Shown here in pieces: positions 1-40,624 of a stretch of DNA of 40,624 bases; the stretch's first letter is position 1, and each line of letters starts with the position of its first letter. Both the position numbers and the translations under genes were made by a program. The stretch is from an uncultured Oscillospiraceae bacterium (GTDB lineage Bacteria > Bacillota > Clostridia > Oscillospirales > Oscillospiraceae): NCBI GenBank assembly GCA_904420435.1, contig CAJFVK010000005.1, forward strand, positions 1 to 40,624, read 5' to 3'. The notes beneath the pieces were generated by a model. It was given only the letters and a program-made list of their open reading frames with translations, was not told where the DNA came from and made no database searches.

Positions 1-1
1 C

Positions 2-829
2 CGCCACGAGATGTCCGGCGCCCTCCACGGACTGTTCCGGGTCCGCTGCTTCACCCAGGACGACGCCCACATCTTCATGACCCCGGACCAGCTGAAGGAT
101 GTGATCCAGGAAACCGTCCGCCTCTTTGACGAGATCTACTCCACCTTCGGCCTCACCTACCAGATCGAGCTGAGCACCATGCCCGAGGACCACATCGGCA
201 CCGTGGAGGAGTGGGAGCACAACCAGGAGATCCTGAAGGAGGCCATCACGGAGATGGGCAAGGACTTCGCCATCAACGAGGGCGACGGCGCCTTCTACGG
301 GCCCAAGCTGGACTTCCACCTGGCGGACTCCCTGGGCCGGACCTGGCAGTGCGGCACCATCCAGCTGGACAGCCAGATGCCTGAGCGCTTTGAGCTGGAG
401 TACACCGGCGAGGACGGGGAGAAGCACCGCCCCGTCATGATCCACCGGGCCCTGCTGGGCTCCATCGAGCGGTTCCTCGGCGTCATCACCGAGCACTTCG
501 CCGGCGCCTTCCCCGCCTGGCTGAGCCCCGTGCAGGTGAAGGTGCTGCCCGTCACCGACCGGGCCGCCGGGTACGCTGACAGCGTGGCCAAGAGCCTGGA
601 CAGCCAGGGCTTCCGGGTGGAGGTGGACCACCGCAGCGAGAAGATCGGCAAGAAGATCCGGGAGGCCACCCTGGAGAAGGTGCCCTATATGCTGGTGGTG
701 GGGGACCGGGACATGGAGAACGGCACCGTCTCCCCCCGGCACCGCACCGGCGAGGACCTGGGGGCCATGTCCCAGGAGGCCTTTGCCGCCCTCCTCAAGG
801 AGGAAGTGGACACCAAGGCCATCAAGTAA
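2..829 (+). CDS. thrS: Threonine--tRNA ligase, C-terminal part (5' truncated by window edge)
   Basis: Frame open from the window start; class II aaRS core (RCFTQDDAHIF, EGDGAFYGPKLDFH, HRALLGSIERFLGVITEH) plus anticodon-binding domain typical of ThrRS. Confidence 0.97.
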   Translation, partial: RHEMSGALHGLFRVRCFTQDDAHIFMTPDQLKDVIQETVRLFDEIYSTFGLTYQIELSTMPEDHIGTVEEWEHNQEILKEAITEMGKDFAINEGDGAFYGPKLDFHLADSLGRTWQCGTIQLDSQMPERFELEYTGEDGEKHRPVMIHRALLGSIERFLGVITEHFAGAFPAWLSPVQVKVLPVTDRAAGYADSVAKSLDSQGFRVEVDHRSEKIGKKIREATLEKVPYMLVVGDRDMENGTVSPRHRTGEDLGAMSQEAFAALLKEEVDTKAIK

Positions 830-841
830 AGAGAGCGTGCC

Positions 842-874
842 AAGGGCCGCCGGAACCTCCGGCGGCCCTTTTTT
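842..874 (+). terminator. Rho-independent terminator of thrS
   Basis: Perfect 13-bp stem AAGGGCCGCCGGA/TCCGGCGGCCCTT followed by T-run. Confidence 0.9.
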
Positions 875-1006
875 CACGCCCCGACCCGGGGAGAGAGGCG
901 AAAAAACAAATACAAACAGGAATTTTGGAGAGATAGTATACAATTTGTAGCGGACCGGCACTGGAAAAGCTCCCGGCGCATATCCTGAGCAACAGGAGGT
1001 GTCCCT

Positions 1007-1744
1007 ATGCCCAGAATCTATCTCAGCCCCTCCACCCAGGAGGGGAATCTCTACGTCACCGGCAGCGGCAGCGAGGAGTACAGTATGAACCTGCTGGCGG
1101 ACGCCATGGTGCCCTACCTGCTGTCCAACGGCATCCAGTACACCCGGAACACCCCGGACATGACCGCCGGCAGCTCCATCCGCCAGGCCAACCAGGGGAC
1201 CTACGACTTCTACCTGGCCCTCCACTCCAACGGCGCGCCGTCGGACCGGTACGGCCAGGTCCGGGGCGTCATCGCCTTCTACTACCCCACCAGCGTCAAC
1301 GGAAAGCGGGCGGCGGAGATCTTCGCCAAAAATCTGAAGACCATCTACCCCCTGCCGGAGCTGGTGACCACCCAGTCCACCACCAGCCTGGGGGAGGTCC
1401 GGGATCCCAAGGCGCCCTCCGTGCTCCTGGAGCTGGGCTACCACGACAACCCCAGCGACGCCCGCTGGATGGAGAACAATCGCGGCACCATCGCCCAGAA
1501 CCTGGTGCTGAGCCTGACGGAGTACTTCGGCCTGCCCTTCATCTGGCCCATCACCCCCTACGACGCCCGGGTGAGCGTCAGCAGCGGCACCCTGAACCTG
1601 CGGGATTACCCCAGCCAGAGCGCCCGGGTGATCGCTAATATGCCGGGCGGCGCCGCCGTCCGGGTCTACGGCACCTGGCAGGGCTGGGCCGTGGTCCACT
1701 ACGGGGACCTGGTGGGCTACGCGGCCATGCAGTACCTGCGCTAG
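1007..1744 (+). CDS. N-acetylmuramoyl-L-alanine amidase (Amidase_3-like) with C-terminal SH3 domain
   Basis: ALHSNGA, LLELGYHDNPSDARWM motifs and SH3b-like tail (LNLRDYPSQSARVIANMPGGAAVRVYG); RBS AGGAGGT. Confidence 0.85.
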   Translation: MPRIYLSPSTQEGNLYVTGSGSEEYSMNLLADAMVPYLLSNGIQYTRNTPDMTAGSSIRQANQGTYDFYLALHSNGAPSDRYGQVRGVIAFYYPTSVNGKRAAEIFAKNLKTIYPLPELVTTQSTTSLGEVRDPKAPSVLLELGYHDNPSDARWMENNRGTIAQNLVLSLTEYFGLPFIWPITPYDARVSVSSGTLNLRDYPSQSARVIANMPGGAAVRVYGTWQGWAVVHYGDLVGYAAMQYLR

Positions 1745-1763
1745 GCTGGCGAGGACAGAAGCG

Positions 1764-1798
1764 AAACCGCGGGGACGCCTTGGCGCTGCCCGCGGTTT
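1764..1798. other. Hairpin downstream of amidase
   Basis: AAACCGCGGG ... CCCGCGGTTT perfect 10-bp stem; weak T-run. Confidence 0.5.
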
Positions 1799-1860
1799 GT
1801 GCTATGCTGAAAAAAGGACAAGCCGGGTGCAGCATTTCGGCCCCCGGCGGGGTGTTATAG

Positions 1861-2355
1861 GTGAAAGGGGGGAGGAGCTTGCCGGTATCAGCCGGCGGCG
1901 GCCGGGAGGAGGAGATCCGCCGGTATGCCGCCATGGTTTACCGCCTGGCCCTGGCCAGGGCGGGAAACTCCGCTGATGCGGAGGATATTTTTCAGGAGGT
2001 GTTTCTCCGGTATGTGAGCAAGGCTCCCGCCTTCACATCCGAGGAGCACCGGAAGGCCTGGCTGCTGCGGGTGACGGTCAACTGCGCCAGGAAGCTCCAC
2101 GCCGCCCCCTGGCGGCGGCTGACGGAGCCCCTGAGCGACCTGCTGGCGGCGCCGGAGCCGGAGGAGAGCGGCCTGTGGGACGCCCTCCAGCGCCTCCGGC
2201 CGGAGGACCGGACGGTACTGCACCTCTACTACTACGAGGAGCTGTCCACCGGGGAGATCGCCCGGCTGCTGGGGTGCCGGCCGGGGACGGTCCGCTCCCG
2301 GCTGACCCGGGCCAGGGAGCGGCTGCGGGAACAATACAAGGAGGATTTGCCATGA
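1861..2355 (+). CDS. ECF-type RNA polymerase sigma-70 family factor
   Basis: Region 2 (DAEDIFQEVFLRYV) and region 4 HTH (YYYEELSTGEIARLLGCRPGTVRSRLTRARERL); GTG start. Confidence 0.92.
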   Translation: MKGGRSLPVSAGGGREEEIRRYAAMVYRLALARAGNSADAEDIFQEVFLRYVSKAPAFTSEEHRKAWLLRVTVNCARKLHAAPWRRLTEPLSDLLAAPEPEESGLWDALQRLRPEDRTVLHLYYYEELSTGEIARLLGCRPGTVRSRLTRARERLREQYKEDLP

Positions 2356-3343
2356 GCATGATGAAGGAGCAGTATCGAAGCCTGATGGACCGGCTGGAGC
2401 CGCCGGCGGCGCTGGTGGAGAAGGCTGTGGGGGAAGGGAAAGGCCGGAGGCGGCCGAAGCGGGCGGTCCGGGCCGCCGCGGCCTTAGCCGCGGCCCTGTG
2501 CCTGTGCTTGGGAGCTACCAGGTGAGCCCGTCCCTGGCCCAGCTGTTTGTGCCGGTGGAGCGCAGCTGCGTCAGCAGCGGCATTGAGATGGAGCTGGTGT
2601 CCGCCCGGCTCCAGGGGGACACGGCCCAGTTCTACATCGCCCTCCGGGATCTGGAGGGCGGGGCCCTGGATGAGAGCGCGGACCTCTACGACAGCTATAC
2701 GATCCTGCGGCCCTTCGACAGCACGGGGACCTGCCAGCGGGTGGACTGGGACGGGGAGAGCCGTACAGCGGTGTTCCTTGTCACCCTCCAGACCATGGAC
2801 GGCAGCCCCATCCCCGGCGGGAAGGTGACCTTCCGGGTGGGGCAGGTGCTGTCAGGGCAGCGGACCTACACCGGCATCTCCATCCCGGCAGATCTGAGCA
2901 CAGTGGGGCCGGCGGAAACGGAGGAGCGGACCTGCCTGGGGGGCGGCGGCACGGCCTACGGGACCTATGTGACCGGGGACACGGCCCGGGTGCTGGTGCC
3001 TGGCCCAGCCATGGAGGGCTTCCCGGTGGAGGGGATGGACCTGACCGGCATCGGCTACGCGGACGGCCTGCTCCACATCCAGACGGCGGAGGCAGATCCC
3101 CTCTCCGGGGACAGCCACGGCTTCTTCTGGCTGGAAACGGCGGACGGGGAGCGGATCGATTCCCTCTATAACGTCTATACCACCAACGGCCTGGAGGGGG
3201 AGAGCCGGGTGGACTGGATGGACCAGGTCTTTGACGTGGACCCGGCGGCCCTGGCCGGCTGCACCCTGCGGGGGACCTTTACCGCCGGCGGCACGGTGAC
3301 CGGTGGGGACTGGGAGATCACCTTTCCGGCGGAGAACAACTGA
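2352..3343 (+). pseudogene. DUF4179-like putative sigma regulator/membrane protein, split by a frameshift
   Basis: ATG 2352 overlaps the sigma gene by 4 nt; the N-terminal + TM part (MSMMKEQYRSLMDRLEPP...ALCLCLGATR*) stops at 2525, and the ectodomain (YQVSPSLAQLFVPVERSCVSSGIEMELVSA...) continues in the -1 frame to 3343. Confidence 0.7.
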
Positions 3344-3457
3344 CCCGCCTGCCGGGCTTGACAATATATATAATTGGCCGTAGGGCGGGTGGATTCCCCC
3401 GTTCCTGCGGCCTTTTTCCGCCGCCAAACTGAAATGAAACAAACGGAGGGAAATTCT

Positions 3458-4000
3458 ATGAGTGAAAAGATCTTGGCTCAGGGCAAACCGGTGGATCGGA
3501 AATCCGTCCTGCTCCGCTTCCTGGCGGTACCGGCGGTCCTGCTGGCAATCGTGGTCCTCTACTACGCGCTGGACATCAACGGCAGCCGCCATATCTCCAC
3601 CTACATGCCGTCTACCGCCTACACGGAGGGAAAGGTGATGACCTATGACCTGGCCTTTTCCCGCTACCTGGTTTCCGCCCTGCTGTTTGACACCAGCGCT
3701 GCGTCGATCTATATGTCCGTGGTCCTTTATCTGGGGCTGGCGGCCCTGGCCTGGGGCGTCTTCCAGCTGCTGAAATACCGGAGCATGGCCATCACCGTTA
3801 CCGAGGACCGGATCTTCGGCGTCACGGCCTTTGGCAAGCAGGTGGATCTCCCCGTCAGCGCGGTGATCTCCGTGTCCTCCGCGGGCAAGGGCGACCTCCT
3901 ATTGATGACGCCCGGCGGAAAAGTGCTGTTCGGCGGCTTCCAGAACCGGGATGAGCTTTTCCACGCCATCAGCGGCCTGCTGACGGCCAGGCAGAAATAG
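3458..4000 (+). CDS. Two-TM membrane protein with PH-like cytoplasmic domain
   Basis: RBS GGAGGG before ATG 3458; two hydrophobic segments then a beta-rich tail (ITVTEDRIFGVTAFGKQVDLPVSAVISVSSAGKGDLLLMT). Confidence 0.65.
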   Translation: MSEKILAQGKPVDRKSVLLRFLAVPAVLLAIVVLYYALDINGSRHISTYMPSTAYTEGKVMTYDLAFSRYLVSALLFDTSAASIYMSVVLYLGLAALAWGVFQLLKYRSMAITVTEDRIFGVTAFGKQVDLPVSAVISVSSAGKGDLLLMTPGGKVLFGGFQNRDELFHAISGLLTARQK

Positions 4001-4016
4001 AGCCGGACAAACAGCG

Positions 4017-4054
4017 AGCCGGAGGAGGGGCGCGCCCCTCCTCCGGCTATTTTT
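4017..4054 (+). terminator. Rho-independent terminator
   Basis: AGCCGGAGGAGGGGCGCGCCCCTCCTCCGGCT palindrome followed by ATTTTT. Confidence 0.8.
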
Positions 4055-4065
4055 GCGCGGATGGC

Positions 4066-4695
4066 TCAGCGGATGAAGTTGGTGCGGGCGGTCCGCTCCG
4101 CCTCGGGGGGCAGGATCCCCTGGGCCTTCCCCGCCTCAATGCACTTGAGGAGCCAGGCCAGGTTCCGGGCCCCGTTTCGCATGGTCTGGAGTCCCTCCTG
4201 GTCCTGGAGCACCTCCTCCGGGGTGTTGCCGTGGACCATGGGCCAGTAGGTGGAGGAGACCACCGGCATCTGGTTGATGGTCAGGTGCTTCATCACCGCG
4301 TCCAGAGAGGCGGTGGTGCCGGCCCGCCGGGCGCTGACCACCACGAAGCCGGGCTTGTGGGCGAACACGCTGCCGCCGGCGTAGAAGGCCCGGTCCAGGG
4401 CGGACAGCAGCCGCCCGCTGGGGTGGGCGTAGTAGACGGGGGTGCCGAAGATATAGCCGTCCGCCTCCGCGGCATGCTCAATGAGCTCGTTGACACAGTC
4501 GTCGGTGAAAACGCAGGCGTTTTTCTGCAGCCGGCCGCAGCCGCCGCAGGCGGTGCAGTCCCGGATGGGCTTGGTGCCCAGCTGGAAGATCTCGCAGAAG
4601 ATCCCCTCCGCCTCCAGCACCTTGGCCGCCTCCATCAGCGCCGTATAGGTGCAGCCGTTTTCGTGGCCGCTCCCGTTCACCAGCAGTACTTTCAT
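4066..4695 (-). CDS. Flavodoxin-family/NADPH-dependent FMN reductase-like flavoprotein
   Basis: MKVLLVNGSGHENGCTYTAL, CxxCGxC cluster, GTPVYYAHPSG. Confidence 0.88.
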   Translation of the reverse strand: MKVLLVNGSGHENGCTYTALMEAAKVLEAEGIFCEIFQLGTKPIRDCTACGGCGRLQKNACVFTDDCVNELIEHAAEADGYIFGTPVYYAHPSGRLLSALDRAFYAGGSVFAHKPGFVVVSARRAGTTASLDAVMKHLTINQMPVVSSTYWPMVHGNTPEEVLQDQEGLQTMRNGARNLAWLLKCIEAGKAQGILPPEAERTARTNFIR

Positions 4696-4887
4696 GATAC
4701 ATCCTCCCATTCTCGCAGTGCGGTATCTCTTTCAGTATAGCCCTTAGTATAGCAAGCCGTGACACAAATGTCAAAGTGCCGGACAGTTTTTGTTGGTATT
4801 CCCGAAAAATTATGGTATACTATAGTCTTATCCAGCGATTTTGAGCGGCCGGCGGAAGCGGCGCCGCCGGGAGGGGAGGGAAGCGCC

Positions 4888-5775
4888 ATGGAGAAGGAAC
4901 CGCACCGGCGGCTCCGGGACACCGGATTTTTCTGGATGGCGAACGGGCTGTTCCACCGCTACCACCACCACGACGTGGCCCAGCAGGGGGCGGCCCTGGC
5001 CTACTACGTGCTCTTCGCCCTGTTCCCCATCCTGGTTTTTGTCAGCTCCCTGCTGGGCATGCTGCATCTGAATGTGGAGGACACAGTGGAGCTGCTGGCC
5101 ACGGTCCTGCCCAGCGCGGTGGTGGAGCTGTGCCGGTCCTACCTATCCTACGCCACCGCCCCGTCCAACACGGCGGTGTTCTGGCTGTCCCTGATCTTTT
5201 CCATCTACTTCCCCATGCGGGCGGCCAACTGCCTCATGCGCAGTGTCCGCAGGGCCTATGGGGTCAAGCGGCCCACCAACCTGATCCGCTACTACGCAAG
5301 GCTTCTGCTGTTTACCGTGATTTTGATCCTGGTGATCATCCTCTCCCTGGTGCTGATCACCGTGGGCCAGCGGCTGCTGCTGTACCTGGCGGGGCACATT
5401 CATCGGATGGAGGGGATCATCCGCCTGTGGAACTACCTGCGCTTTGTGCTGCTGGCGGCCATCCTCTTCGCCACCCTGGGCCTGCTCTACGCCCTGTCCA
5501 ACGACGAGCGGCAGCAGGCGGGGGCCATCATCCCCGGGGCCCTGATAGCATTGACGGCCTGGATGGCCCTGTCTGTGGGCTTCTCCTTCTATGTGGAGAA
5601 TTTCGCGGACTACTCCCTGCTGTACGGGGCCCTGGGGACGGTGATCGTCCTGCTCATCTGGCTGTTTCTCAGCGCGGTGGCCCTGATTATGGGGGCGGAG
5701 TTCAACGGCCTGTGGCAGCTCTGGCGGGAGCGGCGGAACCTGCCCCCGTCCCAGCGGCCGGGAGGCCTGGAATAA
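4888..5775 (+). CDS. YihY/BrkB family membrane protein
   Basis: QQGAALAYYVLFALFPILVFVSSLLG, multiple TM segments, YALSNDERQ...AFSFYVENF-type pattern. Confidence 0.88.
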   Translation: MEKEPHRRLRDTGFFWMANGLFHRYHHHDVAQQGAALAYYVLFALFPILVFVSSLLGMLHLNVEDTVELLATVLPSAVVELCRSYLSYATAPSNTAVFWLSLIFSIYFPMRAANCLMRSVRRAYGVKRPTNLIRYYARLLLFTVILILVIILSLVLITVGQRLLLYLAGHIHRMEGIIRLWNYLRFVLLAAILFATLGLLYALSNDERQQAGAIIPGALIALTAWMALSVGFSFYVENFADYSLLYGALGTVIVLLIWLFLSAVALIMGAEFNGLWQLWRERRNLPPSQRPGGLE

Positions 5776-5795
5776 GGAAAGGAGCGTTTGCGCGA

Positions 5796-7019
5796 ATGGA
5801 AGAAAAACTGCGGGAATATGCCGAGCTGCTGGTGCGGATCGGCGTCAATGTGCAGAAGGGGCAGAACCTGGTGATCTCCGCCCCGGTGGAGTGCGCCCAC
5901 TTTGCCCGGCTGTGCGCCCGGGCGGCCTATGCCGCCGGCTGCCGGGAGGTCATTATGAACTGGAGCGACGACCAGCTGACCAGGGAGAAGTACCTCCACG
6001 CCGCCGAGGACGTATTTGACACGGTGCCGGCCTGGACCGAGCGCTTCTACAACGACTATGCCCGGGAGGGGGCGGCCTACCTGGCCATCTCCGCCACGGA
6101 TCCGGAGAATCTGAAGGGGGTGGACGGGGACCGGATCGTCCGGAGCCAGCGGTCCCGGAGCCAGGCCCTGAAGGACTTCAACCGCCTGCAGATGGCCAAC
6201 GGCTTCCCCTGGTGCATTGCCTCCATCCCCATCCCGGCCTGGGCGGAGCGGGTATTCCCCGGCGGCGGGGCGGCGGTGGACCGGCTGTGGGAGGCCATCT
6301 TCCAGGCGGTCCGCATCACCGGGGACGGCGGCGCCGTGGACCGCTGGCACGCCCATCTCCGGATGCTGGAGGAGCGCAAGGACAAGCTCAACGCCCTGGG
6401 CCTGCGCTCCCTCCACTATACCAACAGCCTGGGCACCGACCTGACCATCCGTCTGCCGGAGCGGCACCTGTGGGCCGCCGGCAACGGTGTGACGGGAGGG
6501 GGCCAGCCCTTTGTGGCCAATATCCCCACCGAGGAGATCTTCACCGCCCCCCTCCGGGACGGGGTGGACGGGGTGGTCTACGCCTCCATGCCCCTGTGCC
6601 ACGACGGGAACGTGATCGAGGGCATCCGCTTTGTGGTGAAGGACGGGAAGATCGTGGAGGCCTCCGCCAGGACGGGGGAGGCAACCCTAAAGGCCGCCAT
6701 CTCCCTGGACGAGGGGGCCTCACGCTTCGGGGAGGTGGCCCTGGTGCCCTACGACAGCCCCATCTCCAACCAGAAGATCCTCTACTACAACACCCTCTTT
6801 GACGAGAACGCCTCCTGCCACCTGGCCTTCGGCGAGGCCTACAACGAGTGTGTGGAGGGGGGCGCGGACATGGACAAGGAGCAGCTGAAGGCCCTGGGCC
6901 TCAACGACTCCATCACCCACGTGGACTTCATGGTGGGCACCGCCGACCTGTCCATTGTGGGTACCGCCCGGGATGGCCGCCAGGTCCCCATCTTTCGGGA
7001 CGGGAACTTCGCCCTGTGA
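5796..7019 (+). CDS. M29-family aminopeptidase
   Basis: LRIGVNVQKGQNLVI, NIPTEEIFTAP, LAFGEAYNECVEGG, DFMVGTADLSIVG motifs; RBS AAAGGAG. Confidence 0.92.
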   Translation: MEEKLREYAELLVRIGVNVQKGQNLVISAPVECAHFARLCARAAYAAGCREVIMNWSDDQLTREKYLHAAEDVFDTVPAWTERFYNDYAREGAAYLAISATDPENLKGVDGDRIVRSQRSRSQALKDFNRLQMANGFPWCIASIPIPAWAERVFPGGGAAVDRLWEAIFQAVRITGDGGAVDRWHAHLRMLEERKDKLNALGLRSLHYTNSLGTDLTIRLPERHLWAAGNGVTGGGQPFVANIPTEEIFTAPLRDGVDGVVYASMPLCHDGNVIEGIRFVVKDGKIVEASARTGEATLKAAISLDEGASRFGEVALVPYDSPISNQKILYYNTLFDENASCHLAFGEAYNECVEGGADMDKEQLKALGLNDSITHVDFMVGTADLSIVGTARDGRQVPIFRDGNFAL

Positions 7020-7033
7020 GGAATCGGAACAAT

Positions 7034-7059
7034 GGAGGGAGGGCTCCGGCCCTCCCTCC
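7034..7059. other. GC-rich hairpin after aminopeptidase
   Basis: GGAGGGAGGGC/GCCCTCCCTCC 11-bp stem; no T-run. Confidence 0.5.
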
Positions 7060-7072
7060 GCTGCTTCCAAAT

Positions 7073-7148
7073 ATTTAGATGATTTTCTAAATAATGCTTG
7101 ACAAGTGAGCGGCACTGTGATATCTATTATTTAGATCAATTTCTAAAT
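7073..7148 (+). promoter_or_regulatory. sdpR promoter flanked by two near-identical operator dyads
   Basis: ATTTAGATGATTTTCTAAAT (7073-7092) and ATTTAGATCAATTTCTAAAT (7129-7148) bracket TTGACA (7098-7103), 17-nt spacer, TATCTA (7121-7126). Confidence 0.85.
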
Positions 7149-7164
7149 GAAGGGGGCGTGGGAC

Positions 7165-7443
7165 ATGGGGTTCCAGGAGACCTTCAAGGCCCTCAGCGAC
7201 CCCACCCGGCGGGAGATCCTGAACCTCCTCCGGGAGGGGGCCAAGACCGCCGGGGAGATCGGCGACCACTTCCCCATGACCGGGGCCACCGTTTCCCACC
7301 ACCTGTCGGTGCTGCGGGACGCGGGGCTGATCAGCGACGACAAGCGGGGGAAGTATATCTACTACGAGCTGAATCTGTCCGTGCTGGACGAGATCACCGG
7401 CTGGATTGCCGGGCTGAAAGGAGAGCGTTCCGATGAAAAGTAG
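7165..7443 (+). CDS. sdpR: ArsR-family autorepressor (SdpR-like)
   Basis: FKALSDPTRREILNLLREGAKTAGEI...TVSHHLSVLRDAGLI; start set to ATG 7165 with RBS AAGGGGG (the ORF-track ATG 7147 lies inside the operator). Confidence 0.9.
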   Translation: MGFQETFKALSDPTRREILNLLREGAKTAGEIGDHFPMTGATVSHHLSVLRDAGLISDDKRGKYIYYELNLSVLDEITGWIAGLKGERSDEK

Positions 7444-8086
7444 GATGAGCATCGCCGCCATGTGGCTGCTGGCCCTGGCGCCCCTGGTGCTGGTGGCGGT
7501 CTGTTACAGCCGCCTGCCGGACCAGGTGCCCATGCACTGGGGGATCGACGGGGCGGTGGACCGGTACGGCAGCAAGAACGAGCTGTGGGCCATGGGGGCC
7601 CTGGGACCCGTCCTGGCCCTGCTGTTCCAGTTTTTGCCCCGGCTGGACCCCAAGCGGCGCAGCTATGAGAAGTTCCGGAAGTATTACGAGGCCACCGCGG
7701 TGGTGATTGTGGCCTTTTTGGCCGTAATGATGGGCATTGTGCTGGTGGAGGTGTTCCGGCCGGGCACGGTGTCCGTGGGCCGGGTGGTTTCCGCCCTGGT
7801 GGGCCTGCTGCTCCTGTTCCTGGGGAACCTGATGGGAAAGGTGAAGACCAACTTCTTCCTGGGGATCCGCACCCCCTGGACCATCTCCGACCCGGATGTG
7901 TGGAACAGGACCCAGCGGCTGGGGGGCGCCCTGTTCTTCCTCAGCGGGCTGGCGACGATCGCCTCCGCCCTGCTGCTGCCGGAGGCGGTGACGTTCTGGG
8001 TGCTGCTGGCCGGCGTCCTGGCGGCAGCCCTGATCCCCATCGTCATGAGCTGCCTGTGGTACCGGAAAAGGAGACGGGAGGAATAG
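7433..8086 (+). CDS. sdpI: SdpI-family immunity/membrane protein
   Basis: LPDQVPMHWGIDGAVDRYGSK and KTNFFLGIRTPWTISDPDVWNRTQRLGG are SdpI/YhfL signatures; overlaps sdpR by 11 nt. Confidence 0.9.
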   Translation: MKSRMSIAAMWLLALAPLVLVAVCYSRLPDQVPMHWGIDGAVDRYGSKNELWAMGALGPVLALLFQFLPRLDPKRRSYEKFRKYYEATAVVIVAFLAVMMGIVLVEVFRPGTVSVGRVVSALVGLLLLFLGNLMGKVKTNFFLGIRTPWTISDPDVWNRTQRLGGALFFLSGLATIASALLLPEAVTFWVLLAGVLAAALIPIVMSCLWYRKRRREE

Positions 8087-8099
8087 CGCGCCGAAGAAA

Positions 8100-8129
8100 C
8101 CCCCGGCCCCGCTGCGGCGGGGCCGGGGG
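8100..8129. terminator. Hairpin between convergent genes
   Basis: CCCCCGGCCCCGC TGCG GCGGGGCCGGGGG 13-bp perfect stem. Confidence 0.7.
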
Positions 8130-8134
8130 CGCTT

Positions 8135-8578
8135 CTATGGAAGATCAAAGTTCCGATCCATCACATCCGCCAGTTCCTCCCGGAATTCCGGCACATCCTT
8201 CAGCTCCTCCAGGGTTCCTTCGTAGCCGTCAGCGCCGTCAAAAGACTTCTGGGGAGCCTCCGGCCCCGCCGTTAGGGCGGCCACCAGGCACCAGCCGGCT
8301 TTTCTGAAACTGTAAAACACGTAGGAGGTATCCGGTTCGTCCTCAAAAGTCACGTGCCACCGCCACTCCCGGCTGTCCGCCCAGAAGCTGGGCTTTTCCA
8401 CCGTAATCAGAAGCGGAATCTCGCGGTAACCTGCCGACTTGCAGAGGGCGTACAGCTGGTTGCGGTTATTCATCTCCAGCGTGCCGATGCCGTTGATCTG
8501 GTACCTGATACAGACGGGGACGGCGATCAGCAGGAGGACAAACAGGACGGAGATGAGAATGACGTATTTTCGTTTCAT
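8135..8578 (-). CDS. Hypothetical protein with N-terminal TM segment
   Basis: MKRKYVILISVLFVLLLIAVPVCIRYQ... start ATG 8578 preceded by GGAAGGGG. Confidence 0.6.
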   Translation of the reverse strand: MKRKYVILISVLFVLLLIAVPVCIRYQINGIGTLEMNNRNQLYALCKSAGYREIPLLITVEKPSFWADSREWRWHVTFEDEPDTSYVFYSFRKAGWCLVAALTAGPEAPQKSFDGADGYEGTLEELKDVPEFREELADVMDRNFDLP

Positions 8579-8749
8579 AGCAACACCCCTTCCCACAGGC
8601 TGTATGGTACCATCATTCTAACAAGAACAAGAAAAACTGTCAAGAAAGGGTGAATCATTGGGCACAATGCACAACGCCGCTTGGGGCGATCCCGGGCGGA
8701 TCAAAAGAAACTTTCTGGCCCGCCGGCCCTCTGTTTTTGCCAAAAGGTG

Positions 8750-8778
8750 TTTACTTTCACGGAGTGAAGTGTTAAAAT
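8750..8778 (+). promoter_or_regulatory. Promoter with central dyad upstream of yerC-like gene
   Basis: TTTACT (8750-8755), 17-nt spacer, TAAAAT (8773-8778); TTCAC-GGA-GTGAA dyad sits in the spacer. Confidence 0.65.
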
Positions 8779-8807
8779 ACAGGCAAGAAACAACCGGGAG
8801 GCACATC

Positions 8808-9119
8808 ATGGCTCGCATTGCAAAGAAGGAGAAGAACGACGATCTGTACAAGGCTGTTTTGAAGCTGAAGACCGAGGAGGAGGTGTACAACTTCTTCCAG
8901 GACCTCTGCACCATCACGGAGCTGCGCTCCATGGAGCAGCGCTTCGAGGTGGCCATGCTCCTCAACCAGGGGCTGATCTACAACGATATTCTGGAGCGGA
9001 CCGGCGCCTCCAGCGCCACCATCAGCCGGGTGAACCGGTCGTTGAGCTTCGGCGCCGGGGGCTACCAGGTGGTGTTCGACCGGATGAAGGAGGGGCAGAA
9101 GGAGGAAACGGAGCAATGA
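8808..9119 (+). CDS. YerC/YecD family TrpR-related protein
   Basis: FFQDLCTITELRSMEQRFEVAMLL...ERTGASSATISRVNRSLSFGAGGY. Confidence 0.92.
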   Translation: MARIAKKEKNDDLYKAVLKLKTEEEVYNFFQDLCTITELRSMEQRFEVAMLLNQGLIYNDILERTGASSATISRVNRSLSFGAGGYQVVFDRMKEGQKEETEQ

Positions 9120-9865
9120 GCAGCTATGAGGCCCTGGCCGGCAGCTACGACGCCCTGACCGAGGACGTGGCCTACCAGCGCCGGGCGGATTTCATCGGGA
9201 AGCTCCTGCGCCGCAGCCGGATCCCGGTGAAGACCGTGCTGGACCTGGCCTGCGGCACCGGCACCATGACCTGCCTCTTTGCCCGGCGGGGCTATGAGAT
9301 GATCGCCGTGGACGGCAGCGAGGACATGCTCTCCCGGGCCCGGGAGAAGGCGGAGGGCCTTCCCGGGGTGCCGCCCCTGTTCCTCCACCAGGAGATGCCC
9401 AAGCTGGACCTGTACGGCACCGTGGAGGCCGCGATCTGCTGCTTGGACAGCCTCAACTACCTGACCGCGCCGGCGGAGGTCCAGCGGACCTTCCAGCGGC
9501 TGAGCCTCTTCGTCCAGCCCGGCGGCGTGCTGGTGTTTGACGTCCACACCCCAGAGCATCTGGCCGGCCTGGACGGGCAGGTGTTCCTGGACGAGCGGGA
9601 GGACGTCTACTGCGTGTGGCGGCCGGAGTATGACCGGCGCAGCGGCATCTGCACCTACTACATGGACCTCTTCAACCGCCGACCGGACGGGGCCTGGGAC
9701 CGGCAGCTGGAGGTCCACCGCCAGCGCTCCTACCCCATCGCCCAGCTGCGCAGCTGGCTGATGGAGGCCGGGTTCCCCAAGGTGAGCACCTACGGGGACT
9801 GCCGGATGCGCGCCCCCCGGGAGGGGGAGGAGCGGGTCTACTTCTGCGCCGTCCGGGGCAGGTAA
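9116..9865 (+). CDS. Class I SAM-dependent methyltransferase
   Basis: VLDLACGTGTMTCLFARRGYEMIAVDGSEDML; ATGA overlap with upstream gene. Confidence 0.9.
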   Translation: MSSYEALAGSYDALTEDVAYQRRADFIGKLLRRSRIPVKTVLDLACGTGTMTCLFARRGYEMIAVDGSEDMLSRAREKAEGLPGVPPLFLHQEMPKLDLYGTVEAAICCLDSLNYLTAPAEVQRTFQRLSLFVQPGGVLVFDVHTPEHLAGLDGQVFLDEREDVYCVWRPEYDRRSGICTYYMDLFNRRPDGAWDRQLEVHRQRSYPIAQLRSWLMEAGFPKVSTYGDCRMRAPREGEERVYFCAVRGR

Positions 9866-9943
9866 CGCCGGCGGCGGGGAGAGCGCCCGCTGCCGGGAAA
9901 ATTTCCCCCTGATAAAATAAAGAAAAAAGGGAAAGGTATCTCT

Positions 9944-10843
9944 ATGGATCAGTTGGTAAGAGCTATCACATCGGACGGTATGGTGCAGGCGGTGGCCGTC
10001 AGCACCCGGGACCTGACAGAGCGGGCCCGGCAGATTCACACCACCCTGCCGGTGGCCACGGCGGCCCTGGGGCGGACCCTGGCGGCGGCCAGCATGATGG
10101 GCAACGCCCTGAAGGATCAGGCGGGCAGTCTGACCCTCCAGATCAAGGGGAGCGGCCCCCTGGGGACGGTGCTGGCGGTGTCGGACCACCTGGGCAATGT
10201 CCGGGGCTACGTGCAGCAGCCCCACGTGGACCTGCCCCTGCGGCCGGATGGGAAGCTGGACGTGGGCGCCGCCGTGGGCAGCGACGGCACGCTGACGGTC
10301 ATTAAGGACCTGGGGCTCAAGGAGCCCTACGTGGGCAGCGTCCAGCTGGTGGGCGGCGAGATCGCCGAGGACCTGGCGGCCTACTTTGTGGAGAGCGAGC
10401 AGATCCCCACCGCCTGCGCCCTGGGGGTCCTGGTGGACCGGGACCAGAGCGTCCGGGCCGCCGGGGGCTATATCATCCAGCTTCTGCCCGGCGCCGGGGA
10501 GGACGTGATCGCCAAAGTGGAGGGCGGTGTGCTGGCCGCCGGGGCGGTGACGGCCCTGCTGGACCGGGAACCCTCTCCGGAACAGCTGCTGCGGACGGTG
10601 CTGTCCGATTTTGCCGTGGAGATTCTGGAGACCGCGCCCATCTCCTACCGGTGCTACTGCACCCGGGAGCGGGTGGAGCGGGTGCTGCTCAGCCTGGGGG
10701 CGGAGGAGCTGGAGAAGATCCTGGCGGAGCAGGGGGGCTGCGAGCTCACGTGCCAGTTCTGCGACCGGGTCCACCGGTTCTCTGCCCAGGAGCTGGAGGA
10801 GCTGATCCGGTCCATCCGGCAGGGGAAAAGCCGGCGGAGCTGA
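9944..10843 (+). CDS. hslO: Hsp33 redox-regulated chaperone
   Basis: LVRAITSDGMVQAVAV, C-terminal CYCTRERVERVLL...CELTCQFC zinc motif. Confidence 0.96.
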   Translation: MDQLVRAITSDGMVQAVAVSTRDLTERARQIHTTLPVATAALGRTLAAASMMGNALKDQAGSLTLQIKGSGPLGTVLAVSDHLGNVRGYVQQPHVDLPLRPDGKLDVGAAVGSDGTLTVIKDLGLKEPYVGSVQLVGGEIAEDLAAYFVESEQIPTACALGVLVDRDQSVRAAGGYIIQLLPGAGEDVIAKVEGGVLAAGAVTALLDREPSPEQLLRTVLSDFAVEILETAPISYRCYCTRERVERVLLSLGAEELEKILAEQGGCELTCQFCDRVHRFSAQELEELIRSIRQGKSRRS

Positions 10844-10912
10844 GGGAAATCCGGCGGTTTCGGCCGGAAAATCCTGCCCGAAAAGAAAAATGGGAAAAAG
10901 AAAAAATAACTG

Positions 10913-10941
10913 TTGACAACTGGAAATTCTTCGAGTATAAT
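10913..10941 (+). promoter_or_regulatory. Consensus sigma-A promoter of tRNA cluster 1
   Basis: TTGACA, 17-nt spacer, TATAAT. Confidence 0.93.
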
Positions 10942-10987
10942 AACCCATGTCGCTTGACCGAGCAACCGGTCAGCGGTGTGGGAATTC

Positions 10988-11063
10988 GGGAGCATAGCTC
11001 AGCTGGGAGAGCACTTGCCTTACAAGCAAGGGGTCACAGGTTCGAGCCCTGTTGTTCCCACCA
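10988..11063 (+). tRNA. tRNA-Val(TAC)
   Basis: Cloverleaf GGGAGCA...TGTTCCCACCA; loop CTTACAA. Confidence 0.97.
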
Positions 11064-11071
11064 TGAAACAT

Positions 11072-11148
11072 GGCCCAGTAGTTCAGTTGGTTAGAACGCT
11101 AGCCTGTCACGCTAGAGGTCGACGGTTCGAGCCCGTTCTGGGTCGCCA
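11072..11148 (+). tRNA. tRNA-Asp(GTC)
   Basis: GGCCCAG...CTGGGTCGCCA; loop CTGTCAC. Confidence 0.97.
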
Positions 11149-11188
11149 ACAATGAGCCATGAGGAATCCCGCCTCATGGCTCATATAT

Positions 11189-11264
<76 letters not shown>

Positions 11265-11292
11265 CACAGTCTGATCCAAGGCTGTGTCATAC

Positions 11293-11368
11293 GCGGGCGT
11301 AGCTCATCTGGTAGAGCGCCACCTTGCCAAGGTGGAGGTAGCGAGTTCGAGCCTCGTCGCCCGCTCCA
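11293..11368 (+). tRNA. tRNA-Gly(GCC)
   Basis: GCGGGCG...CGCCCGCTCCA; loop CTTGCCAA. Confidence 0.97.
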
Positions 11369-11380
11369 TTTTGTGCAAAG

Positions 11381-11398
11381 AAGCAGAAATGCTTTTTT
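11381..11398 (+). terminator. Short GNRA-type hairpin + T-run after tRNA-Gly
   Basis: AAGCA-GAAA-TGCTT followed by TTTT. Confidence 0.55.
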
Positions 11399-11449
11399 AT
11401 ATAGGAAAAGGCCGGCCCTTGGCCGCTGCCCGCTCCGCCTGCTTGATTC

Positions 11450-11470
11450 AGAGCAAAAAGTGCTCTTTTC
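11450..11470 (+). terminator. Second small hairpin + T-run
   Basis: AGAGCA-AAAAG-TGCTCT-TTTC. Confidence 0.45.
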
Positions 11471-11601
11471 CATATTGTGACGCGCTGGATCCCGCCGGCC
11501 GCCAGAAGGAAGCTCAGCTGCATGGAAACTGCATAGTCCATGTGGCCTTTTTCAAAAGCGCTGCTATTTTCGCGAAGGACTTCATAGAATATCATAGCGA
11601 T

Positions 11602-11676
11602 GGCGACATAGCCAAGTGGTAAGGCATGGGTCTGCAAAACCCTGATTCCCCGGTTCGAATCCGGGTGTCGCCTCCA
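11602..11676 (+). tRNA. tRNA-Cys(GCA)
   Basis: GGCGACA...TGTCGCCTCCA; loop CTGCAAA. Confidence 0.97.
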
Positions 11677-11712
11677 AAAAGAAAGACACGCCCACGGCGT
11701 GTCTTTCTTTTT
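11676..11712 (+). terminator. Terminator of tRNA cluster 1
   Basis: 17-bp perfect stem AAAAAGAAAGACACGCC/GGCGTGTCTTTCTTTTT. Confidence 0.92.
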
Positions 11713-11972
11713 GCTTCGGCCGCCGAAGGCGGCCTCTACCCTGCAAAATGACAATGCTCGGGACGGCGGAGCCGCCCCCCGCCGAGGCTTTGCCTGGGGC
11801 AAAACGCTCGCACGGCGCAGGAGCGCCGCCGGCAGGCCTGGGAAGAACAGCGGCAGGCGGCCCTCGGTGGAGAGAAGCCGGGGCGCTCCCGGGGGAGGAC
11901 TGAGTTGACAGGCTGTGCTATACTAGTAGGGAAACCAAAGGCCGGCCCGGCGGCAAGAGAAAGGAGATCGCC

Positions 11973-12785
11973 ATGGAACAGGATGTTTCCAGCTTCATCA
12001 ACGCCCTGAAGAGCTTTACGGTGGACCGGGTGCTGTCCTCCGTGGTGCTGTTGGTCCTCTGCCTGCTGGTGATCCGGATTGTCACCAAGATCCTGGGGAA
12101 GCTCCTGGACCGCAGCAGCCGGGTGGACCCGAGAATGCGCAAGTACATCATGGCGGCGGTAAAGGCCCTGCTGTATATCCTCACGGCCCTGATCGTGGCG
12201 GACAGCCTGGGCGTCCCCATCACCAGCCTGGTGGCGCTGTTCAGCGTGCTGTCCCTGGCCATCTCCCTGGCGGTGCAGGACGTGCTGGGCAACATTGCCG
12301 GCGGACTGGTGATCCTCTTCTCCAAGCCCTTCCAACTGGGGGACTACATCGAAACCCCCGACGGCGCCGGCACGGTGAGCACCATCGACCTGACCTACAC
12401 CAAGCTGGACACAGTGGACGGGCAGAGCCTGCTGCTGCCCAACAGCACCCTGGCGGACAGCCGGATCGTCAACTACACCAAGCTGGGGACCCGGCGGATG
12501 GATCTGGCGGTCAGCGTGTCCTACGAGGACAGCATCCAGTCGGTCCGGGCTGCCGGGCTGGAGGCGGTGGCCGCCACGCCGGATATCCTGGAGGACCCGG
12601 CGCCGGAGGTGGTGCTCACCAACTTCGGGGAGAGCGCCATCGAGTACCATATCCGCTGCTGGAGCCGGGTGGAGACCTACTGGACGGCCAGGAACCGGCT
12701 GATGGAGAACATCAAGCTGTCCTTTGAGCGCAACGGCGTCACCATGACCTACAACCACCTGAACGTACACATCATGGAGAAGTGA
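11973..12785 (+). CDS. Small-conductance mechanosensitive channel (MscS family)
   Basis: SLAISLAVQDVLGNIAGGLVILFSKPFQLGDYIE; RBS AAAGGAG. Confidence 0.95.
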   Translation: MEQDVSSFINALKSFTVDRVLSSVVLLVLCLLVIRIVTKILGKLLDRSSRVDPRMRKYIMAAVKALLYILTALIVADSLGVPITSLVALFSVLSLAISLAVQDVLGNIAGGLVILFSKPFQLGDYIETPDGAGTVSTIDLTYTKLDTVDGQSLLLPNSTLADSRIVNYTKLGTRRMDLAVSVSYEDSIQSVRAAGLEAVAATPDILEDPAPEVVLTNFGESAIEYHIRCWSRVETYWTARNRLMENIKLSFERNGVTMTYNHLNVHIMEK

Positions 12786-12788
12786 GAG

Positions 12789-13514
12789 ATGAACTACTAC
12801 AGCTACCGGACGAAGATCGCCTATTCCGACCTGGGGGAGGGCGGGACCCTCTCCGCCACCGGCGCCCTGCGGATCCTGCAGGAGGCCGCCTGCGACGCCT
12901 CCGCAGCGGTGGGGTGCTCGCCCATGCAGCTGATCCGGGGCGGCAAGGCCTGGGTCCTCTGCGCCTGGAAGCTCCGGCTGGGCCGCAAAATGGAGTGGGG
13001 GGAGGAGCTGGAGGTGCGCACCTGGCCCCGCCGCATGGAGAACCACACCTCGGACCGGGACTTTGAGGTCCTGGACCGGGAGGGGAAGCTGGTGTTCGCC
13101 GCCTCCTCCCGCTGGCTGCTGCTGGACGTCCGCACCGGCCGGGTGGCCCAGGTGACGGAGGAGCTGGCGTCCCACTACACCCTCTGGGACCGCCGGGCCC
13201 TGGAGGAGGAGATCCCCGACGTCCCCGCCGGCCGGGACCCGGCGGCCCGGGAGACCTTCGCCTACACCGCCCTGCGCCGGGATATGGACACCTTCCACCA
13301 CATGAACAACCTCCACTACCTGGAGCTGGCCCGGGAGGCCCTGCCGGAGGAGGCGGCCAGCCAGTCCTTCGCCAATATCGAGATCCTCTACCGCCGGCAG
13401 ATCCGCCGGGGGGACCGGGTGCGCTTCCTCTACTCCCTCCGGGACGGGAAGCACCAGGTGGAAATCGTGGACGACCAGGGCCGCAAGACCCACGCCCTGA
13501 TCTGGTTTTCCTGA
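12789..13514 (+). CDS. Acyl-ACP thioesterase family protein
   Basis: Hot-dog fold pattern: KAWVLCAWKLRLGRKMEWGEELEVRTWPR, DMDTFHHMNNLHYLELAREALP. Confidence 0.87.
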   Translation: MNYYSYRTKIAYSDLGEGGTLSATGALRILQEAACDASAAVGCSPMQLIRGGKAWVLCAWKLRLGRKMEWGEELEVRTWPRRMENHTSDRDFEVLDREGKLVFAASSRWLLLDVRTGRVAQVTEELASHYTLWDRRALEEEIPDVPAGRDPAARETFAYTALRRDMDTFHHMNNLHYLELAREALPEEAASQSFANIEILYRRQIRRGDRVRFLYSLRDGKHQVEIVDDQGRKTHALIWFS

Positions 13515-13664
13515 CGCCGGCAGAAAATTGTTCATCTCGTCAAAGGCGGGATGAACAGATTGTGAATTCTTATGAATCTCATTTTTTTCCGTTGTCTTTT
13601 TCCTTCAATTATGGTATGCTGACTACACAATAAGAGCCCCAAAATGCTAAAGGAGTGATTTCTT

Positions 13665-14075
13665 ATGGTTCGACTGATCATGAGCGGCAAGGGTGAGGGA
13701 AAGACCAAGCAGCTGATGGAGTTGATGAACACGGCGGCGGAAACGGAAACCGGGTGCATGGTTTGCATCGAGGCGTCCCACAACATCAGCTTCAACCTCC
13801 GCCACCAGACTCGGATGATTGACGCGGCGGAATACCAGCTCCACGATTTTGACACGCTGCGCGGCTTTATCAGCGGCCTGTACGCCGGCAACTACGATAT
13901 CAGCAACGTGTTTATCGACAACCTGGGCAACATTGTAAAGAATCCGGACGTACATGACCTGGAGGACTTCCTCCAGTGGATGGACGGCTTCGGCGAGAAG
14001 AACGGCATCAAGTTTACCGCCACCCTCAGCGGCGACCCCAGCACCGCCACCGACGTGATGCGCCGGTATCTGTAA
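13665..14075 (+). CDS. Small P-loop (Walker A) protein of unknown function
   Basis: N-terminal LIMSGKGEGKTKQL (GxxxxGKT) and hydrophobic-FID (VFIDNLG) Walker B-like strand; AAGGAG RBS. Confidence 0.75.
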   Translation: MVRLIMSGKGEGKTKQLMELMNTAAETETGCMVCIEASHNISFNLRHQTRMIDAAEYQLHDFDTLRGFISGLYAGNYDISNVFIDNLGNIVKNPDVHDLEDFLQWMDGFGEKNGIKFTATLSGDPSTATDVMRRYL

Positions 14076-14194
14076 GCGGGAGGATTTTCCCGGCGCGGCC
14101 GAGGCCCCGCAGGCCCTCCATCGGCAGGCTGTCTGCCGGGGGGAATCCTGTAGCCGGAGCGGCGCGGAGAGAACCGCAGGAACCATAACAGATA

Positions 14195-14229
14195 AAAATT
14201 CCCCGCGGCCGCCGGCCGCGGGGAATTTT
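14195..14229. terminator. Bidirectional terminator between convergent genes
   Basis: 16-bp perfect stem AAAATTCCCCGCGGCC/GGCCGCGGGGAATTTT. Confidence 0.88.
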
Positions 14230-14269
14230 GCTTTGAAAGAGAGGACGCTCCAGGGCGGGCGGGAAACGC

Positions 14270-15310
14270 TCAGGCGTCCTGGAGGACGTAGTGGGTGACG
14301 CCGAACAGGCGGCACAGGGCCAGCTTGGCCTGGAGGCTCTCCGGGCTCTGGTACCAGACCGTGGTGGTGCGGCTGCCGTTGGTATAGGTCAGGTAGCTGC
14401 AGGCGTACACGGTGGAATAATAGGTGTGGACGTCGTCCCGCTGGAGGTAGCGTTCCACCTGGCTGGCGGAGATAGTCTGGGAGGACTCGACGGCGCTGCC
14501 GGAGGTGACGGTGGCCACCCCGCCGGCGGAGAAGACCACAGCCACCTGGCTTAGATCCGCCCCGCTGCTCCGGGCGTCCCGGAGGACCTCGTAGAGGGCG
14601 TCCAGGGGCTCCAGGGGGGTGGTGGGCACGGTGGTTTCCGCCGAGGGGGCCGGGGTTTCCACGGTGAGGAGGGTATAGCCATCGCCATCCACCTCCGTGC
14701 TCTGGGTGTGGAGCCGCTCATAGCAGCGCATCAGGATGGCGGCGGCCTGCTCCCGGGTGGAGGAGCCGCCGGGCTGGAAGGTCCCGTCCGGCTGACCGGT
14801 GATCAGGCCCATGTCGTAAGCCAGGGCGATGTAGCCCCGGTTGGAGGTCACATCGGAGAAGGGGAGGGAGGCGTCGCTCATCCTGCCGGCCAGGGCGTTG
14901 TAGCCCAGGGCCCGGACCAGCATGGAGGCCATCTCCTCCCGGGTGATGGGGTCGTCCGGCCGGAAGGCGGAGGCGTAGTCCGGAACCGCGCCGTGCTCCA
15001 GAGCAGTTTCCACGGCGGAGTAGTACCACCGGAAAGACGCGCAGTCGGTGAAGGAGGGGGTGGCGGGGGAGATCATCTCCCAGCCGAACAGGCGGCACAG
15101 GGCGGTGACGAACTGGGCGCGGGTCATGGTCTGCCCCATGCCGAACACGTTCTCCTCCACGCCCTGGAAGAGGCCCGCCTCGGTGGCTCCGACGATGTAG
15201 TCCCGGGCCCAGCTGCCGGCGGGCACGTCTGTATAGGATACGGCTGCCGCCGGGACGGCGGCGCACAGAATAACGGCAGCCAGCAGGCAGGCGGCCATAC
15301 GTTTTTTCAT
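14270..15310 (-). CDS. Secreted S-layer homology (SLH) domain protein
   Basis: Signal peptide MKKRMAACLLAAVILCAAVPAAA; SLH repeats (YTDVPAGSWARDYIVGATEAGLFQG..., FSDVTSNRGYIALAYDMGLITGQPDGTFQPGGSSTREQAAAILMR). Confidence 0.92.
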   Translation of the reverse strand: MKKRMAACLLAAVILCAAVPAAAVSYTDVPAGSWARDYIVGATEAGLFQGVEENVFGMGQTMTRAQFVTALCRLFGWEMISPATPSFTDCASFRWYYSAVETALEHGAVPDYASAFRPDDPITREEMASMLVRALGYNALAGRMSDASLPFSDVTSNRGYIALAYDMGLITGQPDGTFQPGGSSTREQAAAILMRCYERLHTQSTEVDGDGYTLLTVETPAPSAETTVPTTPLEPLDALYEVLRDARSSGADLSQVAVVFSAGGVATVTSGSAVESSQTISASQVERYLQRDDVHTYYSTVYACSYLTYTNGSRTTTVWYQSPESLQAKLALCRLFGVTHYVLQDA

Positions 15311-15410
15311 AGAAGAACACCCTTTCGCACAAACTTGAAAGCATTATAGCAAAAAACACAGCTGCCGTCAAATCCGTACTTTTTACTTTACGTTGGGGGG
15401 ATCCTTTGCT

Positions 15411-15430
15411 ATAATAATCTAAATTATTAT
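15411..15430 (+). promoter_or_regulatory. AT-rich dyad at recJ promoter
   Basis: ATAATAAT-CTAA-ATTATTAT perfect 8-bp inverted repeat overlapping a TATAAT -10. Confidence 0.55.
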
Positions 15431-15482
15431 GCCTAACTGGAGGCCCGCGGGCCCCCGGAAACAGAGAAAGGAGCGGGAAGCC

Positions 15483-17582
15483 TTGAAATATGCGCGGTGG
15501 ATCAGCAGTCCCAGCCCGGAAGGGGCGGCGGACCGGCTGATGGACGCGGGCTATCCCTACCTGGTGTCGTCGGTGCTGGCCTCCCGCGGGATCTGCACCC
15601 CGGAGGACGCGGCGGCATTCCTGGCCAGAGAGCACAGTCTGAGCGATTCGCCTTTTTTGATGAAGGATATGGACAAGGCGGTGGACCGGATCAACCGGGC
15701 CATCGCCGGAGGAGAGAAGATCGCCGTGTTCGGCGACTACGATGTGGACGGCATCACCGCCACGGTCCTGGTGATGGACTACCTGCGCCGCCGGGGCGCC
15801 CGGTGCTGCAAGTATATCCCCCGCCGGATCGAGGACGGGTACGGCCTGGGCAGGGAGCCCATGCGGATGCTCGTGGAGCAGGAGAAGATCGACCTGCTGG
15901 TGACGGTGGACTGCGGCATCACTGCCCTGGAGGAGGCGGAGTACGCCCGGGAGCTGGGGATCGACCTCATCATCACCGACCACCACGAGTGCAAGGAGAC
16001 CCTGCCCCGGGCGGTGGCGGTGGTGAACCCCCACCGGCCGGACTGCTCCTATCCCTTCAAGGGCCTGGCGGGGGTGGGCGTGGCGCTGAAGCTGGTCCTG
16101 GCCCTGGGGGGCGACGACCGGGAGGAGGCCCTCTTCGCCCGGTACTGCACCCTGGCCGCCATCGGCACGGTGGCGGACGTGATGCCCATGAGCGGGGAGA
16201 ACCGGACCATCGTCTACCGGGGCCTGCGCTCTATCCGCAACAGCGACATGGTGGGCCTGCGGGCCCTTTTGAAGGAGACGGGGCTGTGGGACAAGGAGAT
16301 CACCTCCACCCAGATCGGCTTTGTCCTGGCCCCCCGAATCAACGCCGCCGGGCGCATGGGGGAGGCGGATTTGGCGGCGGACCTGCTGCTGACGGACGAC
16401 GCCGCCCGGGCCGAGGAGCTGGCCCGGGAGCTCTGCCAGCTCAACCGGGAGCGGCAGGCGGTGGAGCAGGAGATCTTCGCCCAGGCGGTGGAACAGATCG
16501 ACACCCTGCCCGAGGGGGAGCGCAGCGCCCTGGTGCTCAGCAGCGAGGCGTGGCACCAGGGGGTGGTGGGGATCGTGGCCTCCCGCCTGTCTGAGAAATA
16601 CTCCTGCCCCAGCTTCATGATCCACATGGGGGCGGACGGCATCGGAAAGTGCTCCTGCCGCAGCTACGGTGGGTTCAACCTGTTCACCGCCCTGGAGTCC
16701 TGCGCGGACCTACTGGAGGGCTTCGGCGGCCACGAGCTGGCCGCGGGCTTTACCATCCGCCGGGAGAACATCCCCGCCTTCCGCAAGCGGATCAACCGCT
16801 GCGTGCGGGAGTACTGCAACGGCCGGCGGCCGGTGTCCTCCCTGGAGGTGGACGTGGTGATCGACCGGCCCGAGCGGGTGAACCTGGAGGAGGTGGAGGA
16901 GCTGGGCCGCCTGGAGCCCTACGGCTCCGGCAACAACCGCCCGGTGTTCTGCCTCACCGGCGCCAAGATCGAGAGCATGCAGGCCGTGGGCCAGAACAAG
17001 CACCTGAAGCTGCGGCTGTCCAAGGGGAAATATTTCTTTGACGCCATCTACTTTTCCGCCACCCGGGCCGCCTGCGGCCTGAACCCGGGGGACCGGGTGG
17101 ACGCGGCCTTCCATCTGCAGATCAACGAGTTCCGGGGCAGCTCCTCGGTGCAGCTGCAGATGGTGGACCTGCGCCCCTCCCTCTACCCCTCCGCCCGGGA
17201 GTGGGAGTGCATGCGCCTGTGCGGCGGCTTCGTGGAGGGCGGTGACGTCCGGCCCCAGGAGGCGGCCCGGCTGCTGCCGGGACGGGAGCAGTTCGTGCGG
17301 GTGTGGCAGAGCCTGACGCGCCTTTGCGCCCAGGGGGAGGCGGACGTGCCGGAGCTGCCGGCCCTGCGGCAGATCGCCGGGGCCGCGGGCGGCGCGGAGC
17401 CGTTCCTGCGGGCCAATTTCTGCGTGGCCGTGTTTGCCGAGCGGGATTTGATCCGGGTGGAGCGGGCGAACGGCCAGCTGCACATCGCCTTGGAGAAGGG
17501 CAGGAAGGTATCCCTGGAGGACAGCAGCTATATCCGGCGCCTCCGGGCGGTGCTGGGCATGGAAGAGAAGGGAGAGAGATAA
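15483..17582 (+). CDS. recJ: Single-stranded-DNA-specific exonuclease RecJ
   Basis: VFGDYDVDGITATVL (DHH), VTVDCGITALEEAEYARELGIDLIITDHHE, GGHELAAGF; TTG start with AGAAAGGAG upstream preferred over 15429. Confidence 0.95.
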   Translation: MKYARWISSPSPEGAADRLMDAGYPYLVSSVLASRGICTPEDAAAFLAREHSLSDSPFLMKDMDKAVDRINRAIAGGEKIAVFGDYDVDGITATVLVMDYLRRRGARCCKYIPRRIEDGYGLGREPMRMLVEQEKIDLLVTVDCGITALEEAEYARELGIDLIITDHHECKETLPRAVAVVNPHRPDCSYPFKGLAGVGVALKLVLALGGDDREEALFARYCTLAAIGTVADVMPMSGENRTIVYRGLRSIRNSDMVGLRALLKETGLWDKEITSTQIGFVLAPRINAAGRMGEADLAADLLLTDDAARAEELARELCQLNRERQAVEQEIFAQAVEQIDTLPEGERSALVLSSEAWHQGVVGIVASRLSEKYSCPSFMIHMGADGIGKCSCRSYGGFNLFTALESCADLLEGFGGHELAAGFTIRRENIPAFRKRINRCVREYCNGRRPVSSLEVDVVIDRPERVNLEEVEELGRLEPYGSGNNRPVFCLTGAKIESMQAVGQNKHLKLRLSKGKYFFDAIYFSATRAACGLNPGDRVDAAFHLQINEFRGSSSVQLQMVDLRPSLYPSAREWECMRLCGGFVEGGDVRPQEAARLLPGREQFVRVWQSLTRLCAQGEADVPELPALRQIAGAAGGAEPFLRANFCVAVFAERDLIRVERANGQLHIALEKGRKVSLEDSSYIRRLRAVLGMEEKGER

Positions 17583-19778
17583 ATGGCAACCGTAGAACAG
17601 CGCTACCAACATCTGGAAAAAACCATACGGGGGTCCAACATCTCTGCGGATTTCAACCAGATCCGGGCGGCCTTTGAGTACGCCCAGGCCCACCACGGCA
17701 GCCAGCTGCGCCGGGACGGCACCCCCTATATCACCCATCCTCTGAACGTGGCCCAGATTGTGGCGGAGATGCGGCTGGACAGCGAGTCCATCCAGGCCGC
17801 CCTGCTCCACGACTGCATTGAGGACACGGACTCCACCTATGAGGACATCGCCAAGCGCTTCGGCACCGCGGTGGCGGACATTGTGGAGGGCGTCACCAAG
17901 CTGACGCGGGTCCACTGGACCACCATGGAGGAGGAGCAGATGGAGAACCTCCGGAAGATGCTCTTCGCCATGAGCCGGGATATCCGGGTGATTCTCATCA
18001 AGATTGCCGACCGGCTCCACAACATGCGGACCATGGAGTACCAGACGCCGGAGAAGCAGCGGAAAAAGGCCTTTGAAACCATGGAGATCTACGCCCCCAT
18101 CGCCCACCGCCTGGGAATGCAGAAGATCAAGTGGGAGTTGGAGGACCTGTCCCTGAAGTACCTGGACCCCATCGGCTACGACGAGATCACCTCCGCCCTC
18201 CAGGAGCGGCAGGAGGAGTACGAGGCCTTCATGGACCGGGTCCAGGAGGAGATCGTCCGGCGGCTGGACGAGCTGAAGATCGAGAACACGGTCTACGGCC
18301 GGGTGAAGCACCCCTACAGCATCTACCGGAAGATGTACGCCCAGGACAAGACCTTCGACGAGGTCTACGACCTCTTCGCCTTCCGGGTGATCGTCAACAC
18401 CGTGGCGGACTGCTACAATGTGCTGGGCGCCATCCACGACCTCTACAAGCCGGTGCTGGGCCGGTTCAAGGACTATATCGCCATGCCCAAGCCCAACATG
18501 TACCAGAGCCTCCACACCACGGTCATCGGCGACGACGGCATCCCCTTTGAGGTGCAGATCCGCACCTATGAGATGCACGCCATCGCCGAGTACGGCGTGG
18601 CGGCCCACTGGAAGTACAAGCAGGGCATCCAGTCGGACAACAAGGAGCAGACCTACGAGTGGATCCGCCGCCTGCTGGAGAACCAGGAGGACGCGGACGC
18701 GGAGGACTTTATCCACAACCTGAAGGTGGATATGTTCGACGACGAGGTGTACGTCTTCACCCCCCGGGGGGACGTGACCAACCTGCCCGCCGGGGCCACC
18801 CCCATCGACTTCGCCTACTCCATCCACTCCGCCATCGGCAACTCCATGACCGGCGCCAAGGTCAACGGACGGATGGTGGGCTTTGACTATGTGCTCCACA
18901 ACGGGGACATTGTGGAGATCCTCACCAGCAAGAGCGCCAAGGGCCCCAGCCGGGACTGGATGCAGATCGCCAAGAGCAGCGAGGCCCGCAGCAAGATCCG
19001 CCAGTGGTTCAAGAAGGAGCGGCGGGACGAGAACATCGCCAACGGCCGCAGCGCCTTTGAGGCGGAGCTCAAGCATGCGGGGATCCCCATGAGCGCGGTG
19101 GTGGCGCCGGACATTCTGGAGAAGGTTCTCAAGCCCACCAGCTTCAACACCCTGGACGAGATGTACGCCGCCATCGGCTACGGCGGCTATACCGCCCAGA
19201 AGGCGGTCCACCGCTTCCAGGTGGAGCTGGCCGCCCAGCAGAAGGCGGAGAAGGCGGCCAAGGCGGAGGCGGCCAAGACCGCCGACAACAAGCCCAAGCC
19301 CCAGCCCCCCAAGCGGACCCGGAGCGAGAAGGGCATCATTGTGGAGGGGCTCAGCAACTGCCTGGTGAAATTCGCCAAGTGCTGCACCCCGGTGCCCGGG
19401 GACGACATCATCGGCTTCATCACCCGGGGCTACGGGGTCAGCGTCCACCGGAAGGACTGCCCCAACGCCTCCCCGGAGCACCAGAAGGAGGAGCCCGGCC
19501 GGTGGATCACCGTCAGCTGGGGGGAGGACACCCACCTGAACTACGCCACCGCCCTGGAGGTGGTCTGCAAGGACCGGAACAACCTGCTGGTGGACATTTC
19601 CACGGCCATCAGCGTGTGCAAGGTGGGCGTAGCCAACCTGAACGTCCGCACCACCAGCGATGGCTTCGCCATTTTCTACTTGACCATCAACGTCACCGAC
19701 CGGCAGCAGCTGGACGCGGTGATGACCAAGATCCACAATATCCCCGACGTCATCAAGGTGACCCGGACCGCCGCGTAA
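17583..19778 (+). CDS. relA: Bifunctional (p)ppGpp synthetase/hydrolase (RelA/SpoT)
   Basis: HD domain (LLHDCIEDTDST), synthetase (RVKHPYSIYRKMYAQD, YDLFAFRVIV), TGS (DVTNLPAGATPIDFAYSIHSAIG), ACT C-terminus. Confidence 0.97.
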   Translation: MATVEQRYQHLEKTIRGSNISADFNQIRAAFEYAQAHHGSQLRRDGTPYITHPLNVAQIVAEMRLDSESIQAALLHDCIEDTDSTYEDIAKRFGTAVADIVEGVTKLTRVHWTTMEEEQMENLRKMLFAMSRDIRVILIKIADRLHNMRTMEYQTPEKQRKKAFETMEIYAPIAHRLGMQKIKWELEDLSLKYLDPIGYDEITSALQERQEEYEAFMDRVQEEIVRRLDELKIENTVYGRVKHPYSIYRKMYAQDKTFDEVYDLFAFRVIVNTVADCYNVLGAIHDLYKPVLGRFKDYIAMPKPNMYQSLHTTVIGDDGIPFEVQIRTYEMHAIAEYGVAAHWKYKQGIQSDNKEQTYEWIRRLLENQEDADAEDFIHNLKVDMFDDEVYVFTPRGDVTNLPAGATPIDFAYSIHSAIGNSMTGAKVNGRMVGFDYVLHNGDIVEILTSKSAKGPSRDWMQIAKSSEARSKIRQWFKKERRDENIANGRSAFEAELKHAGIPMSAVVAPDILEKVLKPTSFNTLDEMYAAIGYGGYTAQKAVHRFQVELAAQQKAEKAAKAEAAKTADNKPKPQPPKRTRSEKGIIVEGLSNCLVKFAKCCTPVPGDDIIGFITRGYGVSVHRKDCPNASPEHQKEEPGRWITVSWGEDTHLNYATALEVVCKDRNNLLVDISTAISVCKVGVANLNVRTTSDGFAIFYLTINVTDRQQLDAVMTKIHNIPDVIKVTRTAA

Positions 19779-19829
19779 GGCGGCGCTGTCCGGCTACCGA
19801 AGCAAAGTCCACAGGAAAGGAGAATTTCT

Positions 19830-20039
19830 ATGATATTTCCCGTACTGGGCATTTTTTTCGGCTGGACTTGGTTTATCTGGGCCTTTGTATTCGTCTTCTG
19901 CCTGGTGTCCGCCATCAAGCGGTCTGTGCAGGAGGCATCCAGCGGGGAGGACAAGAATTCCGCCTGGCCGGCCTTCTGGGCGGCCCTGTCCTTTGCCGTC
20001 ATTTTGGGCGGTATGGCATCGCTTTTCGCGATGCTGTAA
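19830..20039 (+). CDS. Small membrane protein (69 aa)
   Basis: RBS AAAGGAG before ATG; two hydrophobic helices. Confidence 0.65.
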   Translation: MIFPVLGIFFGWTWFIWAFVFVFCLVSAIKRSVQEASSGEDKNSAWPAFWAALSFAVILGGMASLFAML

Positions 20040-20095
20040 GAAGCGAAAGAAAACATTTCAGAAAATTCATCGGATCAGTCTAAGGATGTGAAAAT

Positions 20096-20536
20096 ATGCG
20101 GGCAGTTGTAACAAGGGTGTCCTCCGCCTCCGTCACCATCGGCGGGGAAACGGTGGGGGAGATCCAGAGAGGCTATCTGGTCCTCCTGGGGGTGGCCCCG
20201 GAGGACACGGAGGAAACCGCCGGGAAGCTGGCGGACAAGATCTGCAACCTGCGGATCTTTGAGGACGAGAACGGGAAGATGAACCTGAACCTGGAGCAGG
20301 TGGGAGGAAGCCTCCTGGTGGTGAGCCAGTTTACCCTGCTGGCGGACACCTCCAGCCGGCGGCCCGGTTTCAGCGGCGCCGCCCGGCCGGAGATCGCCGT
20401 ACCCCTCTATGAGCGGTTTATGGCCCGCTGCCGGGAGCGGGGCTTCCGGGTGGAGCACGGCCAGTTCGGCGCGGAGATGCAGGTGGCCAGCGTCAACGAC
20501 GGGCCGGTGACCATCCTCTTTGACACCCAGGCGTAA
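20096..20536 (+). CDS. dtd: D-aminoacyl-tRNA deacylase
   Basis: MRAVVTRVSSASVTIGGE, VVSQFTLLADTSSRRPGFSGAA, NDGPVTILFDT. Confidence 0.97.
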   Translation: MRAVVTRVSSASVTIGGETVGEIQRGYLVLLGVAPEDTEETAGKLADKICNLRIFEDENGKMNLNLEQVGGSLLVVSQFTLLADTSSRRPGFSGAARPEIAVPLYERFMARCRERGFRVEHGQFGAEMQVASVNDGPVTILFDTQA

Positions 20537-20557
20537 AACAGGAAAGGAGAACGCGCC

Positions 20558-21166
20558 ATGCTGCTGAAGACGATGACGGTGGGTCCTGTGGAAACCAACT
20601 GCTACTTGGTCGGGGATGAGCAGGCGGGAGCCTGCGCCCTGGTGGATCCGGGGGACAGCGCCCAGGCCCTGCTGTCCATGGTGGAGGAGAGCGGCCTCCG
20701 GCTGGAGGCTATTTTCCTCACCCATGGACACTACGACCACCGGGACGCGGTGGCGGACATTCTGGAGAAATACCCGGAGCTGCCGGTGTATATCCATGAG
20801 AAGGAGAAGCTCCGGCCCGGCCTTCCGGAGCGGTATTTCTACGGCGGGCCCTGCCAGCCCTACGCCGAGGGGGACACGGTGCAGGTGGGGAGCATCCCCT
20901 TCCGGGTGCTGGAAACCCCCGGCCACACGGCGGGCTCCGTGACGCTGGTGACCTCCGGGGTCATGCTCTCCGGGGATACCCTCTTTGCCGGCACCTGCGG
21001 CCGGTGCGACCTGCCCGGCGGCAGCATCGCGGACATGCTCTCCTCCCTGCGCCGGCTGGGGGAGCTGGAGGGGGACTACCAGGTCCTCCCCGGCCACGGC
21101 CCCGCCAGCACCCTGGAGCAGGAGCGACGGCGCAATCCCTATGTAAGGCAGGCCATGAGAAGATGA
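20558..21166 (+). CDS. MBL-fold metallo-hydrolase (glyoxalase II-like)
   Basis: ETNCYLVGDE, LTHGHYDHRDAV, ETPGHTAGSVTLV, SGDTLF. Confidence 0.94.
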   Translation: MLLKTMTVGPVETNCYLVGDEQAGACALVDPGDSAQALLSMVEESGLRLEAIFLTHGHYDHRDAVADILEKYPELPVYIHEKEKLRPGLPERYFYGGPCQPYAEGDTVQVGSIPFRVLETPGHTAGSVTLVTSGVMLSGDTLFAGTCGRCDLPGGSIADMLSSLRRLGELEGDYQVLPGHGPASTLEQERRRNPYVRQAMRR

Positions 21167-22653
21167 AACTGGAGCTGCGGGGACACGACTACAAATATGT
21201 GGTGGAGCAGAGCCTCCTGGCCTTCTTCCCGGAGGAGCGGCCGGTCTACGGCCCGGTGGCGCCGGAGGACGCCCGCTGGGCGGCGGTGTCCCTCCGGGAG
21301 GAGGGGGACCGCTGCGCCGTGACCACGGACATGGGGTGGGACGGCCGGCAGGCCTCCTTCACCCAGACCTGCACCCTTTCCGGGGACGATTACGCCCGGG
21401 AGGGCCAGCGCCGCCGGTGCATGGGCCTGAGCTTTTTCCGGGCCGCCCGGGAGGCCGCGGGCATCCGCCCCCCCTGGGGCAGCCTCACCGGCATCCGACC
21501 GGCCAAGGTGGCCGCGGAGCTGCTGGACCAGGGGCTCTCGGTGGAGGAGATGGGCCGGGCGCTGGAGGAGACCTATTTTGTCACCTCCCAGCGCCGGCGG
21601 CTGTGCCTGGACGCGGCCCTGGCCGCCCGGGAGGCGGACCGGGTCCTCCGGCCGGAGGAGATATCCCTCTATGTGGGCATCCCCTTCTGCCCCACCCGCT
21701 GCGCCTACTGCTCCTTTGTTTCCAACAGCGTGGAGAAATCCTTCCACCTGGTGGAGCCCTATCTGGAGGCCCTGGGCCGGGAGATCGCCTCGGCGGGGGC
21801 CATGGTCCGGGAGCTGGGGCTGCGGGTGAAGTCCTTCTATATGGGCGGAGGCACCCCCACCACCCTCTCGGCGGAGCAGATGGACCGGCTGCTGGGCGCC
21901 CTGGAGGAGCACTTTGACTTTGCCGGCCTCGAGGAGCTGACCGTGGAGGCCGGCCGGCCGGACACCATCAACCGGGAGAAGCTGGAGGTCCTCCGCCGCC
22001 ACGGCGTGGGGCGCATCAGCGTCAACCCCCAGACCATGGAGGACCACGTGCTCCGGGCCATCGGCCGCCGGCACACGGCGGCGGATGTGGAGCGGACCAT
22101 GGAGCTGGTGGCGGCGGTGGGCTTCCCCCACGTGAACATGGACCTGATCGCCGGCCTTCCGGAGGACACGGCGGAGGGGTTCCAGCGGAGCCTCCGGCGG
22201 GTGATGGACTTCGGCACCGACAACCTGACGGTCCACACCCTGAGCCTGAAAAAGGGCAGCCGCATCACTCTGGAGGGCAGCCGGATCCCCAGCGAGGGGG
22301 AGGTGGGGGCCATGCTGGATTACGCCGACCCGGCCCTCCGTGCCGCCGGCTTCGCCCCCTACTACCTCTACCGGCAGAAGTACCAGTCCGGCAGCTTTGA
22401 GAACGTGGGCTGGTGCAAAAAGGGCGGGGAGGGCCTCTACAACATCTACATCATGGAGGAGCTCCACACGATTTTGAGCCTGGGGGGCGGCGGCTCCACC
22501 AAGATGGTGGACCGGCGGCGCAGTCATATTGAGCGGGTGTTCAACATGAAATATCCCCAGGAGTATGTGGAGCGGCCGGAAAAAATCGAGGAGAATCAGC
22601 AGGCCTTTCGCGCCTTCTATGCTAAGATGAACCAAGACAGGAAAGGAACGTGA
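21163..22653 (+). CDS. hemZ: HemZ-type radical SAM coproporphyrinogen dehydrogenase
   Basis: GIPFCPTRCAYCSF radical SAM motif, YMGGGTPTTLSAEQ; 4-nt overlap with MBL gene. Confidence 0.93.
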   Translation: MKLELRGHDYKYVVEQSLLAFFPEERPVYGPVAPEDARWAAVSLREEGDRCAVTTDMGWDGRQASFTQTCTLSGDDYAREGQRRRCMGLSFFRAAREAAGIRPPWGSLTGIRPAKVAAELLDQGLSVEEMGRALEETYFVTSQRRRLCLDAALAAREADRVLRPEEISLYVGIPFCPTRCAYCSFVSNSVEKSFHLVEPYLEALGREIASAGAMVRELGLRVKSFYMGGGTPTTLSAEQMDRLLGALEEHFDFAGLEELTVEAGRPDTINREKLEVLRRHGVGRISVNPQTMEDHVLRAIGRRHTAADVERTMELVAAVGFPHVNMDLIAGLPEDTAEGFQRSLRRVMDFGTDNLTVHTLSLKKGSRITLEGSRIPSEGEVGAMLDYADPALRAAGFAPYYLYRQKYQSGSFENVGWCKKGGEGLYNIYIMEELHTILSLGGGGSTKMVDRRRSHIERVFNMKYPQEYVERPEKIEENQQAFRAFYAKMNQDRKGT

Positions 22654-22657
22654 CGGT

Positions 22658-23596
22658 ATGGCGTACTCGCTGCAGAAGATCAATGCCGCGGCCCGCAGCG
22701 ACCCCAAGGGGTTTGTGGAGGCCTGCGACGCCGACTTTGCCAAAAAGGTGGACCTGGCGGCCAGAAAGATCGCGGAAAACCTGAAAAACTCCCGGATCGT
22801 GCTCCTGTCCGGCCCCTCCGGCAGCGGCAAGACCACCACCAGCAAGAAGATCCAGGCCCGGCTGGAGGAGATGGGCATCCGGGCCCACGCGGTGTCCATG
22901 GACAACTACTTTCAGACCGTGGACCCTGAGACCTCCCCCCGGAACCGGGACGGGCTCATCGACTACGAGTCCCCCTTCTGCCTGGACATGGACCTGCTGA
23001 ACCGGCACTTCAAGATGCTGGACCGGGGGGAGACCATCTACATCCCCAAATTCGACTTTGCCCGGCAGATGCGCTCGGGCATCCGCAGCCACCCGTTGAA
23101 GCTGGGCAAGGACGAGATCGCCATCTTTGAGGGGATCCACGCCCTCAACGACATCATCACCGGCAAGAATCCCCAGGCGGAGAAGCTGTACATCTCCGCC
23201 CGGTCCAACGTGGAAGACGAGGCGGGCAATGTGGTGTTCAAGGGCACCTGGATGCGCCTGGCCCGCCGCACGGTGCGGGACGCCAAGTTCCGGGCCTGGG
23301 AGCCCCAGGTGACCATGAAGATGTGGAGCAACGTCCGCCGGGGGGAGAAGCTCTACATCTCCCCCTTCAAGGACAACGCCGACATCATGCTGGACAGTTC
23401 CCTGCCCTACGAGGTCAGCGTCATCAAGCCCTACGCTATGCCGGCCTTCCAGCAGCTGAAGCCGGAGATGGAGCGCTACGAGGAGATCGGCCACCTGCTG
23501 GAGGCCTACCCCAAGTTTGAAACCATTGAGGAGTCCTGCGTGTCGCCGGACTCCCTGGTGCGGGAGTTCATCGGCGGCGGAATCTATGACGAATAA
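22658..23596 (+). CDS. Uridine kinase-like nucleoside kinase
   Basis: LLSGPSGSGKTTTSKKI, VSMDNYF, IPKFDF, IFEGIHALND. Confidence 0.9.
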   Translation: MAYSLQKINAAARSDPKGFVEACDADFAKKVDLAARKIAENLKNSRIVLLSGPSGSGKTTTSKKIQARLEEMGIRAHAVSMDNYFQTVDPETSPRNRDGLIDYESPFCLDMDLLNRHFKMLDRGETIYIPKFDFARQMRSGIRSHPLKLGKDEIAIFEGIHALNDIITGKNPQAEKLYISARSNVEDEAGNVVFKGTWMRLARRTVRDAKFRAWEPQVTMKMWSNVRRGEKLYISPFKDNADIMLDSSLPYEVSVIKPYAMPAFQQLKPEMERYEEIGHLLEAYPKFETIEESCVSPDSLVREFIGGGIYDE

Positions 23597-23618
23597 GGGA
23601 AAAGGGGAGGAACATGCC

Positions 23619-24035
23619 ATGGATCGGGAAAAATGGATGGACAACTGGAATAAGCTGAGGGAGAGCACCTGTAAAACCGCGGAGGACGTGGGGACCATCG
23701 CCAGGGCCGGCGCGGCCAAGGCGGCGGAAACCGCCCAGAATGTTGCGGCCTACGGCCGGCTGAAGGTCGCCGTGGCCGAGCAGAAGGCGGAGGTCAACCG
23801 GCGGCTGCGGGCCATCGGGGAGATGGTGTACGCCACCCACACCGGCGCGCCCACGGACAGCGATACCATGGAGGAGGCCCTGCTGGCCATCGACGAGCTG
23901 AAGAGCCAGATCGCTGCCAAGGAGAAGGAGATGCAGGCCATCCGGGGCGTCCGGGTCTGCCAAACCTGCGGCTGCGCCAACGATGCGGAGAACGCCTTCT
24001 GCAGCAACTGCGGCCAGCCCATGGGCCGGGACTGA
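23619..24035 (+). CDS. Zinc-ribbon domain protein
   Basis: C-terminal CQTCGCANDAENAFCSNCGQPM; RBS GGGGAGG. Confidence 0.75.
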   Translation: MDREKWMDNWNKLRESTCKTAEDVGTIARAGAAKAAETAQNVAAYGRLKVAVAEQKAEVNRRLRAIGEMVYATHTGAPTDSDTMEEALLAIDELKSQIAAKEKEMQAIRGVRVCQTCGCANDAENAFCSNCGQPMGRD

Positions 24036-24088
24036 GGCCCCGGCTCCGCAAGCGCCCCAAATTCTCAAGTGGATAAAGAAGGAACCCC

Positions 24089-25681
24089 ATGTCGAAGAAA
24101 AATAAGCAGACTTTTCTGGGCGGCACAGTGATCCTGGCCGTGGCCGTGGCCGTGGTCAAGGTGATCGGCGCCCTCTACAAGATTCCCCTGGGCAACATTC
24201 TGGGCCGGGAGGGGATGACCTACTTCAACACCGCCTACAACATCTACTCCGTGCTCCTGGCCATCTCCACCGCGGGCCTGCCTCTGGCGGTGAGCAAGCT
24301 GGTGAGCCAGGCCAGGGCCCTGGGCCGGTACAACCAGAGCCGGAAGATCCTGCGGATGGCCATGTGGCTGTTCGTGATCCTGGGGGCCCTGGGGACGGCG
24401 CTCATGTACTTCGGCGCGGCGCCCCTGGCTTCCCTGATGAACAACTCCCTGGCCTACTGGCCCATCCGGGCTCTGAGCGTGTCGGTGGTGTGCGTGTGCG
24501 TCATGTCCGCCTTCCGGGGCTACACCCAGGGCCAGGGGAACATGATGCCCTCCGCCATCTCCCAGGTGATCGAGGCCCTGTTCAAGCTGGTGGTGGGGCT
24601 GCTGCTGGCCTGGTACGTGGTGGATGCCGGCATGGGCCTGGAGATGGGCGCCGCCGGGGCCATCATGGGCGTCACCATCGGCTCGGTCATCGCCCTCCTC
24701 TACATGCTGGCCAACCACCTGCGCCACTGGCGGGACGACCCGGCGGGGGAGGACACTCCCAACAGCGGCCGGACCATCATCAAGCGCCTCCTGATGATCG
24801 GCATCCCCATTACCATCGGCTCCTCCGGCATGAGCATCATCAACACCCTGGACCAGTCCATCGCCCTGGGCCGGCTCCAGGACGTGCTGCAGATCTCTGA
24901 GGAGGCGGCCGCCACCCTCTACGGGGAGTACAGCTTCGGCATGACGCTGTTCAACTTCCCCTCCTCCTTTATCCCGCCCATCACCATGAGTTTGATCCCG
25001 GCGGTGTCCGCCGCCGTGGCCCGGCGGGACCACCGGACCGCCAACAAGGTGGTGTCCGCCTCCTTCCGGCTGATCGCCCTGCTGGCCCTGCCGGCGGGGA
25101 TCGGCCTCTCGGTCATGGCCGGGCCCATCCTGCGGATGCTCTACCCTGCCCAGCCGGAGGCGGCCGTGGCCGCCACCTACCACCTGCAGCTGCTGGGCAT
25201 CGCCTCCATCTTCGTCTGCCTGATGCTGCTGACCAACGGCATCCTCCAGGCCCACGACCTGGCCAAGATCCCGGTGCTGACCATGTTCCTGGGGGGGCTT
25301 GTGAAGCTGGCCATGAACTATGTACTCATCGGCAACCCGGACATCAACATCAAGGGGGCCCCCATCGGCACCCTCACCTGCTACGCCCTGATCTCCGCCA
25401 TCAACCTGGCGGTGGTCTACCGGGTGGCGGAGGAGAAGCCCCGGTACCTGCATCTGTTCGGCAAGCCCCTGGCCGCCTCGGTGCTGATGGGCCTGTGCGC
25501 CCACTTCTCCTACCGCTTCCTCTCCGGCGTGCTGGGCAACACCCTTGCCACCCTGGGCGCCATCGGCATCGCGGTGGTGGTCTACCTGGTGCTGGTGCTG
25601 GCCCTGCGGGTCATCACCCGGGAGGACCTGGAGATGGTGCCCAAGGGCGACAAGATTGCAAGGATTCTGCATATCTGGTGA
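24089..25681 (+). CDS. SpoVB-like polysaccharide flippase (MATE/MVF superfamily)
   Basis: GALYKIPLGNILGREGMTYFNTAYNIY...STAGLPLAVSKLVSQ; many TM segments; located upstream of hup-rqcP-yabPQ. Confidence 0.9.
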   Translation: MSKKNKQTFLGGTVILAVAVAVVKVIGALYKIPLGNILGREGMTYFNTAYNIYSVLLAISTAGLPLAVSKLVSQARALGRYNQSRKILRMAMWLFVILGALGTALMYFGAAPLASLMNNSLAYWPIRALSVSVVCVCVMSAFRGYTQGQGNMMPSAISQVIEALFKLVVGLLLAWYVVDAGMGLEMGAAGAIMGVTIGSVIALLYMLANHLRHWRDDPAGEDTPNSGRTIIKRLLMIGIPITIGSSGMSIINTLDQSIALGRLQDVLQISEEAAATLYGEYSFGMTLFNFPSSFIPPITMSLIPAVSAAVARRDHRTANKVVSASFRLIALLALPAGIGLSVMAGPILRMLYPAQPEAAVAATYHLQLLGIASIFVCLMLLTNGILQAHDLAKIPVLTMFLGGLVKLAMNYVLIGNPDINIKGAPIGTLTCYALISAINLAVVYRVAEEKPRYLHLFGKPLAASVLMGLCAHFSYRFLSGVLGNTLATLGAIGIAVVVYLVLVLALRVITREDLEMVPKGDKIARILHIW

Positions 25682-25847
25682 ATTCCGGCGGGGAACCGGC
25701 GAAGACACGGGAAAATTGCGAAAAAGAAGCGCATAACTTCCGGTATAACCACACAAAATACTTGCAAACAGGGGAAATATGTGGTAGATTTTAGAGGTAA
25801 AAAACAAGAGGTATTCTTGTACCAAAGAATCAAAAGGAGATAACACA

Positions 25848-26123
25848 ATGAATAAGGCTGAACTGATTGCTGCTGTGGCCGAGAAGGCCGGGCTGTCCAA
25901 GAAGGATTCCGAGGCTGCCGTGAACGCCGCTCTGGACGCCATCACCGCCGCCCTGCAGGAGGGCGACAAGGTCCAGCTGGTGGGCTTCGGCTCCTTTGAG
26001 GTGAAGAGCCGCGCCGCCCGCACCGGCCGCAACCCCAAGACCAAGGAGACCATTGAGATCCCCGCCTCCAAGGTGCCTGTGTTCAAGGCCGGCAAGGCGC
26101 TGAAGGACATTGTGGCAAAATAA
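25848..26123 (+). CDS. hup: HU-family DNA-binding protein
   Basis: [54 protein letters not shown]. Confidence 0.98.
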
Positions 26124-26212
26124 ATCCCGCAGGGGGAGCGCCAAATTCCCGGAAACGGACGCTGGGCGTGCCGGCGGCGGTTCCCGGGGAGTGAAAGAGG
26201 CAAAAAACGGAG

Positions 26213-26240
26213 GCAGGGGCACAGCGGTGCCCCTGCTTTT
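26213..26240 (+). terminator. hup terminator
   Basis: GCAGGGGCA/TGCCCCTGC stem followed by TTTT. Confidence 0.75.
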
Positions 26241-26275
26241 CTCTGCCGCCGCGGCGGAGAGGGAAAGGAGAAGCC

Positions 26276-26515
26276 ATGCGGCTGGATAAGTATTTGAAGG
26301 TGTCCCGCCTGATCAAGCGGCGGACTGTGGCCAACGAGGCCTGCGACAACGAGCGGGTAACGGTGAACGGCCGGACGGCCCGTGCCTCCTACGACGTCAA
26401 GGCGGGGGACGTGATCGCCATCCGCTTCGGGGAGCGGACGCTGACGGTGGAGGTGCTGGACGTGCGGGAGAACGCCGGCAAGGCCGACGCCGCGCTGATG
26501 TACCGGGAGATCTGA
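26276..26515 (+). CDS. rqcP: S4-domain ribosome quality control protein RqcP (YabO-like)
   Basis: MRLDKYLKVSRLIKRRTVANEACDNERVTVNGRTARASYDVKAGDVI. Confidence 0.93.
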   Translation: MRLDKYLKVSRLIKRRTVANEACDNERVTVNGRTARASYDVKAGDVIAIRFGERTLTVEVLDVRENAGKADAALMYREI

Positions 26516-26579
26516 GTGGTATAACCGGGACAATCCTCCCATATACTGGGGTATCCATGGTTACGGGAGGGTGTGCCAT

Positions 26580-26858
26580 ATGGCCTATGAGCATCAGAAC
26601 TATGTCCAGCACCAGCTGACGCTGGAGGGGCGGGAGCGGCTGACGGTGTCCGGCGTGGAGGATGTGGAGCGCTTTGACGAGAGCTCCATCGTCATGTCCA
26701 CCGCCGCCGGCACCCTGGTGGTGTCCGGGGAGAACCTCCACATCGGGAAGCTGAGCCTGGACGGCGGCGAGCTCCACGTGGACGGCCAGATCGACTCCCT
26801 CAGCTATGAGGAGAGCGGCCGAAGCGGCGGCGGGCTTCTGAGCCGGCTGTTCGGCTGA
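26580..26858 (+). CDS. yabP: Sporulation protein YabP
   Basis: HQLTLEGRERLTVSGVEDVERFDESSIVMSTAAGTLVVSGENLHIGKLSLDGGELHVDGQI; ATG 26580 with GGGAGGG. Confidence 0.93.
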   Translation: MAYEHQNYVQHQLTLEGRERLTVSGVEDVERFDESSIVMSTAAGTLVVSGENLHIGKLSLDGGELHVDGQIDSLSYEESGRSGGGLLSRLFG

Positions 26859-27493
26859 TGGGGATCGACATCGGCGGTCAGCTGGCCGCCTTCCTGGGGG
26901 CAGTGTGCCTGGGGATGGCCCTGGGGCTGGTGTACGACCTGCTGCGGGCCCTGCGGCTCTGGGCCGGCGGCCGGGGGATCTCCCTGCTGGACGGGGTGTA
27001 TTGCCTGGTGGCCGGGGTGAGCCTGTTCTACTTTACCCTGCGCTTCGGGGACGGGGAGCTGCGGCTGTACATGCTGCTGTGCACAGCGGGGGGCTTCGCC
27101 CTGTTCTTCCTCCTGTTCAGCGCCCTGCTCCGCCCCCTGTGGGACTTCTGGCGGGAGTGCGCCGCCGCGGCCCTGGCCATTGTGCTCTCGCCGGCGGTCT
27201 GGCTGCTGCGGCTTTTGAAAAAAATCCTGGTCAGGCAAAAAAAGCACTTCCTTTTTTTGAAAAAGTGGTTTACAATAATAAGAAAGCGGTGGCGGGTAGT
27301 TCTGCTGCGCCGCGGAAAGCCAGGAAAAGGAGGCGCTGCCAATGGCCAGAGAAGAAAAAAGAGCGCGCAGAAGAAGAAAAAGAGGCGGCGGGCTCCTGCC
27401 CGGCCTGATCCTGGTGGTGCTGCTGTTCGGTCTGGGCGTGCAGCTGTACCGGATCCAGGACCAGCTCCAGTCCGCAAGGGACGAAAAGAATGA
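26858..27493 (+). CDS. yabQ: Sporulation protein YabQ with long basic C-terminal extension overlapping divIC
   Basis: GMALGLVYDLLRALRL..., TGATG junction with yabP; ORF runs 152 nt into the next gene. Confidence 0.85.
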   Translation: MGIDIGGQLAAFLGAVCLGMALGLVYDLLRALRLWAGGRGISLLDGVYCLVAGVSLFYFTLRFGDGELRLYMLLCTAGGFALFFLLFSALLRPLWDFWRECAAAALAIVLSPAVWLLRLLKKILVRQKKHFLFLKKWFTIIRKRWRVVLLRRGKPGKGGAANGQRRKKSAQKKKKRRRAPARPDPGGAAVRSGRAAVPDPGPAPVRKGRKE

Positions 27494-27650
27494 GCTGACC
27501 CGGCAGATCTCCGAGCTGGAGGAAACCAACCAGGAACTGGAGGAGGATATCGCCAACAGCGACGACCCGGAGATGATCGAGCGGATCGCCCGGGAGGAGC
27601 TGGGCATGGTGGTCCAGGGCGAGAAAGTCTTTTACAATATCGGCGGATGA
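27342..27650 (+). CDS. divIC: Septum formation initiator (DivIC/FtsB-like)
   Basis: Basic N-terminus, single TM, coiled coil (DEKNELTRQISELEETNQELEEDIAN), AREELGMVVQGEKVFY. Confidence 0.92.
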   Translation: MAREEKRARRRRKRGGGLLPGLILVVLLFGLGVQLYRIQDQLQSARDEKNELTRQISELEETNQELEEDIANSDDPEMIERIAREELGMVVQGEKVFYNIGG

Positions 27651-27652
27651 TC

Positions 27653-27685
27653 CATGCCGCCCCGGCGCAAGGCCGGGGCGGCATG
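27653..27685 (+). terminator. divIC operon hairpin/terminator
   Basis: CATGCCGCCCCGGC/GCCGGGGCGGCATG followed by TTGCTTT. Confidence 0.7.
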
Positions 27686-27721
27686 TTGCTTTAGCGGGGG
27701 CCTTTTCAGCGGCCAAAATGG

Positions 27722-27788
27722 ATAAAAAGGGGCCGCTGCCAATGGATTTCAGCAGCGGCCCAAGCGGGTGGGATATTGGAAAGCTTCC
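27722..27788 (-). ncRNA. Candidate small RNA (promoter + intrinsic terminator, no ORF)
   Basis: Minus-strand promoter at 27795-27823 and terminator GGGCCGCTGC-N12-GCAGCGGCCC-CTTTTTAT (27722-27761, transcribed leftward); no minus-strand gene to terminate. Confidence 0.55.
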
Positions 27789-27794
27789 ACTAGT

Positions 27795-27823
27795 ATAATA
27801 GCAAACTCGTCCGCCCTTGTAAA
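27795..27823 (-). promoter_or_regulatory. Minus-strand sigma-A-like promoter
   Basis: TTTACA (27823-27818), 17-nt spacer, TATTAT (27800-27795). Confidence 0.7.
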
Positions 27824-27826
27824 GAG

Positions 27827-27860
27827 GAGCCTTTGTCGAGGGCGGGGAGCTTTTGTCGAA
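27827..27860. promoter_or_regulatory. Two tandem Spo0A-box-like direct repeats
   Basis: GAGCCTTTGTCGA (27827-27839) and GAGCTTTTGTCGA (27847-27859), 20-bp period; cores TTTGTCGAG and TTTGTCGAA. Confidence 0.6.
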
Positions 27861-27924
27861 AACGGTCAGATGGGTCTCAAATGTGAATGAATTGTATATA
27901 TTTTATGAAAAGGAAAAGTGGCCC

Positions 27925-27953
27925 TGTACAAATGGTTGTACACATGATACAAT
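27925..27953 (+). promoter_or_regulatory. hpf promoter with overlapping dyad
   Basis: TGTACA (-35), 17-nt spacer, TACAAT (-10); TGTACAA-ATGG-TTGTACA perfect dyad at 27925-27942. Confidence 0.75.
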
Positions 27954-27993
27954 GAAGATACTCCGAGAGGGGAACAACGAAAGGAGCGGTACC

Positions 27994-28536
27994 ATGAAGT
28001 TTACGTTTACATGTAAAAAGATCAGCCTCAACGACTCCATCAAAGCCTATGCTGAGAAGAAGATCAGCAAGCTGGATCGTTATTTTCAGGAGGAAGCTAC
28101 CGCATTTGTTACCTTTGCCGTGGAGAAGGATCACCGCTGCGTCGTGGAGGTGACCATCCGCGGAGGCAATACACTGTTCCGGGCACAGGAGGAATCCAGA
28201 GATGGGGATATGCGGGGCGCCATTGACGCGGCCTGCACCACCATCAACCGCCAGATCCGCAAGAACAAGACCCGCCTGGCCAAACGGCTGCGGCAGGACG
28301 CCTTTGTCACCGACTTGCCGGTGGAGTTCGACGTCAGTGAGGAGAAGGAGTTCGACATTGTCCGCACCAAGCACATCGCCGTCAAGCCCATGAGCAGTGA
28401 GGAGGCCATCATGCAGATGAACCTGCTGGACCACGACTTCTTCGTTTTCCGGAACATGGAGGACGTGATTTCCATTGTCTACCGGCGGAAGAACGGCGGC
28501 TACGGCCTCATTGAAACCGACGGGCTGGACGAGTAA
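27994..28536 (+). CDS. hpf: Long-form ribosome hibernation promoting factor
   Basis: AYAEKKISKLDRYF, N-terminal S30AE-like fold and C-terminal KPMSSEEAIMQMNLLDHDFFVFRN dimerisation domain. Confidence 0.96.
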   Translation: MKFTFTCKKISLNDSIKAYAEKKISKLDRYFQEEATAFVTFAVEKDHRCVVEVTIRGGNTLFRAQEESRDGDMRGAIDAACTTINRQIRKNKTRLAKRLRQDAFVTDLPVEFDVSEEKEFDIVRTKHIAVKPMSSEEAIMQMNLLDHDFFVFRNMEDVISIVYRRKNGGYGLIETDGLDE

Positions 28537-28579
28537 CCGCCCCGGCACCCGGCGGCGCGCCAACGCATGAAATGTACAA

Positions 28580-28613
28580 AAGGGCCCTGGAGAATGATTT
28601 CTCCAGGGCCCTT
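28580..28613. terminator. Hairpin between convergent hpf and prmA
   Basis: 15-bp perfect stem AAGGGCCCTGGAGAA-TGAT-TTCTCCAGGGCCCTT; minus-strand side has TTTTG. Confidence 0.8.
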
Positions 28614-28850
28614 CGTCTGCAAAAAAGGCTAACAAGACCTTTTCGCAGATTAAATATGCCGTACCTTTCCCACAGCTGCGCAGCGGGAAAGTCCCCGCTG
28701 CGCGGGCCGCACGCCCTGCTTCGCAAGGCTCTGCGGGGCACTCGATTTCACTCGAGGCGGGCCTTGCCCCCTCGAGCTCCCCCTCCTGTGCTGCTTTTTC
28801 CTCCTGATGGGAGTTCTTCCACACGTGGAGGGAGCTGTGCTGTCAAAGGG
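28614..28850. repeat. Hairpin-rich non-coding segment, possible dispersed repeat
   Basis: Several short inverted repeats (GCAGCGG..CCGCTGC, CTCGA..TCGAG, CTGC..AAAAGG/CCTTTT..GCAG). Confidence 0.4.
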
Positions 28851-28851
28851 C

Positions 28852-29805
28852 CTACCGGCAGAGGAAGCTGAACCAGCCCTCGCTGCTGTTTGCCTCCTCA
28901 ATGGTGAAGCCAGCCTCCTCCAGCCGGCGGCGGACCTCCTCCGCCCGGTCGTCGATGATGCCGGAGCAGAGGAACCAGCCGCCCTCCCGCATCAGGGGCC
29001 GGACGGCGGGGGCCAGGGCGATGATCACGTCCGCCACAATGTTGGCCACCACAATGTCGTATCCGGTGCCGATCTGCTTTTTAAGCCCGCTGTCGGTGAG
29101 CACGTCCCCGGCCCGGACCGTGTAGCGGTCCCGGCCGATGCCGTTGAGGGAGGCGTTCTCATAGGCCACGTCCACGGCCTTGTCGTCGATGTCGCAGCCA
29201 AAGGCCCTGTCCGCCCCCAGAAGGAGGGCGGCGATGGAGAGGATGCCGCTGCCGCAGCCCAGGTCCAGCACCCGCATGCCCGGACGCACCAGCTTCTCCA
29301 GGGCCTGGAGGCACAGCCGGGTGGTGGCGTGGCTGCCGGTGCCGAAGATCAGGCCGGGGTTCAGCCGCAGGGCCACCCGGCCATCGCTGTTCGCCTCCTC
29401 CCACTCGGGGATCACCAGCAGCCGCTCCCCGATCTCCATGGGCTTGTAGAAGGCTTTCCAGTTGTTCTCCCAGTCCGCGTCCTCCACGTTGTCCATGGAG
29501 AGGATGGGGACGCCGATCTCCGGCCGCGCCTTCTCCAGGGCGCTGAGGGCGATCCGAACGGCGGCCAGGGCGGCATAGCCCTCCGGGCTGTCCTCCAGAT
29601 AGAAGGTGACCCGGCTCTTGCCGGACATGGACTGGCGCAGGTCCTCGTCCACATAGTCCCAGTACTGCCGGTTGTGCTCCAGAAAGTCCTGGAAATCCTG
29701 CTCGTCCTCGATCACCAGGCCCTCGATCCCCTGCTCCCGCAGCAGGTCGCAGACCGGTTCCAGGGCGTCGGGCCGGGCGTCAATATGCAGTGCCAGCCAT
29801 TTCAT
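28852..29805 (-). CDS. prmA: Ribosomal protein L11 methyltransferase
   Basis: NPGLIFGTGSHATTRLCLQALEKLVRPGMRVLDLGCGSGILSIAALLLGA, NIVADVIIALAP. Confidence 0.96.
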   Translation of the reverse strand: MKWLALHIDARPDALEPVCDLLREQGIEGLVIEDEQDFQDFLEHNRQYWDYVDEDLRQSMSGKSRVTFYLEDSPEGYAALAAVRIALSALEKARPEIGVPILSMDNVEDADWENNWKAFYKPMEIGERLLVIPEWEEANSDGRVALRLNPGLIFGTGSHATTRLCLQALEKLVRPGMRVLDLGCGSGILSIAALLLGADRAFGCDIDDKAVDVAYENASLNGIGRDRYTVRAGDVLTDSGLKKQIGTGYDIVVANIVADVIIALAPAVRPLMREGGWFLCSGIIDDRAEEVRRRLEEAGFTIEEANSSEGWFSFLCR

Positions 29806-29847
29806 AGGCGTTGTCCTCCGTAGCGGTGAAAAAAGTGTTCCCGGCGG

Positions 29848-30714
29848 TTACCGGTGTTTGCCCAGGAAGAAGAGGGCCATAGTGCCGGGGCCGCTGTGGT
29901 TGCCGATGACCGGGCCCACGTAGTTGATGTGGAGCTCCTGGGGGTGGAAGCGCGCCCGGACCATCTCCGCCAGCTCCTCCGCCTCCGCCAGGCAGTCCCC
30001 GTGGCTGATGAACACCACCGACGGGTCCTCCACCAGCTCCTCCATCCGGTCCGCCAGGGCCTTGATGGAGGCCTTCCTGCCCCGGACCTTGCTCACCGGG
30101 ATCAGCCGCCCCTCGTCATCCACGTGGAGAATGGGCTTCATCTGCAGCATGGTGCCCACAATGGCGGCGGCGGCGGAAACCCGGCCGCCCCGCTTCAGGT
30201 GATGCAGGTCGTCCACAGTGAACCAGTGGCACAGGTGGGGGATGGTCCGGCGGACAAACTCCGCCACCTCCTCCATGGACTTGCCCTTTTCCTTCTCCCG
30301 GGCGGCCAGATAGACCAGCATCCCCTGACCCAGTGAGGCGCACTTGCTGTCAATCACAAGGATTTTGCTGCCGGGGTAGGCCTCCTCCAGCTCCTGACCG
30401 GCAATCACGGCGGACTGATAGGTGGTGGACAGGGCGGAGGAGAAGCAGATACAGAGAATATCCTTTCCCTGCTCCAGAATGGGCTCCATAGCGCCGTGGA
30501 AGGCGGACACGTTGGCCGCCGAGGTGGAGCCCAGAGAGCCCTTACGCAGGCGGTCATAGAAAACGGCGGGGTCCAGCTCCCGCTTATCCAGGTAGTCCAC
30601 ATACTCCGTTCCGTCCTGGATAACGGAGAGAGGAAGGACGGTCAGATCGAACTGCTTCGCCATCTCATCGGTCAGGTCGCAGCAGCTGTCGGTCATCAGA
30701 ACATATTCCCTCAT
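29848..30714 (-). CDS. DegV family fatty-acid-binding protein
   Basis: VLMTDSCCDLTDEMAKQFDLTVLPL, CICFSSALSTTYQSA, VDDLHHLKRGGRVS; start ATG 30714 with GAGGAGG. Confidence 0.94.
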   Translation of the reverse strand: MREYVLMTDSCCDLTDEMAKQFDLTVLPLSVIQDGTEYVDYLDKRELDPAVFYDRLRKGSLGSTSAANVSAFHGAMEPILEQGKDILCICFSSALSTTYQSAVIAGQELEEAYPGSKILVIDSKCASLGQGMLVYLAAREKEKGKSMEEVAEFVRRTIPHLCHWFTVDDLHHLKRGGRVSAAAAIVGTMLQMKPILHVDDEGRLIPVSKVRGRKASIKALADRMEELVEDPSVVFISHGDCLAEAEELAEMVRARFHPQELHINYVGPVIGNHSGPGTMALFFLGKHR

Positions 30715-30748
30715 GGTCGCAGCCTCCTCTGCATAATATGATAGTAAT

Positions 30749-30771
30749 TTGCCCGGACCAGTCCGGGGCAA
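30749..30771. other. Stem-loop in the degV 5' leader
   Basis: TTGCC(C)CGGAC..GTCCGGGGCAA with one bulge; downstream of a minus-strand TTGCAA-N17-TATACT promoter. Confidence 0.5.
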
Positions 30772-30843
30772 GGGGGATCCGATACCAAAAGTATAACACA
30801 TCCCCTGCGTCATTGCAAACTGTGGTTTGGGAGGTGAGGCCCG

Positions 30844-32100
30844 GTGGGGCGGAGATGGGCGCTGCTGGCGGCCCTGGCGGCCTTGGGGCTGTCCCTGATG
30901 GCCTTCTGCCTGGCGGCGGGAGAGGGACGGATGCCCGGCGGGACCTTCGTGGCCGGCGTGCCGGTGGAGGGACTGACCAGGGCGGAGGCCCTGACGGCCC
31001 TGGAGGGGGCGGCGGAGGCCTACGGGGAAACGGAGATCCTCTTCTACTGCGGCGACCAGCTGGCAGCAGCGGTCAAAAGCCGGGAGATCGGGGCGGCGCC
31101 GGACCTGGAGGCAGCGGTGGACCTGGCTCTGGTGGAGGGCGGGGACATCTGGCCCCGGGTCCGGATAGACCGCTCCGCCCTGGAGGAGCTATTGCCGCCG
31201 GCCCCCAAAAATGCCCGCTACGACCGGGAGCGGGGGCAGGTGGCGCCGGGCCGGGCGGGGGTGGCGGTGGACGCCGCGGCCCTGGAGGAGGCCCTGACCC
31301 GGGCAGGGCCGGGGGGCAGCGTGGGCTTCCCGGTGGAGATCCGGGAGCCGGAGCTGGGAGCGGAGCAGCTGGAGGCGATGCTGTTCCGGGATGAGCTGTC
31401 CGCCTGGGAAACGGAGGTGGAGGGCTCCCGGCAGCGCCAGGACAACGTGGCCCTCTCCGCCGCGGCCATCAGCGGCGCCGTGATCCTGCCGGGGGAGGTC
31501 TTTGACTTCAACCAGGCGGTGGGGGAGCGGACGGAGGAGCGGGGCTACGCCCCGGCCCCCTCCCTCCTGGACGGGGAAACGGTGGACACGGTGGGCGGCG
31601 GCATCTGTCAGACCGCGGGGACGCTGTACATGGCGGCGCTGCTGGCGGACCTGGAGATCGTGGAGCGCAGCGGGCACAGCCGGCCCAGCAGCTATCTGCC
31701 TCTGGGGCTGGACGCGGCGGTCAGCTGGAACGGCAAGAACCTGCGTATTCGCAACGACACCGGCTATCCGATCCGGGTGGAGGCCTGGATGGAGGAGGGC
31801 AGGCTGCGGGTGCGGCTGGTGGGCACCCGCCTGGAGGAGGCCAGGGTGGCCATGCGCCCGGAGGAGGGGGAGCCCTTGCCCTACGCCGTGGAGGAGCGGG
31901 CCGACCCGGACCTTGCGCCGGGGGAGCGGCAGCTCTTCCGGGCGGGGAGAGAGGGCCTGACCGTGCGGACCTGGCGGGAGGTGTATGACGGGGAGGGGAA
32001 CCTGCTCCGCTCCGCCCTGGAGGCGGAAACCGTCTACCCGGCCCAGAGCGAGCTCTGGCTGGTGGGGGAGGAGCCGGGCCCGGCGGATGGGAAAGCGTAA
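30844..32100 (+). CDS. VanW family protein
   Basis: RQDNVALSAAAISGAVILPGEVFDFNQAVGERTEERGYAPAPSLLDGETVDTVGGGICQTAGTLYMAALLADLEIVERSGHS. Confidence 0.94.
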   Translation: MGRRWALLAALAALGLSLMAFCLAAGEGRMPGGTFVAGVPVEGLTRAEALTALEGAAEAYGETEILFYCGDQLAAAVKSREIGAAPDLEAAVDLALVEGGDIWPRVRIDRSALEELLPPAPKNARYDRERGQVAPGRAGVAVDAAALEEALTRAGPGGSVGFPVEIREPELGAEQLEAMLFRDELSAWETEVEGSRQRQDNVALSAAAISGAVILPGEVFDFNQAVGERTEERGYAPAPSLLDGETVDTVGGGICQTAGTLYMAALLADLEIVERSGHSRPSSYLPLGLDAAVSWNGKNLRIRNDTGYPIRVEAWMEEGRLRVRLVGTRLEEARVAMRPEEGEPLPYAVEERADPDLAPGERQLFRAGREGLTVRTWREVYDGEGNLLRSALEAETVYPAQSELWLVGEEPGPADGKA

Positions 32101-32104
32101 AGCC

Positions 32105-32145
32105 ACGCCAGCCGGCGGAGCCTTGCTCCGCCGGCTGGCGTTTTT
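32105..32145 (+). terminator. vanW-like gene terminator
   Basis: 17-bp perfect stem ACGCCAGCCGGCGGAGC/GCTCCGCCGGCTGGCGT + T-run. Confidence 0.92.
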
Positions 32146-32152
32146 GTCGGGA

Positions 32153-32836
32153 TCAGGGGACTGCGGTTTCCGCTGAAGGGGAGGGGGCCATGGCCGCCGC
32201 GATCTGTTCCTTCAGGGCGTCCCAGGCCTCCGGGTGCTCCACATAGTACCTGGGGCAGATCTTGCCGCTGACGTCATAGTGTCGGATGATCTGGTCCTCC
32301 TCCAGGCCGAAGCTCTCGCACAGAAACGCCGTCAGGCGGACCAGGCTGTCCCTGGTTTCCGGCAGGAACTCCCCGGTTTCGTCCGGATGGCAGACCTCGA
32401 TGGCGATGGTGTCGTCGTTTCGGTCATTGGAGCAGAAGGAGATCTCGCTGAGGGGGACGCACTGGATGATCTCCCCCTCCAGCCCCACGACGAAGTGGGA
32501 GCTGGCGTAGGTGGACCGGGTGAGGGACAGGTTGGCAAAGTAGTCCCGGTTGTTCTGTGCCGTGGAGCTGGGGTTGCCCACATAGTGGATCACCACGCCG
32601 TTGACCTGCCGCAGGGGCCGGCCCGGCCGGGAGTGGCTGTTGATGGGCAGCAGGTCCTGGTCGATCCAGTCCGGGATCTCCACCTGGGCGCCGGGGGTGC
32701 CGGCGGTGGCCAGGCGGACGGACAGGGGCCGCAGCACCAGAAGCCACAGGACCGCCAGGGCGGCCGCCCCGGCCAGGACCCCCAGGGCGGCCCGGGCCCA
32801 GCCCTTCAGCCGCCGCCTTCTCTTAGGTGCGTCCAT
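32153..32836 (-). CDS. N-acetylmuramoyl-L-alanine amidase (Amidase_2/PGRP-type), membrane-anchored
   Basis: VNGVVIHYVGNPSSTAQNNRDYFAN...SSHFVVGLEGEIIQCVPLSE...IAIEVCHPDETG...IIRHYDVSGKICPRYY. Confidence 0.93.
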   Translation of the reverse strand: MDAPKRRRRLKGWARAALGVLAGAAALAVLWLLVLRPLSVRLATAGTPGAQVEIPDWIDQDLLPINSHSRPGRPLRQVNGVVIHYVGNPSSTAQNNRDYFANLSLTRSTYASSHFVVGLEGEIIQCVPLSEISFCSNDRNDDTIAIEVCHPDETGEFLPETRDSLVRLTAFLCESFGLEEDQIIRHYDVSGKICPRYYVEHPEAWDALKEQIAAAMAPSPSAETAVP

Positions 32837-32845
32837 GGCGTCCGG

Positions 32846-34765
32846 TCAGGCCGTTTGGGCCGAGAGGGCCTCTGTGGCGCCCTCCTGGAGGGCTGCCGCC
32901 CGCTGGATGGTGTCCAGCACATCCTGCCGCAGGTAGCCCAGCTCCACCAGGGTGTCCAGGGTGTGGGTCATACCGCTGTTGAGCTCCACCTGCACCCACT
33001 CCGTGCGCTGGCCCGGGGTGTCCCCCTCGGGAACCCGGAAGGTGAACTCCAGGGACATGTCCATATACTCCGTGGCGCTGTCAAAGGGCAGGGGGATCAG
33101 GGGGCAGCGGCCCTCCGCCGCGTCGGCGAGCACCGCCTCGTAGAGCCGGTCCAGATGGCTCGCGGTGGCCTCGATGGGGCTGTCCTCATAGACGTCGTTG
33201 ACCAGGTCATAGTAGTAGAAGTAGCCGCCCATCAGGGCGCCTCCGTCGCCGGGCATCAGGGCCAGGGTCTGGAGCTCCGGGCTCATGGCCAGCTCCCGGA
33301 GCTGGTAGTCGTAGGTGTCCGGCTGGTTCTGCCACCGGTCCAGGGTGAGGGGCAGGGTGTAGGACCGGGCCACCTGGCGGCCGCCCCGGAGGGTGTAGGT
33401 GATGTCCAGGTAGGTGACATCCGACCCGAGGATACTACTATAGGAATAGAAGGAATCGATGTCCGCGGTGCTCTCCCGGATGTAGGCCTCGTCGTCCAGG
33501 ATCGCCTGGTGGACCCGGAGGACCTGGGCGGCAGCGGCGCTCTCGCCGCTGATGGTGATGCTGCCGGTGGCGCCGCTGCGGATGGAAACGGAGGCCACGT
33601 CCTCCTGGGCCGGCACGTAGGCCGTGAGGCCGAAGAGGTCGAAGCTGACGCAGCCGCAGAGGATCACCACAATGGCCGCCACCGTCAGGGGGCCCCGCCA
33701 GCTCCGGCGGAATACCCGCAGGGACTTTTTCAGCAGCATGGAGGCCACATAGTAGCCGATGATGGAGGTGAGAATCACACAGACCGCCATGGGCAGCATG
33801 TGGTTGTAGAGGCCCCGCTGGAAGGGCAGGCCGTAGACCAGGGAGTAGAGCAGCTGGCCCAGGGTCAGGCCGAAGAACAGGGCCACGCCGTACCGGAAGA
33901 CCGGCCGCAGCCACCGCTGGGCGATCACGTCCCCGGCGCACTCGCTGCTCCGCCGGCGGTAGAGCAGCAGGGAGACCGCCAGAATGACCAGGGCGATGAG
34001 GGCGTAGATCCCGATGGTGCCGAGGCCCTCAAAGCGCCAGTCCAGCACCTCCCAGCCGCCGGAGGAGCTCTCGGTGTAGACGGGCACGCACCGCAGGTTC
34101 TCATAGAGATAGGCGGTGGGGCTGAAGAAGGTGACCCAGGGCAGGCTGGCCTGCTCCACGCCGAAGAGGAAGCCCCGGGCGAAGGAGAAAACCAGCTCCT
34201 GGAGCAGCACCGCCAGGAAGTGGCCCAGGTAGTAGAACACCAGGGCGGCAAAGCTGCTGCCGGTGATCATGGCCACCAGGGTGAAGGAGGCGAAGTAGAG
34301 CAGGGCCATGCCCAGAACCGCAACGACGGTGGTGGCCAGAGCCTGGAAGGAGAGGATCCCGAAGCAGAGGGTCACCAGCACGAAGAAGAGGCCCACAATG
34401 GCGAAGGGCAGCAGCACCATGGCGAGGCCCGAGGCCACTGAGGTCAGGAACAGGCAGGTCCGGTCCACCGGCAGGGCGTGGTAGAGCCCCACGCTCCGGG
34501 CGGAGTTCAGATAGCTCCAGACCAGCACGCCGCACAGGGAGGCGTAGACCAGCAGAAAGCCGGGGACGAAGTAGGCGGTGACCTGGTAGAGGCTGATGGT
34601 GATGTCCGAAGCCGTGGCCTGCAGACCCCGCAGGTTCAAAAGCTGCAGCAGCAGGTACAGGGGGAACACGCTGCCCAGCAGGCTGACCCCGCCCCACAGG
34701 GGCCAGAACCGGCTCAGATTCTTCCGAAAGAGCGTGGCATTAAAGTACGATTTCCTTGACAGCAT
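32846..34765 (-). CDS. ABC transporter permease (large, DUF6449-like)
   Basis: Multiple TM segments followed by an extracytoplasmic domain; downstream of and overlapping the ATPase gene. Confidence 0.85.
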   Translation of the reverse strand: MLSRKSYFNATLFRKNLSRFWPLWGGVSLLGSVFPLYLLLQLLNLRGLQATASDITISLYQVTAYFVPGFLLVYASLCGVLVWSYLNSARSVGLYHALPVDRTCLFLTSVASGLAMVLLPFAIVGLFFVLVTLCFGILSFQALATTVVAVLGMALLYFASFTLVAMITGSSFAALVFYYLGHFLAVLLQELVFSFARGFLFGVEQASLPWVTFFSPTAYLYENLRCVPVYTESSSGGWEVLDWRFEGLGTIGIYALIALVILAVSLLLYRRRSSECAGDVIAQRWLRPVFRYGVALFFGLTLGQLLYSLVYGLPFQRGLYNHMLPMAVCVILTSIIGYYVASMLLKKSLRVFRRSWRGPLTVAAIVVILCGCVSFDLFGLTAYVPAQEDVASVSIRSGATGSITISGESAAAAQVLRVHQAILDDEAYIRESTADIDSFYSYSSILGSDVTYLDITYTLRGGRQVARSYTLPLTLDRWQNQPDTYDYQLRELAMSPELQTLALMPGDGGALMGGYFYYYDLVNDVYEDSPIEATASHLDRLYEAVLADAAEGRCPLIPLPFDSATEYMDMSLEFTFRVPEGDTPGQRTEWVQVELNSGMTHTLDTLVELGYLRQDVLDTIQRAAALQEGATEALSAQTA

Positions 34766-35639
34766 AGTGCTCACCTCCCAGCTCATAGATAAAGATCTCC
34801 TCCAGACTCAGGGGAAGGGCCTCCAGCATCAGGGGCTGGAAGGCGGACAGCCGCTCTTGAAGGGACCGGCCATTGCCCCGGACGATGTAGGTGTACACCC
34901 GGCCCACATGGGAGGTGTGCAGCACCTGCAGATCCTCCGGCAGCTCCGGCGGCTCCGCCCCGGACCAGACCGCCTGGAGCTTGACGATGTTCTCCTGGAG
35001 GTCGCTGAGGCTCCGCTCCAGCAGGATCTTTCCCTTGTTCATAATGCCCACGTGGTCGCACACGTCCTCCAGCTCCCGGAGGTTGTGGGAGCTGACCAGC
35101 ACGGTGGTGCCGTACTCGGTCACATCCGCCATCAGAAGGCTCCACACCTGCCGGCGCATCACCGGGTCCAGCCCGTCCACCGGCTCGTCCAGCACCAGGT
35201 ACTTGGGCCGGCAGCACAGGGTGAGCCAGAAGGCCACCTGCTTCTGCATGCCCTTGCTCAGCCGGCGGATCAGGGACTTCTCCGGGATCTCGAACACCTC
35301 CCGCAGCTTGGCGTACCGGTCCATGTCAAAGGACGGGTAGAAGCCTCGGTAGAAGCGCATCATGTCCCGCACCGTGGCGGAGGGGAAGTAGAACCAGTCG
35401 TCGGGAATGGCGGCCATCAGGGCCTTCTTCCCCGGGTTTTCGTAGATAGGCTCCCCGTCCACCAGGACCTGGCCGCTGTCGGGCCGGTATACGCCGGTGA
35501 GATGGCGGATCACTGTGGACTTCCCCGCGCCGTTGGGGCCCACCAGGCCGTAGATGGCGCCGTCGGGCACCGTGAGCGTGGCCTGGTCCAGGGCCCTGAA
35601 GCCATCAAAGGTCTTGGTCAGCTGCTGTACTTCAATCAT
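34740..35639 (-). CDS. ABC transporter ATP-binding protein
   Basis: GLVGPNGAGKSTVIRHL Walker A, LSKGMQKQ signature, YLVLDEPVDGLDP Walker B. Confidence 0.96.
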   Translation of the reverse strand: MIEVQQLTKTFDGFRALDQATLTVPDGAIYGLVGPNGAGKSTVIRHLTGVYRPDSGQVLVDGEPIYENPGKKALMAAIPDDWFYFPSATVRDMMRFYRGFYPSFDMDRYAKLREVFEIPEKSLIRRLSKGMQKQVAFWLTLCCRPKYLVLDEPVDGLDPVMRRQVWSLLMADVTEYGTTVLVSSHNLRELEDVCDHVGIMNKGKILLERSLSDLQENIVKLQAVWSGAEPPELPEDLQVLHTSHVGRVYTYIVRGNGRSLQERLSAFQPLMLEALPLSLEEIFIYELGGEHYAVKEIVL

Positions 35640-36001
35640 TACCGCATTCCCTCCTCCAGCAAAGCGAAAATCTCCTCCTTCGGCACCTGCAGGTACCGCA
35701 GCTCCGTCAGAATTTCCCGGAGCTTCTCCAGCAGCTCCGCCTTCCTGCCGTCAAGGGGCTCCGCCGCCTTGGCGGCAAAACTCCCCTTGCCCGGGACGGA
35801 GTAGATATACCCCTCCGCCTCCAGCTCCCCGTAGGCCCGCTGGATGGTGTTGGGGTTGATGGCCAGCTCCGTGGCCATGGAGCGGACGGAGGGCAGCCGC
35901 TCGTCCGGCTGCAGGGCGCCGGTGACGATCAGCCTGCGCAGACCGTCCCGGATCTGCTCGTAGATGGGACGGGAGTCCCGGTAGTTCAGTGTAATCACCA
36001 T
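35639..36001 (-). CDS. GntR family regulator (YtrA subfamily)
   Basis: DSRPIYEQIRDGLRRLIVTGALQPDERLPSVRSMATELAINPNTIQRAYGELEAEGYIYSVPGKGSFAA; AAGGAGGTG RBS. Confidence 0.95.
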   Translation of the reverse strand: MVITLNYRDSRPIYEQIRDGLRRLIVTGALQPDERLPSVRSMATELAINPNTIQRAYGELEAEGYIYSVPGKGSFAAKAAEPLDGRKAELLEKLREILTELRYLQVPKEEIFALLEEGMR

Positions 36002-36012
36002 GCCACCTCCTT

Positions 36013-36084
36013 CTATCGCCTGGTAAACGCCGCCGCGGCCGCCAGCACCAGAAGTACAGCCGCGGCGCTGATGGGAATGCCCAT
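36013..36084 (-). CDS. 23-aa hydrophobic microprotein upstream of gntR
   Basis: MGIPISAAAVLLVLAAAAAFTRR; AGGAGG 9 nt before ATG 36084; stop 11 nt before the gntR ATG. Confidence 0.55.
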   Translation of the reverse strand: MGIPISAAAVLLVLAAAAAFTRR

Positions 36085-36124
36085 GGTCATCGCCCTCCTC
36101 TTCTTTGGCCGTCCACCGGGGATC

Positions 36125-36151
36125 AAGTGTACTAAATGTATTAGTACACTT
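36125..36151. promoter_or_regulatory. GntR/YtrA-type operator
   Basis: AAGTGTACTAA-ATGTA-TTAGTACACTT, perfect 11-bp inverted repeat. Confidence 0.8.
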
Positions 36152-36224
36152 AGTATAGCACGGGAGAATATGGCTGTCAAGGCGGAAGTTTCCGGGGAAT
36201 TTTGCCGGGATGGAGGGATAGTCC

Positions 36225-36255
36225 TTGACTTGGAGTGTACTCCAGGTGATATGAT
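36225..36255 (+). promoter_or_regulatory. MerR-type promoter/operator
   Basis: TTGACT, 19-nt spacer containing TTGGAGTGTACTCCAG dyad, TATGAT. Confidence 0.88.
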
Positions 36256-36286
36256 GCAAGGAAGAACAGAAAGGAGAAGGCAGCCT

Positions 36287-37435
36287 ATGGAAGTTCGGAC
36301 ATTGGGCCGCACGGGCCTCCGGGTCAGCGAGATCGGCCTGGGGTGCGAGGGATTTATCGGGAAGGACGAGGCGTTCGCCCGGGAGATGTTTTCCATCGCC
36401 CTGGAGGCGGGGGTCAACTGCATGGATTTGTACACCCCCAACCCGGAGGTGCACCGGCTGGTGGGGCGGATGATTGCGCCCCAGCGGGAGAAGTTTGTCC
36501 TCCAGGCCCACCTGTGCACCATCTGGCGCAATGGGCAGTACAAGGCCACCCGGAAGCCGTCGGAGGTGCGGGAGGCCTTTGAGGAGATGCTCCAAAACCT
36601 GGGGACCGACTATGTGGATATCGGGATGATCCACTATGTGGATACCCCCCAGCTCTGGGAGGAGATCGCCGGCGGGGAGGTGATGGCCTACGCCAGGGAG
36701 CAGCAGGCCGCCGGCCGCATCCGGCACATCGGCGTGAGCAGCCACAACCCCCAGGCGGCTCTGGCGGCGGTGGAGAGCGGGCTGGTGGACGTGCTGATGT
36801 TCAGCGTCAACCCCTGCTATGACCTGCTGCCCGGGGATGAGGACGTGGAGCAGCTGTGGAACGAGAAGAACTACGAGCGCACCCTGGTGAACATGGACCC
36901 GGAGCGGCAGCGGCTCTATGAGACCTGCCAGCGCCTGGGGGTGGGCATCACGGTGATGAAGGCCTTCGGCGGCGGGGACCTCCTGAACGGGGAGCTGTCC
37001 CCGGCGGGCCGGGCCCTGACGGTCAACCAGTGCATCCACTACGCCCTGACCCGGCCGGCGGTGGCCAGCGTCATGTCCGGCTGCCGCTCGGCGGAGGAGC
37101 TGCGCGCCTCCCTGGCCTACGAGGACGCCGCGGAGGAGGAGCGGGATTATGCCGCCGCCTTCGCCAGCTTTCCCCGGATCCGCTGGGAGGGCCACTGCAT
37201 GTACTGCGGCCACTGCGCTCCCTGCCCCAAGGGGATCGACGTGGCCACGGTGACCAAGTTCTACAACCTGGCCCGGGCCCAGGGGAGCGTGCCGGAAACC
37301 GTGCGGGAGCACTACGCCGCTCTGGCCCACGGCGCGGGGGAGTGCGTGGCCTGCGGCGCCTGCGAGAAGCGGTGTCCCTTCGGCGTGCCGGTGATGGAGA
37401 ACATGAAGCAGGCGGCGGCCCTCTTCGGCCGCTGA
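36287..37435 (+). CDS. Aldo/keto reductase with C-terminal 4Fe-4S ferredoxin-like domain
   Basis: LGRTGLRVSEIGLGCEGFIG, MDLYTPNPEVHRLVG, CMYCGHCAPCPKGID and CVACGACEKRCPFGVPV. Confidence 0.94.
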   Translation: MEVRTLGRTGLRVSEIGLGCEGFIGKDEAFAREMFSIALEAGVNCMDLYTPNPEVHRLVGRMIAPQREKFVLQAHLCTIWRNGQYKATRKPSEVREAFEEMLQNLGTDYVDIGMIHYVDTPQLWEEIAGGEVMAYAREQQAAGRIRHIGVSSHNPQAALAAVESGLVDVLMFSVNPCYDLLPGDEDVEQLWNEKNYERTLVNMDPERQRLYETCQRLGVGITVMKAFGGGDLLNGELSPAGRALTVNQCIHYALTRPAVASVMSGCRSAEELRASLAYEDAAEEERDYAAAFASFPRIRWEGHCMYCGHCAPCPKGIDVATVTKFYNLARAQGSVPETVREHYAALAHGAGECVACGACEKRCPFGVPVMENMKQAAALFGR

Positions 37436-37450
37436 CAGGGGGCGCGGGAT

Positions 37451-37846
37451 ATGACGATTACGGAAGTCAGCAAAAAGTATGGCATCTCCCCGGATACCCT
37501 GCGCTACTACGAGCGGATCGGCCTGATCCCGGCGGTGCCCCGGAACCGAAGCGGCATCCGGGACTACGACGAGGCGGCCTGCGGCTGGGTGGAGCTGATG
37601 AAGTGCATGCGGGCGGCAGGGGTGCAGATCGACGCGCTGATCGACTATGTGGCCCTCTGCCAGCAGGGGGACGGCACGGCGGCCCAGCGGAAGGCCATCC
37701 TGGTGGAGCAGCGCCGGCAGCTGGCGGACCGGATGGCGGATATGCAGCGGTCCCTGGACCGGCTGGACGAGAAGATCGCCCAGTACGAGGAGGTGCTGCT
37801 GCGCCGGGAGCGGGAGCTAACCCAGATGAGCCGGGAGCAGGGCTGA
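37451..37846 (+). CDS. MerR family transcriptional regulator
   Basis: MTITEVSKKYGISPDTLRYYERIGLIPAVPRNRSGIRDYDEA + coiled-coil C-terminus. Confidence 0.95.
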   Translation: MTITEVSKKYGISPDTLRYYERIGLIPAVPRNRSGIRDYDEAACGWVELMKCMRAAGVQIDALIDYVALCQQGDGTAAQRKAILVEQRRQLADRMADMQRSLDRLDEKIAQYEEVLLRRERELTQMSREQG

Positions 37847-37861
37847 CCGGGACCGGAGCGG

Positions 37862-37890
37862 AAGGGAGGGGCGTGTCCCCTCCCTTTTTT
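37862..37890 (+). terminator. AKR-merR operon terminator
   Basis: AAGGGAGGGG/CCCCTCCCTT + T6. Confidence 0.88.
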
Positions 37891-38015
37891 GCGGCCAGGA
37901 AACAAAAAGCCCGCCTTACCGGCGGGAGAAAAGACTTGCGGAAAACCGGGGAAGCAGGTACAATACGTGTCAGGGAGCTCTGCCGGCCCCGGGGGAAACG
38001 GAGAAACTCCAGCCG

Positions 38016-38157
38016 TACAAAAAAGCCGTCGGAGCAAAGCGGACTTTGCTCCGACGTGGAAGGAACGGTTAAAATCGATATTTTTTCCAGGCCAGACAGA
38101 ACCGCCGCGAAGCGGCGGCCCCAAACCGAAGCCCAGCGAAGCGGGTTCGGTTTGGAA
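38016..38157. repeat. Cluster of three hairpins downstream of tRNA-Ser
   Basis: CGTCGGAGCAAAG/CTTTGCTCCGACG (38027-38056), CCGCCGC-GAA-GCGGCGG (38103-38118 area), CCAAACCGAA/TTCGGTTTGG (38121-38155). Confidence 0.6.
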
Positions 38158-38202
38158 ACGAGGAGCAGCAGAATGAGCGCACGATGAGCTTTGTAATGAA
38201 CT

Positions 38203-38243
38203 GAAAAAGCTCGTCGCAAGCGATATGCCGCTTGCGACGAGCT
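38203..38243 (-). terminator. tRNA-Ser terminator
   Basis: 15-bp perfect stem AGCTCGTCGCAAGCG/CGCTTGCGACGAGCT (38208-38243) + U-run on minus strand. Confidence 0.92.
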
Positions 38244-38334
38244 GGCGGAGGTGAAGAGATTTGAACTCTTGCGCCGGCGGAGCCGACCTACCGGATTTCG
38301 AATCCGGACCCTTCAGCCGCTTGGGTACACCTCC
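38243..38334 (-). tRNA. tRNA-Ser(CGA)
   Basis: GGAGGTG...CACCTCCGCCA, long variable arm (GGCTCCGCCGGCGC area), anticodon loop TTCGAAA. Confidence 0.95.
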
Positions 38335-38370
38335 GTGGAAAACCAATGCCGCCGGATAGACGGCTTCCTT

Positions 38371-38399
38371 ATCATACCACATCCGACGGCCCCTGGCAA
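38371..38399 (-). promoter_or_regulatory. tRNA-Ser promoter
   Basis: Minus strand TTGCCA, 17-nt spacer, TATGAT. Confidence 0.75.
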
Positions 38400-38486
38400 G
38401 AAAAAAGATCGGGAATCTGCCCGGTCACCAGCCGGGGGCGGGGAGAATAGACTGGCAGAAAGAGCCTGCTGCCGGAAAGGGGAAAG

Positions 38487-39119
38487 ATGAACATGACGCC
38501 TCATATTCTGCTCTGCGGGGAGCCCCGTCAGTTTCCCAACTATGAGAGCGCCCTGACCGCGGCCGGGGCCGTGGTGCGCTTTCTGGGGGAGGAGGCCGAC
38601 TATGACGGCCTGCTGCTCCCCGGCGGCGGGGACATCCACCCCAGCCGGTACGGCGCGGCGGTGGAGAACTGCCAGGGGGTGGACCAGGAGCGGGACGCCC
38701 TGGAGCTGGAAACCTTCCGGCAGGCGCTGGAGGCGGGAAAGCCGGTCTTCGGCATCTGCCGGGGCGTCCAGCTGCTGAACGTGGCCTTGGGGGGCACCCT
38801 GCATCAGCACGTGGAGGGCCACAGCAAGGTGGATGGGGTGGACGGCCTCCACGCCACCCGGGCGGAGGGCTTTGTGGAGAAGATCTACGGCCGCCGGTTT
38901 ATGGTCAACTCCGCCCACCACCAGGCCCTGGACCGGCTGGGCCGGGGATTGCGGGCGGTCCAGTGGGCGGAGGACGGCATCGTGGAGGCGGTGGAACACA
39001 GGAGCCTGCCCATCTGGGGCGTCCAGTGGCACCCGGAGCGGCTGGAGGAGGGCTGGCGCTGCCGGGACACGGTGGATGGGCTCCGGATCCTGCGCTTTTT
39101 CGTGTCCCAGTGCGGATAG
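38487..39119 (+). CDS. Class I glutamine amidotransferase-like (peptidase C26) protein
   Basis: LLLPGGGDIHPSRYG, GICRGVQLLNVALGGTLHQ, VNSAHHQALD, GVQWHPE. Confidence 0.93.
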   Translation: MNMTPHILLCGEPRQFPNYESALTAAGAVVRFLGEEADYDGLLLPGGGDIHPSRYGAAVENCQGVDQERDALELETFRQALEAGKPVFGICRGVQLLNVALGGTLHQHVEGHSKVDGVDGLHATRAEGFVEKIYGRRFMVNSAHHQALDRLGRGLRAVQWAEDGIVEAVEHRSLPIWGVQWHPERLEEGWRCRDTVDGLRILRFFVSQCG

Positions 39120-39151
39120 AGAAAAAATCTTCAAATTCAGGGGACAATTAC

Positions 39152-39180
39152 TTGACAGACGGGGGGAAATATGCTATTCT
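39152..39180 (+). promoter_or_regulatory. Promoter of tRNA cluster 2
   Basis: TTGACA, 17-nt spacer, TATTCT. Confidence 0.85.
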
Positions 39181-39213
39181 TAACAAGCTGACGATTCGTT
39201 TCGGAAGGATTCT

Positions 39214-39288
39214 GCGGGTATAGCACAATGGCTAGGGCACCAGCCTTCCAAGCTGGGGATGCGAGTTCGATTCTCGTTACCCGCTCCA
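39214..39288 (+). tRNA. tRNA-Gly(TCC)
   Basis: GCGGGTA...TACCCGCTCCA; loop CTTCCAA. Confidence 0.97.
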
Positions 39289-39291
39289 TAC

Positions 39292-39368
<77 letters not shown>

Positions 39369-39401
39369 TATCTTCTTTCGTATACGACTAAGATGCGATA
39401 T

Positions 39402-39479
39402 GGTGGGTATAGCTCAGTTGGTTAGAGCACCGGATTGTGGATCCGGGGGTCGTGGGTTCGAGTCCCATTACCCACCCCA
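39402..39479 (+). tRNA. tRNA-His(GTG)
   Basis: G-GTGGGTA...TACCCACCCCA; loop TTGTGGA. Confidence 0.96.
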
Positions 39480-39521
39480 GAAGAAGAGGGATTGGGAGAA
39501 AATCCCAATCCCTTCTTCTTA
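39480..39521 (+). other. Long hairpin between tRNA-His and tRNA-Gln
   Basis: AAGAAGAGGGATTGGGA-GAAAA-TCCCAATCCCTTCTTCTT with one bulge. Confidence 0.65.
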
Positions 39522-39549
39522 TATTACGCCAGACTGGTCCATCGAATCT

Positions 39550-39624
39550 TGGGGTGTAGCCAAGCGGTAAGGCACGGGACTTTGACTCCCGCATTCGTTG
39601 GTTCGAGTCCAACCATCCCAGCCA
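39550..39624 (+). tRNA. tRNA-Gln(TTG)
   Basis: TGGGGTG...CATCCCAGCCA; loop CTTTGAC. Confidence 0.97.
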
Positions 39625-39632
39625 GAGCCAGG

Positions 39633-39660
39633 CAGCCCGAAGCGGGATCGGTTTGGGCTG
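39633..39660. repeat. Partial second copy of the tRNA-Ser-adjacent hairpin motif
   Basis: CAGCCCGAAGCGGGATCGGTTTGGGCTG vs AGCCCAGCGAAGCGGGTTCGGTTTGG at 38130-38155. Confidence 0.5.
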
Positions 39661-39665
39661 CATAT

Positions 39666-39741
39666 GACCCGTTAGCTCAGTCGGCAGAGCAACTGCCTTT
39701 TAAGCAGTGGGTCCGGGGTTCGAATCCCCGACGGGTCACCA
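39666..39741 (+). tRNA. tRNA-Lys(TTT)
   Basis: GACCCGT...ACGGGTCACCA; loop CTTTTAA. Confidence 0.97.
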
Positions 39742-39780
39742 ATCCCCCATCCTTTGGGTTTTAAAGGATGGGGGATTTTT
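39741..39780 (+). terminator. Terminator of tRNA cluster 2
   Basis: 15-bp perfect stem AATCCCCCATCCTTT/AAAGGATGGGGGATT + T-run. Confidence 0.92.
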
Positions 39781-39881
39781 ATATTTACACTTGCCTGTAC
39801 AGCCGAACAGTGATAAAATGACAGGGAGTTATACAAAACTAACCGTTGTTTTATAGACAGCTGATAAGGGAGGAAAAAGTT

Positions 39882-40624
39882 TTGCGGGAGCAGCACGAGG
39901 AATTGCCGCGCAAAGACGGAATTTTTCCCGGCGAGGCCTATTTGGAAAGGAAATCAGCTCATGCCGCTGTTTACCGCATGGACTTTTCAGATGGCTTCGG
40001 GACGATGACAGCCCATAGCGTGATGCCCGGCGTAACCTTGATTTTGAACGACTTCCATACGCCCTGCGGCTTCCCGGCGGAGGCGCGCTGTCCCGGACTG
40101 GTTGAAATCAACCACTGTCGGGCGGGACGCTTTTCCTGCACCATGCGGGACGGACGGGTGGCATGGTTGGGCCCTGAGGATTTTTCTATCAGCGATATGG
40201 GAAGGCCTCCGGTGGAAAGTCGATTTCCGCAGGGGCTGTATCAAGGGATCAGTCTGGTGGTAGAACCAAAGGCGGCGGAGCGGTCCATTGGGCAGATGCT
40301 GGGAGAGGGGGTGCTGGATCTTCGGGAGCTGTTTTCTACCCTTCTCACAGAGCAGTCCTTTCTGCTGCTGCGCTCAGAGCCGAAGCTCCAGCACATCTTC
40401 TCTGAGTTCTACGACGCCCCAGAGGATGGCCGCATGGCCTACTATCGGCTGAAGACAGCGGAACTGATGTTTTTTCTCCGTGAGCGGCAAAAGACCACGG
40501 GTCGGGCCGGAGGCTTCTACCACAGTAAAAGCATCCTTTGCCGGATCCATGAGATCGAGGCAAGGCTGACAGAGGACCTGCGGTTACGCATTCCTCTGTC
40601 GGCGCTTTCTGCAGAGTACCGGAT
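39882..40624 (+). CDS. Probable AraC-family regulator, N-terminal part (3' truncated by window edge)
   Basis: Manual translation of an open frame to the window end (LREQHEELPRKDGIFPGEAY...VEINHCRAGRFSCTMRDGRVAWLGPEDFSISDMG...FPQGLYQGISLVVEP); RBS AAGGGAGG before TTG 39882; absent from the ORF track. Confidence 0.8.
   Translation, partial: MREQHEELPRKDGIFPGEAYLERKSAHAAVYRMDFSDGFGTMTAHSVMPGVTLILNDFHTPCGFPAEARCPGLVEINHCRAGRFSCTMRDGRVAWLGPEDFSISDMGRPPVESRFPQGLYQGISLVVEPKAAERSIGQMLGEGVLDLRELFSTLLTEQSFLLLRSEPKLQHIFSEFYDAPEDGRMAYYRLKTAELMFFLRERQKTTGRAGGFYHSKSILCRIHEIEARLTEDLRLRIPLSALSAEYR

Follow-up and report, generated by a model that had tools for sequence, protein, structure and literature searches.

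The Oscillospiraceae are abundant spore formers of the gut, and to our knowledge the control of their sporulation is almost unstudied, with little experimental sporulation work in the family. In other organisms spoIIAA and spo0A are regulated by Spo0A. At Spo0A-activated promoters, such as Bacillus spoIIA, spoIIG, spoIIE and spo0A Ps and C. difficile spoIIAA, TGNCGAA-type boxes lie upstream of the -35 element. The published 0A core, TGTCGAA, is also recognised by C. difficile Spo0A, which binds spo0A and spoIIAA DNA (PMC3485338). At the activated spoIIG and spo0A Ps, Spo0A boxes are located upstream of the promoter; at the repressed abrB and Pv, they are located downstream of it (PMC12090719). 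Sporulation-linked small RNAs (sRNAs) are already known as such, SurA, SurC, CsfG and Bvs196 from Bacillus (PMC9147052) and SpoX and SpoY from C. difficile (PMC10267692), the latter two being short sRNAs of the Spo0A network that act on spo0A mRNA. The sRNAs RoxS and FsrA have C-rich seeds (PMC8464778), which in RoxS/RsaE and FsrA are unpaired and aimed at ribosome-binding regions.

The locus described here, within a window of 40,624 nucleotides (the whole stretch of DNA analysed), combines candidate 0A boxes with a predicted sRNA gene on the minus strand. Two 13-nt direct repeats, GAGCCTTTGTCGA at 27827-27839 and GAGCTTTTGTCGA at 27847-27859 on the plus strand, differ by one mismatch and have a period of exactly 20 bp, as the original prediction had it, which aligns both boxes on a single helical face. 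The candidate distal box (27847-27860, minus strand) contains TTTTGTCGAA on the plus strand at 27851-27860, a perfect 0A core, and reads TTCGACAAAAGC on the sRNA strand. The candidate proximal box (27827-27840, minus strand) reads TTTGTCGAG on the plus strand and CTCGACAAAGGCTC on the sRNA strand and has a single mismatch to the TGNCGAA-type consensus, at its end; the predicted core scores of 9/9 and 8/9 are thereby borne out. Adjoining the boxes is a sigma-A-type minus-strand promoter, TTTACA-N17-TATTAT (27823-27795), which scores 10/12 with a TG before the -10. The TTTAC of its -35 element (27818-27823) is invariant in a nine-genome alignment, in which the conserved block also reaches past the 0A core to an AGCTCCT adjoining the -35; the -10 element, TATTAT (27795-27800), was assigned by promoter consensus, with a 17-bp spacer. 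Because this promoter is followed by a terminator stem (27761-27730), the proposed start near 27788 holds, and with it the box positions of about -44 to -52 and -63 to -72, of which -51/-50 and -71/-70 are conserved. Start sites throughout were inferred by promoter consensus.

The predicted sRNA (27788 to 27722, minus strand) is about 67 nt long. It consists of a 5' hairpin, GGAA-GCU-UUCC (27778-27788), an unpaired C-rich linker and likely seed, AAUAUCCCACCCGC (27764-27777), and an intrinsic terminator stem-loop, GGGCCGCUGCUG...CAGCGGCCC (27730-27761), followed by a U-tract. Its folding energy lies at z = -3.98 relative to shuffled sequences and it scores 89.7 bits against the covariance model built for the family. 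Homologues were folded individually: the hairpin is predicted in 142/143 and positions 13-23 are unpaired in all 143. Thus the gene has its own promoter, a terminator and a conserved sequence, the properties of an intrinsically terminated intergenic sRNA, the transcript itself being predicted.

By DNA comparison the sRNA block extends to congeners and one further genus, and the covariance model has matches in 26 of 301 family genomes, spanning 8 of 106 genera. Of these 26 genomes, 25 have the same first 23 nt and the remaining one departs by a single change, an invariance measured on the model matches and so independent of exact-match searching. A scan of GTDB representative genomes with an exact 22-mer returned at least 119 loci, titled Oscillibacter, Dysosmobacter and other Oscillospiraceae. 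Pooling these with the 26 model matches, which partly overlap, gave 145 loci and a non-redundant set of 121; these loci are related, so that counts across the 121 are not independent events, and the genome drafts are incomplete. A class-wide scan of 288 genomes for an 18-nt core, allowing one mismatch, gave two extra matches without a terminator, and an order-wide scan with the RNA model gave three weak new matches without the arrangement of box, promoter and terminator. All were judged to be chance, which leaves no credible member outside the bacterial family in these two scans under strict search filters; the sRNA family therefore seems, by its sequence distribution, confined to one bacterial family.

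Within the window, tRNAs were the only matches to reach Rfam gathering scores, with no other family found, including the RNAs known beside hpf/raiA. These tRNAs comprise two five-gene clusters, at 10988-11676 (Val-Asp-Phe-Gly-Cys) and 39214-39741 (Gly-Arg-His-Gln-Lys), and a lone tRNA-Ser at 38243-38334 on the minus strand. The Bacillus sRNA ncr1241 (RF02451) gave a weak full-length match with a common block, GCUUUC.A.UAU.CC.CC, and a terminator; it scores 21.8 bits in the window and up to 29.1 in relatives, the gathering score being 60, so that kinship with ncr1241 is an unproven lead from sequence resemblance. STAXI and other sub-threshold Rfam matches were judged to be chance. A search of open-licence papers found none on this sRNA, which is a new family.

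Within a single genome, the case for the boxes is suggestive only. In the window, TTTTGTCGAA with up to one mismatch occurs twice against 0.6 expected, which is equalled by 16% of shuffles and so mildly unusual, and the broader pattern TTTTGNCGAA is no commoner in this genome than its reversed control (28 vs 33). Tandem boxes are not diagnostic on their own either, since the 20-bp tandem pattern gave 23 matches in 12 genomes against 16-17 in reversed controls, 6 of the 23 being sRNA promoters by their coordinates. Exact copies of TTTTGTCGAA number only six in the 2.42-Mb assembly. One is at this sRNA promoter, and three others precede spo0A, an ftsE-like gene and a gapA-like gene; a fifth lies where one reading frame ends, shortly ahead of a frame for a small secreted protein, and the sixth is inside a P-type ATPase-like gene. 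The copy about 120 bp upstream of the ftsE-like ABC gene (L166 around 1501, G000:C82:11383) marks a candidate further Spo0A target, and the copy at the glyceraldehyde-3-phosphate dehydrogenase-like gene (L169 around 1501, G000:C137:3607) lies about 125 bp upstream of it.

Comparison across relatives turns this weak evidence into a strong case. In the 140-nt regions upstream of the 121 non-redundant sRNA loci there are 154 occurrences of CGNCAAA (read as TTTGNCG on the opposite strand), compared to a mean of 4.5 (maximum 12) in shuffled sequences and 12 in the opposite orientation, and the motif is present in 103 of the loci. The occurrences pile up at two positions, 85 at -51/-50 and 49 at -71/-70. 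The footprinting across relatives that the original prediction had proposed thus finds the repeats conserved, and their fixed distance to the sRNA start upholds their assignment to the minus-strand promoter. The third core base is free (A 66, G 61, C 20, T 7), matching the degenerate position of the 0A consensus TGNCGAA. With looser matching, the proximal box is found in 85 of the 121 loci, the distal in 52 and both in 46; 14 promoters instead place a box at about -40, the spoIIAA position, and 16 have no box by pattern. A separate observation concerns one subgroup (L031, L043, L056, L058, L097, L113, L120 and L124) in which the TTTACA -35 and the -51 box have been lost and TTCGAC or CGACAAA stands at about -40, a spoIIAA-like layout that has the look of a switch in promoter architecture.

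The identity of the regulator was approached through Spo0A itself and its accepted targets. The genome encodes one Spo0A (Spo0A_C at 3.1e-46), as anticipated, and its recognition helix, SRVERAIRHAIEVAW, is the same as in Spo0A DNA-binding-domain entries including 1lq1, of the B. subtilis type. Spo0A is encoded in all 26 genomes with the sRNA, yet this co-occurrence is uninformative since 265 of the 301 family genomes have Spo0A with or without the sRNA. More telling are the boxes at other promoters. Upstream of spo0A in this genome are GCGACAAAA and TTTTGTCGAAAA, and upstream of spoIIAA are two copies of TTCGACG. Across 25 spoIIAA promoters from sRNA-bearing genomes, TTCGNC occurs 23 times against 3.2 in shuffles, in 19 of the 25 loci; the typical box, TTTCGACAAAAA / TTCGACAAAAA, sits at about -40 and is oriented to transcription as the sRNA promoter boxes are. 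These spoIIAA boxes serve as an independent positive control and, together with the conservation of the repeats, they support the earlier reading of the repeats as Spo0A boxes. The locus thus shows a core match, a fixed distance in relatives, the recognition helix and the same box at accepted Spo0A targets, all marks of the 0A-box regulon, with Spo0A binding and Spo0A-dependent expression here predicted.

We consider it likely that the repeats act as operators (0A boxes) for phosphorylated Spo0A in the promoter of a trans-acting sRNA that Spo0A~P activates and that probably pairs through its CCCACCC linker. At the onset of sporulation, rising Spo0A~P would occupy both boxes just upstream of the -35 and increase transcription by sigma-A RNA polymerase. 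The RNA so made would present a protective hairpin first, then the exposed, unpaired C-rich AAUAUCCCACCC, and the terminator last, and would most likely act in trans, pairing with mRNAs at G-rich ribosome-binding regions and reducing translation of these mRNAs as the cell turns to sporulation. Computation shows the repeats, the promoter and terminator, the conservation of sRNA and boxes, the matching box at spo0A and spoIIAA, and a Spo0A in the genome; synthesis of the RNA, binding and activation by Spo0A, and action through pairing are inferred. The layout departs from that of Spo0A-activated protein-gene promoters in that an sRNA is driven and, in most species, two boxes phased by 20 bp stand beside an intact -35. 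Like B. subtilis SurA and other sporulation-controlled sRNAs, this RNA would be expected before asymmetric division, a likeness of kind. SpoX and SpoY act on spo0A mRNA; here, in contrast, the sRNA is taken to act downstream of Spo0A, and its linker showed no pairing with spo0A. RoxS/RsaE and FsrA differ in having regulators of their own (ResD/Rex and Fur) and another sequence.

Translation control by pairing is our working model since the unpaired C-rich linker resembles the seeds of RoxS and FsrA (PMC8464778). Limited pattern searches found no recurrent mRNA target. The pattern GGGTGGGAT-N-ATG gave about 45 matches in 14 genomes against 2 for the reversed pattern; codon usage biases this control, and most of the sites lay away from gene starts and were unshared. 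Pairing of the linker with the 5' regions of hpf, spo0A and spoIIAA was no better than with shuffled sequence. A tentative alternative, which touches this last step only, is that Spo0A controls the sRNA but the RNA binds a protein through its invariant 23-nt 5' part; the hairpin stem and loop are themselves invariant, which leaves room for a protein partner, and the searches that returned no shared target point the same way, against the seed-like linker.

Whether Spo0A would activate or repress the sRNA is a separate question, and box placement by itself does not separate the two. Spo0A is known to repress some promoters, and this promoter, at 10/12 and TG-extended, does not obviously need an activator, so the RNA might belong to vegetative growth and be shut off as sporulation begins. 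We consider this unlikely. The boxes lie upstream of the -35 and clear of the start site, a position that fits activation, whereas the repressed abrB and Pv promoters have theirs downstream (PMC12090719), and the subset of sRNA promoters with a box at about -40 follows the spoIIAA pattern.

Activation by Spo0A~P, our preferred reading, also has to be weighed against control by some other regulator with a TTTGNCG-like direct-repeat site. The known 0A boxes of abrB are overlapping pairs of about 10 bp, unlike the 20-bp tandem seen here, and the conserved block, with its AGCTCCT beside the -35, is larger than the 0A core. In these genomes the same box, with the same orientation, recurs at spoIIAA and close to spo0A, which makes such a regulator very improbable.

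By Pfam, the sRNA gene is flanked on one side by divIC, yabQ and yabP, the latter two as originally predicted, and on the other by hpf, which encodes a long-form hibernation promoting factor (27994-28536, plus strand; PF02482, PF16321); the spoVB-like neighbour is a polysaccharide/flippase-family protein by Pfam. The hpf gene is divergent, with its start about 135 bp away, an arrangement common to 91 of the 121 non-redundant loci (110 of the 145 pooled loci, among the matches listed, within 500 bp). In nine non-redundant loci, hpf is instead codirectional and upstream of the sRNA, so that its promoter must lie elsewhere, yet the boxes remain at the sRNA promoter in 9/9, and they are kept in 12 of 16 loci without a detected hpf. 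Conversely, two congeners (G004 and G006) retain hpf and its promoter core, and the region upstream of their hpf lacks the sRNA as well as the two boxes; for G006 the covariance model has no match genome-wide, and for G004 the absence concerns the hpf upstream region. With box orientation and spacing also fixed relative to the sRNA start, the suggestion that the boxes serve hpf on the plus strand, or both genes, is disfavoured and is the least likely of all the readings, and we do not judge hpf to be a box target.

The hpf upstream region has features of its own. A perfect 7-4-7 inverted repeat, TGTACAA-ATGG-TTGTACA (27925-27942, plus strand), overlaps the predicted hpf promoter (TGTACA-N17-TACAAT); it is complete in one relative (L002) and partial in others. 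Also upstream of hpf, GTGAATGAATTGTATAT (27883-27899, plus strand) is kept in a number of congeners, among them the two without the sRNA, and may be an hpf regulatory site.

Thus, Spo0A-dependent activation of the sRNA is the reading we favour. Its broader form, in which this undescribed Oscillibacter-type sRNA family is a direct target of Spo0A~P and uses its invariant 23-nt 5' region to control a whole set of mRNAs (or to titrate a protein) as a post-transcriptional arm of sporulation entry, stands for us at an even balance. The comparison yields a lineage-specific 0A box, TTCGNCAAAA, which can be used to predict the Spo0A regulon. A very short RNA whose 5' end does not vary, apparently tied to Spo0A by conserved sites, offers a testable way into post-transcriptional sporulation control in the Oscillospiraceae and, if the proposal is true, would add a post-transcriptional layer to sporulation entry in gut Oscillibacter-type bacteria.
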